A DNA stretch of 50,620 nt from Lachnospiraceae bacterium (GTDB lineage: Bacteria > Bacillota > Clostridia > Lachnospirales > Lachnospiraceae): assembly GCA_017548765.1 (NCBI GenBank), contig JAFYZH010000010.1:1-50620 (forward strand). The letters run 5' to 3'. Under the pieces are notes generated by a model that was not told the DNA's origin, ran no database searches, and was given only the letters and a program-made list of their open reading frames with translations. Positions 1 through 50,620 of this stretch are shown in pieces. How positions within the stretch are numbered: the stretch's first letter is position 1; every line of letters begins with the position of its first letter. The position numbers and the translations under genes were made by a program.

Positions 1-276
1 CAGGTAGGCGGTATGGACGCCGAAAAGGCCATGGAAGCTAAGATCCCGATCTACTATAAGACGTACAGTGCCGGCCACGAAAGCGGCTGGACGCAGGTGA
101 CCGGAAGCGGCATCACGATACAATTTTCCGAGTCCTCCGGCGCGATGAAGAAACTGCCGGGAACCGGATCGGTGGAGACCTATTACAGCAAGCTCTGTAT
201 CGGAAACCCCAACGGAAGCTACAAAACGATCACATTGATATTTGAAACAGGAAAACACTTTGTGGGTGAAGTTTAA
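1..276 (+). CDS. C-terminal fragment of an unidentified protein (5' end outside the window)
   Basis: The reading frame is open from base 1 and ends in TAA at 274-276, so only about the last 91 residues are present. The segment is polar, rich in Gly, Ser, Thr and Tyr, has no membrane helix and contains no motif I recognise. It lies 20 bases upstream of a prepilin-like gene with an AAAGGAGG ribosome site in the gap, so the two are probably co-transcribed. By position it could be the end of another pilin or pseudopilin, but the N-terminal prepilin signature that would decide this is not in the window. An internal ATG at 13 is not evidence of a start because the frame is open upstream of it. Confidence 0.6.
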   Translation, partial: QVGGMDAEKAMEAKIPIYYKTYSAGHESGWTQVTGSGITIQFSESSGAMKKLPGTGSVETYYSKLCIGNPNGSYKTITLIFETGKHFVGEV

Positions 277-296
277 CAGAAAGGAGGACGACCGTT

Positions 297-2645
297 ATGA
301 AAGCGAACTCGCGAAATAAAGGTTTTACATTGATCGAGATGCTTGTGACCATCGCACTTTTAGGTCTGGTCATGACGATGCTGACCACATTTGTCACGTC
401 GTCCTCGAGACAATATACTAGGGGCACCCGGGAAGCACGTATGCAGATGGAAGCCCAGGAGACCATGAACTTTATTGAAAAGCTGGTCACGGACGGTACC
501 GCGGACTCGGGATGCTTCTCCTTCTCGTCCGGTACATTTACCGCATACATCCTGAAGGGCACGACCCTCAGCAAGTATTTGATCTCTTACGATCAATCGG
601 AGAAAATGCTCCGTTACACGCGCCAGGATAAGATCTACGGCGCATACGATGCGACAGCCGGAAAGCCGATCGTGGAACAGGGTTCTGCATCGATGAACAC
701 GGGATGGTCGACGGTATCCCGCCAAAACATTCCGCTCTCTAAATACGTAAGCGGTTTCAGCGTGGATCTGACCGAACTGGCCAGCCTCGGAATGTTCCGT
801 GTGAATTTGGAGTTTTCACTGGAAGGCGCGGAGTATTCCGCATCCAGAACTTACAACATCCGCAACATCACAGAGATCAACGAGCGTGCAAAGTGGATCA
901 ACAGCCTCGGCGAGGAAGATTTTGACTCGGAAGGCGAGATCTACCGCGGACAGACATTGAACCTGAACGACTATGCGAAGAATATCCTGAAACTGACCGA
1001 CACCTATACTTCATGGACGGTGAAGTCGGGAGCAGAAAATAATGACCAGATCCAGACCGGATCCACCGCACAGATCACGTTGGAAGATGGTGTTCTGACG
1101 GTGAAGGCCGGATACGATTGGAACCGTGACATCCGCCTTCAGCTGATCGGCGAGACGGCCAGTGGCGAGAAGCAGACCGTGAACCTGCATCTTTCGGCGG
1201 TTGCGATCGTCGGCGAAAACAAATCGTTCAGCAAGACCGATCTGGTCGGCACGACACTTATCTCTAACGTTAAGGGCATCAACGCGGACAATGCGGGCCT
1301 GTCCTTCAAAATGTTCTTCTCGGAGAACAAAGTAAGCGATTACTCAAACGGTTTTTCCGGACTGAGCGGTATAACCCTCGAAAGCGGACAGCAGTCCACG
1401 TTGATGAGCGGCGGCAGCGCCGTAGTCAAGGTAACGACTGCAAAGGAAGTTTCACAGGGCGCAGGCATTTCCAAGAACCGCCTGACCGTGATCCCGCAGG
1501 AATACAATCGGAGCGGTTCGGGCTACCTCTACATCGTGCCCTATAAGAAGGGAACGGGTGAGACCATCCTGGCTTCCGGCGTCGCAGAGATCGCGATATC
1601 CGACGGATCCTCGGTTGTCGTTCCGCCGACCGAAGCGCCGACCCAGCCTTATGTACCGCCTACGACCGAACCTTACGTAGAGCCTACGACCCCGGCAGCC
1701 CCGGCGGAAGTAGCTGACGAGATCGTTCTCGAGAACCTGAAAGCGACCGTCACAGGCGTTAATCACAACCTTCAGGATTGGGGCTTCCAGAGCAGTTTCA
1801 ACGTTCAGCTTACCGGAGCGACCGGAATGAGCCACAACAAGTTGAAATTCCGCGTATATGTTGGTTCGACTTCGGGCATCTCGCCTTGGGACAGAGTGAT
1901 ATCCTATTCCCAGGTATCGAACCAGAATACAAACCTTTCCGTCGGTGGCAGCTACTTCGACCTGACCGGCGTGGTATCGGTAAATGATATCAACCAAAGT
2001 GAGATCGAGACCGCGTCTGTGACCCTGAATTTGGGTCCTCCGTTCTCAGACTCCGTAAAGCAGTACCTGAACAATATGGATAAATGCGTAGAAGTTTACT
2101 ACGCAGGACAACTGATCAGCCCGCCGGCATCGTATTCACCGACCGCACCGAACCCCGGTGGCGGCGGAAACGGCGGAGGTAACGGCGGCGGAACAACGGA
2201 ACCCGCTTCTGATCCGAATGCACCGAACGTAGCGCAGATGAGTGCGCGCATCGATGGCGGTAACCCGAAGATATCGACTTCATTTGTTAATTCCAAAGGA
2301 ACGGACCTGAGTAAACTGAAGTTCCGCATCTACACCGGCAATCTGACGAATTCGATCAATATCTGGTACACAGGTGCGAGTTATCAAAATGCGCAGATTT
2401 TAAACAGTGATCAGTTCATTTGGAGTACGGGAGGAAGTTCGACGAAGGGCAGCAATTATATTGAAGGCAGCACCGGATCGAATGCTAAGCTCGGTTCGGA
2501 ATCCTTCTCGATCGAGTTTAGCTGGAGTTTAGGCGTGGACTGGCAATTGAATTCGCAGTATCAAAGCATGCTTTCCGAAATCAACGATCGTATCGAGGTT
2601 TATTACGACGGACAGCTGATCAGTGCGAGATCGAAGTATCATTAA
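297..2645 (+). CDS. Oversized prepilin-like surface protein with duplicated C-terminal module
   Basis: A 782-residue protein with a class III signal at residues 8-14 (KGFTLIE): prepilin peptidase would cut between G9 and F10, leaving Glu at mature position 5, followed by a hydrophobic helix to about residue 32. Type IV pilins and pseudopilins are usually 130-250 residues, so this one is very long. The first 450 residues are Ser/Thr-rich and probably beta-structured. They are followed by a Pro/Thr linker (about 443-475, PPTEAPTQPYVPPTTE) and two related domains of about 120-150 residues separated by a Gly-rich linker (about 615-630). Both domains contain LKFR[VI]Y and end in VYY[AD]GQLIS. A strong AAAGGAGG ribosome site precedes the ATG. 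Likely role, by inference: a minor pilin or tip adhesin displayed on a pilus or pseudopilus. The substrate is unknown and no assembly ATPase or peptidase gene is in the window. Confidence 0.75.
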   Translation: MKANSRNKGFTLIEMLVTIALLGLVMTMLTTFVTSSSRQYTRGTREARMQMEAQETMNFIEKLVTDGTADSGCFSFSSGTFTAYILKGTTLSKYLISYDQSEKMLRYTRQDKIYGAYDATAGKPIVEQGSASMNTGWSTVSRQNIPLSKYVSGFSVDLTELASLGMFRVNLEFSLEGAEYSASRTYNIRNITEINERAKWINSLGEEDFDSEGEIYRGQTLNLNDYAKNILKLTDTYTSWTVKSGAENNDQIQTGSTAQITLEDGVLTVKAGYDWNRDIRLQLIGETASGEKQTVNLHLSAVAIVGENKSFSKTDLVGTTLISNVKGINADNAGLSFKMFFSENKVSDYSNGFSGLSGITLESGQQSTLMSGGSAVVKVTTAKEVSQGAGISKNRLTVIPQEYNRSGSGYLYIVPYKKGTGETILASGVAEIAISDGSSVVVPPTEAPTQPYVPPTTEPYVEPTTPAAPAEVADEIVLENLKATVTGVNHNLQDWGFQSSFNVQLTGATGMSHNKLKFRVYVGSTSGISPWDRVISYSQVSNQNTNLSVGGSYFDLTGVVSVNDINQSEIETASVTLNLGPPFSDSVKQYLNNMDKCVEVYYAGQLISPPASYSPTAPNPGGGGNGGGNGGGTTEPASDPNAPNVAQMSARIDGGNPKISTSFVNSKGTDLSKLKFRIYTGNLTNSINIWYTGASYQNAQILNSDQFIWSTGGSSTKGSNYIEGSTGSNAKLGSESFSIEFSWSLGVDWQLNSQYQSMLSEINDRIEVYYDGQLISARSKYH

Positions 2646-2663
2646 TCATATAAACTCCTTTCG

Positions 2664-2703
2664 AAAAACAGGGGGCCCGGCATTTGCCGGGCCCCCTGTT
2701 TTT
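2664..2703 (+). terminator. Intrinsic terminator after the prepilin-like gene
   Basis: A perfect inverted repeat (AAAAACAGGGGGCCCGGCA and its complement) with a two-base centre and flanking A and T runs starts about 20 bases after the stop codon. The flanking A and T tracts could make it work in both directions. Confidence 0.9.
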
Positions 2704-2719
2704 GCGACAATGTGGCGAT

Positions 2720-2891
2720 GTGACACCGGGGACGGTTCTTTCTGTCACATTTTAGACTGTGGTCCGCCACGGGGAAGATGCCCTCCCGCGGAATGCGGTC
2801 TCTCCCGGTCGAGATCGCATTCCGCGTCAGCCTACTCCGTGGCGGTGCGACAAATGGCGGATGTGACAGAAAGAACCGTCCCCAGTGTCAC
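2720..2891. repeat. Large nested palindromic repeat element (GGGGACGGTTCTTTCTGTCAC type)
   Basis: The outer arms, 2720-2749 and 2862-2891, are 30-base inverted repeats that differ at one position; they contain GGGGACGGTTCTTTCTGTCA. Inside them are further inverted pairs: CCGCCACGG with CCGTGGCGG, and GCGGAATGCG with CGCATTCCGC. The whole element could fold as a roughly 170-base cruciform or hairpin. Shorter relatives of the same arm sequence occur at 22682-22724, 23286-23313 and 25441-25474. Dispersed repeats of this kind are known in Bacillota, and I recall them near IS200-like (RAYT) transposases; no transposase is present here. An open frame through the element (2623-2985) is a by-product of the repeat, not a gene. 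Confidence 0.85.
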
Positions 2892-2925
2892 GCTCTTGCA
2901 TACTTTACGGTTCCCTGACAAATGC

Positions 2926-2954
2926 TGTACAAATTCTTACGACTACTTTATAAT
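2926..2954 (+). promoter_or_regulatory. Candidate promoter for the zinc-ribbon gene cluster
   Basis: TGTACA at 2926-2931, a 17-base spacer and TATAAT at 2949-2954. The -10 is perfect; the -35 matches TTGACA at four positions. It lies about 95 bases upstream of the first zinc-ribbon gene and just downstream of the palindromic element. Confidence 0.55.
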
Positions 2955-3047
2955 TCGGTGTATATATGGTATGATGAATGGGTAGGAAATAACAAACTTT
3001 TTATTCGAGCGGCGGGCCGGTTGGCCGGCTGCATCGGAGGTAGGGAA

Positions 3048-4283
3048 ATGGTAAGAACTTACAAATGCCCCGGCTGCGGGGCTGCATTGGAATACGATCC
3101 GCTGGACGAGAGACTGCATTGCTCATACTGTTTTGGGTCATATGCGCCTGAGGAGATCGGTCGCAGATCGACGTATGTTGCAGCCGTTCCTACGGAGGCT
3201 GACTGGGAGCAGATGGACGACACACGCTCGCGTGCGACGATCCAGATGAATATCGCAGTCTGCAGCTCCTGCGGAGGCGAGCTGGCGATGAAGCAGGAAG
3301 AGGTTTCCTCGTTCTGCCCGTACTGCGGCAACGCGACCGTGGTTATGGACCGTGTCGAGGAGAGACTCGCGCCGGATTTCGTGATCCCTTTTAAGGTAAG
3401 TCAGGACGAAGCAGAGCGGATCATTCGCGGTCGTCTGCAGTCCGGTTTCTATGTGCCGAAAGCGATCAAGCAATTTGAACTTGAGAAGCTTCGCGGCATC
3501 TACATTCCGTTCTGGCTTTACGATATGTATTACGGAGCAGACCAGAAGTGGAAATATACGGTAAGTAGTGGTAAGAATTCAACGACCTATTACGCACATG
3601 TATTGGGTGACTGCACGTTCCGTGATCTTACGGTCGATGCATCCTGGGCGTTCAACGACAACTCGTCACAGCGTCTGGAACCGTACGACATGCGGGCGTT
3701 GAAACCATTCGACGCAACGTATTTGTCCGGTTTCTATGCGGACCGCTTTGATGTCGGATACCAGGCCGCGGACGGCATTGCCCTCAGACGTTCCGAAGGA
3801 ATGTATAATGAGTCGGTAAAACAATATATCCAGAAACCGAAAGCGAAACTGGAGGAGAGTCAGACGAAGAGGAAGATCCTGTGCAGACATTATGCACTGC
3901 TTCCGGTTTGGTTTTTGACTTTCCGCCACGATAATGATCCTTACACGGTATTGCTGAACGGTCAGACGAAAAAGATGGTCGCAGCAGTTCCTGTAGATAA
4001 GAAGAAGGTGATCGCGACCTTCCTGCTCTTTGCGGCTGCGTTCTGCATCGCCTTCGGTATCATCGGCGGTTTTCTCATGGAGGGCATCATGTCTTCGTCC
4101 TCACACCGTCACGGCAGTAGCAACAACGATGGTGGCGGAAAACTCCTGGCATACTGGGTCATCGGCACTATCGCCCTCTGGACCATTGCGATCAAACATT
4201 TCATGGCGCTTAAGAAGAGCATCGCACTGAGCCGTTCGTACACAAACAACAGACTTGCGAAAGAGAGACAAGACAGAGTATGA
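3048..4283 (+). CDS. Double zinc-ribbon membrane protein, YdjG-like (copy 1)
   Basis: A 411-residue protein. Two zinc ribbons are visible: C7-x2-C10 with C25-x2-C28, and C72-x2-C75 with C90-x2-C93. They are followed by a conserved soluble region (VIPFKV, LRGIYIPFWLYD, LLPVWFLTF, NGQTKKMVAAVPV) and two C-terminal membrane helices (about 320-347 and 366-388). The order of these motifs resembles B. subtilis YdjG as I remember it, which acts in the ydjFGHI envelope-stress operon with a PspA homologue and an SPFH protein. The ATG at 3048 is preferred over the upstream in-frame start at 2922 because GGAGG lies 5-10 bases before it and the other two copies begin at the equivalent residue. The stop overlaps the next start by ATGA. 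Function is inferred only; it may have a scaffold or membrane-stress role. Confidence 0.75.
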   Translation: MVRTYKCPGCGAALEYDPLDERLHCSYCFGSYAPEEIGRRSTYVAAVPTEADWEQMDDTRSRATIQMNIAVCSSCGGELAMKQEEVSSFCPYCGNATVVMDRVEERLAPDFVIPFKVSQDEAERIIRGRLQSGFYVPKAIKQFELEKLRGIYIPFWLYDMYYGADQKWKYTVSSGKNSTTYYAHVLGDCTFRDLTVDASWAFNDNSSQRLEPYDMRALKPFDATYLSGFYADRFDVGYQAADGIALRRSEGMYNESVKQYIQKPKAKLEESQTKRKILCRHYALLPVWFLTFRHDNDPYTVLLNGQTKKMVAAVPVDKKKVIATFLLFAAAFCIAFGIIGGFLMEGIMSSSSHRHGSSNNDGGGKLLAYWVIGTIALWTIAIKHFMALKKSIALSRSYTNNRLAKERQDRV

Positions 4284-4780
4284 CATTTGTAATGGGTATC
4301 ATCCTGGGGGTCATAACCGGACTCGGATTAGCATTGCTTATAACCTCGTGCTTGGTTAAGGATTCCAACGATATTGGCGACTCCGTCGGCAGACTGGAGA
4401 ATTTCGGCCGATTGAATATAATGCATGAGAAGATGAGATTGTCCAAAAAGGGCTGCGAAAAGGACATCGCTGCGACGTATCCTACCGCGAAGCTGCAGCA
4501 CAATTACGAGGCGGCGATAAAGCAAGCGGAAAATGAGGAGACCATGCGCCGCGAAGCATTGACCAGACAACGCGAAGATCAGAAAGCGCACCGCGACCAG
4601 CGCATCGCGAAGATGATGGGCGCGGCTATGCCGAAGAGCGAAGAACCGGTCGCTCAGCCGGCGGTGCAGCCGGAGCTGCCTCCGGTTCCGGAGATCGACG
4701 ATATGGAGTATATCGATTTCTCCGAACTGGCGGAGCTGCTTGCCTCGGAGAAGAAAGACGATCCGAACCCGCAAAACTGA
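4280..4780 (+). CDS. Small one-helix membrane partner protein (copy 1)
   Basis: A 166-residue protein with an N-terminal membrane helix (about residues 4-26) followed by the motif SNDIGDSVGRLENFGR, a charged coiled-coil-like segment and an acidic, Pro/Gln-rich tail. The motif after the helix is nearly the same in the two other small partners (6025 and 7591). This copy is the longest; the extra 60 or so residues are the low-complexity tail. The start codon overlaps the stop of the zinc-ribbon gene (ATGA), so the pair is probably translationally coupled. I do not recognise a family. The fixed pairing suggests it forms a complex with the zinc-ribbon protein. Confidence 0.7.
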   Translation: MTFVMGIILGVITGLGLALLITSCLVKDSNDIGDSVGRLENFGRLNIMHEKMRLSKKGCEKDIAATYPTAKLQHNYEAAIKQAENEETMRREALTRQREDQKAHRDQRIAKMMGAAMPKSEEPVAQPAVQPELPPVPEIDDMEYIDFSELAELLASEKKDDPNPQN

Positions 4781-4801
4781 CATTTTCCTCAGGAGTTGAG
4801 A

Positions 4802-6028
4802 ATGGTTAAGAGCTATAAGTGCCCCGGATGCGGGGCGACACTGGAATATGATCCGCAGAGCAATACGATGCACTGCGCATATTGTAACTGCGATCATGAA
4901 CCGTCGGAGATCGGCCGCAAGGCCCTCTCCGGCGTCTTGATGAATGCGACGGACCAGGAGAAACGGATGGCCCGCGATCAGGACCGGATAAAGATGAACA
5001 TCGCTGTGTGCAACTCGTGCGGAGCGGAGATGGCGATGAATGCTGTGGAAGTTTCTTCGTTCTGTCCGTACTGCGGAAACGCTTCCGTGGTGATGGACCG
5101 CGTGGAGGAACAGCTGGCGCCGGACTACGTGATCCCGTTTAAGGTCACGAAGGAAGAGGCGGAAAGCATTATCCGCAAAAAACTGAGATACGGCTTCTTC
5201 GTTCCGAAGGAGATAAAGAATTTCGAAACGGAGAGATTGCGCGGCATCTACATTCCGTTCTGGCTGTATGACATCTATTACGGCGCAGAGCAGAAATGGA
5301 AATATGAGGAAAAACGAGGAAAATACTACTCCGTGACCCGCTATGCGATCACGGTGTCGGACAGTGAGTACCACAAACTCACCGTGGATGCCTCCCAGGC
5401 GCTGGACGACAACTCGTCCCGAAGACTGGAGCCGTACGATATGACGAAACTCGAGCCTTTTGATCCGGTCTATCTGTCCGGTTTTTATTCGGATCGTTTC
5501 GATGTCCGTACCGGCAGGTCGGATGAGATTGCGAACGCCCGTGTAGAAAAAATGTTTAAGGATGAAGTGACTAAGCAGGTCCCCGGCGGAGCCGCTTTGG
5601 ATGAGGAACGCATCGTCAACGAGATGATCACTCACGATTATGCCTTCCTTCCGGTGTGGTTCCTGACGTTCCGCCATGAGGGGTGGCCATACACCATCAT
5701 GGTGAACGGTCAGACGAAGAAAATGGTCGGCGCTGTGCCCGTAAATAAGAAAAAAGCAGTGAGTCTGATGGTCATATTGGCCCTGATCTTCGGCATCTCG
5801 TTCGCCTGGGCGGGAGCCTACTTTGCGGCAGATATCGTCTGGCCGGCAGTCACGGGGACGGAGGATGGGACTAAACTGGGCATGGCAGTCTTTGCATTTT
5901 GGCTGTCGATCATCCTCTTATTTTGGGTTTGTGCGAAAAGACGTCATGCCAAGTTGACGAACAGTATCGACCTGTGTCGTTCCTACAGGCATGCCAGCTT
6001 TGTGAAAGAGAGGCAAGAGAAAACATGA
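4802..6028 (+). CDS. Double zinc-ribbon membrane protein, YdjG-like (copy 2)
   Basis: A 408-residue paralogue of the gene at 3048. It keeps both ribbons (CPGCG...CAYC and CNSCG...CPYCG), the VIPFKV and LRGIYIPFWLYD blocks, NGQTKKMVGAVPV and two C-terminal helices. The ATG at 4802 is chosen because AGGAG at 4791-4795 sits six bases upstream; the TTG at 4796 directly abuts that site. The first ribbon carries additional Cys and His residues (CNCDH after the second CxxC). Its stop overlaps the next start by ATGA, as in copies 1 and 3. The biochemical function is unknown; zinc binding is expected from the intact cysteines. Confidence 0.75.
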   Translation: MVKSYKCPGCGATLEYDPQSNTMHCAYCNCDHEPSEIGRKALSGVLMNATDQEKRMARDQDRIKMNIAVCNSCGAEMAMNAVEVSSFCPYCGNASVVMDRVEEQLAPDYVIPFKVTKEEAESIIRKKLRYGFFVPKEIKNFETERLRGIYIPFWLYDIYYGAEQKWKYEEKRGKYYSVTRYAITVSDSEYHKLTVDASQALDDNSSRRLEPYDMTKLEPFDPVYLSGFYSDRFDVRTGRSDEIANARVEKMFKDEVTKQVPGGAALDEERIVNEMITHDYAFLPVWFLTFRHEGWPYTIMVNGQTKKMVGAVPVNKKKAVSLMVILALIFGISFAWAGAYFAADIVWPAVTGTEDGTKLGMAVFAFWLSIILLFWVCAKRRHAKLTNSIDLCRSYRHASFVKERQEKT

Positions 6029-6300
6029 TGTTCTATATCGGCCTGGTGCTAGGGCTACTTACAGGGGTAGGACTTGCGGTTAACCTCGTGTCCTTCTGGG
6101 TAAAATGTTCGAACGATATCGGCGATTCCACGGGGAAACTGGAGGATTTCGGAAGGGTCACCGTGCTTTACGCTAAGAAGGGTATTAAGGAGAAGAACTT
6201 TGAAAAAACCAGAGCGCAAGTGAATGGCGTGGAAGAACTCCGGAAAAGACGCCATAAGATGGTGATGAAGGTACGCGAGCAGCAAGAGAAGAATACCTGA
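6025..6300 (+). CDS. Small one-helix membrane partner protein (copy 2)
   Basis: A 91-residue protein with a membrane helix at about residues 4-25, then the conserved SNDIGDSTGKLEDFGR motif and a short basic helix ending in KVREQQEKNT. It lacks the long acidic tail of copy 1. ATG codons at 6025 and 6028 are both possible; 6025 gives the same ATGA overlap with the preceding stop as the other two pairs. A longer upstream in-frame start (5899) would run far back inside the zinc-ribbon gene and is unlikely. Confidence 0.7.
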   Translation: MMFYIGLVLGLLTGVGLAVNLVSFWVKCSNDIGDSTGKLEDFGRVTVLYAKKGIKEKNFEKTRAQVNGVEELRKRRHKMVMKVREQQEKNT

Positions 6301-6370
6301 GAATAAGCGGGTATGAGAGGAAGAGGATCGAGAAAACATTAGCCGGAATATCCGGTATAGGGGGTAGACG

Positions 6371-7594
6371 ATGGTAAAGACATACAAATGTCCCGGTTGC
6401 GGCGGCGCGCTGGAATATGATCCGCTGGACGAGAGAATGCACTGCGCATACTGCGGGTCGTCGTACGCGCCGGAAGAGGTCAGCCGGATGGCAGTGAAAG
6501 AAGAGGGGCCCGAGGTTACGCGCGCGGAGCTCGACGAGGCCCGCAAGAGACCGACGATCAGCATGAATATCGCGGTTTGCAACTCCTGCGGAGCGGAACT
6601 TGCGGTCAATGATGTGGAGGTTTCTTCATTCTGTCCGTATTGCGGCAACGCGGCCGTAGTGATGGACCGCGTGGAGGAGCGCCTGGCGCCGGATTACATT
6701 ATCCCGTTTAAAGTCGGGAGCGAGCAGGCGGAGGCTATCATCCGCGCAAAACTGTCAGGCTTTTTCGTTCCGAATGCCATTAAGCATTTTGAGGTGGAAA
6801 GACTGCGCGGGATCTACATTCCGTTTTGGTTATACGATGTGTATTTCAGCGCAGACCAGAAGTGGCAGTATTCGGTATCCGAAGGCAGAAATTCAAAGAC
6901 GTATTATGCGCATATGATCGGCGAATGCAACTACAAAAAGATGACGGTCGATGCATCCAAAAGATTTGAAGATGCTTCATCGCAGCGCCTGGAACCGTAT
7001 TACATGAAGGACCTGCAGAAGTTCGATGCGGCGTATCTGTCCGGTTTCTATTCCGACCGTTTCGATGTCGGCGAGCGGGAGTCAGACAGGGTCGCACTGG
7101 ACCGTAGCTGGGAACTCTACGATGAGTCCATGAAACTGGAAGTTCAGGATCTGAAAGCAGGTTTGGTGAGCACCAAACCGAGGATGAAGGTCCTGAAGAA
7201 AGACTATGCGCTTCTTCCGGTCTGGTTCCTGACCTTTAACCATGATAAGCAAAAGTACACGTTTCTGGTAAATGGACAGACCAAAAAGATGGTCGGAGCA
7301 GTGCCGGTCAGCAAGATCAAAGCCATCCTTACATTCGTGATACTCTCGGTATTGTTCTGTTTTCCGTTGAGGGCTCTGGGCGGAGTCCTGATGGACTATC
7401 AGGGATATAAAGATAAGCATAATATTCGATCGAACGATGATCCCATCGGCAGCATACTCGTTTTCTGGGTAGTAGCTACGATCTTCATCTGGTATTGGGC
7501 CCTGAAAAAATACTTTGCGTATCGAAAGAGTGTTGAACTGAGTCAGTCGAGCGTACATGATACGCTTGCAAAAGAAAGGCAGGACAGAGTATGA
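6371..7594 (+). CDS. Double zinc-ribbon membrane protein, YdjG-like (copy 3)
   Basis: A 407-residue paralogue with the same order: ribbon 1 (C7, C10 with CAYC), ribbon 2 (CNSCG with CPYCG), VIPFKV, LRGIYIPFWLYD, LLPVWFLTF, NGQTKKMVGAVPV and two C-terminal helices. It opens with MVKTYKCPGCGGALEYDP, almost the same as copy 1 and copy 2, which supports all three chosen starts. A gap of 70 bases separates it from the second pair and no clear terminator was seen there, so all three pairs may be one transcript. The stop overlaps the next gene by ATGA. Confidence 0.75.
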   Translation: MVKTYKCPGCGGALEYDPLDERMHCAYCGSSYAPEEVSRMAVKEEGPEVTRAELDEARKRPTISMNIAVCNSCGAELAVNDVEVSSFCPYCGNAAVVMDRVEERLAPDYIIPFKVGSEQAEAIIRAKLSGFFVPNAIKHFEVERLRGIYIPFWLYDVYFSADQKWQYSVSEGRNSKTYYAHMIGECNYKKMTVDASKRFEDASSQRLEPYYMKDLQKFDAAYLSGFYSDRFDVGERESDRVALDRSWELYDESMKLEVQDLKAGLVSTKPRMKVLKKDYALLPVWFLTFNHDKQKYTFLVNGQTKKMVGAVPVSKIKAILTFVILSVLFCFPLRALGGVLMDYQGYKDKHNIRSNDDPIGSILVFWVVATIFIWYWALKKYFAYRKSVELSQSSVHDTLAKERQDRV

Positions 7595-7920
7595 CGTACG
7601 AATTGGGTGAATTTCTTGGATTAGTGTCCGGGCTCGGTTTGGCGTTTTTCATCACGATCAGCCTGCTGAAGCATTCGAATGATATCGGAGATTCCGCCGG
7701 TAAACTGGAGGATTTCGGCTGGTTGAAGATCATTTATAAGAGAAACGGGATGACCGCCCAGGAGTATGAGAAGGATGTTATCATCACGGATAAGCTCCAG
7801 CTGGCAGATAAAAAATACGATGAGGCGGTCGTGAACGCCGATGCGGAGACAGCGGCAGAGCGAAATGCTCAGCGGATGGTGATCGAGAAGAGAAAAGGAC
7901 GGTCCGGTTCGATGCGGTAA
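7591..7920 (+). CDS. Small one-helix membrane partner protein (copy 3)
   Basis: A 109-residue protein with a membrane helix at about residues 6-26, then SNDIGDSAGKLEDFGW and a charged helical tail. It pairs with the zinc-ribbon gene at 6371 through an ATGA overlap. A basic C-terminus (KRKGRSGSMR) replaces the acidic tail of copy 1. No known family recognised. Confidence 0.7.
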   Translation: MTYELGEFLGLVSGLGLAFFITISLLKHSNDIGDSAGKLEDFGWLKIIYKRNGMTAQEYEKDVIITDKLQLADKKYDEAVVNADAETAAERNAQRMVIEKRKGRSGSMR

Positions 7921-7950
7921 GAAACTGTGACTGACCTGAAAGGAATCAAC

Positions 7951-9129
7951 GTGGAACATATGGAAAAAACGATCTATCTGGATCACGCTGCGACAGGGCC
8001 CATGTGGCCGGAGGCGGTCGATGCGATGCTCCCGTTTTTCACGGAGCGTTTCGGAAACCCTTCCGGGATCTGTAAGCCGGCGCAGGATGCGCGAAAGAGC
8101 GTGGAGGAAGCGCGGCGTAAGATCGCGCAAGCTCTGGGGAGCGTGCCTCCCGAGACCATCTACTTCACGGGCTGCGGGACCGAGTCGGACAATGCAGCCC
8201 TCACCGGCTATGTGAATGCGGTGCGAAGCGCCGAGCCCGGAAAGCCCGTCCACATCGTGGTCGGGATGACGGAGCATCCGGCGGTTTTGGAGACCGCGCG
8301 AAGTCTGGAAAAACAGGGCGTCGCGGTCAGCTATGCTAAGCCGGACGCGGATGGCGTGATCACGCCGGAGAGCCTGAAGGCGGCGATGCGGCCGGACACG
8401 GTCCTGGTCAGCATCATGTATGCGAATAATGTAGTCGGAACGGTGCAGCCGGTCGCAGAACTGGCTGCCGTTTCGCATGCTTACGGGGCGGTATTTCATA
8501 CCGACGCGGTGCAGGCGTTCGGCCACATCCCGATCGACCCGGGGGCGGAAGACATCGACCTCCTCAGTGCGTCGGGGCATAAGTTCGGCGGCCCGAAGGG
8601 CGTCGGCTTCCTCTATGTGCGTGAGGGGCTGAAACTCGCGCCGATCCTATACGGCGGCGGGCAGGAGCGACATCTGCGCTCCGGTACGCTGAACGTTCCG
8701 GGTATCGTCGGCATGGGTGAGGCGGCGCGGCTGTCCGCAGCCTGCATGGATGAGGCGGCTGTGCGCATCGCAGGCCTTCGGGACCTGCTGGAGCAGCTGG
8801 TTACGGCGAAACTTCCCGACGTTACGATTAATTCGAAAACAGTCCGCCGTCTTCCGGGACACAGCAGTCTGACGATCCCGGGCGTGACCGGGGAAAATGT
8901 CGTTCTGATGATGAACCTGCGGGGCATCTGCATCTCGGCGGGTTCGGCCTGCACGAGCGGCGATCTGAAGCCGTCCCACGTGCTCACCGCTATGGGGCTA
9001 CCCGAAAAGGCGTGCTACGCTACTGTACGGATCACCCTCGGCGCGCAGACCACGCGGGAGGAGATCGAGGCAGTAGCGCAGGCTCTGATCGAAGAAGTAA
9101 CGAAGTTGCGGAGCATGAATCTCGGATGA
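7951..9129 (+). CDS. Cysteine desulfurase (NifS/IscS type, class V aminotransferase fold)
   Basis: A PLP enzyme of about 392 residues that takes sulfur from L-cysteine for Fe-S cluster or thio-nucleoside formation. Visible marks are IYLDHAATGP at the N-terminus, SASGHKFGGPKG with the PLP lysine at about K211, and SAGSACTSGDLKPSHVL with the catalytic cysteine at about C334. The GTG at 7951 is preferred because AAAGGA lies about six bases upstream; ATG 7960 and GTG 7927 are alternatives. It starts 30 bases after the third small partner gene. No IscU/SufU scaffold or ThiI gene is adjacent, so the sulfur acceptor cannot be inferred from context. Confidence 0.9.
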   Translation: MEHMEKTIYLDHAATGPMWPEAVDAMLPFFTERFGNPSGICKPAQDARKSVEEARRKIAQALGSVPPETIYFTGCGTESDNAALTGYVNAVRSAEPGKPVHIVVGMTEHPAVLETARSLEKQGVAVSYAKPDADGVITPESLKAAMRPDTVLVSIMYANNVVGTVQPVAELAAVSHAYGAVFHTDAVQAFGHIPIDPGAEDIDLLSASGHKFGGPKGVGFLYVREGLKLAPILYGGGQERHLRSGTLNVPGIVGMGEAARLSAACMDEAAVRIAGLRDLLEQLVTAKLPDVTINSKTVRRLPGHSSLTIPGVTGENVVLMMNLRGICISAGSACTSGDLKPSHVLTAMGLPEKACYATVRITLGAQTTREEIEAVAQALIEEVTKLRSMNLG

Positions 9130-9154
9130 TCATACGATCGTGGAAAATGTTGGA

Positions 9155-9183
9155 TTGTCCAGGCGCATGGAACGTGGTATAAT
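9155..9183 (+). promoter_or_regulatory. Sigma-A type promoter for alr
   Basis: TTGTCC at 9155-9160, a 17-base spacer and a perfect TATAAT at 9178-9183, about 60 bases before the alanine racemase start. Confidence 0.75.
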
Positions 9184-9241
9184 ATAAAGGATCGGCCGGG
9201 CCGATAGGAAAAGACAGTACAAAGGAATCGGTATACGATTT

Positions 9242-10486
9242 ATGAATGGTTACTATAGAACATTTGCAGTGGTAGATCTGGACGCGATCTGGAAGAATAT
9301 CCTGGCGGCGCGTGAGCGCATTGCCCAGGGTGCACAGGGGAAGCCTGTGAAACTGCTGGCGGTCATCAAGGCCGACGGCTATGGACACGGAGCGACCTGC
9401 CTGGCACACTACCTGCAGGATCTGGTGGATTTCTTCGGCGTTGCGACCATCGATGAGGCGGTCGAGATCCGCGAGAGCTTCCGCCAGAGCCAGAGCACGC
9501 CGATGACGGTGCGGACGCCGGAGGGAGAGAAGAGCCTGCCGGTACGCGACGGCAACACACCCATCCTGATCCTCGGCTACACTTCGCCGAAGGAGTATGA
9601 GGTGGCCGTGCGCGAGGAGATCCGCCTGACCATGGATAACGAAGAAAACCTGAAAGCATTTGCCGCGGAGGCAGTGCGCCAGGGACGGAAGGCGTACGCG
9701 CATATCAAACTGAACACGGGCATGACGCGCCTGGGCTTCGAGGCCACGAAAGAGGAAGCAAGACGGCTGGCGGCGTTGGCGAAGACGCCGGGCCTGGTCC
9801 TGGAAGGTCTGTTCACACATTTTTCCTGCGCGGATATGACGGACGAAGCGTTCACCCACGAGCAGGAAGCAAAATACAAAGCATTTGCCGAGGCACTGGA
9901 GGCAGAGGGGCTTTCGATTCCCATCAAACACGCCTGCAATTCCGCCGGCATCATGCGTTTCTCTGACAGTTACTATGATATGTGCCGCAGCGGCATCATC
10001 ACCTACGGACTCTATCCGTCGGATGAGGTCGACCACTCGCTGCTGGATCTGTCACCCGCGATGTCGTGGTTTTCGCACGTCATCCACGTGCGCGAGATCG
10101 AGGCGGGAGTGCCGGTCAGCTACGGCGCGACCTTCGTTTCCGAGCGCCCGATGCGCTTAGCTACGGTCTGCGTCGGTTATGCGGACGGTTATTCGAGAAG
10201 CCTCTCGAGCCGCGGCTTCGTGCTGATCCACGGGCAGAAGGCGCCCATCGTGGGCCGCGTCTGCATGGACCAGATGATGGTCGATGTGACCGATATCGAG
10301 AATGTTTGCGTGGAGGATGTCGTTACGCTCGCAGGTTGCGAGACCGTATTGACCGGTAAGGCAGCGCCCGCGCTTTCGGTCGATGAGATCTCCGCCCTCG
10401 CCGGCAGTTTTTCCTATGAATTCGTCTGCGGCATCGGCAAACGCGTACCCCGCTTGTATGTGGGCGAGAAACTTCAGGGGAAATGA
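9242..10486 (+). CDS. alr: Alanine racemase
   Basis: A 414-residue PLP enzyme interconverting L- and D-alanine to supply D-Ala for peptidoglycan. The PLP lysine is in VIKADGYGHG (K43), and the second catalytic base is the Tyr of VSYGATF (about Y294); VCVGYADGYSR and GRVCMDQMMVDVT are also typical. It is somewhat longer than the usual 360-390 residues because of an insertion at about residues 78-108 between the barrel strands (STPMTVRTPEGEKSLPVRDG). It has its own promoter upstream, and the gene behind it (rpmE) has another. Confidence 0.95.
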   Translation: MNGYYRTFAVVDLDAIWKNILAARERIAQGAQGKPVKLLAVIKADGYGHGATCLAHYLQDLVDFFGVATIDEAVEIRESFRQSQSTPMTVRTPEGEKSLPVRDGNTPILILGYTSPKEYEVAVREEIRLTMDNEENLKAFAAEAVRQGRKAYAHIKLNTGMTRLGFEATKEEARRLAALAKTPGLVLEGLFTHFSCADMTDEAFTHEQEAKYKAFAEALEAEGLSIPIKHACNSAGIMRFSDSYYDMCRSGIITYGLYPSDEVDHSLLDLSPAMSWFSHVIHVREIEAGVPVSYGATFVSERPMRLATVCVGYADGYSRSLSSRGFVLIHGQKAPIVGRVCMDQMMVDVTDIENVCVEDVVTLAGCETVLTGKAAPALSVDEISALAGSFSYEFVCGIGKRVPRLYVGEKLQGK

Positions 10487-10500
10487 TTTGAAATTTCCTC

Positions 10501-10529
10501 TTGCATTCTGAAATGATCCGTGCTATACT
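10501..10529 (+). promoter_or_regulatory. Sigma-A type promoter for rpmE
   Basis: TTGCAT at 10501-10506, a 17-base spacer and TATACT at 10524-10529, 73 bases before the rpmE start. A GAGGTGA ribosome site follows. Confidence 0.75.
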
Positions 10530-10602
10530 TTCATGGAATGCGCGGTAAAACGGCGCAAAAATATATTGTCCAAGAACAATAGAAAGCGAATGAGGTGAAA
10601 TC

Positions 10603-10800
10603 ATGAAAGAAGGAATCCATCCTGAGTATTATCAGGCAAAGGTTGTTTGCAACTGCGGTAACGAGTTCGTAACCGGCTCGACAAAGAAGGAGATCCACGT
10701 GGAAATCTGCTCCAAGTGCCATCCGTTCTACACCGGACAGCAGAAGTCTTCTACTGCTCGCGGTCGTATCGAGAAGTTCAACAAGAAGTACGGAATGTAA
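10603..10800 (+). CDS. rpmE: 50S ribosomal protein bL31
   Basis: A 65-residue protein of standard length that starts MKEGIHPEY. The zinc-binding type is indicated by CNCG and [10 protein letters not shown], so this is the C+ form; such forms serve as a zinc store in other Bacillota, where a Cys-free paralogue replaces them under zinc limitation. It has its own promoter and a candidate terminator at 10828-10865. Confidence 0.97.
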
Positions 10801-10827
10801 TCCTACTTTATATAACCCGAAAGGCTG

Positions 10828-10865
10828 GGTTGAGGCAGAGGTTTTCTTCGGCTTCAACCTTTTTT
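10828..10865 (+). terminator. Candidate terminator after rpmE
   Basis: GGTTGAGGC and GCTTCAACC form an imperfect 9-base stem with a 14-base loop, followed by a T run. It is weaker than the other terminators in the window, so readthrough into yqhQ is possible. Confidence 0.55.
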
Positions 10866-10890
10866 AATCCCGGAAACAAAGAGGTAACCT

Positions 10891-12027
10891 ATGAAGTCAT
10901 CAGGGATCGGCGGTCAGGCCGTCATGGAAGGTATCATGATGCGAAACGGGGAGAAGTACGCTGTCGGCGTGCGCAAACCCGATCAGGAGATATTTGTGAA
11001 GATCGAAGAATATAAGGCGCCCGCGAAGCGCCCTGCGATCACGCGCGTTCCGTTCATCCGCGGCGTGTTCAACTTCGTCGATTCGCTGTATATCGGCATG
11101 AAGACATTGACCTATTCGGCATCCTTCTATGAAGAGGAAGAGCCGAAGAAAGATAAGAAGGCTGAAGACTCCAAAGATGCAGAGGTGAAGGTTGAGACCG
11201 CGGAGACGAAGGCAGAAGAAGCGGCCGATGCAGTCACGACGATCGAGCCTCCGAAGCCCCCTGTGGTGAAGGAAGAACCGAAAAAGGAAGGCGGCATGGA
11301 CGCGGGAACGTGGTTTGCCGTTCTGCTGTCCATCGTGATCAGTGTGGCCCTCTTCATGGTGCTTCCCGTCTTTTTGGGAAACCTCGTTGCAAAAGCTACG
11401 AACAGCAGTTTCTGGGTGGCATTTGCCGAAGGAGTGATCCGCCTGGCGATCTTCATCGCCTACGTGGCCCTCATTTCCCTGATGCCGGACATCCGCCGCG
11501 TGTACATGTATCACGGCGGCGAGCACAAATGTATCAACTGTGTGGAGCACGGACTTCCGCTTACTGTGGAAAATGTCCGCAAGAGCTCCCGTTTCCATAA
11601 GCGCTGCGGTACCAGCTTCCTGCTCATCGTCATGATGATCAGTATCGTTCTATTCATGATCATCCGCGTGCGCACCCTGTGGCTCCGCGTTTTGAGCCGC
11701 ATTTTACTGCTTCCGGTGATCGCCGGCATTTCCTATGAGTTCCTGCGTCTGGCGGGTAACTCGGACAATGCATTCGTCTCCCTGCTGTCGAAGCCTGGCC
11801 TGGCGCTTCAGCACCTGACGACCCGCGAGCCAGACGATGATATGATCGAAGTCGGCATCGCATCGGTGGAGGCGGTTTTTTCCTGGAAGAAATATTTGAA
11901 CGAAAACTTTGGCATGAACTACGATCTGAGCGAGTCCGAGGCAGCTGCCGGGGAGGCAGAGGCCTTAGAGGGCGCTGAAGCTGAGAACGTACCGACAGAC
12001 GGCGAGTCACCTGAGGAGGAGTCATGA
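10891..12027 (+). CDS. yqhQ: DUF1385 family membrane protein (YqhQ-like)
   Basis: A 378-residue protein that starts with the family hallmark GIGGQAVMEGIMMRNG and contains YHGGEHKCINCVEHG and RCGTSFL. Several membrane helices lie in the middle and C-terminal parts. A charged Lys/Glu/Ala-rich insert (about residues 83-135) precedes the first helices, and the C-terminus carries an acidic Glu/Ala-rich tail. The function of the family is unknown; its place between rpmE and prmC-prfA is typical in Bacillota. The stop overlaps the prmC start by ATGA. Confidence 0.9.
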   Translation: MKSSGIGGQAVMEGIMMRNGEKYAVGVRKPDQEIFVKIEEYKAPAKRPAITRVPFIRGVFNFVDSLYIGMKTLTYSASFYEEEEPKKDKKAEDSKDAEVKVETAETKAEEAADAVTTIEPPKPPVVKEEPKKEGGMDAGTWFAVLLSIVISVALFMVLPVFLGNLVAKATNSSFWVAFAEGVIRLAIFIAYVALISLMPDIRRVYMYHGGEHKCINCVEHGLPLTVENVRKSSRFHKRCGTSFLLIVMMISIVLFMIIRVRTLWLRVLSRILLLPVIAGISYEFLRLAGNSDNAFVSLLSKPGLALQHLTTREPDDDMIEVGIASVEAVFSWKKYLNENFGMNYDLSESEAAAGEAEALEGAEAENVPTDGESPEEES

Positions 12028-12869
12028 ACGCGAAGACGCGAAAGAGTGTCCTCTCCGAGGTAACGGCGCGACTGCGCGAGGGTGGCATCCCGGAGCCGGA
12101 GAGCGACGCCTGGATCCTGTTTTCCTACGTATTCGGTCTGGACCGCACGCACTACCTGCTGGAGCAGGAGCGGCCGGCCACGGAGGACGAACTTATGCGC
12201 CTTAAGGCGGCCGTTCAGACCCGCCTTAAGCGCGTTCCGGTGCAGTACATCACCGGCGAGCAGGACTTCTACGGGCTTACGTTTCGCGTGACGCCGGCAG
12301 TCCTGATCCCGCGGTATGACACCGAGGTGCTGGTGGATCTGGTGCTCTCGGAGAACCCGAAGGCGGAGCGCTTTCTGGACCTGTGCACGGGCAGCGGCTG
12401 CATCGCCGTCAGCCTGATGAAGTCCGGACAGTTTGCGGCTGGTGAGGCGACGGATATCTCCCGCGAGGCGCTTGCAGTTGCCGCGGACAATGCTTCCCGC
12501 AACGGCGTAGAGCTTACATTTTCCGAGGGAGACCTGTGGGCCGCGGTCGGCGACCGGACCTACGATGTCATTGTTTCCAACCCGCCGTACATCGCGGAAA
12601 GCGAGCGGCCGACGCTGATGCCCGAGGTGGCACAGCACGAACCCGGCCTGGCGCTTTTTGCCGAGCACGAAGGACTTGAGTTTTATGAATGCATTGCCCG
12701 CGAAGCGTGTGGACATCTGGTGCCCGGAGGGCGCCTGTATGTGGAGATCGGCGCGACGCAGGGTGATCAGGTGTCGGAACTCTTCCGGCAAAACGGGCTT
12801 ACGCAGGTCCGCGTGACGCAGGATCTGGCGGGCCTTCCACGCGTGGTGAGTGCGCGGAGACCTGAGTAG
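12024..12869 (+). CDS. prmC: Release factor glutamine methyltransferase
   Basis: A 281-residue SAM-dependent enzyme that N5-methylates the Gln of the GGQ motif of release factors. The SAM loop [15 protein letters not shown] and the catalytic motif NPPYI (about residue 186) are present; the N-terminal helical domain contains [13 protein letters not shown]. It is translationally coupled to yqhQ (ATGA) and lies 44 bases before prfA, the gene of its substrate. Confidence 0.95.
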
Positions 12870-12913
12870 ACATAGAGACAAAACGCGCAAAGGATGCGCG
12901 GAACGGAGAGAAC

Positions 12914-13993
<1,080 letters not shown>

Positions 13994-14029
13994 AAAAAGA
14001 CAAGGGAAGAGCCCTTGCCATAAAACACT

Positions 14030-14066
14030 CAGGCCGCCGGGATGCCCCGGCGGCCTGATATTTTTT
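14030..14066. terminator. Bidirectional terminator between prfA and the DUF1508 gene
   Basis: A 12-base perfect stem (CAGGCCGCCGGG / CCCGGCGGCCTG) with a four-base loop and a T run at 14061-14066. A smaller hairpin (CAAGGG / CCCTTG, 14001-14017) lies just before it. It serves the converging genes on both strands. Confidence 0.85.
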
Positions 14067-14081
14067 CGTTTGGAAACGTTA

Positions 14082-14453
14082 TTACTTCGCCTCTTCGATC
14101 GCAGCATCGGGAGCGTTCTTCTGAACACTAGCGATACCCTTCTCGCAGTTCGCCTTTGTAACATAGCCTTCGGATACAGCGATGATCTCGCCGTTTCTAG
14201 CCTTCAGGCGGAAACGGAACTCGCCTGCCTTATCAACGTAGATCTCGAACTTCGGGTTTGTAACGGTAGCAAAACCTTCTACGGTCTGGTCTTCGATCTT
14301 TGCGATCTCAGCGTTCTTCTGAACACTTGCGATACCGTTTTTGCATGCCGACAATGTCGTATAAACCTCGGAAGTTGCGATCACCTGGCCGTTGGTAGCG
14401 AGCAGATCGAACTTAGTTCCGGTCTTAGTTTCCTTGATAATAAACTTTCCCAT
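14082..14453 (-). CDS. DUF1508 / YegP-like two-repeat protein
   Basis: A 123-residue protein made of two tandem repeats of about 50 residues, each of the form KFxxxxxxxGEIIAxSExYxxxxxCxxGIASVQKNA. This is the DUF1508 (UPF0339, YegP-like) fold. It is small, soluble and of unknown function. It reads against its neighbours and has its own strong promoter at 14492-14520. A GGAGG ribosome site lies upstream on the minus strand. Confidence 0.92.
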   Translation of the reverse strand: MGKFIIKETKTGTKFDLLATNGQVIATSEVYTTLSACKNGIASVQKNAEIAKIEDQTVEGFATVTNPKFEIYVDKAGEFRFRLKARNGEIIAVSEGYVTKANCEKGIASVQKNAPDAAIEEAK

Positions 14454-14491
14454 TTTACACCTCCGTGTGCACGTAGTATTTTTGTGTCTTC

Positions 14492-14520
14492 AATATACAC
14501 CGAATCCGCGGAACTGTCAA
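14492..14520 (-). promoter_or_regulatory. Strong sigma-A promoter for the DUF1508 gene
   Basis: On the minus strand: TTGACA (perfect -35, + strand 14515-14520), a 17-base spacer and TATATT (14492-14497), about 40 bases before the start codon. Confidence 0.85.
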
Positions 14521-14585
14521 GATTTTTCTGAATCTCGCTCATGATTTCATACTATTGCCCTGCTCGATGTTTTCCCCGTTGCCGC

Positions 14586-14613
14586 TTGCGTTTCCGCCCC
14601 GGATCGGTATAAT
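14586..14613 (+). promoter_or_regulatory. Candidate promoter for nth
   Basis: TTGCGT at 14586-14591, a 16-base spacer and TATAAT at 14608-14613, about 60 bases before the nth start at 14675. Confidence 0.65.
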
Positions 14614-14674
14614 TAAAACAGGGGCAGAACTACGTTCTGGCCGAAGCATTTTCCGCGAAATGAGAGGAGCCGAT

Positions 14675-15304
14675 ATGACGAAAAAAGAACGGGTGGAAGG
14701 CGTGATCGCCGCACTGGATCGGGAGTACGGGACGGACCTGATCTGTTATCTGAACCATGAGACACCGTGGCAGCTGCTGATCGCGGTCATTTTGAGCGCC
14801 CAGTGCACGGACGCGCGCGTCAACATCGTGACGAAGGACCTGTTCCGCAAATACGACACCTTGGAGAAACTGGCCGCGGCGGATTTCGACGAACTGTGCG
14901 AGGACATCCGTTCGACGGGCTTCTTCCGAAATAAGGCGGCGAACATCATCGCCTGCGCGAACCAGCTGTTGGAACGTCATGGCGGCGAGGTGCCGGACAC
15001 CATCGAGGAGCTGACCGCCCTGTCGGGCGTGGGCCGCAAAACGGCAAATGTCATCCTGGGCAATGTCTACCACAAACCGTCGGTCGTTGTCGACACGCAC
15101 GTAAAGCGCATTTCCCGCAAACTCGGGTTCACAAAGGAGAGCGATCCGGAGAAGATCGAATACGATCTGATGAAGATCCTCCCGAAGGATCACTGGATCC
15201 TCTACAACATCCACATCATCACGCTGGGACGCACGATCTGCACCGCGAGATCGCCGAAATGTGAAGAATGTTTTTTGAATTCCTATTGTGTGACGCGAAA
15301 ATAA
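14675..15304 (+). CDS. nth: Endonuclease III (DNA glycosylase/AP lyase)
   Basis: A 209-residue base-excision-repair enzyme that removes oxidised pyrimidines. The helix-hairpin-helix LSGVGRKTANVILGN carries the catalytic lysine K122, followed by VVVDTHVKR with D140. The [4Fe-4S] site is C189-x6-C196-x2-C199-x5-C205. The ATG at 14675 is chosen over the upstream in-frame start at 14555 because GAGGAG precedes it, length and N-terminus match the family, and the TATAAT box lies between the two starts. Confidence 0.95.
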   Translation: MTKKERVEGVIAALDREYGTDLICYLNHETPWQLLIAVILSAQCTDARVNIVTKDLFRKYDTLEKLAAADFDELCEDIRSTGFFRNKAANIIACANQLLERHGGEVPDTIEELTALSGVGRKTANVILGNVYHKPSVVVDTHVKRISRKLGFTKESDPEKIEYDLMKILPKDHWILYNIHIITLGRTICTARSPKCEECFLNSYCVTRK

Positions 15305-15314
15305 GTGCTATAAT
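15286..15314 (+). promoter_or_regulatory. Candidate promoter for the small membrane protein / VanW operon
   Basis: TTGTGT at 15286-15291, a 17-base spacer and TATAAT at 15309-15314, overlapping the end of nth. It drives the 41-residue gene at 15432 and possibly the VanW genes behind it. Confidence 0.65.
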
Positions 15315-15431
15315 ATTCTAGATGTAGTGTCAGAAGTATGCCCTCGTGCATATTCCGGCTGAGGAGGGTCGGGCGCTGCAGGCCGGATCACGGAAGATAC
15401 GGCAAAATGAAATAAGGCAGGTGTAAGCAGA

Positions 15432-15557
15432 ATGGCTCAGCAGAAGAGAAGACAGACTAAGCAAGAAAAACGCAACAGGATCATCGCGGCTGTCATAGCG
15501 ATCATACTAGTACTCGGCATGATCTTAGGCTTGATCGTTCCCGGCTTAGGTTTCTGA
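15432..15557 (+). CDS. 41-residue basic one-helix membrane protein
   Basis: A short frame from ATG 15432 to TGA 15555-15557. The protein has a strongly basic N-terminus (MAQQKRRQTKQEKRNR) followed by one hydrophobic helix (residues 17-37) and ends in PGLGF. The positive-inside rule predicts the N-terminus in the cytoplasm. It has a promoter about 120 bases upstream and lies 90 bases before the first VanW gene. No family is recognised. Confidence 0.6.
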   Translation: MAQQKRRQTKQEKRNRIIAAVIAIILVLGMILGLIVPGLGF

Positions 15558-15647
15558 TCCGGACACATCGCGCTCAGATCTCGCATATAGGTATTGGTAT
15601 ATAGGGGTTTATGATGTAAATAGCAGCAGTAGGCTGTGGGAGGTATT

Positions 15648-17489
15648 ATGAAAAAATCAAAAGGATCACGTTTATGTATATCGTTTACGCTGATGCTTGT
15701 TGTGTTGTTGACAGTCTTGCTTCCGGGAAAAACTTACGCAGCAGATGCAACCGTTCCGGAAGGCGTTTATCTTGATGATATCGCGATCGGCGGTATGACC
15801 CGCGAAAAGGTCGAAGCAGCGGTCGACGCCCGCATCCGGGATCTGGGTCAGGTTCCGCTTCGCGTTAACGTAGCCGGTAAGTCGATCGACATCGCATTGG
15901 CAGATATAGGCATCTACTGGAGTAACCGCGCCGACGTTTTGGAGAAGGCATTTTCCCTGAAGACGAAGGGAAGCATGATCAGCCAGTATAAGATGAAGAA
16001 AGATCTGGAGCATTCCAACATGACGCTCTCGATCGAGACCGATGTAAACAGGGATCTCCTGAAGGTCTTCCTGTTTGACTTCGTTTCCCGCCTCGAGAGT
16101 ACTGCGACAAATGCTTCCGTTTCGAGAGAGAACGGCACGTTCGTAGTTAAGGGCGGACATGCCGGTATCACAGTCGATAAAGACGCGACCTATAACGACC
16201 TGGCGGAAGCGGTCCTTACCGCGAGCCAGACAGGCACTAAGGACGGCGTGGTAGTCGTTAATGCGATCTATAAGAAGGTCGAGCCGGCAGTTTCGGCTTC
16301 GTACTTCGACGGCTTCGGCGCATTGCTCGGTGAGGGTGTTACACAGTTCAACGCAACGATGAAGGACCGCTCGGTAAATGTTACCCTGGCGACGAAGAAG
16401 TTCAACGGCGTCATCATTTACCCCGGTGAAACATTATCCGCACTGTCCATCATGCGTCCGGTGACCCTGGATGCAGGTTATAAGAAAGCTCCGACCTACG
16501 CAGGCGGCGACGTTGTCGACGAGATCGGCGGCGGTATCTGCCAGGTTGCGACCACACTGTACAATGCAGCTCTGAATGCAGAACTCGGCATCGTATATCG
16601 TAAGCCGCACTCCCGTATGCCTTCGTATGTTCCGGCAGGCTTAGATGCCATGGTATATTCCCAGGGTAACAGCGACTTCGTTATCCAGAATAATTACAGT
16701 CGTCCGGTCTACATCGAGACGGTGGTAACAAATAACGGAACGTTCGGCGAGATCCACTTCCGCATTTACGGTGTAGAGGAAAGGGCCGCAGGCCGCACGA
16801 TCTCGTATGAATCCAAACTGGTTGAGAAGGATTGCAAGATCCCTGCGGAAGGTGCAGATCCGTCCGAGTACTTCAGACTGGTATACGATGATAAGATGCC
16901 TACTCTGGAGGAAGCAGCCCAGACAGGTAAGGAATATGCAGAGCAGACCGGCAGTTTCTATCCGGTCGTAAAGGCGGACGTTTATAAGGTCGAGTACCAG
17001 AATGGTAAGGAAGTTAAACGTACACGTGTCTACACAACAACTTATAAGAATGCAGGTAAGGGTTATATCTCCGGTATCTTTAAGGTAAACCCGGATACGT
17101 ACATCCGTGCGATCGAATTTAACTTCAAGATGCTCGAAGAAGGAAAACAGCCGATCATCCACTGGGCTTCCCATAAGATGGATGAGGAGAAGAATAAGCC
17201 GACCACGACTCCGGAGCCGTCGACGGAAGAGTCGACAGAAGCTCCGACCGAGAAGCCTACGAAGGCACCGACTGAGGCACCGACCGAGGCTCCTACACAG
17301 GCACCTACCGAGAAGCCTACACCGGCACCGACTGAGGCGCCGACCGAGGCTCCTACACAGGCACCTACGCAGGCACCTACACAGCCGCCTACACAGGCAC
17401 CTACACAGGCGCCCACGCAGGCACCTACAGAGCCCCCTGCTCCGGCAACTGAGGAAATCTCCTCACACGACGGCCTGGGTGACGAATAA
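15648..17489 (+). CDS. Secreted VanW-domain protein with TEAPT-repeat tail (copy 1)
   Basis: A 613-residue protein. An N-terminal signal peptide (about residues 1-32, ending TYAA) is followed by a region with VYLDDIAIGGMTREKV typical of the module preceding VanW, then the VanW domain (GGGICQVATTLYNAAL, HSRMPSYVPAGLDAMVY), a C-terminal beta domain and about 95 residues of Thr/Glu/Ala/Pro repeats. No LPxTG sorting motif or C-terminal helix was seen, so anchoring is unclear; the tail may span or bind the wall. The ATG at 15648 follows a GGGAGG site; the GTG at 15636 lies inside that ribosome-site region. The function of VanW is not established; genes of the family occur in vancomycin-resistance clusters but are not resistance determinants by themselves. 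Confidence 0.85.
   Translation: MKKSKGSRLCISFTLMLVVLLTVLLPGKTYAADATVPEGVYLDDIAIGGMTREKVEAAVDARIRDLGQVPLRVNVAGKSIDIALADIGIYWSNRADVLEKAFSLKTKGSMISQYKMKKDLEHSNMTLSIETDVNRDLLKVFLFDFVSRLESTATNASVSRENGTFVVKGGHAGITVDKDATYNDLAEAVLTASQTGTKDGVVVVNAIYKKVEPAVSASYFDGFGALLGEGVTQFNATMKDRSVNVTLATKKFNGVIIYPGETLSALSIMRPVTLDAGYKKAPTYAGGDVVDEIGGGICQVATTLYNAALNAELGIVYRKPHSRMPSYVPAGLDAMVYSQGNSDFVIQNNYSRPVYIETVVTNNGTFGEIHFRIYGVEERAAGRTISYESKLVEKDCKIPAEGADPSEYFRLVYDDKMPTLEEAAQTGKEYAEQTGSFYPVVKADVYKVEYQNGKEVKRTRVYTTTYKNAGKGYISGIFKVNPDTYIRAIEFNFKMLEEGKQPIIHWASHKMDEEKNKPTTTPEPSTEESTEAPTEKPTKAPTEAPTEAPTQAPTEKPTPAPTEAPTEAPTQAPTQAPTQPPTQAPTQAPTQAPTEPPAPATEEISSHDGLGDE
17235..17430 (+). repeat. Tandem coding repeat (TEAPTEAPTQAP) in VanW copy 1
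   Basis: Degenerate 12-15 base units such as ACCGAGGCTCCT and ACACAGGCACCT repeat in frame. Near-identical stretches recur within the array, so length variation by slippage is expected. Confidence 0.8.
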
Positions 17490-17513
17490 GCACAAACGAA
17501 AAGAGAGAGACGA

Positions 17514-19388
17514 ATGAAAACATGTACTCGAATTACGTGGATTTTGGCAATCATCCTCTTGTTGTTTGTCAAACCCGTATATGCAGATCCGGATGCACCG
17601 GATGCGACCGCAGTGCCTGCAGATATCGTTGGCGCCCCCGCGGGAGATCCGTCGGCAGAGGATGATGGAACAGAGGCGGTGGATGGAACTGCCGCGGAAG
17701 GGGAGACCGGCGAAACGGAAGAAGCTTACGTTGAGTTTGAACTCCCTGAAGGCGAGAAGGTTCCTGCCGGCGTATTTCTGGATGATATCGAGATCGGCGG
17801 CCTGACCGCCGAGGAAGTCGACGCTTTGGTAGAAGAGCGACTGAAAGAATTAGGCGAAAAGAAACTTCGCCTGTCCACTCCGAAGACTTTCGTACAGATC
17901 ACACTCAGTGAACTCGGACTCTATTGGAGTAACCGTTCACAGGTCTACAAAGAAGCCAGTTCCTTAGTGAACCCCGGCAGCCTGTTGACTCAGTATAAAG
18001 CGAAGAAGGATCTGGAATACTCCAGCATGACGCTTCCTATGGAGACGAAGGTCGACAAGGAGCTTCTCACAGCGTTTTTACTGGATCATATGGAAGAACT
18101 CAATTGTGAACCGAAGAACGCTTATGTGAAGCGGTTTGCGAACGAATTCACCATCATTGACGGAACGGATGGAGTCGCGATCAGCGAAGACGCCACATAC
18201 AACGAGATCCTGTCTGCACTTAAGAATCTCAATTCCGAGATCGGCGAGGATCGTATCCTGAAGGTCGAGGCAGTCGGCAACACGACGAAGCCGGAGTTCT
18301 ATAAGGACATTTTCGAAGGCTTTGGCGACCTGCTCGGCGCCTACTCGACAAACTATTCGACAAAAGCGTCCGAACGTACGACGAACGTAACGATCGCGAC
18401 GACCAAATTCAACGGATTGACCATCTATCCCGGTCAGGAGATCTCCGCGTTGGAGATCATGCGCCCGGTAACCACGGAAGGCGGCTATAAGAAGGCGCCG
18501 ACCTACACATCCAGCGGCGTAGAGGATGAGACTGGCGGCGGTATCTGTCAGGTAGCGACGACCCTGTATAATGCACTCCTGCAGGCAGAGATCGAAGTAA
18601 CCTACCGTAAGAACCATTCACGTACGCCTTCGTACGTTCCGCTGTCCCAGGATGCCATGGTCTATTCGGCCGGAAACAGTGATTTCCGTTTCCGCAACAA
18701 CCTGGATCATCCCATTTATATCGAGAGTTTCGTAGATAACTCGACGAACCCCGGTAAGACCGAATTCCGCATCTACGGTGTGGAATATCGCCCGTCGAAC
18801 CGTACGATCGAGTATAAGGCGGAGTTGATCTCCTACAATATCCCCGGGGAAGGTGCTTCACCTTACGAGTATTACCAGCTTAAGAGTGATTCATCATTGA
18901 CCCCGTTCGGAGAGGTAAACGGAGACCCGACGAAGGTCTACGCGGATTTCGTATCCAGTTTCTATCCGGCGGCACAGGCTAGGCTTCATAAGATCGTCTA
19001 TATCGACGGTAAGGAAGTAAGCAATACCGTCATCAACTCCAGCAACTACACGAATAAGTCGGCAGGCCATCAGTCCGGAACCTACATCACCGGCGCGTAT
19101 AAGGCGCATCCGGACACCATCATCGAGGCGATCGAATACGATGTGACCTACCTGCTCGAAGGTAAGGAGCCGAAGATCACATGGGCAGAACGCCCGTATG
19201 TTCCTCCTACAACGCAGGCCCCCGAGACTACGGAGCCGGAAGAGACGGAAGAAACGGAGAAGGCGACGAAGTCAACGGATGAGGCGACGAAGCCCGCGAA
19301 GGAAACTACTGCGGCGAAGCCTACAGAGCCGGAGAAGAAACCGCCGAAAGAAGAGCCGAAACCTCCGGCGGATGACGACAGAGAGTAA
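17514..19388 (+). CDS. Secreted VanW-domain protein (copy 2)
   Basis: A 624-residue paralogue of the preceding gene, 24 bases downstream. It has a signal peptide (about 1-24, ending VYA), an acidic low-complexity stretch (to about residue 75), VFLDDIEIGGLTAEEV, the VanW domain (GGGICQVATTLYNALL, HSRTPSYVPLSQDAMVY) and a Thr/Glu/Lys/Pro tail without the regular TEAPT array. In copy 1 the charged stretch after the signal is absent and the tail is a regular array, so the two copies differ most at their ends. No sorting signal was seen. Confidence 0.85.
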   Translation: MKTCTRITWILAIILLLFVKPVYADPDAPDATAVPADIVGAPAGDPSAEDDGTEAVDGTAAEGETGETEEAYVEFELPEGEKVPAGVFLDDIEIGGLTAEEVDALVEERLKELGEKKLRLSTPKTFVQITLSELGLYWSNRSQVYKEASSLVNPGSLLTQYKAKKDLEYSSMTLPMETKVDKELLTAFLLDHMEELNCEPKNAYVKRFANEFTIIDGTDGVAISEDATYNEILSALKNLNSEIGEDRILKVEAVGNTTKPEFYKDIFEGFGDLLGAYSTNYSTKASERTTNVTIATTKFNGLTIYPGQEISALEIMRPVTTEGGYKKAPTYTSSGVEDETGGGICQVATTLYNALLQAEIEVTYRKNHSRTPSYVPLSQDAMVYSAGNSDFRFRNNLDHPIYIESFVDNSTNPGKTEFRIYGVEYRPSNRTIEYKAELISYNIPGEGASPYEYYQLKSDSSLTPFGEVNGDPTKVYADFVSSFYPAAQARLHKIVYIDGKEVSNTVINSSNYTNKSAGHQSGTYITGAYKAHPDTIIEAIEYDVTYLLEGKEPKITWAERPYVPPTTQAPETTEPEETEETEKATKSTDEATKPAKETTAAKPTEPEKKPPKEEPKPPADDDRE

Positions 19389-19412
19389 CGAATATGAAAG
19401 GGGGTGCCTCGG

Positions 19413-20480
19413 ATGAGACCCGGAAAGGTTCCCTACAACACCTTCGTTCGAAGTATTGATAAGACCATAACCCCGCGGCAGCCGTTCGTGCTGCGCGGGG
19501 TAGGTATGGGTCACGACAGCTCCGCGTTTGACGTAAGTCAGGACGGAGCGCTTGTTGTTTCTCAGACCTTATGCCTGCATGCCGATCTGGCGGTGCAGGA
19601 TTCGGCCTGGCTGGCCGCAGATTTTTACCGCACGGTAAATGATCTCTACTGCGCGGGCGCGCAGCCGAAGGCACTTACCGCGGCCTTCCTACTTCCGGAT
19701 ACATGGGAAGAGGAAGACTTCCGAAAACTGGTCCTTATGTTGGAACAGTTCTGTGAAAATGAAAATATGGAATATGCCGGTGGCGACACGAAGATCGTGG
19801 GCGCCGGCGCGGTAACGAAGCCCGTGATCACGCTGACCGTTTACGGAACGCGCGACCTGTGGGCGGAGTCCTGCGCGAGTTATTCCAAAGATGCCCGCAA
19901 AGCATCGGAGGCCTACTTTAAGCCGAAGGGCGGCGAGAGCCTTCTGATGGCGGGATATGCAGGTGATACCGGCCTGGCACTCGCCTCGCTACATGGCGAC
20001 GAGCTGCTTTCACGACGGTATTCCCAAGCGGTGCTTGCCGCCGCACGGGCCTGCCTGAAGGACCTGTCCGCTGCAAAGGCGGCGGCTGTCGCCCGTCGGC
20101 ATGGCATAACGGCCATGCACAACATTTCCTCCGACGGAGTGTTCGGAGCGCTGTGGGAGATGGCGGACGGCGCGGGCTTAGGCCTGACCGCTGATCTGCG
20201 AGCCATCCCGGTCCTGCAGCAGACGATAGAAATATCCGATTACCTGGAATTGAATCCGTACCGGCTCGAGGCGTGCGCATCTCTGTTGATGGCGTGCGAC
20301 CCTGCAGAGGCGGATGCAGTCGTTTCCGAACTGCATGCCTGCGGCGTTCCCGCGGCGTGCATCGGCCGCTTTCACCAAAAAGGCGAGAGCGTGGCGCGCA
20401 TCCTCAAAAATGAGGACGAGGAGCGCTATATCGACCGCCCCGGCGGCGACGAGCTGCAGGCCTTTCTGGCACGGAACTAA
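19413..20480 (+). CDS. AIR-synthase / HypE-like protein
   Basis: A 355-residue PurM-fold protein. The N-terminal ATP-binding half shows FVLRGVGMGHDSSAFD and the conserved LCLHADLAVQD / YCAGAQPKALTAAFLLP region; GDTKIVGAGAV is the phosphate-loop-like segment. It is related to HypE (hydrogenase maturation) and AIR synthases, but no hyp genes are present, so the substrate is unknown. The ATG at 19413 follows GAAAGGGGG by eight bases and is preferred to GTG 19404. It is probably in one operon with the Lrp regulator and aminotransferase that follow. Confidence 0.75.
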   Translation: MRPGKVPYNTFVRSIDKTITPRQPFVLRGVGMGHDSSAFDVSQDGALVVSQTLCLHADLAVQDSAWLAADFYRTVNDLYCAGAQPKALTAAFLLPDTWEEEDFRKLVLMLEQFCENENMEYAGGDTKIVGAGAVTKPVITLTVYGTRDLWAESCASYSKDARKASEAYFKPKGGESLLMAGYAGDTGLALASLHGDELLSRRYSQAVLAAARACLKDLSAAKAAAVARRHGITAMHNISSDGVFGALWEMADGAGLGLTADLRAIPVLQQTIEISDYLELNPYRLEACASLLMACDPAEADAVVSELHACGVPAACIGRFHQKGESVARILKNEDEERYIDRPGGDELQAFLARN

Positions 20481-20507
20481 GATAGAAGACGGAAAGTGAG
20501 GATACAC

Positions 20508-20990
20508 ATGAGAGAAAAGATTTTATCCGTTATGGAGAAGAACAGCCGCATTGACTTACATGACCTGGCGCTGATGCTCGGCACCGACGAGGTGACCGTG
20601 GCAAATGAGATCGCCGACATGGAGAAAGAGCACATCATCTGCGGCTATCATACATTGATCAACTGGGACAATACTTCCGACGAGAAGGTGATCGCCCTGA
20701 TCGAGGTGAAGGTTACCCCGCAGCGCGGCATGGGCTTTGACAAACTGGCAGAGCGCATCTACAAATTCAACGAGGTCGAGGCAGTCTATCTGATGTCCGG
20801 CGCGTTTGATTTCACCGTTATCATCGAAGAGAAGACCATGCGGGCTGTCGCCCAGTTCGTCTCCGACAAACTGGCGCCGATGGAGGCGGTCATGAGCACA
20901 GCGACCCATTTCGTGCTCAAAAAATATAAGGACCACGGCACCGTATTGGTAGGCGAGTCCAACGATGAAAGGATGTTGATCACACCATGA
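20508..20990 (+). CDS. Lrp/AsnC family transcriptional regulator
   Basis: A 160-residue regulator with an N-terminal winged helix (MEKNSRIDLHDLALMLG, recognition helix EVTVANEIADMEKE) and a C-terminal ligand-binding RAM domain that senses amino acids in this family. The ATG at 20508 follows TGAGGA by five bases. The stop overlaps the aminotransferase start by ATGA, which points to regulation of that gene or sensing of its substrate; this is inference from context. Confidence 0.9.
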   Translation: MREKILSVMEKNSRIDLHDLALMLGTDEVTVANEIADMEKEHIICGYHTLINWDNTSDEKVIALIEVKVTPQRGMGFDKLAERIYKFNEVEAVYLMSGAFDFTVIIEEKTMRAVAQFVSDKLAPMEAVMSTATHFVLKKYKDHGTVLVGESNDERMLITP

Positions 20991-22159
20991 GAAACCCATT
21001 ATCCGATAAAGTTCTGGACATCAAGCCTTCGGGCATCCGGAAGTTTTTTGATATCGTAAGCGAGATGAAGGACGCTATCTCGTTAGGTGTCGGCGAGCCC
21101 GACTTCGAGACGCCCTGGCATATCCGCGAAGAAGGCATTTATTCCCTGGAGAAGGGACGCACGGTCTACACGTCGAATTCCGGTCTTCTGGAACTGCGTA
21201 AAGAGATCGTGAACTATCTGAACCGCAAGGTGCACGTGAACTACGATCCGCGCCACGAGGTGCTGATCACGGTCGGCGGCAGCGAGGCGATCGACCTGGC
21301 GCTGCGCGCTATGCTCAACCCGGGCGATGAGGTCCTGATCCCGCAGCCTTGCTACGTGTCCTACCTGCCCTGCTGCCAGCTGGCAGACGGCGTGCCGGTA
21401 TTCATCAACCTGAAAGAAGAGAACCAGTTCCGCCTGACTGCGCAGGAACTGCGTGACGCTATCACACCGAAGACGAAGATCCTGGTGCTGCCGTTCCCGA
21501 ATAACCCGACCGGCGCCATCATGACCCGTGAGGATCTCGAGGCGATCGCAGAAGTGATCATCGAGAAGGATCTCATCGTGATCTCGGATGAGATCTACTC
21601 CGAACTCACCTACCTCGGAGAACATGTTTCCATCGCTTCTCTGCCCGGCATGCGTGAGCGTACTATCCTGATCAATGGCTTCTCCAAAGCCTACGCGATG
21701 ACCGGATGGCGTCTCGGATACGCTGCAGGACCGCAGACGATCCTGGAGCAGATGACGAAGATCCACCAGTTCGCCATTATGTGTGCGCCGACCACCAGCC
21801 AGTATGCGGCGATCGAAGCACTCAAAAACGGCGATGAAGATGTTGCGCGCATGCGCGACGCATATGACCAGCGCCGTCACTTTGTACTGAGCCGTCTGCA
21901 TGAGATGGGCCTGCAGTGCTTCGAACCCTACGGCGCATTCTACGCATTTCCCAGTGTAGCCCGCTTCGGCCTTACCAGCGATGAGTTCGCGACCCGCTTC
22001 CTGAAGGAAGAGAAGGTTGCCATCGTGCCCGGAACGGCGTTTGGAGACTGCGGAGAGGGCTTTTTGCGTTTGTCCTACGCATATTCCATCGAGAACTTAA
22101 AAGAGGCTCTGGGACGCTTAGAACGCTTTGTACAGCGTTTGGAGCAGGAGCAGAGGTAG
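20987..22159 (+). CDS. PLP-dependent aminotransferase, class I/II
   Basis: A 390-residue fold type I aminotransferase. Visible: GVGEPDFETPWHIRE near the N-terminus, the phosphate and ring-binding segment PFPNNPTGAI, ISDEIYSEL with the PLP-pyridine Asp, the Schiff-base lysine in NGFSKAYAMTGWRLGY (K234), and the C-terminal FLRLSYA arginine motif. Substrate specificity (aspartate, aromatic or branched-chain) cannot be decided by eye. It is translationally coupled to the Lrp regulator. Confidence 0.9.
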   Translation: MRNPLSDKVLDIKPSGIRKFFDIVSEMKDAISLGVGEPDFETPWHIREEGIYSLEKGRTVYTSNSGLLELRKEIVNYLNRKVHVNYDPRHEVLITVGGSEAIDLALRAMLNPGDEVLIPQPCYVSYLPCCQLADGVPVFINLKEENQFRLTAQELRDAITPKTKILVLPFPNNPTGAIMTREDLEAIAEVIIEKDLIVISDEIYSELTYLGEHVSIASLPGMRERTILINGFSKAYAMTGWRLGYAAGPQTILEQMTKIHQFAIMCAPTTSQYAAIEALKNGDEDVARMRDAYDQRRHFVLSRLHEMGLQCFEPYGAFYAFPSVARFGLTSDEFATRFLKEEKVAIVPGTAFGDCGEGFLRLSYAYSIENLKEALGRLERFVQRLEQEQR

Positions 22160-22166
22160 GCAGTCC

Positions 22167-22667
22167 ATGAACATCGTACTTTTGGAGCCGGAGATCCCCG
22201 CGAACACTGGCAATATCGGCCGTACCTGCGTTGCGACGGACACGCACCTGCATCTGATCCGGCCGCTCGGTTTCTCGCTCGACGAGAAGCACCTGCGCCG
22301 TGCGGGCATGGACTACTGGAAGGAGCTGAAACTTTCGGTCTATGATAACTTCGACGATTTCCTCGCGAAAAACCCGGGCGCCCGCATCTACATGGCGACA
22401 ACAAAGGCGCATCAGGTCTACACCGAGCCCGACTACGGCCCCGATGATTTCATCATGTTCGGTAAGGAGAGCGCCGGCATCCCGGAGGAGATCCTCATCC
22501 GTTATGAAGAGACCTGTATTCGCATCCCGATGGTCGGAGAGATCCGCTCACTCAACCTGTCCAACAGTGTGGCCATCGTCCTGTACGAGGCACTACGCAA
22601 ACAAAACTTTTCGGGCCTGAACGAGACCGGTCAGTTGCACCGGTTGCATTGGAAGTCCGAACAGTGA
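22167..22667 (+). CDS. trmL: tRNA (cytidine(34)-2'-O)-methyltransferase
   Basis: A 166-residue SPOUT methyltransferase that 2'-O-methylates the wobble base of leucine tRNAs. Family motifs: NIVLLEPEIPANTGNIGRTC, HLIRPLGFSLDEKHLRRAGMDYW, the knot segment FGKESAGIPEEIL and IPMVGEIRSLNLSNSVAIVLYE. The ATG at 22167, seven bases after the aminotransferase stop, gives the standard N-terminus; an upstream in-frame start at 22128 would overlap that gene. Confidence 0.93.
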   Translation: MNIVLLEPEIPANTGNIGRTCVATDTHLHLIRPLGFSLDEKHLRRAGMDYWKELKLSVYDNFDDFLAKNPGARIYMATTKAHQVYTEPDYGPDDFIMFGKESAGIPEEILIRYEETCIRIPMVGEIRSLNLSNSVAIVLYEALRKQNFSGLNETGQLHRLHWKSEQ

Positions 22668-22681
22668 TAGAACGAGACAGT

Positions 22682-22724
22682 GGGGACGGTCCTTTTTGTC
22701 ATCGCGACAAAAAGAACCGTCCTT
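22682..22724. repeat. Palindromic repeat element (GGGGACGGTCCTTTTTGTC type)
   Basis: The arms 22682-22700 and 22706-22724 are inverted repeats (about 16 of 19 positions) with a five-base centre. The arm matches that of the large element at 2720-2891. It starts 15 bases after the trmL stop and ends just before the ribosome site of the next gene. Confidence 0.8.
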
Positions 22725-22747
22725 GCTGCATTTAGGAGGAGAAAAAA

Positions 22748-23287
22748 ATGAAAAAACGTTTTGCGATCATAGTTATACTTATCCTGACGATGAGTCTCTT
22801 CGGGTGCGGAGATAAGAAAACTCCGTCTGAGAAAGATTCGACAGTCGCATCCACGGCCGTTAACGGAAAAAAGATAGCGGAGTTTAAGTTCGTTTACGGA
22901 GCTCCGGCATATTACATAGAATATAAAGTTTCTTTTTCAGATCCGGTCACTGTGTTTATAAAAGAATCAATGCCGACGGACGAACCGTTCGGGCCCGTGC
23001 CCGGTTATTATCAGGGCACGTATGGACTGGATGAAGAGACTGCGTCGAAGATCACGGAACTGTATGATAAGTATGAGCTCTCGAAGTGGAATGGGTTCGA
23101 CGAAAAATCTACGATTACCGACGGAGGAGGTTTTGAACTGAAGATCACCTTCAAAAACGGAGAAGCGCTAAGAGCGAAGGGATATTCGAAATATCCGGAC
23201 GGCTACCCGGATTTTTATAAGGAATTGGAGGAGATCTTTCGATCATATAGGGATCGGATGATCGATGAAGGCTCATCGGAGACATGA
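22748..23287 (+). CDS. Small lipoprotein of unknown function
   Basis: A 179-residue protein with a lipoprotein signal (lipobox LFGC, acylated C20) followed by a charged linker and one small globular domain containing YYIEYKVSFSDPVTVFI and YGLDEETASKITELYDKY. It has a GGAGG ribosome site. No family is recognised. It is bracketed by two palindromic repeats, one of which begins within its stop codon. Confidence 0.7.
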   Translation: MKKRFAIIVILILTMSLFGCGDKKTPSEKDSTVASTAVNGKKIAEFKFVYGAPAYYIEYKVSFSDPVTVFIKESMPTDEPFGPVPGYYQGTYGLDEETASKITELYDKYELSKWNGFDEKSTITDGGGFELKITFKNGEALRAKGYSKYPDGYPDFYKELEEIFRSYRDRMIDEGSSET

Positions 23288-23313
23288 CAAAAAGGGACGT
23301 TCCCTTTTGTAAC
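23286..23313. repeat. Short, degenerate palindromic repeat of the same family
   Basis: GACAAAAAGGGACGTTCCCTTTTGTAAC, an imperfect palindrome related to the arms at 22682 and 25441. It begins inside the stop codon of the small lipoprotein gene. Confidence 0.6.
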
Positions 23314-23380
23314 TTTATGAGAAAAAAAGGTACTGTATTATCGGGAGGAACAGGATCCCCCCGGAGAGGAAGGAAGCTAC

Positions 23381-25408
23381 ATGAAGAAGAGAACAGTAAC
23401 GGCGATGACTGCATTGTCCATGGTTTTAGCCTTCGGCGGATGCTCGGGTAAAAATACTGCGGAAACGACGGAAGCGGTGACCACGCAGCAAGCAACAGAG
23501 GCGACTACCACGCAGCAAGCAACAGAGGCGACTACCACGCAACAGGCGACGGAGGCTGCTACCACGCAGCAGGCGACGAAGGCAGGTCCTATGTCGGTGG
23601 CGGAGCAGTCTACCGCATCGGAAACGACCGAGGCGATCATGACGCAGGAAGAGACGGAAGCGCCTACTACGACCGAAGTGACCGAAGAGGATACGAGCAG
23701 TTTGGGTTCTGCACTGAGTGAGCTGAGCAGAATTAAAGAAGACGATGCAACGATCAACTTGATACGAGTAGCATCGTATACGCTTCTGGCCGATGAAGTG
23801 TTTTATAGGGCGGCCAGTAATATCATTACACTCGATGTCGACGTAGCGAATAAAACGATGAAGGTGTCCGGCCTCGGAGACCTGAAAGAGGATTTCATTA
23901 ACGAAATCAATACGCTCATGTTCGATGATAATAAAACAACGTTCGAACAGTTTATCTCGGATTCTTACAAAACGGACGGGTGCAAAACGAAAATCGTGTT
24001 TCAATGGAACCCTACTTTATACACCTGGGACTTCGTTGTGACAAATAACATCCCCGGTTCCAGATATTTTGATGAAGAGCAGGGCCCCGGTACCGATCAG
24101 AAAACCGGTGGAAAGACGATGATCAGGGTGATGGCATTCTTGCAAGACGAGGCAAAACTGATTAAAAAATATTTCGAAATGCATCCGGAATTTGCTGCAA
24201 AGTACGATGTCTCTTTCACGTATGTCTCCACAGACGGCGGCGCTTATATAAACGCGTTGGAAGAAGCCCTTGAAAAAGACGATGAGATGTCGCCGAACCT
24301 CTACATGGCGGAGGCGTCATTTGTTAAGAGGTTCACCACCGGTTCCTCTTCCTCCTATGCATGCACCTATGAGGAACTTGGTATCGATGTAGAGCAGAAG
24401 ATAAAGGATGCCGGCATTGCAACGTATGTTGCCGATGTTACCCGAAGAAATGGTAAGGTCACGGGCCTCGCTTACATGGGTTGCGGATGTGTCTTCATCT
24501 ACAACCGTGAAGTGGCGGAAGACGTATTCGGCGATGATAAGCCCGAGACCGTAGAAGCAGCGATCGGATCGGACTGGGAGTCATTCTTTGCGGCGGCAGA
24601 AAAATGCAAAGAGAAAGGATACGCGATCGTATCCGGCGACGGCGATATCTGGCACGCGATCGAGAACAGCGCCGACCATGGCTGGGTCGTAGACGGCAAA
24701 TTGTACATTGACCCTAAGAGAGAGGCCTTCCTGGATCTTTCGAAGAGACTTAAGGATAACGATTACCACAACGATACGATGGACTGGTGCGAAGGCTGGT
24801 TCGCCGATATGGCGGAGGCCGGACCCAAGAAGGTCCTCGGTTTTTACGGGCCTTCGTGGCTCATTAATTACACCCTCCCCAATCACACCTATTTATGGGA
24901 TTATGAAGAGGAAAAGGGCGGCACTTACGGACAGTGGGCCGTTTGCAAGGCAAATATTGGCTCTTTCTGGGGCGGTACATGGATTATCGCCAATAAAAAC
25001 GTTCTTCAGGATGAGGATCTGAAGGCGGGCGTGCGCGAGTTGATCGAGTACATGACTCTTGATACATCCGATACAGGTGCTCAGTACTTGCAGGCAAATG
25101 ATCTGGTCAGAGAAGAGAGATCGTATTTAGATAGAGGCGTGGCCTATAAGATTGCGTCCACATCGGCTACTGTAATGGAACATTCCGATGGCAAATTGGA
25201 TATTCTGGGCGGACAGAACGCGTTTCCGTACTATATCCAGGCCAATGCTGCGGCGAGAGGCGATAACCTGACGGAGTACGATGAATGGATCGGCTATTAC
25301 TGGAGAGATGCGGTCCGCTCATACACCAGCGGTGAGCGTACCCGTGAGGAAGCGATCCAGTGGTTTAAAGAAGCGGTGGGATCTTACGGCTACTTCACCG
25401 TTGAATAA
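23381..25408 (+). CDS. Solute-binding lipoprotein without adjacent transporter genes
   Basis: A 675-residue lipoprotein (lipobox FGGC, acylated C21). After the lipid anchor come TTQQATEAT repeats (about residues 34-69), a domain of about 130 residues of unknown type, and then a periplasmic-binding-protein-like domain from about residue 245: IRVMAFLQDEAKLIKKYFEMHP, the hinge-like TGLAYMGCGCVFIYNR, a ligand-site region rich in Trp and Asp, and SFWGGTWIIANKN. The last part resembles family 1 sugar-binding proteins of ABC importers. No permease or ATPase genes flank it, so it may serve a distant transporter or act as a sensor; that is inference. The extra N-terminal domain is unusual for the family. 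Confidence 0.75.
   Translation: MKKRTVTAMTALSMVLAFGGCSGKNTAETTEAVTTQQATEATTTQQATEATTTQQATEAATTQQATKAGPMSVAEQSTASETTEAIMTQEETEAPTTTEVTEEDTSSLGSALSELSRIKEDDATINLIRVASYTLLADEVFYRAASNIITLDVDVANKTMKVSGLGDLKEDFINEINTLMFDDNKTTFEQFISDSYKTDGCKTKIVFQWNPTLYTWDFVVTNNIPGSRYFDEEQGPGTDQKTGGKTMIRVMAFLQDEAKLIKKYFEMHPEFAAKYDVSFTYVSTDGGAYINALEEALEKDDEMSPNLYMAEASFVKRFTTGSSSSYACTYEELGIDVEQKIKDAGIATYVADVTRRNGKVTGLAYMGCGCVFIYNREVAEDVFGDDKPETVEAAIGSDWESFFAAAEKCKEKGYAIVSGDGDIWHAIENSADHGWVVDGKLYIDPKREAFLDLSKRLKDNDYHNDTMDWCEGWFADMAEAGPKKVLGFYGPSWLINYTLPNHTYLWDYEEEKGGTYGQWAVCKANIGSFWGGTWIIANKNVLQDEDLKAGVRELIEYMTLDTSDTGAQYLQANDLVREERSYLDRGVAYKIASTSATVMEHSDGKLDILGGQNAFPYYIQANAAARGDNLTEYDEWIGYYWRDAVRSYTSGERTREEAIQWFKEAVGSYGYFTVE
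23480..23587 (+). repeat. 27-base tandem coding repeat, four units
   Basis: Units at 23480, 23507, 23534 and 23561 encode TTQQATEA-type blocks; the first two units are identical (start ACCACGCAGCAAGCAACAG) and the last two are diverged. It lies in the linker after the lipid anchor of the solute-binding protein. Confidence 0.85.
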
Positions 25409-25440
25409 ATGAAAACGTTGCAGGGGCCTGCAACAGGAGG

Positions 25441-25488
25441 ACGGTTCCTTTTGTCACCATGACAAAAGGAACCGCTCTTTTTTGTCTC
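25441..25488 (+). terminator. Palindromic repeat that also looks like the terminator of the solute-binding lipoprotein gene
   Basis: GGTTCCTTTTGTCA and TGACAAAAGGAACC form a 14-base stem with a three-base loop, followed by CGCTCTTTTTTG. The arm is the same family as the repeat at 2720-2891. A separate small hairpin, GTTGCAGG / CCTGCAAC, lies at 25417-25434. Confidence 0.7.
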
Positions 25489-25505
25489 GATTTTTTTCAA
25501 AAAGT

Positions 25506-25548
25506 TGTAAGGCTTGTATTCAGATGTGGTAGTATATAAGTGAGAGGC
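25506..25548 (+). promoter_or_regulatory. Candidate ECF-type promoter, module 1
   Basis: TGTAAGG at 25506-25512, a 28-base interval containing GTAGTATATAAG, then TGAGAGGC at 25541-25548. The same pair with 27-28 base spacing precedes the other two sigma genes. By position I read TGTAAGG as the -35 element and the bases about 16 downstream as the -10 region. Confidence 0.5.
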
Positions 25549-25620
25549 ATTATCACGTGGCTCGGTGGGTGGGCTGCGCCTGTTACGTACGTATGTTTTC
25601 CGACAGAGAGGTATTTAGAC

Positions 25621-26190
25621 ATGATGCAAGACGAAAGGATCATCGAACTGTATTTCCAAAGGGATGAGCGCGCCCTTTTGGAGACATCCGATAAATACGG
25701 GAACTATTGCCGAAGCATTGCCCGAAATATCGTGAACGATGACGAGACGGCAAAGGAATGCTTCAACGATACCTTATACGCGAGTTGGAAGGTCATTCCC
25801 CCGAGTAAACCGAACCCGTTCCGCACATTTCTGGCGAAGATCACGCGGAATCTCTCGATGAAACGCTGGAGAACGGACCACGCGCTGAAACGCGGGGGCG
25901 GCGAATTCGTGATGGCTCTCGACGAACTGGCGGACTGCCTCGTGGATGAGAGCCAGAGAACGAATGAACAGATCGAAGAAGACATGGTGATCCGGGAAGT
26001 GATCAACACATTCCTGGCCGGCCTTTCTGTGCAAAACCGTCGCATTTTCGTGCGGCGTTACTGGTATTGCAGTTCAGTCCGGGAGATCGCGGATGCTTAC
26101 GACCTGACGGAGAGTAATGTCATGACCACGCTGTCCCGTGTACGGGGTAAACTGCGCGTCGCGCTTGCGGAAGCGGGGGTGGTCATATGA
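25621..26190 (+). CDS. ECF-type RNA polymerase sigma factor (module 1)
   Basis: A 189-residue sigma-70 family protein without regions 1 and 3. Region 2 runs about residues 20-90 (DKYGNYCRSIARNIVNDDETAKECFNDTLY, ITRNLSMKRWR) and region 4 about 128-185 (NRRIFVRRYWYCSSVREIADAYDLTESNVMTTLSRVRGKL, a helix-turn-helix that reads the -35 element). A KRGGGE linker joins them. ATG 25621 or the adjacent ATG 25624 gives the same N-terminus as the two other copies; the longer frame from 25540 is rejected. Its stop overlaps the membrane partner by ATGA, the usual layout for a sigma and its anti-sigma. Confidence 0.88.
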   Translation: MMQDERIIELYFQRDERALLETSDKYGNYCRSIARNIVNDDETAKECFNDTLYASWKVIPPSKPNPFRTFLAKITRNLSMKRWRTDHALKRGGGEFVMALDELADCLVDESQRTNEQIEEDMVIREVINTFLAGLSVQNRRIFVRRYWYCSSVREIADAYDLTESNVMTTLSRVRGKLRVALAEAGVVI

Positions 26191-27254
26191 ACAGAGAGGA
26201 AAGAGAGTACCGACTGATGGAACTGGTCGGTGAGATCGACGAGAAATATCTCGAAGAGGCCGAATATACCCGCGAAGAGCGCGAGAGACTGGCGGCCCGC
26301 AGGGGCGCTACAGCGGTACAGGCTACAACGGAGCAGGAGGATGATCCGGCACCGCTGCCTGTCGAGGCGGCAAATGTCGGCCCGGAGGGAGAGATTCTGG
26401 CTATCCGTGCGAACGATGTAGGCAAGACGGCATCTTTCACCCGCATTACGGTGGGGATCATATTGGCCGCAGCCGCGGTCCTGCTGTTCGTCTTCCTGTG
26501 GAAGCCGGATCGCGGACACGACGTGGTATCGACCACGGAATCCTCGGAGCAGAGCACGAAACCGGACGAGGAGACGACCGAAGAAACTACGCAAACATCC
26601 ACGGAACCGACGGCGGAGCCGATAGCGATCGACGCCGTACATTTTCCGGATGATAAGTTCCTGGGCATGGTCTCCGAGAAGTTTGATAAAAATGAGGATG
26701 GGCAGCTGGATGAAGCCGAGATTCTGAAGGTCACGGAGATCTTCGTGATGGACGGCGACATCGGCAGCCTGCAGGGGATCGAATACTTCCCGGATCTGCA
26801 GAGCCTCTCCTGCACCAATAATCCGCTGAAAACGCTGGATCTGAGTCATAATCCGAAACTGAAGATCGTGTACTGCGGCGGCGCACAGCTGACGGAACTG
26901 GACGTCAGCGCGAACCCCGATCTGCAGTCGCTCGATTGCAGCGGAAACTATTTGGAGAAACTGGATGTCAGTAAGAACCCGAAATTGGAGATGCTCCTTT
27001 GCTACAGTAACCTGTTGACGGAGCTGGATGTGAGCCGGAACAGCAAACTGACCTTCCTGCACTGTTATCAAAACCGGTTGACATCTCTAAATGTGGCGGA
27101 AAATCTCCATCTGAAGAACCTGGACTGCCACATGAACAACTTGAAGACTCTGATCGCACCTTCGACCTATGAAAGCGGCTATGTTCTCGACGAAGGTGTC
27201 GTAGTTATTAAGGGACCCGCTCCCATAGATGGATGGTCCGCGTTCAAATCTTAA
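26187..27254 (+). CDS. Putative membrane anti-sigma factor with EF-hand loop and leucine-rich-repeat ectodomain (module 1)
   Basis: A 355-residue single-pass protein. The cytoplasmic N-terminus holds MELVGEIDEKYLEEAEY (11-27) and RRGATAV (38-44), both conserved in the partners at 28990 and 31073. One membrane helix (about 86-105) is followed by FLWKPDRG, a Thr/Glu linker (to 145), an EF-hand-type calcium loop DKNEDGQLDEAE (167-178) and about six leucine-rich repeats of about 21 residues with LxxLDVSxNxxLxxLxC. Overlap with the sigma gene and the topology suggest that the N-terminus holds the sigma factor and the outer domain senses a ligand. It has no classical zinc anti-sigma (HxxxCxxC) motif, so anti-sigma activity is inferred from context. 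Confidence 0.65.
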   Translation: MNREEREYRLMELVGEIDEKYLEEAEYTREERERLAARRGATAVQATTEQEDDPAPLPVEAANVGPEGEILAIRANDVGKTASFTRITVGIILAAAAVLLFVFLWKPDRGHDVVSTTESSEQSTKPDEETTEETTQTSTEPTAEPIAIDAVHFPDDKFLGMVSEKFDKNEDGQLDEAEILKVTEIFVMDGDIGSLQGIEYFPDLQSLSCTNNPLKTLDLSHNPKLKIVYCGGAQLTELDVSANPDLQSLDCSGNYLEKLDVSKNPKLEMLLCYSNLLTELDVSRNSKLTFLHCYQNRLTSLNVAENLHLKNLDCHMNNLKTLIAPSTYESGYVLDEGVVVIKGPAPIDGWSAFKS

Positions 27255-27292
27255 TGTTCCCTTACTGAATCTTTACTTTTTTCGTTTTCCCA

Positions 27293-27333
27293 TGTAACTT
27301 TGAATGAGGATGTGGTACTATATATTAGAGAGG
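27293..27333 (+). promoter_or_regulatory. Diverged copy of the ECF-type promoter before the six-helix membrane protein
   Basis: TGTAACT at 27293-27299, then GGATGTGGTACTATATATTAGAGAGG. This resembles the module 1 region (CAGATGTGGTAGTATATAAGTGAGAGG in shifted alignment), with 26 bases rather than 28 between the conserved ends. Confidence 0.4.
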
Positions 27334-27346
27334 TGTTTTCGTGTGT

Positions 27347-27367
27347 CCCCATGGCCTCGCCATGGGG
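27347..27367 (+). promoter_or_regulatory. Hairpin in the 5' leader of the six-helix membrane protein gene
   Basis: A perfect 9-base stem, CCCCATGGC / GCCATGGGG, with a CTC loop. It lies between the candidate promoter and the start codon, has no T run behind it and is therefore not a standard terminator. Its role is unknown. Confidence 0.5.
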
Positions 27368-27436
27368 ATGTTTGCCAAATAACGAGCTTATTGACATGAA
27401 CGGAAAGACCTAAATATCAATAGAGGAGAAAATGAT

Positions 27437-28273
27437 ATGGAAAGAACAAAAATGTCGGTGCAAGACTATCGGGAGACGGAGGGTATCCTCGTTCATCTTC
27501 AAACGATCAACAAGGTATTTTTGGTATTTGAGTGCGTGTCTTTAGTGCTCATATACCTGGCGATGATCGGTTCCTATTTGGATAATGAATTATGTGAGGA
27601 CATCCTGGGATTTCTCTCGAAACATGATACGATCTTAATGGTCCTCGGTGTAGGGATCGCTATCGTAACGATATTGTATTACGTATTCCTGATGAAGATA
27701 CCATTCCATGGCACGGATTTTCTTTTAGCCGGGATCGTGGGATTTGTAGGCTTACTGTATGAGGGAAAAAATAGCACGACCGTGTCGGGCAGCAGTGGCA
27801 GTTCGTTGACATCGGCAGTTACGGCTGCATTGGTCTCAGTCGCGATCATCTTCATATTCCGCAAACTGTACTGTGATGCTATGTGCAAGATGACAGAAGA
27901 TGTGCCGGGTAGAGCCGGCAAGGCATGGGAGGGTCTGTGGAGTTTATCGCGTATCTCATGTATCATATCGGCCATTCTGATCATCGTGTTAAAGTTTTAC
28001 GCGCAGGGCTTGTATAACAGCCTGGATCGCTGGAGCAACGATTACGAATCGGCTTACACCACGTTTATGATCTCCGCAGTGGTCATCGCCGCGGCGTCGA
28101 TCGTGATCGAGATCATCTTGAGAGTCAGGGAGATCTCCTGCCTGAAGATCACACACGAGGAAGTATATTCGAAGCGTAACTCGATTCAGTCGCCGGGGGA
28201 TTATTCTCGTCCGTCGGGAACGACCCGTCAGAGCGATATGATGAGACAGTATGACATGCCCGAGGATATGTAA
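27437..28273 (+). CDS. Six-helix membrane protein of unknown function
   Basis: A 278-residue protein with about six predicted helices (27-46, 64-86, 93-108, 124-141, 171-189, 209-229), a Ser/Gly/Thr-rich loop (113-124) and a polar C-terminal tail of about 45 residues ending in MRQYDMPEDM. A GAGGAG ribosome site precedes the ATG. It sits between sigma modules 1 and 2 and has its own leader with a promoter like that of module 1, so it may be a target of one of these sigma factors. No family is recognised. Confidence 0.65.
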   Translation: MERTKMSVQDYRETEGILVHLQTINKVFLVFECVSLVLIYLAMIGSYLDNELCEDILGFLSKHDTILMVLGVGIAIVTILYYVFLMKIPFHGTDFLLAGIVGFVGLLYEGKNSTTVSGSSGSSLTSAVTAALVSVAIIFIFRKLYCDAMCKMTEDVPGRAGKAWEGLWSLSRISCIISAILIIVLKFYAQGLYNSLDRWSNDYESAYTTFMISAVVIAAASIVIEIILRVREISCLKITHEEVYSKRNSIQSPGDYSRPSGTTRQSDMMRQYDMPEDM

Positions 28274-28316
28274 AAAAGCATTATCCGGGGATATTTGAAA
28301 AAATTATAAAAACACC

Positions 28317-28359
28317 TGTAAGGTTTCACCTGCGAACTTCGTCTTTATAGGTGAAAGGC
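28317..28359 (+). promoter_or_regulatory. Candidate ECF-type promoter, module 2
   Basis: TGTAAGG at 28317-28323, 28 bases, TGAAAGGC at 28352-28359. The interval contains CGTCTTTATA 16 bases after TGTAAGG, which resembles the CGTC-type -10 element of many ECF sigma factors. Confidence 0.55.
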
Positions 28360-28423
28360 TTGTTGCAAAGACCGATCAGCAAGTGCCCGAAGGCACAAAA
28401 ACCAGACGAAGGAGTTAATCGGC

Positions 28424-28993
28424 ATGATGGAAGATGGTAAGATCATCGAGCTATACTTTGAGCGAGACGAGCGCGCGCTTGTGGAGACGTCCGACAAATA
28501 CGGAAACTATTGCCGGAGTATAGCACGTAATATTTTGAATGATGATGAGGCTGCGAAGGAATGCTTCAACGATACATTGTTTCGCACCTGGAACGCCATT
28601 CCTCCCCAGAAGCCGGACTGCTTATCGTCGTTCCTGGGAAAGATCACGCGTAACCTTTCCCTGACACGTTTGCGGGCGGACAATGCGGCAAAGCGCGGCG
28701 GCGGTGAGGCCACTGCGGCGATCGACGAATTGGAAGAATGTGTAATGGATAACTCCCAGAGGAAAGAGGAGCAGATCGTGGATGACATGGTCATCCGGGA
28801 AGTGATCAACCGTTTTCTCGCCGGATTATCTGAGCAAAACCGTCGGATCTTCGTCCGCCGGTACTGGTATTTCAGTTCGGTGAAGCAGATCGCAGAGGCA
28901 GACGGCTTATCCGAGAGTAACGTCATGACGAGCCTTTCCCGTGTTCGAGAGAAACTCAAGAAAGAATTGGAGAAAGCAGGTGTTGTTTTATGA
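28424..28993 (+). CDS. ECF-type RNA polymerase sigma factor (module 2)
   Basis: A 189-residue paralogue of the gene at 25621, with the same region 2 (YGNYCRSIARNILNDDEAAK, ITRNLSLTRLR), KRGGGE linker and region 4 (NRRIFVRRYWYFSSVKQIAEADGLSESNVMTSLSR). A GAAGGAG site lies about nine bases before ATG 28424. Sequence identity to modules 1 and 3 is high through the polymerase-binding and DNA-binding parts, so the three may read similar promoters. The stop overlaps the membrane partner by ATGA. Confidence 0.88.
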   Translation: MMEDGKIIELYFERDERALVETSDKYGNYCRSIARNILNDDEAAKECFNDTLFRTWNAIPPQKPDCLSSFLGKITRNLSLTRLRADNAAKRGGGEATAAIDELEECVMDNSQRKEEQIVDDMVIREVINRFLAGLSEQNRRIFVRRYWYFSSVKQIAEADGLSESNVMTSLSRVREKLKKELEKAGVVL

Positions 28994-30264
28994 GTAAGGA
29001 TAAGAGAACCGATCATCTGACCGATCTGATCGGTGAGATCGACGAGAAGTACATTCTTGAAGCAAAACTTCCGGAAGAAACGCTGAAACAAAAGAAAGAG
29101 CAGCGTGGTACTACACCGGTCGTTGTCAATAGCAAAGCGAAGGCTGAGAAAGACGCAACGATCCCGTTTGCAGCGGGAACTGCGCCTGAGGAGCTTGAGA
29201 TCGAGAGAGCCGTCCGCCCGACGAAGAACCGCAAGGTCTTTTCGATCGTGCGCGTAGCTACGGGTATCTCGTTGATGGCTGCTGCGGCACTGTTGTTCAT
29301 TTTCCTCTGGAAACCTACGCGTGGCGGTAATCCCGGCGCGAGCACCGAGGTAGCATTTAACCAGACGACCGCAGATGTGACACGGTCGACGGAAGGATCG
29401 AGCGACCACGAAACATCGGCGTTGATTGAGAGCGAGAAGTCTACGGAGACCGAACTTGCACTGATCGATCCGAACGAGACGATCGCGGTGGATCCGACTG
29501 CAGAGATCACGGATGTGTGGACCACAAAAGCCGGGCTCACCTTCGTACCGTCGGAGCCGGAACCTGATACTGAGGCACCGACCCAGGCTCCTGTTGTGGA
29601 ACCGACCCAGAAGCCTACAGAGGGCACAAGTGAGCCGGCAGAGAGAAATAACAAAGTGATCCGCTTCGGTTTCTTCGATCAGGACAACGATCCGTCGAAC
29701 ATGGAACCGATCGAGTGGTATGTTCTGGATCAGAAGGATGGAAAGATGCTGATCGTCAGCAAGGATATCTTGGATTTCCGCGCATATGATGACGGTACCC
29801 ACACGACATGGGCAGACAGCACGCTTCGTGCATGGCTGAATTCGGAGTTCTTAAACACAGCATTTTCCGCAGAGGAAAAGGCGAAGATCTTTGATACCAC
29901 AAATAAGACGATCGGATCGATCGTTGAGGATACGGTTGGCTCTTCGACATCTACCGAGAAGGTTTTCATTCTGTCCAAAGAAGACGTCCTTCAGTATTAT
30001 GTGGAGACCCCGCACTGCACGATCTATGCTCTCGAAGCGCCTGAATTAAGAGGAGACTATATGCCTTGGATCGTGGATGCAGAGGATCAGAACTGGTATA
30101 ACTGTTGGGCACGCACCAATGGCGGATCTGAGGCCGGCATCGCAAGAGGTTACAATGCTGCAGCTATCGATAATAGTGGAGATGAGATTTTCTCTAAGAC
30201 AACGACTAAACTCGCAGGCGTACGTCCCGCTATGTGGATCGACGCATCTGCTATCGCAGACTGA
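28990..30264 (+). CDS. Putative membrane anti-sigma factor with DUF6273-like ectodomain (module 2)
   Basis: A 424-residue single-pass protein. The cytoplasmic segment has LTDLIGEIDEKYILEAK (10-26) and QRGTTPVV (38-45); the helix is about 87-107, followed by FLWKPTRGG. A Thr/Glu/Pro linker (to about 220) leads to a globular domain with IRFGFFDQDND, EPIEWYVLDQKDGKMLIVS, TWADSTLRAWLNSEFLNTAF and a C-terminal AGVRPAMWI. These are the marks of DUF6273-like domains, which are found in surface and signalling proteins of Clostridia and whose ligand is unknown. The cytoplasmic part matches the module 1 and 3 partners although the outer domain is unrelated. Confidence 0.65.
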   Translation: MSKDKRTDHLTDLIGEIDEKYILEAKLPEETLKQKKEQRGTTPVVVNSKAKAEKDATIPFAAGTAPEELEIERAVRPTKNRKVFSIVRVATGISLMAAAALLFIFLWKPTRGGNPGASTEVAFNQTTADVTRSTEGSSDHETSALIESEKSTETELALIDPNETIAVDPTAEITDVWTTKAGLTFVPSEPEPDTEAPTQAPVVEPTQKPTEGTSEPAERNNKVIRFGFFDQDNDPSNMEPIEWYVLDQKDGKMLIVSKDILDFRAYDDGTHTTWADSTLRAWLNSEFLNTAFSAEEKAKIFDTTNKTIGSIVEDTVGSSTSTEKVFILSKEDVLQYYVETPHCTIYALEAPELRGDYMPWIVDAEDQNWYNCWARTNGGSEAGIARGYNAAAIDNSGDEIFSKTTTKLAGVRPAMWIDASAIAD

Positions 30265-30317
30265 CGTGTCTGTATGAAAACGAGATAGCAGAAGCCGATA
30301 CTATAAAACAAAATACG

Positions 30318-30358
30318 ACCGGCCGGCACGATCTTTTAGATCGCGCCGGCCGGTTTTT
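30318..30358 (+). terminator. Terminator after module 2
   Basis: A 16-base stem with one mismatch (ACCGGCCGGCACGATC / GATCGCGCCGGCCGGT) and a five-base loop, followed by a T run. Confidence 0.9.
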
Positions 30359-30368
30359 GCTTTCCTAT

Positions 30369-30376
30369 GGTATAAT
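30369..30376 (+). promoter_or_regulatory. Candidate extended -10 element before module 3
   Basis: GGTATAAT preceded by T (TGG-TATAAT, extended -10 form) between the module 2 terminator and the ECF-type motif. No convincing -35 lies at the correct distance, so this is tentative; it could give basal transcription of the module. Confidence 0.4.
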
Positions 30377-30414
30377 AGGTGCGTGTACCCCTGAATCTTT
30401 CTTCAGATTTTCTG

Positions 30415-30456
30415 TGTAAGGTTCTTCTGCAAAAGCTGTGTAGATTAGTGAAAGGC
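30415..30456 (+). promoter_or_regulatory. Candidate ECF-type promoter, module 3
   Basis: TGTAAGG at 30415-30421, 27 bases, TGAAAGGC at 30449-30456; the interval includes TGTAGATTAG. It is the third copy of the paired motif seen before modules 1 and 2. Confidence 0.5.
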
Positions 30457-30506
30457 AATCGAACGCCGACGGCGTTCAAATCTCTGAGTAGAAAAAGGTT
30501 AAGAGT

Positions 30507-31076
30507 ATGTTGGAAGACGCTAAGATTATCGATCTGTATTTTCAGCGCAATGAGAGGGCTCTGGTGGAGACGTCCGACAAATATGGGAATTATTGCCGAA
30601 GCATTGCCATGGCAGTCTTGCGAGATGAGGAGACATCAAAAGAATGCTTCAATGATACCCTGTACCAGAGCTGGAAGGCCATTCCGCCGAAGAAGCCAAA
30701 CTGCCTCAAAACATTTTTGGGAAAGATCACCCGTAATCTATCGTTGAATCGCTGGGATCGGGAGCATACGCTAAAGCGCGGCGGTGGAGAGGTCGCATTG
30801 GCCCTCGATGAACTGAGCGATTGTGTTGCGGATCGCAGGGCGAGAGGGGAGGAGCAGGTCACGGATAGCATGGTGATCCGTGAGGTCCTCAACAAATTCC
30901 TGGCCGGCCTGACTTTACAGAACCAACGTATCTTCATTCGTCGTTATTGGTATTGCAGTTCGGTGAAAGAAATCGCCGTAGCCTTAGACCTATCAGAGGG
31001 CAATGTATTGACCAGCCTTTCACGTAGCCGTGGGAAACTTCGGGAATCTTTGGAGAAAGCAGGTGTAGTAATATGA
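30507..31076 (+). CDS. ECF-type RNA polymerase sigma factor (module 3)
   Basis: A 189-residue paralogue of the sigma genes at 25621 and 28424: IIDLYFQRNERALVETSDKY at the N-terminus, region 2 (CRSIAMAVLRDEETSKECFN, ITRNLSLNRWD), KRGGGE and region 4 (NQRIFIRRYWYCSSVKEIAVALDLSEGNVLTSLSRSRGKL). All three copies have the same length. The stop overlaps the next gene by ATGA. Confidence 0.88.
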   Translation: MLEDAKIIDLYFQRNERALVETSDKYGNYCRSIAMAVLRDEETSKECFNDTLYQSWKAIPPKKPNCLKTFLGKITRNLSLNRWDREHTLKRGGGEVALALDELSDCVADRRARGEEQVTDSMVIREVLNKFLAGLTLQNQRIFIRRYWYCSSVKEIAVALDLSEGNVLTSLSRSRGKLRESLEKAGVVI

Positions 31077-32713
31077 GTAATAAAGACGAAGAGCGTCGGT
31101 TGATGGATGAGATCGGCGAGGTCGAAGATAAATTTGTTGAGACAGCCGAATACTCGCAAACCGAGGTGGATCGGTTGAATAAACGAGGCATGGCGCCGGT
31201 TATCCCGCCGAACGCCGGAAAAGGCAGGGACGGAGACGAGAGCATTGTTGAATTCGGCAAAAACGGGTCGGACCCGGATGTGCGTTCGAAAGATGATCAC
31301 CGGAGGGCGACGATCATACGTATCGCGGTGGAAGTGGTCCTGTCAGCGGCTGTTATGGTGATGCTCGTGATGTTCTGGAAGCCGGGGCGGGGAGGAGATA
31401 TCGATGTGACCACACCGACGGTACTGCCGTATACGACGACGGAGGCACCCACGGAAGCATCCACAGAAGAAACTACAGAAGCAACTGCGGAGGCATCCAC
31501 AGAAGCACCCACAGAAGCAAGCACGGAAGCATCTACGGAAGAGACTACGGAAGCGTCCACAGAAGAAACTACAGAGGCAACGACGGAAGCGTCCACAGAA
31601 GAAACTACAGAGGCAACGACAGAGGCACCGACACAGGCACCTACAGAGGCACCGACACAGGCACCTACAGAGGCACCGACGGAAGCACCTACGCAGGCAC
31701 CGACGGAAGCACCTACGCAGGCACCTACAGAGGCACCTACAGAAGCACCGACAGAGGCACCTACGCAGGCGCCTACAGAAGCACCGACGGAGGCACCGAC
31801 AGAAGCGCCTACGCAACCTATCGATGCGGACTCGATACCTGCGGATGTAGCCCATTTTCCCGATACGATGTTCCGGGGCTATCTGATGGTTAACTACGAC
31901 CTGGATAAAGACGGACGTTTTTCAAAGGCTGAATGTGAGAATGTGAAAGAGATACACGTACCCAATATGTCTGTAAAAACCGTGGAGGGAATAAAGTATT
32001 TCCCGAATTTGGAGGTTCTGGACTGCCTTGGGTGTGAATTGTCGTCGGTGGATGTCAGCCAGAACAAAGCACTAAAAGAACTGGGAGTCACACAAAATCA
32101 TCTGAAATCGCTGGATATCAGCCAGAATATAAATCTGGAGAGCCTGGGCTGTGAAGGAAACGAACTGAAAAATCTGGATCTCAGCGCCAATATAAATCTT
32201 CGCGATGTGAACTGTTCTGTGAATCAACTCACGACTTTGGATATAAGGGCCAATACAGAGTTGGAGCGGTTCACATGTCATATGAATCAACTGGTGGCGT
32301 TGGATGTGAGTGCAAATACAAAACTGATATATCTGAGTTGTGCCTATAACAACTTGACGACATTGGATGTCAGTTCGAACCAGTTGCTCCAGAGACTCCT
32401 CTGTAGTTCCAATCAGTTGACGAAATTGGAAGTGGATTGTTGCCCGTATATGGAAGTGCTTTTGTGTGCCTCGAATAAGTTGACTTCGCTGAATGTCAGC
32501 GCAAACCCGGAACTGCTGAATATCGAGTGTCAGGATAACCAACTGGCTTCGCTGGATCTGAGTTCCAACGAGAAGCTGGGAAACCTGTGGTGCTTTAACA
32601 ATCCTATGCAGTCGATCGATCTGACAGCGAATACATCCATGACGACCCTTCGTTGTGACTCAAAACTCAAAGTGACTGGGGCGGGAAGCGCTCTGGAGAT
32701 CACACGCTACTAA
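31073..32713 (+). CDS. Putative membrane anti-sigma factor with TEAPT stalk, EF-hand loop and leucine-rich-repeat ectodomain (module 3)
   Basis: A 546-residue single-pass protein. The cytoplasmic part has RRLMDEIGEVEDKFVETAEY (8-27) and KRGMAPVI (37-44); the helix is about 81-102, followed by FWKPGRGGD. A stalk of about 130 residues of TEA[PS]T / TQAPT repeats (121-249) lifts the outer domain. That domain starts with an EF-hand-type loop DLDKDGRFSKAE (276-287) and continues with about 11 leucine-rich repeats of about 21 residues (LxxLDVSxNxxLxxLxCxxNxL). The arrangement is that of module 1 with a much longer stalk and roughly double the repeats. Anti-sigma function is inferred from overlap with the sigma gene and the shared N-terminus. 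Confidence 0.65.
   Translation: MSNKDEERRLMDEIGEVEDKFVETAEYSQTEVDRLNKRGMAPVIPPNAGKGRDGDESIVEFGKNGSDPDVRSKDDHRRATIIRIAVEVVLSAAVMVMLVMFWKPGRGGDIDVTTPTVLPYTTTEAPTEASTEETTEATAEASTEAPTEASTEASTEETTEASTEETTEATTEASTEETTEATTEAPTQAPTEAPTQAPTEAPTEAPTQAPTEAPTQAPTEAPTEAPTEAPTQAPTEAPTEAPTEAPTQPIDADSIPADVAHFPDTMFRGYLMVNYDLDKDGRFSKAECENVKEIHVPNMSVKTVEGIKYFPNLEVLDCLGCELSSVDVSQNKALKELGVTQNHLKSLDISQNINLESLGCEGNELKNLDLSANINLRDVNCSVNQLTTLDIRANTELERFTCHMNQLVALDVSANTKLIYLSCAYNNLTTLDVSSNQLLQRLLCSSNQLTKLEVDCCPYMEVLLCASNKLTSLNVSANPELLNIECQDNQLASLDLSSNEKLGNLWCFNNPMQSIDLTANTSMTTLRCDSKLKVTGAGSALEITRY
31433..31819 (+). repeat. Minisatellite-like coding repeat (TEAPT/TQAPT stalk)
   Basis: About 387 bases of 12-30 base units such as ACAGAGGCACCGACACAGGC in tandem. 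The first half codes for TEAST/TEETT variants and the second half for nearly uniform TEAPT/TQAPT units, which suggests recent expansion of the second half. Confidence 0.85.
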
Positions 32714-32718
32714 AAGAA

Positions 32719-32760
32719 AAAGCTTTGGCGACCGTATGTCGGCTGCCAAAGCTTTTTTTA
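32719..32760. terminator. Bidirectional terminator between module 3 and the histidine kinase gene
   Basis: AAAGCTTTGGC and GCCAAAGCTTT form the stem, with A-rich and T-rich flanks on the two sides. The minus-strand kinase gene ends here too. Confidence 0.85.
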
Positions 32761-34170
32761 TTCTTCTTTTTTGCCGGGCTGCAGGGAGAACACGAATTCG
32801 GTGCCGACGCCTTCGGTACTGATGACGTCGATGTTCTCCTTATGCGCGGTGATGATATCTTTTGTGATCGAAAGGCCCAGGCCGGTGCCTTTCTTATCCT
32901 TGCCTCGGGAGGCGTCGGACTTGTAGAAACGTTCCCAGATCTTCGGCAGGCTTTCGGCCGGTATGCCGATGCCCTGATCCTTTACGGAGATGAAGGCCTT
33001 CTCATGCCGCATGTAGGCGGAGATGAAGATGACCGATCCGGGGTTGGAGAATTTAATCGCATTGTCGATCAGGTTGTAAAGCACCTGTTGGATCTTATCC
33101 ATGTCCGCGTATACGTAAAACGTGGACGCGGGAAATGTCAGGTCGAAGGTGATGCCTTTATCGTTGCAGCGCTTCTCGAAGGTCGCCAGGATCTTCTTGA
33201 TGCTGTGCAGGATATCGAAAGTCGAGTAGCTGAGCAACGCACCGGATTTATCGATGGTGTTCAGGTCCAGGAGACCCTGGGTCAGTTTATTCAGACGGTC
33301 AGTCTCGTTCAGGACGATCTTAAGATATTTATCCTGGGCTTCCTTCGGGATGGTGCCGTCGAGGATCGCCTCGATGTAACCCTTGATGGAAGTCAGCGGC
33401 GAGCGGAAGTCGTGGCTGACGTTTGCGATGAATTTGCGCTGGTCTTCACCATACGTTTGCAGCGAACTCGCCATATAGTCGATCGTGTTGGCGATGTCGG
33501 TCAGCTCCGTCTTATCCTTCAGCTCGATGCGGTGGGAGAGGTTTCCCGCACGCACCTCCGCGACACCCTTGCGGATGGCGCTCATTGGCCGAAAGTAGAA
33601 GAATTCGAACAGGAGGAAGCTGGCGGCGAACATAATGGTGAGGATGACCGCGGCCGATGTGAAGCGCCCCATGACCAGGGAGACTTCCGTTTCGACCTGC
33701 TTGTAATCGGCATGACCGATCACGTAGCCCGCTCGTGTGAAGCCGTTATTGATCGGAGCGTAGCGACTGATGTAGTCATCGGAAAATGTGTTGTAGAACG
33801 TGCCGAAGAAGATGCCGGCCGCGTCGCTGTCCGCGGGGTTGAAGGCGGGCAGGGCGTTGATGCTCCTCTGCCGGTTGGTGCACAGGAGGATCATGCCGGT
33901 CGGATCCATAAGCCAGAACTCATGGCCGCTGATCTCGGCGACTCTTTCGATCATGTCGCGGTTCTCGAGCAGCTTCTGCACGGGATCTCCGCCGGACTCA
34001 CTCTTCGTCAGGGTCACGATGTAATTCACCTGATCGTACAGTTCTTCCTGGAGTTTCTTCCGGAAGTGCCCGGTGACCAGATCGCGTCCGAAGGTCCCCA
34101 TCAGGATGAAACCGACAGCGGCGATGATCACATATGCAATTATAAAACGTGTAAATAACGATCGCCGCAT
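32758..34170 (-). CDS. Sensor histidine kinase with HAMP domain
   Basis: A 470-residue membrane kinase. Helix 1 is about 8-27, followed by an extracytoplasmic sensor region of about 140 residues, helix 2 (about 171-192), HAMP (about 193-245), HisKA with the phosphorylated His at about 253 (NVSHDFRSPLTSIKGYIEAI), and the ATPase domain with N box NLIDNAIKF, DQGIGIP and GTGLGLSI. It resembles WalK/PhoR-type kinases. Its start lies nine bases behind the stop of the response regulator gene, so the two form a two-component system. The signal is unknown. Confidence 0.92.
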   Translation of the reverse strand: MRRSLFTRFIIAYVIIAAVGFILMGTFGRDLVTGHFRKKLQEELYDQVNYIVTLTKSESGGDPVQKLLENRDMIERVAEISGHEFWLMDPTGMILLCTNRQRSINALPAFNPADSDAAGIFFGTFYNTFSDDYISRYAPINNGFTRAGYVIGHADYKQVETEVSLVMGRFTSAAVILTIMFAASFLLFEFFYFRPMSAIRKGVAEVRAGNLSHRIELKDKTELTDIANTIDYMASSLQTYGEDQRKFIANVSHDFRSPLTSIKGYIEAILDGTIPKEAQDKYLKIVLNETDRLNKLTQGLLDLNTIDKSGALLSYSTFDILHSIKKILATFEKRCNDKGITFDLTFPASTFYVYADMDKIQQVLYNLIDNAIKFSNPGSVIFISAYMRHEKAFISVKDQGIGIPAESLPKIWERFYKSDASRGKDKKGTGLGLSITKDIITAHKENIDVISTEGVGTEFVFSLQPGKKEE

Positions 34171-34179
34171 GACGGACTC

Positions 34180-34884
34180 CTATCTTGTCTCGAATTTGTA
34201 ACCGATGCCCCAAACCGTGGAGAGTGCCCATTTTTCATGGTCGTTGATCTTCTCACGGATACGCTTGATGTGTACGTCGACGGTACGGGTATCGCCGACA
34301 TATTCATAGCCCCAGATGTGATCCAGCAGCTGCTCACGTGTGAACACCTGGTTGGGTGAAGAGGCCAGGAAATACAACAGTTCGATCTCCTTCGGCGGCA
34401 TGTCGATGCTCTTTCCGCGGTAGATGACGGAGTAGTTCGTAAGGTTGACGATGAGCCCCGGATACTCGACGTATTCGCCCTTTTGTGCATTCGGGTTGGT
34501 TTCCGAACTCGCCGGTGTGACACGCCGTAAAACAGCCTTAACGCGTGCTACCAACTCCTTCGAGTCGAAAGGCTTGATCATATAGTCGTCCGCGCCGAGC
34601 TCGAGACCCAGCACCTTATCGAAGACTTCACCCTTCGCCGAGAGCATGATGATCGGGGTCTGCGAGGTCTTGCGGATCTCGCGGCACACCTGATAGCCGT
34701 CCATGCCGGGCAGCATCAGATCCAGCAAAATGATCTGCGGCGTGAAATCGTGGAACGCGTCCAGCGCGTCCTGCCCGTCGTGCACGATCTTCGTCTCGAA
34801 GCACTCCTTGATCAAATAGAGGGAGATGAGCTCCGCGATGTTCTCGTCATCGTCCACGATCAATACTCTTTGTTTATCTGCCAT
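34180..34884 (-). CDS. OmpR/PhoB-family response regulator
   Basis: A 234-residue regulator: a receiver domain with the acidic pocket DDDEN, the phosphorylated D55 in LLDLMLPGMDG and the conserved Lys in IKPFDSKEL, then a winged-helix DNA-binding domain (ELLYFLASSPNQVFTREQLL, DTRTVDVHIKRIREKI, VWGIGYKF). The ATG at 34884 follows AGGAGGAT on the minus strand; the frame open further upstream (to 34962) would run into mutS2. It partners with the kinase gene behind it. Confidence 0.93.
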   Translation of the reverse strand: MADKQRVLIVDDDENIAELISLYLIKECFETKIVHDGQDALDAFHDFTPQIILLDLMLPGMDGYQVCREIRKTSQTPIIMLSAKGEVFDKVLGLELGADDYMIKPFDSKELVARVKAVLRRVTPASSETNPNAQKGEYVEYPGLIVNLTNYSVIYRGKSIDMPPKEIELLYFLASSPNQVFTREQLLDHIWGYEYVGDTRTVDVHIKRIREKINDHEKWALSTVWGIGYKFETR

Positions 34885-34906
34885 AATCCTATCCTCCTGA
34901 CCGGCG

Positions 34907-37294
34907 TCATCTTTCCTTAAACACGACGATGGTGACGCCGGAGTCGCCCTCGCCATACTCACCTAAGTGGAATTCCTTCACATATTTCAGTTTCCGCAGT
35001 TTCTGGTGCACGCCGTTACGCAGCGCGCCCGTGCCGCGGCCGTGGACCACGCGTACCTTCTCCAGATGTGCCAGGTATGCATCGTCCAGATATTTCTCCA
35101 TTTCGGGCAATGCTTCGTCCACCGTCTTTCCGATGAGATTGATCTCCGTGGAAATGGCGGCGGTCTTCGCCATCTTTATCTTCCCCATGCCGCCGATCGC
35201 GGACTGGTTCATCGTGATGCCGGGCTCGTCGGGCAGGAGGGAAACGTCCTTAATGTTCACGAGGGAACGCAGGATGCCCATCTGCGCGTAGAAATCGCCT
35301 TTTGCGTTCGGTAGCGAGCTCACGGTGCCCTTCAGGTTCAGGGAGTGCACCAGGATGCGGTCGCCTATCTTAAGGTCGGAAGCGGAGAGTGCTGCGGTCG
35401 CATTCTTCTTCGGTTCGACCTTATTCTTCGAGCCCTGGGATACCTTATCCAGGCGCTCGCGCACCTTCGTGCGGTCCTCCTCCATGGAGCGGATCTGCGC
35501 GCCGCCCGCGCTCTTTTTATTCAGGTCGCGGATGGTCTCATCCACGAAATTCTTCGTATCCTGCAACATGGACTGCGCTTTCTGCCGCGCGTCCTCGAGG
35601 ATCTTATCTTTCTGCGCCGCCAACTTCTCTTGCTGCGCGGTGAGTGCGTCGCGCTCGCGCACCAGGTCTGCCTTCAGCGAATCGACCTCAGCCTGCTTGC
35701 GCTCGATCTCGACCCGCGCATGCTCCAGCTCGCTGACGATGTCCTCGAAGGACTTCGCGTCGGAGCTCAGGTGCTTCTTCGCGTCGTCGATAATGTAGTC
35801 CGGGAAGCCCAGCTTACTCGAAATGGCAAATGCATTACTCTTTCCGGGTATGCCGACCAGAAGCCGGTAGGTCGGGCGGAGCGTCGCAACGTCGAACTCG
35901 CAGCTCGCATTTTCCACGCCGTCCGTCGACAGGGCGTAGACCTTTAATTCACTGTAGTGCGTAGTCGCCAGTGTACGCACCTGCATGTTGTGCAGGAAGT
36001 TCAGGATGGAGATGGCGAGCGCCGCGCCCTCCGTCGGGTCCGTGCCCGCACCCAGCTCGTCGAATAAAACGAGGGTGTCGCGGTCGGCCTGCTCCAGGAT
36101 CGGCGCGATATTCTTGATGTGCGAGGAAAATGTACTGAGGCTCTGTTCGATGCTCTGCTCGTCTCCGATGTCCGCGAAGACCTCACGGAACACCGCCAGC
36201 TTCGAATGATCGAAGGCGGGGATGAACAGGCCGGCCTGGCCCATCAGCGTACACAGGCCGACGGTCTTTAAGGTGACCGTCTTACCGCCCGTGTTCGGAC
36301 CGGTGATGACCAGCAGGTCGTAATCCTGGCCCAGCGAGATATCGATCGGCACGACGACGTCAGCCGGGATGAGCGGATGGCGCGCCTTTTTCAAATTGAT
36401 GATACCGTCGGTATTGAAGTCCGGCTCGGTGCCGTTATAACTGCGCGCGAAGACCGCCTTCGCGAAGATGAAGTCCAGCTCGGTGAGCGTGCGGAAGTCA
36501 TTCTCGATCGCTTCGGACTCGGGGGCGCACAGGTTGGAGAGGGTCGCGAGGACCTTCTCGATCTCTTTCTGTTCTTCGATCTCCAGTTCACGCAGGTCGT
36601 TATTCAGTTTCACGACCGCGCTCGGCTCGATGAAGATGGTGGAGCCGCTGGCGCTCTGATCGTGCACCATGCCGGCTACCTGGGATTTGTATTCTGCCTT
36701 CACCGGGATGCAGTAGCGTCCGTCTCGCATGGTCACGACCGCATCCTGCAGGAGGGTGCGCTGCGACTGCAACATGGAGGCCAGCTGCGAACTGATGCGC
36801 TGCTTCGTGACGGCCAGCTTACGGCGTACATTCTGCAGGCCGGCGCTCGCATCGTCCGCGATCTCCTCTTCGGAGAGGATGCAGCGGTCGATCTCGCGGC
36901 CGATCTGGGTCAGCGGCGCCAGGCTTAAGAAGCGCTCGTCCAGCGAATCAAAGTCGTCCGGCTCTACGTCGCGCACGCCGTAGGAACGCGCCCGTGCGGT
37001 CGCTTTCAGAAGCGAGGAGATATTCAGTAGTTCTGTGATGCTGAGACCGCTGCCTAAAGACAGGCGCCTCAGCGAGGGGATGACGTCGCGCGTGCCGGAA
37101 AAACTCGGATTTCCCTTGCGATAGCAGCGGGAAACCGCGTCGGACGTCTCTTTTTGGGTCATTCTGATCGTTTCGGGATCGTCGGTCGGTTTTAATTCCT
37201 CACAGAGTTTCCGGCCCGAAGGGGTCGTGGCGTGCTCCGCGAGCATTGCGACGATCTTCGTGTATTCCAATACCCGTAGTGATTTTTCGTTCAT
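34907..37294 (-). CDS. mutS2: MutS2 ATPase / endonuclease with Smr domain
   Basis: A 795-residue protein. The MutS-type core has Walker A GPNTGGKTVTLKT and Walker B LVLFDELGAGTDPTEG, followed by a long coiled coil (about 510-620), a KOW-like segment (LKIGDRILV) and a C-terminal Smr domain (about 715-795) with VVHGRGTGALR. MutS2 proteins lack the mismatch-recognition domain of MutS; in B. subtilis the family member acts on collided ribosomes (RqcU) and in other species in limiting recombination. The Smr domain here starts EINLIGKTVDEAL, with Ile instead of the Asp-containing LDLRG of many homologues. It is the first gene of the minus-strand operon. Confidence 0.93.
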   Translation of the reverse strand: MNEKSLRVLEYTKIVAMLAEHATTPSGRKLCEELKPTDDPETIRMTQKETSDAVSRCYRKGNPSFSGTRDVIPSLRRLSLGSGLSITELLNISSLLKATARARSYGVRDVEPDDFDSLDERFLSLAPLTQIGREIDRCILSEEEIADDASAGLQNVRRKLAVTKQRISSQLASMLQSQRTLLQDAVVTMRDGRYCIPVKAEYKSQVAGMVHDQSASGSTIFIEPSAVVKLNNDLRELEIEEQKEIEKVLATLSNLCAPESEAIENDFRTLTELDFIFAKAVFARSYNGTEPDFNTDGIINLKKARHPLIPADVVVPIDISLGQDYDLLVITGPNTGGKTVTLKTVGLCTLMGQAGLFIPAFDHSKLAVFREVFADIGDEQSIEQSLSTFSSHIKNIAPILEQADRDTLVLFDELGAGTDPTEGAALAISILNFLHNMQVRTLATTHYSELKVYALSTDGVENASCEFDVATLRPTYRLLVGIPGKSNAFAISSKLGFPDYIIDDAKKHLSSDAKSFEDIVSELEHARVEIERKQAEVDSLKADLVRERDALTAQQEKLAAQKDKILEDARQKAQSMLQDTKNFVDETIRDLNKKSAGGAQIRSMEEDRTKVRERLDKVSQGSKNKVEPKKNATAALSASDLKIGDRILVHSLNLKGTVSSLPNAKGDFYAQMGILRSLVNIKDVSLLPDEPGITMNQSAIGGMGKIKMAKTAAISTEINLIGKTVDEALPEMEKYLDDAYLAHLEKVRVVHGRGTGALRNGVHQKLRKLKYVKEFHLGEYGEGDSGVTIVVFKER

Positions 37295-37628
37295 GGTGTT
37301 CTTTTATACCTTCGTCTATACGGCAAATGCCGTGTGATTCTTTCTGTAATGATCGTATGGTGTTTTCGATTTGCTGATCTGATCTTTTATTCGGGATACA
37401 GGACCCGATACGTTCTTTTTGTGCCGTGCGGACCGGCGACTGTTCCGTTAGCACATACCATACCGAGTTTATTATATCATAAGTCCCGACGTAGTAAAAG
37501 CGTGAAATCGCAAATTGAGATTTGGGTATTTTCAAATCCGTCAAAATCGGGTATAATAGATAGTACTACACATACAGTCACAGTCTCCTATACAGTACAG
37601 AAGTACATTTCAGATATCGAGGATCAAC
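37295..37628. promoter_or_regulatory. 334-base divergent intergenic region between mutS2 and the HtrA-like gene
   Basis: No gene is seen here. The region is AT-rich relative to its surroundings. It holds a TATAAT at 37552-37557 facing the HtrA-like gene (a weak TTTCAA lies 17 bases upstream) and a TATAAT on the minus strand (+ strand 37471-37476) facing mutS2 without a clear -35. No riboswitch or terminator was recognised. Confidence 0.5.
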
Positions 37629-39053
37629 ATGGCGGATAAAAGAGACGACGAGATGAAGAATTCAAAGACCGCCCCTGGCGAGGAAGGCTCTCCAAAGGGC
37701 GGCGAGCAACCATATATTCGTGAGAAGATCGTAAAGCCGAAACGACGTTCCCGCTTCCTGGCAGTTGCCATCGGAGGCTTTTTCGGCGCGGTCTTATTCG
37801 GCCTGATCGCGTGCGTTTCGTTTGTATGGATCTATCCATATGTGTCGAAGATGCATGGGGATGATGTCGTCGAGACGACGACCGCGGAGAGGATCACCCT
37901 CCCTACGCACAGCGAGGAGCAGACGGTGGAGGATACGACCCCGCCCGAGACGGAGGAGCCGACCACAGAAGAGAGCACGGAAGAGTCGACGCCCGATTCG
38001 GAAGGCGCGTTGCTCCCGGGCGATAAAGAATGGATCGAGAGAAGCATTGACCGAAAGATAAAAGATATCAAGGTCGATGTGCGTGACATCGAGAATTACG
38101 CCCGCGAGATCCAGAAGATCTACCAGAGTGTGGAGAAGAGCCTCGTGACCATCGTTTCGCAGGCATCGGTCGATCCGGTGTTCCAGACGGAGCAGGGCGC
38201 CGTTTCCGGCATCATGTTCTCGCATCTGGACAGTTCCCGCACGATCTTCATCCTGACGGATTACGAAGCGGCATCCATCCAGGATCCGGTCATCCGGTTC
38301 TCGGGAGTGAGCGGATATGTGCCCGCACAGTTGCGCGGCACGGACTCCATCATGGGTCTGGCGATCCTGTGCGTTCAGTTTGACGAAACGCAGGAAGAAC
38401 TGTATAAGTCGCTGAACTGCATCGAACTGGGCAATACTTACCAGATCCGCGCGGGCAGTCTGGTCATCGCGGTCGGAGCGCCGTACCGTAGTTGCGGAAC
38501 CATGGGCTATGGTACCGTCGTGGAGATGCGCTATGACCAGATGGCGGTCGACACCGCATTCCGCATGTACTATACGAACATCAATGCACCCGAGGGAGGC
38601 ACGGGCTTCCTGGTGAATATGAGCGGGCAGTTGATCGGCTTGATCAACTCCAGATATAAGGATCCTGTGATGCAGGGCTTCATCGCCGCGGTAGCGACCG
38701 AGGAACTGACCGGTATCATGACAAATATGGCAAACCAGGATGACACCAGTTATTTCGGCATCATCGGCCAGAATATCACGCAGGCCATCTCGGTGGCCAG
38801 CGGTATGCCGGAGGGCATATACGTGACATCGGTGCAGCAGGACAGCCCGGCCTACCAGGCGGGCATCATGGGCGGCGACATCATCACGATGATCAGCTCG
38901 AAGAGCATTACCCGCATGAACCAGTTGAAAGAAGTCCTGACGACGCAGGGCCGGCATCTGCCGGGCGAGACCGTGAAGGTCATCGTGATGCGTCTGGGAC
39001 GGGATGGTTATGTTGAGGTACCGATCAGCGTGACACTGGGTGCGCGCAAATAA
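37629..39053 (+). CDS. HtrA/DegP-like membrane protein with degenerate protease site and PDZ domain
   Basis: A 474-residue protein with a cytoplasmic basic N-terminus, one helix (about 42-70), a Thr/Glu-rich linker (about 80-125), a trypsin-like domain (about 165-360) and a PDZ domain (about 375-470; GIYVTSVQQDSPAYQAGIMG, GDIITMI). Topology and domain order are those of the S1C (HtrA) family. The usual catalytic positions appear lost: ILTNNHVV is ILTDYEAA (His to E213), the DLAVL Asp is G243 (IMGLAIL), and the NPGNSGGP Ser is G324 (APEGGTGFLVN). I therefore call it a probable pseudoprotease that could bind exported proteins without cutting them. A GAGGA site lies five bases before the ATG. 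Confidence 0.8.
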   Translation: MADKRDDEMKNSKTAPGEEGSPKGGEQPYIREKIVKPKRRSRFLAVAIGGFFGAVLFGLIACVSFVWIYPYVSKMHGDDVVETTTAERITLPTHSEEQTVEDTTPPETEEPTTEESTEESTPDSEGALLPGDKEWIERSIDRKIKDIKVDVRDIENYAREIQKIYQSVEKSLVTIVSQASVDPVFQTEQGAVSGIMFSHLDSSRTIFILTDYEAASIQDPVIRFSGVSGYVPAQLRGTDSIMGLAILCVQFDETQEELYKSLNCIELGNTYQIRAGSLVIAVGAPYRSCGTMGYGTVVEMRYDQMAVDTAFRMYYTNINAPEGGTGFLVNMSGQLIGLINSRYKDPVMQGFIAAVATEELTGIMTNMANQDDTSYFGIIGQNITQAISVASGMPEGIYVTSVQQDSPAYQAGIMGGDIITMISSKSITRMNQLKEVLTTQGRHLPGETVKVIVMRLGRDGYVEVPISVTLGARK

Positions 39054-39099
39054 ATAAGGACAGGGTGGCAGGCCCTACCTGCCTTAGAAAGAGAAAAGT

Positions 39100-40050
39100 A
39101 TGTATTACATTGAGACACTGAAAGACGGAGACCACGTTTCCGGCATCTACTTCTGCAAAAACAAGCAGATGCTGACCGGAAAGTCAAAGAAACCTTACTG
39201 CAGCCTGACGTTGCAGGATAAGACCGGTACCCTGGATGCGAAGATCTGGGATTTCACCGGCGGCATCGAGGACTTCGAGAACCTGGATTTTATCTTCGTC
39301 GAAGGTGACATCACGACCTACAACGGGAACTTGCAGTGTGCGCTGCGCCGCGTGCGTGTGGCGGATGAGGGCGAATACGTCCTGAAGGACTACCTGCCCG
39401 TGTCTGCGAAGGATAACGACCAGATGTATGCGGAGCTCTGCGCGATGATCGACAGTGTGAGGGAGCCGCATCTGCAGGCGCTGCTGAAGAACATTTTGGT
39501 GGAGGACGAGCGTGTCGTGAAGGCATTCCGCCGTCATTCTGCCGCGAAGAGTGTGCATCACAGTTTCATCGGCGGACTGCTGGAGCACACCGTTTCCGTG
39601 ACGAAACTTTGCGATTTTTATTCCAAACTGTACCCGTTCCTGAACCGGGATCTTTTGCTGAGCGCAGCCATGCTGCACGACATCGGAAAACTCTGGGAGA
39701 TCTCCGATTTTCCGGCAAATGATTACACCGACGACGGCCAGCTTTTGGGCCACATCGTCATGGGCTACGAACTGATCGGAAAGCGGATCCAGACGATCCC
39801 GGACTTCCCGAAGAAGATCGCTTCCGAACTGCGTCACTGCATTTTGGCGCACCACGGCGAGTACGAGTTCGGTTCCCCGAAGAAACCGGAACTGGTAGAG
39901 GCCATGGCGTTGCACATGGCAGATAATACCGACGCGAAGATCGAGACATTTATCGAGGCATTGGATGCGCAGAAGGCGAACAATGATTGGTTGGGATTCA
40001 ATCGCTTCCTGGACGCAAACATTCGCCGCACGACACCGTCGCAGCAGTGA
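39100..40050 (+). CDS. yhaM: 3'-5' exoribonuclease YhaM family (OB-fold plus HD domain)
   Basis: A 316-residue protein: an N-terminal OB-fold (about 8-85; LTLQDKTGTLDAKIWDF) that binds nucleic acid and a C-terminal HD domain (about 155-290) with HHSFIGGLLEHT, the metal-binding HD pair at H193-D194 (AAMLHDIGKLWEI), and LAHHGEYEFGSPKKPE. In Bacillota YhaM trims RNA 3' ends in a metal-dependent way. Length and motifs match the family. It lies 46 bases behind the HtrA-like gene. Confidence 0.9.
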   Translation: MYYIETLKDGDHVSGIYFCKNKQMLTGKSKKPYCSLTLQDKTGTLDAKIWDFTGGIEDFENLDFIFVEGDITTYNGNLQCALRRVRVADEGEYVLKDYLPVSAKDNDQMYAELCAMIDSVREPHLQALLKNILVEDERVVKAFRRHSAAKSVHHSFIGGLLEHTVSVTKLCDFYSKLYPFLNRDLLLSAAMLHDIGKLWEISDFPANDYTDDGQLLGHIVMGYELIGKRIQTIPDFPKKIASELRHCILAHHGEYEFGSPKKPELVEAMALHMADNTDAKIETFIEALDAQKANNDWLGFNRFLDANIRRTTPSQQ

Positions 40051-40095
40051 ACCGCGTGACAGCGCGATCCGACGTACTGCGCGTATAAGGCTGAC

Positions 40096-41517
40096 ATGAA
40101 TAAGAATGATATAGTAGAGGTCGCTATCACCGATATGAGCGACCAGGGCGAAGGCATAGGAAAAACTCAGGATGGAGGCTTAACGTTTTTTGTGAAAGAC
40201 GCCATCGTGGGGGATTTTGTGCGCGCTGTCGTCACGAAGGTGATGAAGAATTACTGCTACGCGAAGATGCTTGAGGTGATCACGCCGTCCCCGGACCGCG
40301 TGCCCGCGCGCTGTAAGGTCGCACGCGCCTGCGGAGGCTGTCAGTTCCAGGAGATCGCCTACGATGTCCAGTTGAAACTGAAGCGCGAGACGGTTATCCG
40401 TAAATTGCGTCATATCGGCCATATAGCGGCTTTTGACGATGATTCGAGTATTTCCCCGCCTGAGGGTAAAAACCCCGTCTACGTGGCTCCTACGCTCGGT
40501 ATGGACGATCCCTGGCGCTACCGCAATAAGACGCAGCTGCCCATCGGTTATGACCGCGAGAAGAACCTCGTGGCGGGCTTCTATGCCGGCCGCACCCACG
40601 CGATCATTGCCCACGAAGACTGCCTGCTCGCAGACGCGGGCAATGCTGAGATCGCGCGCATCGTGCTTGCGCACATGAACCGCTACAAGATCTCGGCGTA
40701 CGACGAGAACTCGCACACCGGACTGGTGCGCCATCTGCTGATTCGTCACGGTCACACGACGGGACAATGGATGGTCTGCATCATCATCAACGGGCGCGTG
40801 AAGGACCTCCTGCATGCGGATGAACTCGTGGCGACCCTGAAGGAGCACCCGGGCATGGCGAGCATCTCCGTCAACATCAACACGAAAAACACGAACGTGA
40901 TCCTGGGTGAGGAGACGATCCTCCTCTATGGGACTCCGTATATCGAAGATACGATCGGGAACCTGAAGTTCCACATCGGACCGCATTCGTTCTTCCAGGT
41001 GAACCCGGTGCAGACCGAGAAACTCTACGGCTGCGCCCTGGACTTCGCGGGCCTGACCGGCAACGAAGTCGTCTGGGACCTCTACTGCGGCATCGGGACC
41101 ATCTCCCTCTTCCTCGCGCAGAAGGCGAAGAAGGTCTACGGCGTCGAGATCGTGCCGCAGGCCATCGAGAACGCGAAGGACAATGCGCTCTTAAACAGCT
41201 TGCTGAACACGGAATTCATGGTCGGCAGCGCCGAGGATGTGGCGCCGCTGCTTAGGAAGCGGCCGGAGGCGGCTCCGGACGTTGTGGTCGTCGACCCGCC
41301 CCGCAAGGGCTGCGACGGCAAACTGCTCGAGACCATGCTCGCCATGGCACCGCAGCGCATCGTCTACGTCAGCTGCGACCCCGCAACACTGGCCCGCGAC
41401 CTCGCCATCCTTTTGGAGAGCGGAGACTACCGGCTCGAAAAAGTCCAGCCTGTGGACATGTTCCCCATGGCCGGACATGTGGAGACGGTCGCACTTTTGG
41501 AAAAACTGAACAAATGA
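40096..41517 (+). CDS. rlmD: 23S rRNA (uracil-C5)-methyltransferase, RlmD/RumA type
   Basis: A 473-residue enzyme that methylates C5 of a uridine in 23S rRNA. Order: TRAM domain (about 1-60), [4Fe-4S] site CKVARACGGCQF (C-x5-C-x2-C) with a fourth Cys in HEDCLL, a central domain, and a Rossmann-fold SAM domain (VWDLYCGIGTISLFLA, VVVDPPRKGCDG) with the catalytic Cys at about C427 in YVSCDPATLARDL. Clostridial members may modify one or two positions (RlmD or RlmCD); this cannot be told here. Confidence 0.9.
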   Translation: MNKNDIVEVAITDMSDQGEGIGKTQDGGLTFFVKDAIVGDFVRAVVTKVMKNYCYAKMLEVITPSPDRVPARCKVARACGGCQFQEIAYDVQLKLKRETVIRKLRHIGHIAAFDDDSSISPPEGKNPVYVAPTLGMDDPWRYRNKTQLPIGYDREKNLVAGFYAGRTHAIIAHEDCLLADAGNAEIARIVLAHMNRYKISAYDENSHTGLVRHLLIRHGHTTGQWMVCIIINGRVKDLLHADELVATLKEHPGMASISVNINTKNTNVILGEETILLYGTPYIEDTIGNLKFHIGPHSFFQVNPVQTEKLYGCALDFAGLTGNEVVWDLYCGIGTISLFLAQKAKKVYGVEIVPQAIENAKDNALLNSLLNTEFMVGSAEDVAPLLRKRPEAAPDVVVVDPPRKGCDGKLLETMLAMAPQRIVYVSCDPATLARDLAILLESGDYRLEKVQPVDMFPMAGHVETVALLEKLNK

Positions 41518-41532
41518 TGACTCTTTGTGGAT

Positions 41533-41561
41533 GCACCTTACAAAATTGTAAGGTGCATTTT
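41533..41561 (+). terminator. Terminator after the rRNA methyltransferase gene
   Basis: GCACCTTACAA and TTGTAAGGTGC form a perfect 11-base stem around AA, followed by ATTTT. Confidence 0.75.
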
Positions 41562-41583
41562 GAGTTTAAGTGGGAAGAAATTA

Positions 41584-41612
41584 TTGACGTCGGAATACAT
41601 GCCTGTTAGAAT
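41584..41612 (+). promoter_or_regulatory. Sigma-A type promoter of the giant surface protein gene
   Basis: TTGACG at 41584-41589, a 17-base spacer and TAGAAT at 41607-41612, followed by an AGGAGGG ribosome site before ATG 41675. Confidence 0.75.
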
Positions 41613-41674
41613 GACAATGGGGTGGTTTAGCACGTGAAAAACAGAGGATAAGATTCCAACAGGAGGGATTCGAC

Positions 41675-44600
41675 ATGAAGACAACGTGGACAGCAAAAAA
41701 ACTGGTCGCAGTTCTGATCGCAGCGGTTTTAGTGATCGCCGGCGTGACGTGTGCGATCATTTTTTCGGGCAAATCGAAAAATCAAGATCCTGAGACCACC
41801 CAGGAGGCTACGACAGTGGCGTCGAACACGGACCCGACAGCAGAACCGACGACAGAAGCGCCGACTGAGCCCGGGCCGACAGATGAAGAGATGCGGGCGA
41901 AAGGCTACTATCAGGTCAAATTCGCCGTGCCGGCCAATGTGACCGATAAGCAGAAAGGCAGCATCGTTCTTCCCGAGACCACATGGGTCGAGCCGGGAAC
42001 GAAACTGAACACGCTCACTTCGGCCAGACAGAACGGCGCGGTCTTCCTGGGTTGGTATTACGATGACAAACTCACCGGCATGATCGGTCCGAACGACGTG
42101 GCCGACCGGGACGTCACGCTGTACCCGCGTTTTGATAAGAGCACTACGATCGAGACTGAGTTTTCAGAGGATTATATAGCTCACTTGAATGTGGGCTCGG
42201 ATTTCCGCGTTTTGATCTCGGCGCACAACCTGTCTCCGGAAGATATCCGAAAGAAGATCATAGTTCGTGATCTTACATCGGTCTGCGATATCACAGACTA
42301 TAAATTAGTGAATATCAACGATGCACAGGGATCTGCGACTTCCGAAGATCCGAATAAAGAGTTCATCCTGTTTGATGCCGATAAGGAAGCAGAACTTAAG
42401 AAACTGCTTGCCGACATGGATGAAGAAGTACTCGCCGTCCTCTACACTTCCGTCTTTATGGATGGTTTTTCAGGCATTCCGGATCTGAATGCGTATTACG
42501 GTCTCGAGGAGAATGACTCTCCCGAGCGTTATTGGCGTGAAGAACTCGGACTGAGCCCCGAACAGGTGGAAGATCTGTCGAAGGCAGCGAATCTCCTTAT
42601 CCAGCAGGCGTATGCGAAGGCTGAAACCTATGTAGTGGTGCCTTCCGGTGAGAAGTGGGAGGAAGGCCATATGTTCCAGGTTGAGATCCTGGACACGACA
42701 TGTCTCCGTTTCCAAAATGATAACACGGAGACCGGCGATCGGATCCTCTTCCATAACTTCACGGTATACAAGAAAGACTTCAACAATCTCCAGCTCGCTC
42801 CCTCGGTGGTATTCATCGCGCAGTCGGATGTAGAAGGCATCACGGATCTCAAGAGCCTTTATACACTCGTTGCCAGTAACGACGGAGAGACCGAGACCCG
42901 GGAGAATTCCAAGAGCGGAACCCTCACATATAAGAAAGCCCCCCTGACGCCCGGAACGGTCGTTGCGATCTATAACGGAGAGTTAAAAGAAGGAGGCATC
43001 GTTGATGGTGACGTCGGATACTATAAGATCACGGAAGACCTGGGCAATGCGAAATATGCGTATGACGGTGCGGATTTCACGGATGTTATCTGGATCCCGG
43101 ACATTATCCCGCTTCCGGACGACGGAAACTATAACGACCGTCAGTATAAAATAACAGCAGCACAGCTTCAGTTCCCCGGAGCTTTGAATAGCGAACTGGG
43201 CCTGACGTCTTCTACAAAGGTCGACGTCGGTGATTTCGTATGCTTTTATACGGGAGCAGCGACGAAGTTCAATGACCTTCAGATCAGTGGTATCGGCAGG
43301 ATCACAAAGGCGGAAGCCAGCGGTAATGATATCATCGTTTCGTATGAACCTGCTTCTATGGAGGATATCGATAACAGCGCCGGTATGTACATGAGTGTAG
43401 TACCGATCGAACTTCCGGTTTCCTCGATCGATCAGGACGCGATGAAACTGTCCATGGAAAAACAGCTTTTGGACAGTGGCTTTGTCATGGCATCCGCTAA
43501 GTACGTGACCGACCTGATCGACGGAAAAGAAAAACTTCCGGATGATCCCGAGATGGCAGAAGCTATCAAAAAGCTCACTTTCAAAACGGATACCGGCGAG
43601 GAACTCACCCTCGATCAGATTCGGAATCTGGGCAATGGAACCAAATCCGTTACCCTGCTTGACGGCCCCACGGTCGCCATGGAACTCAATGGAAATCCCA
43701 CACATTTTAAATCCTCTGATTTTGAGTTTGACTCGGGCTTACGTATCGTTCTGAACGCCGGATTTAAACTCGGTATCGCGCTGAATGATGACAGTTCGAT
43801 CGAAATTCAGCTGAATGCCGGCATCGAGCAGGAGTTTGTTCTTGGGTATGGTATCAGCGTTAAAAAAGAGCATTGCCCGTTAGAATTCGTTGTTGACGCG
43901 TCTCTTCGCGCAGGAACCTATACCGGCTTCGGTATAGAAGCCACCATCATGACGAAGGGCGAAAATCCCAACAAAGATACGGAATGGGGCAGACTTTTGG
44001 ATTCGACCGGAGCGTCGAAGGGGAATAAGCGAGCTACCCAGGCACTTCTGGATCTGGGAAATGAGCTGGAAGATCTCTCCGAAAAACTCGATAAGATACA
44101 GAACGGAGCGACGGTTTCCAAGACCGGAAAACAGTCAAGCCAGACGCAGTATACCGGCGATTACGAAGGACCTATGGGAACGGGTAAGAGCGGAGACTTG
44201 CCTACGAAGTATGCTGAGATGCTTGGTAACGATGCCGAGTACATTGATATCGTAAAATGGACATTGTTCGAAGCCGCAACTTCGTTTGATCCTCTGCATC
44301 TGATCGAATTCAGTGTGCAAGCAGATCTTGTAGTCAGCTGTAAACTCAATGCTATGGTAGGCTTCAGTGTTTCCTACGCAAACGCGAAGCAGTACAATTA
44401 TCACATCCGGGTACGCGATAGAGAGGCCTATTCGTCCAAAGGCGACCTGGTGACGCCGAATTTCCGCGCGGATTTCTTCGTATTCGGTATGGCCGGCCTG
44501 CGTGCGGGTGTTCGTCTGGATGCACGCGTCGGTGTTATCAGTACGAAGTTTGATTCCATCGGCATAACTGCCGAGGTCGGTTTCTATGCCGAGTTCTACG

Positions 44601-47600
44601 GTTTCTTCTACGTGTACTATTATTGGCAGTCCGGCAGTGAACCTGATTCGGGTATGCTGGGGTCATTGCTCTTGGAGATCGGGACCTATCTGGAGATCAA
44701 ATTCGTGGCACAGATCGGCGATGGAAAGATATCCAAAAGCATAGATCTGTACAGTAAAAAATGGCCGCTTAAAAAATGGGGAACGGCGGAGGCGCTGGTT
44801 CCTTATGTGGAAACGGACGAGGATGCCGTCTTCCAAGATGGGCTGGAATTCCCGGAAGGAGCCAATACGATCAAAGTTCCCGATAATGTCTTCGGCGTGG
44901 ACTTGATGAGCCTAAGTACGGGTGAAGTCAGACGCGAGAGCATGGATTCCGATAAGAATGGCAGTTACGCTTATGGTTTCGAGATCAATGGAAGAAACTA
45001 CGACCAGTATAATGAGCAGTTCTTTAATGTGTCTTGTTGCGATCTGGAATCCGAGTTCGGTAAGGTGACGAACGATCATTCCTTCCGGTATCTTCCGTCG
45101 ACCAACGAGATCGTGGTGAAACCGGTGGATGACAGCAAGGATGAACTATGGGGATTGATCACCTTCACTTACAAAGGAAAAGGTTTCGGTTTCTCGAATG
45201 TCGTTCTGTGCCGTTCGTTGAAAGTCCACTGGAAGGGCACACCGGCCAAGGCTGTTGTGGAATACTATCTCCAAAATGAAGACGATCGCTCTTCGTACGA
45301 TCTGGTAGATAGCGAAACATTGACCGGTTACAACGGAGTACAATACGATATGTTCATAACCAAGGCTTTCTGCGACAAATATGTGGGGCAGGGCTATGTG
45401 ATCGATCGAATGGAACTTCCGGATGAAGAAACGATGCGCCAGAAGGTTGCCGATCTTAAGAAAGAATATGAAGAGGCAAATAAGAAGGCAAAGGATTATA
45501 AGAAGAATAACGGTAGAAGCGATTACAAACTGAACGATGCAGCCCAGTTCCTGCTGGATGACAAGAATATCGCTCAAAAACTGTTGGATAATTACATAAA
45601 CCATAAGAAGAACTGTGTGGCCCAGAAGTCCGGAACCGTATATTTCATGATGACGGATGGAACGCCTAAGATCCGTGTTTACTATAAAATAGCGGAGTAT
45701 AGGATCTTCGGTTACGTCATGAATTATGACGGAGAGAATCTGAAGGATTCTTATGAACGTGACTATCTGTTTTCCACGGAAACAGTCCGGATGAGCCAGC
45801 CCGTTAAGGAGAAACTGGTTGCCGCTATTTCGGATCGTCCGAAGGAAAAAGAGGTCTTGGATCAGATCAAGTGGTATTATTTCACCTATGCTCCGATTTT
45901 CTATGAATTTACAGAACATCGAAAGGCTCTGGGAATCAAGGGATATTCACACTCAGACGTGATCGATTATCTCAAAGAATACCATTTGGATGAATTAAAG
46001 CCTTTGGAGGAGGGCGCAGTAGCGCCTCAGGATGAGATCTTTGCTATAGGTTTCATCATACCTCCGAAATACAAGCTGACCTGGATGCTCGAGGATGAGG
46101 TGATCAAAGAGGAGATGATAGTGGCAGATATGCCGATCCCCGAGGTACCGGGCGAGTTTTACGAGCGCGAAAAGCCCGGATATGCGTTTAAAGACGGATG
46201 GTGGCGCAGCGATGGCGAGCATTATTGGCCGACATACAATAATAATCTTTTCTTCATGCCATATCATGACCTGGTTATTCATGGCTTCTGGACTCCAGAG
46301 TATCAGGTGATCCATTGGGATACGGGTACCAGTCAATGGGAAACGAAAAATATCCGTACCGGCGAACTTATTTCCAAAGAATGGCCGCCGACCTTCTGCG
46401 GACGCGGATGGGGAGACAATGAAAGAGAAGGACATACGCTCACCTGGCGGATCGTTATAGATGGTGAAGAGAAAGACTTCAGTATGGATATGGTGATGCC
46501 TGCCGGCGGAGTGACGATGAAGGCTGTCTATACGATCAATGATTATACGGTTACGTGGAAAGACGGAGATCGCGTCGTCAAGACGGAAACATTGCCCTAT
46601 GGAACGAAACTGACCGCACCTGAAGTAAAACCGGGTGAGGATGAGACGATATCCTGGTGGGATACAGACGGATATCCTCTTCTGGATAACACAAAATTGT
46701 ATGGCCATGACACTACTTATGTCGTGAGACGTCACAAACATCAATGGGAATTTGCAAGAGTGTTCTATGAACCCGACTGTTCCAATAAGGGAGCAGATTG
46801 GTATGGATGTTCCTGCGGAGAGTCAAAACTGGTCGAGACGGAGCCGAACGACGTTCATCACTGGACTCCGGAACCTTACAAGTCGGATGAAGGAACTTGT
46901 GTAAAAGGACGCGTAGATTACTATTACTGCTACAGATGTCATAAAGAGAAGAAGGTCGAGACCGGAGAACTGGATCCGAATAATCACGAAGGACCTGCAG
47001 TATTCCACGACGGCGTGGAACCGACTTGTACGAAGGACGGAAGTTCATGGTACTATTCCTGCGAGGCCTGCGGAAAGCAGACGACGGAACCGACCGTGAT
47101 CAAGGCTACGGGCCACTCTTACGTATATGAAACCCAGCCTTCCACATGCACGACGCAGGGAAAGAAGATCGGAACCTGTGAGGAGTGCGGAGATGTCACG
47201 ACCGAGTTGTTGCCTCTGGATGATACAAAGCATGAATGGGGCGATGTGCAATATGTATGGGCTGCGGATAACAGCACCGTGACGGCAAAACGTGTCTGCA
47301 AGAATAATCCTAAGCATGTGGAGCAGGAGACCGTGGGCGTGACCGGCACTGTGTTCATCGCTCCTACGTGTGATGCGAAGGGAACCACAAAGTACACTTC
47401 GAAGACATTTTCCAATTCGTTGTTCAAGGTGCAGACGAAGACGGTTGAAGATATTCCTGCGAAAGGTCATACCTGGAAGACGACGACCTATACATGGTCG
47501 GATGATAACAGCAAGGTGACCGCGTTCCACGAATGCTCGAATGATGGGTCACATGTAGAGCAGGAGACCGTGAATACGACCGTGAAGGAGACGACTATCT

Positions 47601-48307
47601 CCGGAACGCTCGACGTTCAACGCGAATACACGGCGACGTTCAAGAATGGCTCGTTTGCGACGCAGAAGAAGAAGGTCACCATCACCAGTGATTGGGTGCT
47701 GATGAAAGAGAGTCCTTATGCAGAGTATATCGGATTGAATAACGTATACTTCTATAAGGTTATCATCCATCGCGGACGGAACATCAAGAAGAATGCCAAG
47801 ACAGGCGAGATCGTAACACTGGCGGATACCGATGACGTTTTGATCACTCCGAAGTTGAAGACCAATACGGTGCCTTTAAGCAAACTGGATGCTTCCGGCG
47901 GAGTGGTGACCGCTCAGATGTTGCGTGCATACCTGTTTGGCGCAGATAAGATCGACGAAACGGATTCCAACCTGTACAGTCAGGTCTACATTGATATTCC
48001 GACATCTACGGACGGGACGGGAAGTTTCCGTACGAACCTTCCTTTCGATATGTCCTGGGCTAGCGGATATTCGGATATTTCGTATGATACCTTAAAGAGT
48101 AATATTGACAAGAACGGATCTTATTCCGTAAAGGTGAAGATCCGGGTGGTCTATGGTTCGTTACGCGATATTTACGGAAAATATGATCCGTCAGAAATGA
48201 CCGAAAACACGTTAGGTCATGCGTCCGAGTCGGATCAGGGCCTGGATCTGGAAGGCAATACCGCCGACTTTAAAGAGATCACGGCGGAGATCAAGATAAC
48301 CAAATAA
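41675..48307 (+). CDS. Giant (2210-residue) surface protein with cysteine-knuckle repeats
   Basis: An N-terminal basic stretch and one hydrophobic helix (about 8-30) act as signal or anchor, followed by a Thr/Pro/Glu linker (about 37-70). Residues 78-155 look like a Listeria-Bacteroides (InlB B-type) repeat: PETTWVEPGTKLNTLT, FLGWYYDDKLTG, DVTLYPRF. The large middle part is unassigned and contains an aromatic, Tyr/Phe-rich region (about 950-1000, GFYAEFYGFFYVYYYW). Residues about 1480-1685 hold further related beta modules (DYTVTWKDGDRVVKTETLPY). From about 1688 to 1850 there are four CxxCG-type repeats (CSCGESK, CYRCHKEK, CEACGKQT, CEECGDVT), each closed by a GH or H-W motif, then two modules containing HVEQETV. 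No C-terminal sorting signal was seen. It probably faces outside as a single-pass anchored protein; the function is unknown. Confidence 0.75.
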   Translation: MKTTWTAKKLVAVLIAAVLVIAGVTCAIIFSGKSKNQDPETTQEATTVASNTDPTAEPTTEAPTEPGPTDEEMRAKGYYQVKFAVPANVTDKQKGSIVLPETTWVEPGTKLNTLTSARQNGAVFLGWYYDDKLTGMIGPNDVADRDVTLYPRFDKSTTIETEFSEDYIAHLNVGSDFRVLISAHNLSPEDIRKKIIVRDLTSVCDITDYKLVNINDAQGSATSEDPNKEFILFDADKEAELKKLLADMDEEVLAVLYTSVFMDGFSGIPDLNAYYGLEENDSPERYWREELGLSPEQVEDLSKAANLLIQQAYAKAETYVVVPSGEKWEEGHMFQVEILDTTCLRFQNDNTETGDRILFHNFTVYKKDFNNLQLAPSVVFIAQSDVEGITDLKSLYTLVASNDGETETRENSKSGTLTYKKAPLTPGTVVAIYNGELKEGGIVDGDVGYYKITEDLGNAKYAYDGADFTDVIWIPDIIPLPDDGNYNDRQYKITAAQLQFPGALNSELGLTSSTKVDVGDFVCFYTGAATKFNDLQISGIGRITKAEASGNDIIVSYEPASMEDIDNSAGMYMSVVPIELPVSSIDQDAMKLSMEKQLLDSGFVMASAKYVTDLIDGKEKLPDDPEMAEAIKKLTFKTDTGEELTLDQIRNLGNGTKSVTLLDGPTVAMELNGNPTHFKSSDFEFDSGLRIVLNAGFKLGIALNDDSSIEIQLNAGIEQEFVLGYGISVKKEHCPLEFVVDASLRAGTYTGFGIEATIMTKGENPNKDTEWGRLLDSTGASKGNKRATQALLDLGNELEDLSEKLDKIQNGATVSKTGKQSSQTQYTGDYEGPMGTGKSGDLPTKYAEMLGNDAEYIDIVKWTLFEAATSFDPLHLIEFSVQADLVVSCKLNAMVGFSVSYANAKQYNYHIRVRDREAYSSKGDLVTPNFRADFFVFGMAGLRAGVRLDARVGVISTKFDSIGITAEVGFYAEFYGFFYVYYYWQSGSEPDSGMLGSLLLEIGTYLEIKFVAQIGDGKISKSIDLYSKKWPLKKWGTAEALVPYVETDEDAVFQDGLEFPEGANTIKVPDNVFGVDLMSLSTGEVRRESMDSDKNGSYAYGFEINGRNYDQYNEQFFNVSCCDLESEFGKVTNDHSFRYLPSTNEIVVKPVDDSKDELWGLITFTYKGKGFGFSNVVLCRSLKVHWKGTPAKAVVEYYLQNEDDRSSYDLVDSETLTGYNGVQYDMFITKAFCDKYVGQGYVIDRMELPDEETMRQKVADLKKEYEEANKKAKDYKKNNGRSDYKLNDAAQFLLDDKNIAQKLLDNYINHKKNCVAQKSGTVYFMMTDGTPKIRVYYKIAEYRIFGYVMNYDGENLKDSYERDYLFSTETVRMSQPVKEKLVAAISDRPKEKEVLDQIKWYYFTYAPIFYEFTEHRKALGIKGYSHSDVIDYLKEYHLDELKPLEEGAVAPQDEIFAIGFIIPPKYKLTWMLEDEVIKEEMIVADMPIPEVPGEFYEREKPGYAFKDGWWRSDGEHYWPTYNNNLFFMPYHDLVIHGFWTPEYQVIHWDTGTSQWETKNIRTGELISKEWPPTFCGRGWGDNEREGHTLTWRIVIDGEEKDFSMDMVMPAGGVTMKAVYTINDYTVTWKDGDRVVKTETLPYGTKLTAPEVKPGEDETISWWDTDGYPLLDNTKLYGHDTTYVVRRHKHQWEFARVFYEPDCSNKGADWYGCSCGESKLVETEPNDVHHWTPEPYKSDEGTCVKGRVDYYYCYRCHKEKKVETGELDPNNHEGPAVFHDGVEPTCTKDGSSWYYSCEACGKQTTEPTVIKATGHSYVYETQPSTCTTQGKKIGTCEECGDVTTELLPLDDTKHEWGDVQYVWAADNSTVTAKRVCKNNPKHVEQETVGVTGTVFIAPTCDAKGTTKYTSKTFSNSLFKVQTKTVEDIPAKGHTWKTTTYTWSDDNSKVTAFHECSNDGSHVEQETVNTTVKETTISGTLDVQREYTATFKNGSFATQKKKVTITSDWVLMKESPYAEYIGLNNVYFYKVIIHRGRNIKKNAKTGEIVTLADTDDVLITPKLKTNTVPLSKLDASGGVVTAQMLRAYLFGADKIDETDSNLYSQVYIDIPTSTDGTGSFRTNLPFDMSWASGYSDISYDTLKSNIDKNGSYSVKVKIRVVYGSLRDIYGKYDPSEMTENTLGHASESDQGLDLEGNTADFKEITAEIKITK

Positions 48308-48323
48308 TAACAACGTGTACGAT

Positions 48324-48355
48324 AAAAGCCCGGCCTGTTGAAGGCCCGGGCTTTT
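48324..48355 (+). terminator. Terminator after the giant surface protein gene
   Basis: AAAAGCCCGGCCT and AGGCCCGGGCTTTT pair with one bulged base, with a T run at the end. Confidence 0.85.
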
Positions 48356-48427
48356 GTCGTCTAACAGGACGGTTTTGAAACTTGAAATACGCTTACGAGG
48401 AAACAGTAGGCAAATGGTGATCGATTA

Positions 48428-48436
48428 TGCTATAAT
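48428..48436 (+). promoter_or_regulatory. Candidate extended -10 promoter of the lipoprotein gene
   Basis: TGCTATAAT at 48428-48436 (extended -10 TGn plus TATAAT). No good -35 is present at 17 bases, which is tolerated by extended -10 promoters. Confidence 0.55.
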
Positions 48437-48499
48437 GGCGGTAGACAGAGTTGATGTGAAATAGAACTACAGTGTGCGAAGATACCGGAGGTACGGAGG

Positions 48500-49513
48500 A
48501 TGAGGAAGCGAAGATTATTCTTGATCTTAGGATGCCTGTTATTCGCGGGCCTGCTCAGTTCGTGCGGCACGAGGGATAAAAACTACACGGCGACGGTCGA
48601 GGGGCAGCCACTGAGCGAAGAAGAGGTCATCGCATATGTGAAGGAGTATATGCTCAAAACATACAACGATGAGGTCGATGTGGTGATCGACTCGAAGAGG
48701 AGCCTGCGATATGAAACCTACGTAGGAGCGGGACTGGACGGCGGCGCCAGCCTGTTCGACCGTAAATACGTGGATGTTGAAAAGGGACATAAATACATCG
48801 TGCAGATCACGAATAAGCAGTACGGTGTTACTGCGACCGGGTCGTATACAGATGGTTTTTCCCTGTATAACAAAGAGACGAAGACCACGGAGTTCATTGA
48901 CCGCGAAGTGCACATAAATTCGAATTACGAGAATGATCGGGCATATGCCATGATGGAGGCGGATCTTAAGGAGATCATGGCCGGATACGTTTCGAACCTT
49001 CGTTTTTATGAAGATGTGACGGACAATGAAACGGCCAAACGTTTTTATAACTTTTATCTCTGCGACGAGGATGCGGAGGCCGCATGCGAAGGGCTTAAAA
49101 AAGTCGTTGAGAGATGCACCGAAAAATATTGGTATATCGATCACATCCGTGTGTTTGTTTTCACGGAAGCCGACATATTCGGTTCGATCGATTTCAGCGT
49201 GTTGAATAATCCCGAGTTCGTCTCGGATTACGAGGAAAATGCAGCGCCGGAAGTGCTGCGCAGGTCGGATCTGGAACAGAGACCATATGTGCTGCTGGAA
49301 AAGTATTTCGGCGGCGGGCTGACGCCGGTAGCGAGCTCGGAAGGCTTGGAACCGCAGACGGGCAGCGATAAGATCAAAGAGTACGATCACGTGGTATACC
49401 TTTTGGATGGGGATCCAAAAGCGTACGAAAGAAGCCTGGGCAGTAAGCCCGAGGAATTAAAATACGGGAAGACCGATGTTTACGCGTTTGAGTGGGAGAA
49501 ACTCGTAAAATAA
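48500..49513 (+). CDS. Lipoprotein of unknown function
   Basis: A 337-residue protein with a lipoprotein signal (basic MRKRR, hydrophobic stretch, lipobox LLSSC, acylated C22). The mature part is mixed and charged, with no repeat or linker: GQPLSEEEVIAYVKEYMLKT near the N-terminus and several Tyr-rich beta segments. No family is recognised. It is preceded by an extended -10 element and a GGAGGTACGGAGG ribosome-site region, and it ends 19 bases before the signalling gene that follows, so the two may be co-transcribed. Confidence 0.75.
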   Translation: MRKRRLFLILGCLLFAGLLSSCGTRDKNYTATVEGQPLSEEEVIAYVKEYMLKTYNDEVDVVIDSKRSLRYETYVGAGLDGGASLFDRKYVDVEKGHKYIVQITNKQYGVTATGSYTDGFSLYNKETKTTEFIDREVHINSNYENDRAYAMMEADLKEIMAGYVSNLRFYEDVTDNETAKRFYNFYLCDEDAEAACEGLKKVVERCTEKYWYIDHIRVFVFTEADIFGSIDFSVLNNPEFVSDYEENAAPEVLRRSDLEQRPYVLLEKYFGGGLTPVASSEGLEPQTGSDKIKEYDHVVYLLDGDPKAYERSLGSKPEELKYGKTDVYAFEWEKLVK

Positions 49514-49532
49514 GTGAATGGGAGGCACAGGG

Positions 49533-50620
49533 ATGAAGAGGCTATTATACAAAAGGCGTGTGCTGGTAGTCGAAGATGAGGACATCAATCGCCAGATACT
49601 CGGAAATATTCTGGCGAGTGAATACGAGGTCGTCTACGCGAGAAACGGGCAGGAAGCCTGGGATATCCTGCACGAGGAGACGAGTGATATCGCGCTCGTT
49701 TTGCTCGACCTGCTGATGCCGGTCATGGATGGCTTTGAATTACTCCGGCGGCTTCAGGAGGACCCGGGACGGAAACGTATCCCGGTCATCGTCATGACGT
49801 CCGAAAAGGAAGCAGAAGTGAAGAGTATCCGGGTCGGCGCCGCGGACTTTATCGCGAAGCCGTACGACATGCCGGAGGTCATCCTGGCGCGTTGCGAGAG
49901 GATCATCCGCATGTCCGAGGATGCATCCCTGATCGACTCGACCGAAAAAGATGCGGTCACGGGGCTTTATACCCGCGACTATTTCTTCGAATACATTCGC
50001 CAGATCGAAAACCATCGGATGGAGCCGTCCGACGCGCTGGTGTTTAATATCGACCATTTCCATCTGGTCAATGAAATGTACGGCAGGAGCACCGGCGATG
50101 CCGCATTGCTCCTCGTTGCCGAAACGCTGAAGGACGTGCTGGGCGGGCATGCCGTGATCTCCTGCAGGACCGAGGCGGATACGTTCTATGTGTATTGTGA
50201 GCATATTGAGGATTATACACCGTTCATAGCCGAACTTCAGGAACGGCTGGGCGGGGAGACGGAGTCCTCGAAGATCCGGCTTCGTGCCGGCATTTACCAG
50301 AATGCGGATCCCGAGGCTGAGGCGGAGGCGCGTTTCGACCGCGCGAAGATCGCCTGTGACCGTATCCGCGGCGATTATTCGACCCCGGTCGCATATTACA
50401 GTAAAGAACTGCATCAAAAGTCGATCTACCATGAGCGGCTTATAAAAGACATCGACACGGCGATCGCGAACGAAGACTTTAAGGTATTCTTCCAGCCGAA
50501 GTACGACATCAGCGGCGACACGCCGAAACTTCGGAGCGCCGAAGCATTGATCCGCTGGCAGCATCCGGAGCTCGGAATGATCAGTCCCGGCGATTTTATC
50601 CCGCTGTTCGAGAGTAACGG
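49533..50620 (+). CDS. Receiver-GGDEF-EAL signalling protein (3' end outside the window)
   Basis: The frame is open from ATG 49533 to the end of the window (362 complete codons). A GGGAGG site lies upstream of the ATG. Residues about 9-125 form a receiver domain (VLVVEDEDINRQIL, phosphorylatable Asp in VLLDLLMPVMDGFELL, Lys in IAKPYD). Residues about 135-290 form a diguanylate-cyclase-type domain (DAVTGLYTRDYFFEYI) whose signature is degenerate: RTEADTFYVY instead of RxGGDEFxxL. The EAL domain begins at about 305 (FKVFFQPKYDI) with an intact EAL motif (SAEALIRWQHPELGMISPGD). It is likely a c-di-GMP phosphodiesterase or regulator rather than a cyclase; the missing C-terminal half holds the remaining metal ligands. 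Confidence 0.88.
   Translation, partial: MKRLLYKRRVLVVEDEDINRQILGNILASEYEVVYARNGQEAWDILHEETSDIALVLLDLLMPVMDGFELLRRLQEDPGRKRIPVIVMTSEKEAEVKSIRVGAADFIAKPYDMPEVILARCERIIRMSEDASLIDSTEKDAVTGLYTRDYFFEYIRQIENHRMEPSDALVFNIDHFHLVNEMYGRSTGDAALLLVAETLKDVLGGHAVISCRTEADTFYVYCEHIEDYTPFIAELQERLGGETESSKIRLRAGIYQNADPEAEAEARFDRAKIACDRIRGDYSTPVAYYSKELHQKSIYHERLIKDIDTAIANEDFKVFFQPKYDISGDTPKLRSAEALIRWQHPELGMISPGDFIPLFESN

Follow-up and report, generated by a model that had tools for sequence, protein, structure and literature searches.

Each of the three sigma/membrane-protein gene pairs in the 50,620-nucleotide stretch of Lachnospiraceae DNA analyzed here (hereafter, the window) very probably comprises an ECF sigma factor and a transmembrane anti-sigma receptor, in which a helix of the receptor would hold the sigma factor until a signal frees it to induce its own module. 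The evidence consists of directly observed features: the anatomy of the modules, the conserved pairing of their genes, the upstream promoter motif, the match between a sigma residue and a promoter base, ectodomain swaps and a natural fusion. The modules belong to a family of sigma/receptor modules that is spread through gut Clostridia; the source genome carries 12 of these, including the three in the window and one sigma-receptor fusion.

All features described here lie on the forward strand. ECF sigma factors 1 (25621..26190), 2 (28424..28993) and 3 (30507..31076) are each 189 aa long, with sigma 2 and sigma 3 being, respectively, 71% and 68% identical to sigma 1; the recognition helix is NVMT in the first two and NVLT in the third. 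Each sigma gene overlaps, via ATGA, the gene for a single-pass membrane protein, namely, partner 1, a putative anti-sigma receptor (26187..27254, 355 aa), partner 2 (28990..30264, 424 aa) and partner 3 (31073..32713, 546 aa), and the coordinates, lengths and start/stop overlaps all agree with the coupling claimed in the original prediction. The three modules, however, are not strictly tandem, as had been proposed, because a 278-aa open reading frame (27437..28273) separates modules 1 and 2. Among the domain models, Pfam Sigma70_r4_2 and TIGR02937 (sigma70-ECF) match all three sigmas above the cut-off and Sigma70_r2 matches two, with sigma 3 scoring 22.2 against the cut-off of 24 bits. The window sigmas combine sigma2 and sigma4 regions in about 190 residues, a co-encoded membrane protein and a putative upstream ECF-type promoter, as is characteristic of ECF sigma factors. 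In a search of the sigma profile against solved structures, no chain was found at E <= 1e-6.

The three partners share a cytoplasmic N-terminus (over ~112 aa, partners 2 and 3 are 41% and 36% identical to partner 1) and an invariant WKPxRG motif, bearing out the prediction of a common N-terminus and juxtamembrane motif, and each contains one hydrophobic segment, with the best window at residue 81-87. Beyond this single TM segment, partner 1 consists of an EF-hand-like stretch and leucine-rich repeats (LRR), partner 2 of a Thr/Glu-rich stretch and DUF6273, and partner 3 of a long PTEA-repeat stalk followed by an EF-hand-like stretch and LRR. The repeats of partners 1 and 3 are of the internalin J type, and for residues 262-529 of partner 3, the best PDB sequence match is the LRR structure of Listeria internalin J (3bz5, E 1.4e-44). 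Internalin J is a surface protein, whereas in partner 3 the LRR fold makes up the outer region of a membrane protein linked to a sigma. Because ectodomain 1 is related to ectodomain 3, the word "unrelated" in the initial description is accurate only for partner 2 compared to the other two; similarly, of the proposed EF-hand plus LRR composition, the LRR are confirmed, but the EF-hand is below the Pfam cut-off in partner 1 and has no Pfam match in partner 3, where the stretch was recognized by eye. LRR proteins that resemble the partners, but without the N-terminal motif, adjoin some modules, and there are 99 LRR_4 matches in the source genome. In two pairs of sister modules, with sigmas 89% and 86% identical, the ectodomains are unrelated, one member of each pair carrying tandem DUF6273 and the other LRR. 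These two swapped pairs, along with the 12 modules in the genome, support the proposal that the array grew by module duplication and ectodomain swapping. The ectodomains of relatives include serpin and others.

The partners were correctly predicted to lack a zinc anti-sigma motif: there is no Cys within the first 80 residues of any of the three, and the Hx3Cx2C motif is not present. The accompanying suggestion that this points to a new mode of inhibition is not supported because, as described in PMC7406223, the zinc motif is present or absent about equally often in membrane class I anti-sigma domains, and class II anti-sigma factors, such as CnrY, work via two short helices. The cytoplasmic N-terminus of the window partners is covered by no Pfam or NCBIfam match, and known anti-sigma Pfam families are not among the matches of these partners at E <= 1. 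In 86 partners scanned at E <= 0.001, the families listed (25 of 26) likewise include no anti-sigma family, the sole exception being DUF4179, which matches three partners below its cut-off. A search of the N-terminus profile against solved structures gave three low-scoring matches (to a designed protein, E 0.00015, and to outer surface protein A) that we took as chance.

The pairing of the two components is highly conserved. In a class-level sample of 291 genomes, all 79 full N-terminal motifs examined (out of 80) are located after a sigma4-bearing gene or its remnant, namely, an ECF gene (66), an XRE-sigma4 hybrid (10), a broken ECF gene (2) or a contig-end tail (1). Conversely, a partner is present at all 28 of the class-level loci that were located by the sigma alone and have an intact sigma ORF. 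The outcome that would first have refuted the original prediction, homologues mostly away from sigma genes, was thus not observed. At the genus level, all 42 places matching the N-terminus (E <= 2e-7) adjoin a sigma match, by coordinates. There are 94 class-level sigma matches outside the source genome, of which 28 lack a full-motif match at E <= 1e-4, and 19 of these 28 fall in only two genomes, G167 and G234. One locus was read in each of these (L160 and L168, respectively), and the partner is present in both, so the E-value threshold is the likelier reason for the missing motifs. In genome G002 (locus L177), the receptor part was found without a sigma at E <= 1e-15.

The XRE-sigma4 hybrids contain both HTH_3 and the sigma region 4 model above the Pfam cut-off in all six cases tested. 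Because a hybrid stands in the place of the ECF, sigma4 is the part common to both. The fusion of sigma and receptor in a single gene was detected in three genomes, the source genome and two sister genomes. We considered an assembly error and rejected it because the three genomes carry the fusion at differing divergence and the sigma part, which looks degenerate, evolves under purifying selection (dN/dS 0.26-0.30). This count leaves out genome G316, where locus L173 is also one long frame, but its sigma region, by eye, seems to be frame-shifted partway. The AlphaFold2 model of residues 1-270 of the natural fusion reached a pTM of 0.57, with pLDDT of about 60-69 for the N-terminal helices, and thus, does not confidently predict an interface between sigma and the N-terminus.

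Each window module is preceded by an ECF-type promoter motif: TGTAAGG ... GTATATAAGTGAGAGG in module 1 (25506..25547), TGTAAGG ... CGTC ... in module 2 (28317..28358) and TGTAAGG ... in module 3 (30415..30455). The region delineated in the original prediction starts at 25506, the first base of the module 1 motif. The pattern TGTAAN{27,31}GTGARAGG occurs at 7 sites in 2.6 Mb, compared to none for the reversed control, and 6 of the 7 are just 5' of sigma modules. The motif is found upstream of 27 of the 31 close sigmas, and is absent from four sigmas of one orthologue group, from C22-type modules and from the fusions. In SigW, as described in PMC6713349, K170 forms a bond with the G opposite C-31 and belongs to the RsiW interface as well. 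The equivalent residue fits base -31 in all 27 close sigmas with the promoter motif (all 12 sigmas with K or R have C, and all 15 with another residue have G), with 5 of the 27 promoter classes assigned by eye. On the sigma tree, the residue, the promoter class and their combination each require 6 changes, and independent-pair tests include 1-3 pairs only, too few for significance. In a held-out check of 91 sigmas from other loci, some of them genus members, a TGTAA site accompanied by a -10 was missing from the majority; the TGTAA sites found outside the close group combine K with C at -31 (L077, L127, L138, L153, L175) or S with G (L110, L144, L096). Looser TGAAA matches are mixed (TGAAACT, TGAAACC and TGAAATA with K; TGAAAAA and TGAAATC with S; TGAAATA with T). 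Each sigma factor seems to recognize a promoter of its own.

Two other open reading frames in the window are possible target genes of these sigmas. A related promoter-like site (TGTAACT, 3 mismatches, 27293..27333) precedes the membrane-protein-like frame between modules 1 and 2, which has no Pfam family above its cut-off, and another (TGTAACT, 3 mismatches, 23308..23348) precedes a 675-aa lipoprotein-like frame just upstream of module 1 (23381..25408), with a Thr-rich repeat stretch and no Pfam family at E <= 0.01. TGTAACT, at both sites, is unlike the class of any module promoter observed in the source genome. The signal for a wider regulon is weak, with 19 sites at up to 3 mismatches compared to 5 for controls.

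Several alternative explanations merit consideration. The partner could be a positive co-factor or membrane scaffold that recruits or activates the sigma on ligand binding, rather than an inhibitor, and the fusion, a single polypeptide of sigma plus receptor in which no release point is obvious, is compatible with such a role. However, the sigma part of the fusion looks degenerate, and known anti-sigma pairs, such as SigI/RsgI (PMC4711584), have the same gene order, with the sigma gene first and, overlapping it, a gene whose membrane-protein product has its N-terminus in the cytoplasm; we therefore regard a co-factor as unlikely. Still less probable is that the upstream element is another conserved leader or operator, such that the modules are not autoregulated. 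The most constant block of this element, GTGAAAGG, is located 3' of the -10 position, an unusual place in an ECF promoter, but the layout of TGTAAC and CGTM is ECF-like, and the residue-base match at -31 agrees with the prediction from the SigW structure (PMC6713349). The least probable alternative, in our estimate, is that the LRR and DUF6273 partners are no more than surface proteins of an ordinary kind, present in sigma operons as targets, with the common N-terminus serving only as an anchoring signal. The motif-less LRR proteins next to modules and the numerous LRR_4 matches fit this explanation, but none of the examined full motifs occurs away from a sigma4-bearing gene or remnant, despite the very different ectodomains.

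The proposal of an undescribed system stands only in part: SigI/RsgI and RsiV are precedents for the architecture, but the window N-termini have no Pfam or NCBIfam match. In Clostridium thermocellum, SigI/RsgI similarly form several paralogous sigma/anti-sigma pairs, whose genes mostly overlap and whose anti-sigmas combine a related cytoplasmic N-terminus and a membrane span with differing outer sensing modules; the self-promoters have diverged and cross-talk is limited, as described in PMC4711584 and PMC6056542. By contrast, the sigmas of the window modules are of the ECF type; the N-terminus before the membrane span is ~80 aa (~30-40 in most of the distant members) rather than ~165 aa as in RsgI; and LRR, DUF6273 or serpin domains, not carbohydrate-binding modules, form the outer part. 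The RsgI N-terminal model is absent from the Pfam (E <= 1) and NCBIfam matches of the window partners and from the families listed (25 of 26) in the scan of the 86 partners. SigV/RsiV of Bacillus subtilis (ECF30, DUF4179) is likewise a Firmicutes ECF sigma with a membrane anti-sigma receptor, but with different ectodomains. DUF4179 has no match in the window partners (Pfam, E <= 1), and matches weakly across the membrane span in 3 of 10 distant partners re-scanned (L086, L103 and L119; 19-23 bits, cut-off 30.1). The class II anti-sigma CnrY, in which one helix lies on sigma4 and one on sigma2, resembles the partners in having short helices and no zinc bundle, a likeness by description (PMC7406223) that serves as a lead only. 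Thus, the logic of SigI/RsgI and RsiV is parallel, and the N-terminus, the ectodomain swaps and the hybrids set the present modules apart. A search of titles and the beginnings of abstracts, mostly of non-subscription literature, found no paper that deals with such modules or with XRE-sigma4 hybrids paired to an anti-sigma partner.

In the mechanism that we propose for these receptors, the N-terminal helix (consensus xLLxxIGxIDDxYIxEA) would keep the sigma at the membrane, most likely via sigma4, and the outer domain would detect something extracellular. The signal would release the sigma, most likely through stepwise proteolysis like that of RsgI or RsiV; in RsiV, ligand binding can trigger cleavage by signal peptidase (PMC6066255). 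The freed sigma would then transcribe its own module from a promoter of the TGTAA[C/G]-N16/17-CGTM type and probably also genes for secreted and surface proteins. The modules would have multiplied by duplication and exchanged ectodomains, and drift of the sigma4 residue reading base -31 would yield partly separate channels. A broader proposal, for and against which we see about equal odds, is a modular receptor platform with a single short helix, tethered to the membrane, that recognizes sigma4 and hence could control either an ECF sigma or an XRE-sigma4 hybrid, the latter probably not being a sigma factor. On this proposal, the outer sensor is exchanged, a one-residue sigma4 code sets the promoter, and, in one branch, the receptor is fused to a degenerate sigma, maybe as a decoy or co-receptor. 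If these proposals are correct, gut Clostridia possess a large class of envelope receptors that are directly connected to transcription and exchange sensors between modules. A readable rule linking sigma4 to the promoter would then predict which sigma acts on which promoter, and the anti-sigma helix would be predicted to need sigma4 only. The XRE-sigma4 exchange would further imply that anti-sigma control can extend to regulators other than sigma factors.

Re-reading of the sequence bore out the three ECF sigma genes of equal length, each overlapping (ATGA) a gene for a single-pass membrane partner, that the original prediction placed in 25506..32713. The cytoplasmic N-terminus of partner 1 shares 41% identity with that of partner 2 and 36% with that of partner 3, and W-K-P-x-R-G is unchanged in all three, with internalin-J-type leucine-rich repeats (LRR) in the ectodomains of partners 1 and 3 and DUF6273 in partner 2. 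Modules 1 and 2 are separated by a membrane-protein-like ORF of 278 aa, and directly after module 3, on the opposite strand (32758-34962, minus), histidine-kinase-like and response-regulator-like ORFs can be read.

At the genus level, comparison of coordinates in six genomes showed that all 42 N-terminus places (matches at E <= 2e-7, weaker ones left out) directly adjoin a sigma match. Among loci picked by the sigma alone (best 80 of 561), 77 have a downstream ORF longer than 60 aa, with an overlap of exactly 4 bases in 60 of these. Exceptions among these 80 are L080 and L109, which stop at contig ends, L097, with the motif on a 50-aa frame, L133, where the downstream ORF is not a partner, and L088, with a truncated N-terminus. 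The genus genomes also contain more distant ECF/membrane-partner pairs (L174, L175, L176); that of L175 combines an ectodomain that looks, by eye, von Willebrand-like with a TGTAACC promoter.

In the class sample of 291 genomes, the sigma was detected in 50 genomes at E <= 1e-30, and a search with the N-terminus profile A7 (up to 22 candidates scored per genome) yielded 80 full-motif matches at E <= 1e-4, counted from the listing (profile start <=5, end >=45; partial matches, mostly to the membrane span, excluded). The note asked whether this N-terminus always follows an ECF gene: 66 of the matches are preceded by a match to the sigma profile A5. Examination of 13 of the remaining 14 (all but G294:C23:63765) showed that 10 stand behind a gene combining an XRE helix-turn-helix with sigma4 (a hybrid), two behind broken ECF genes (L178, L181) and one, at the end of a contig, behind the tail of a sigma4 (L188). 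In L181 (1940-2383), the sigma gene is cut down to its sigma4 end; given what looks, by eye, like a transposon-type zinc motif upstream of the remnant, an insertion may have cut this gene. In the reverse direction, 66 of the 94 class-level sigma matches outside the window's own genome have a full-motif partner match, and 19 of the 28 that do not are in genomes G167 and G234. In all 28 class loci read with an intact sigma ORF, including one each of G167 and G234, the downstream ORF bears the motif, with a 4-base overlap in 26 (a 29th locus, L156, without an intact sigma ORF, was set aside).

Each hybrid gene (L179, L180, L182, L183, L184, L185, L186, L187, L189, L190) is immediately followed by one for a membrane protein that bears the N-terminal motif, and all six hybrids tested match Pfam HTH_3 and sigma region 4 above cut-off. 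Because sigma4 is common to the ECF and XRE hybrid proteins, it is the likely docking site of the partner N-terminus.

The window is one entire contig of a 2.6 Mb genome (106 contigs, 98.7% complete) that appears to come from a rumen Lachnospiraceae; its named close relatives are Lachnospiraceae assemblies UBA1201, RGIG8251, RGIG7058 and RGIG7973 and assembly RUG508, three of them with a rumen source. A sigma profile search identified 12 places in this genome, 10 of them followed by strong N-terminus matches; the matches behind the distant sigmas on contigs C22 and C2 are weak (E 0.03 and 0.28), and both score clearly with a profile rebuilt from all 12 modules. Two weak N-terminus matches lack a sigma, namely, an orphan LRR protein (C26:9972) and a match on C92. 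Contig C26 carries four modules, among which five orphan LRR proteins (381-893 aa) are interspersed; in L027 (8777-17940), four orphan LRR proteins (381, 893, 827 and 880 aa) without the full anti-sigma N-terminus lie between two sigma modules. LRR_4 has 99 matches in this genome, and only one of 14 control genomes has any.

Across 86 partners (25 of 26 families listed), the families found include LRR_4 (18 partners), serpin, a protease inhibitor (6, in related Clostridia, as ectodomain behind the same kind of N-terminus), DUF6273 (4), DUF4179 (3, each below cut-off), DUF4349 (2), BspA-type LRR (1) and a beta-propeller (1). Two sister pairs show ectodomain swapping directly. In the first (sigmas 89% identical), L029_8684 has tandem DUF6273 and L058_2408 has LRR; in the second (sigmas 86% identical), the ectodomain is tandem DUF6273 in L046_935 and an EF-hand-like/LRR domain in L073_913.

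In three genomes of the genus, sigma and receptor form a single ORF (G000, 567 aa; G001, 583 aa; G005, 569 aa). These fusions, at L032:6927-8630 (minus strand), L171:1091-2842 (plus) and L172:1079-2788 (plus), each join a degenerate ECF sigma to a receptor N-terminus, a membrane span and an LRR domain. Of the three scanned, none still has a Pfam region 2 match in its sigma part, and one has region 4 above cut-off. The dN/dS of the sigma part is 0.26-0.30 in the fusions (three pairs) versus 0.04-0.12 in free genus sigmas (six pairs), and in the fusions is higher for sigma4 (0.37-0.42; free sigma4, 0.06-0.21) than for sigma2 (0.18-0.23). The sigma part has been kept, though probably not as an ordinary sigma.

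Most sigma starts in the genus have, 32-73 bases upstream, a common element consisting of TGTAA[C/G], about 16-17 bases, CGTM-like, and then TAGATAAGTGAAAGG. In the window's own genome, TGTAAN{27,31}GTGARAGG occurs at 7 sites, 6 of them just before a sigma module, versus none with the reversed control. The element is present at 9 of the 12 modules there, one of them only with an altered 3' block and one with TGTCC, and was not found at the C64, C22 and fusion modules. Allowing <=3 mismatches gave 19 sites (11 + 8) versus 5 in controls; some will be chance matches. Such non-module sites precede a solute-binding lipoprotein, secreted proteins with Ig-like and InlB repeats, membrane proteins and a carbohydrate-enzyme-like gene (L197); two on C99 and one on C48 lie >200 bases from the next ORF start. 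One weak, 3-mismatch match to the module promoter is followed after 27 bases by an ORF of 514 aa (L194:1790-3334), which has sigma regions 2 and 4 and a long C-terminal extension.

Among 31 close sigmas, 27 have the element, and the four without it form a single orthologue group. In these 27, the recognition-helix residue of sigma4 that follows NV goes with the pair of bases behind TGTAA: R with CA (8/8), K with CC (4/4, plus the distant sigma of L175), and M or L with GG (11/11), the remaining residues being H (2), E (1) and T (1). Base -31 alone is C with K/R in 12 and G with other residues in 15, with no exceptions. A sigma tree that leaves out the recognition-helix columns calls for 6 changes in residue, in promoter class and in the joint state alike; independent-pair tests contain 1-3 pairs only, which puts significance out of reach. 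In SigW, the equivalent K170 is described as bonding the guanine opposite C-31 and as part of the RsiW interface (PMC6713349).

Most likely, the N-terminal helix of the partner would keep the sigma sequestered at the membrane until cleavage, triggered by a signal, frees it, by analogy with RsiV, for which ligand-induced signal-peptidase cleavage plus RasP is described (PMC6066255), and RsgI, with RseP and ClpXP (PMC12203970). The presence of Peptidase_M50, the site-2 protease family, in the window's own genome is weak evidence for cleavage because all 14 control genomes also have a member. An AlphaFold2 model of a natural fusion gave no confidently predicted interface between sigma and N-terminus. 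The missing zinc motif, originally taken to hint at new inhibition, is no evidence of novelty (PMC7406223). Nearest in logic is SigI/RsgI, for which mostly overlapping gene pairs, varied outer modules and diverged self-promoters are described (PMC4711584, PMC6056542). Given this proximity, the lack of any anti-sigma model among the Pfam or NCBIfam matches of the window partners, and the uninformative absence of zinc, the modules are best classed as a variant, itself new, within a known kind of system.
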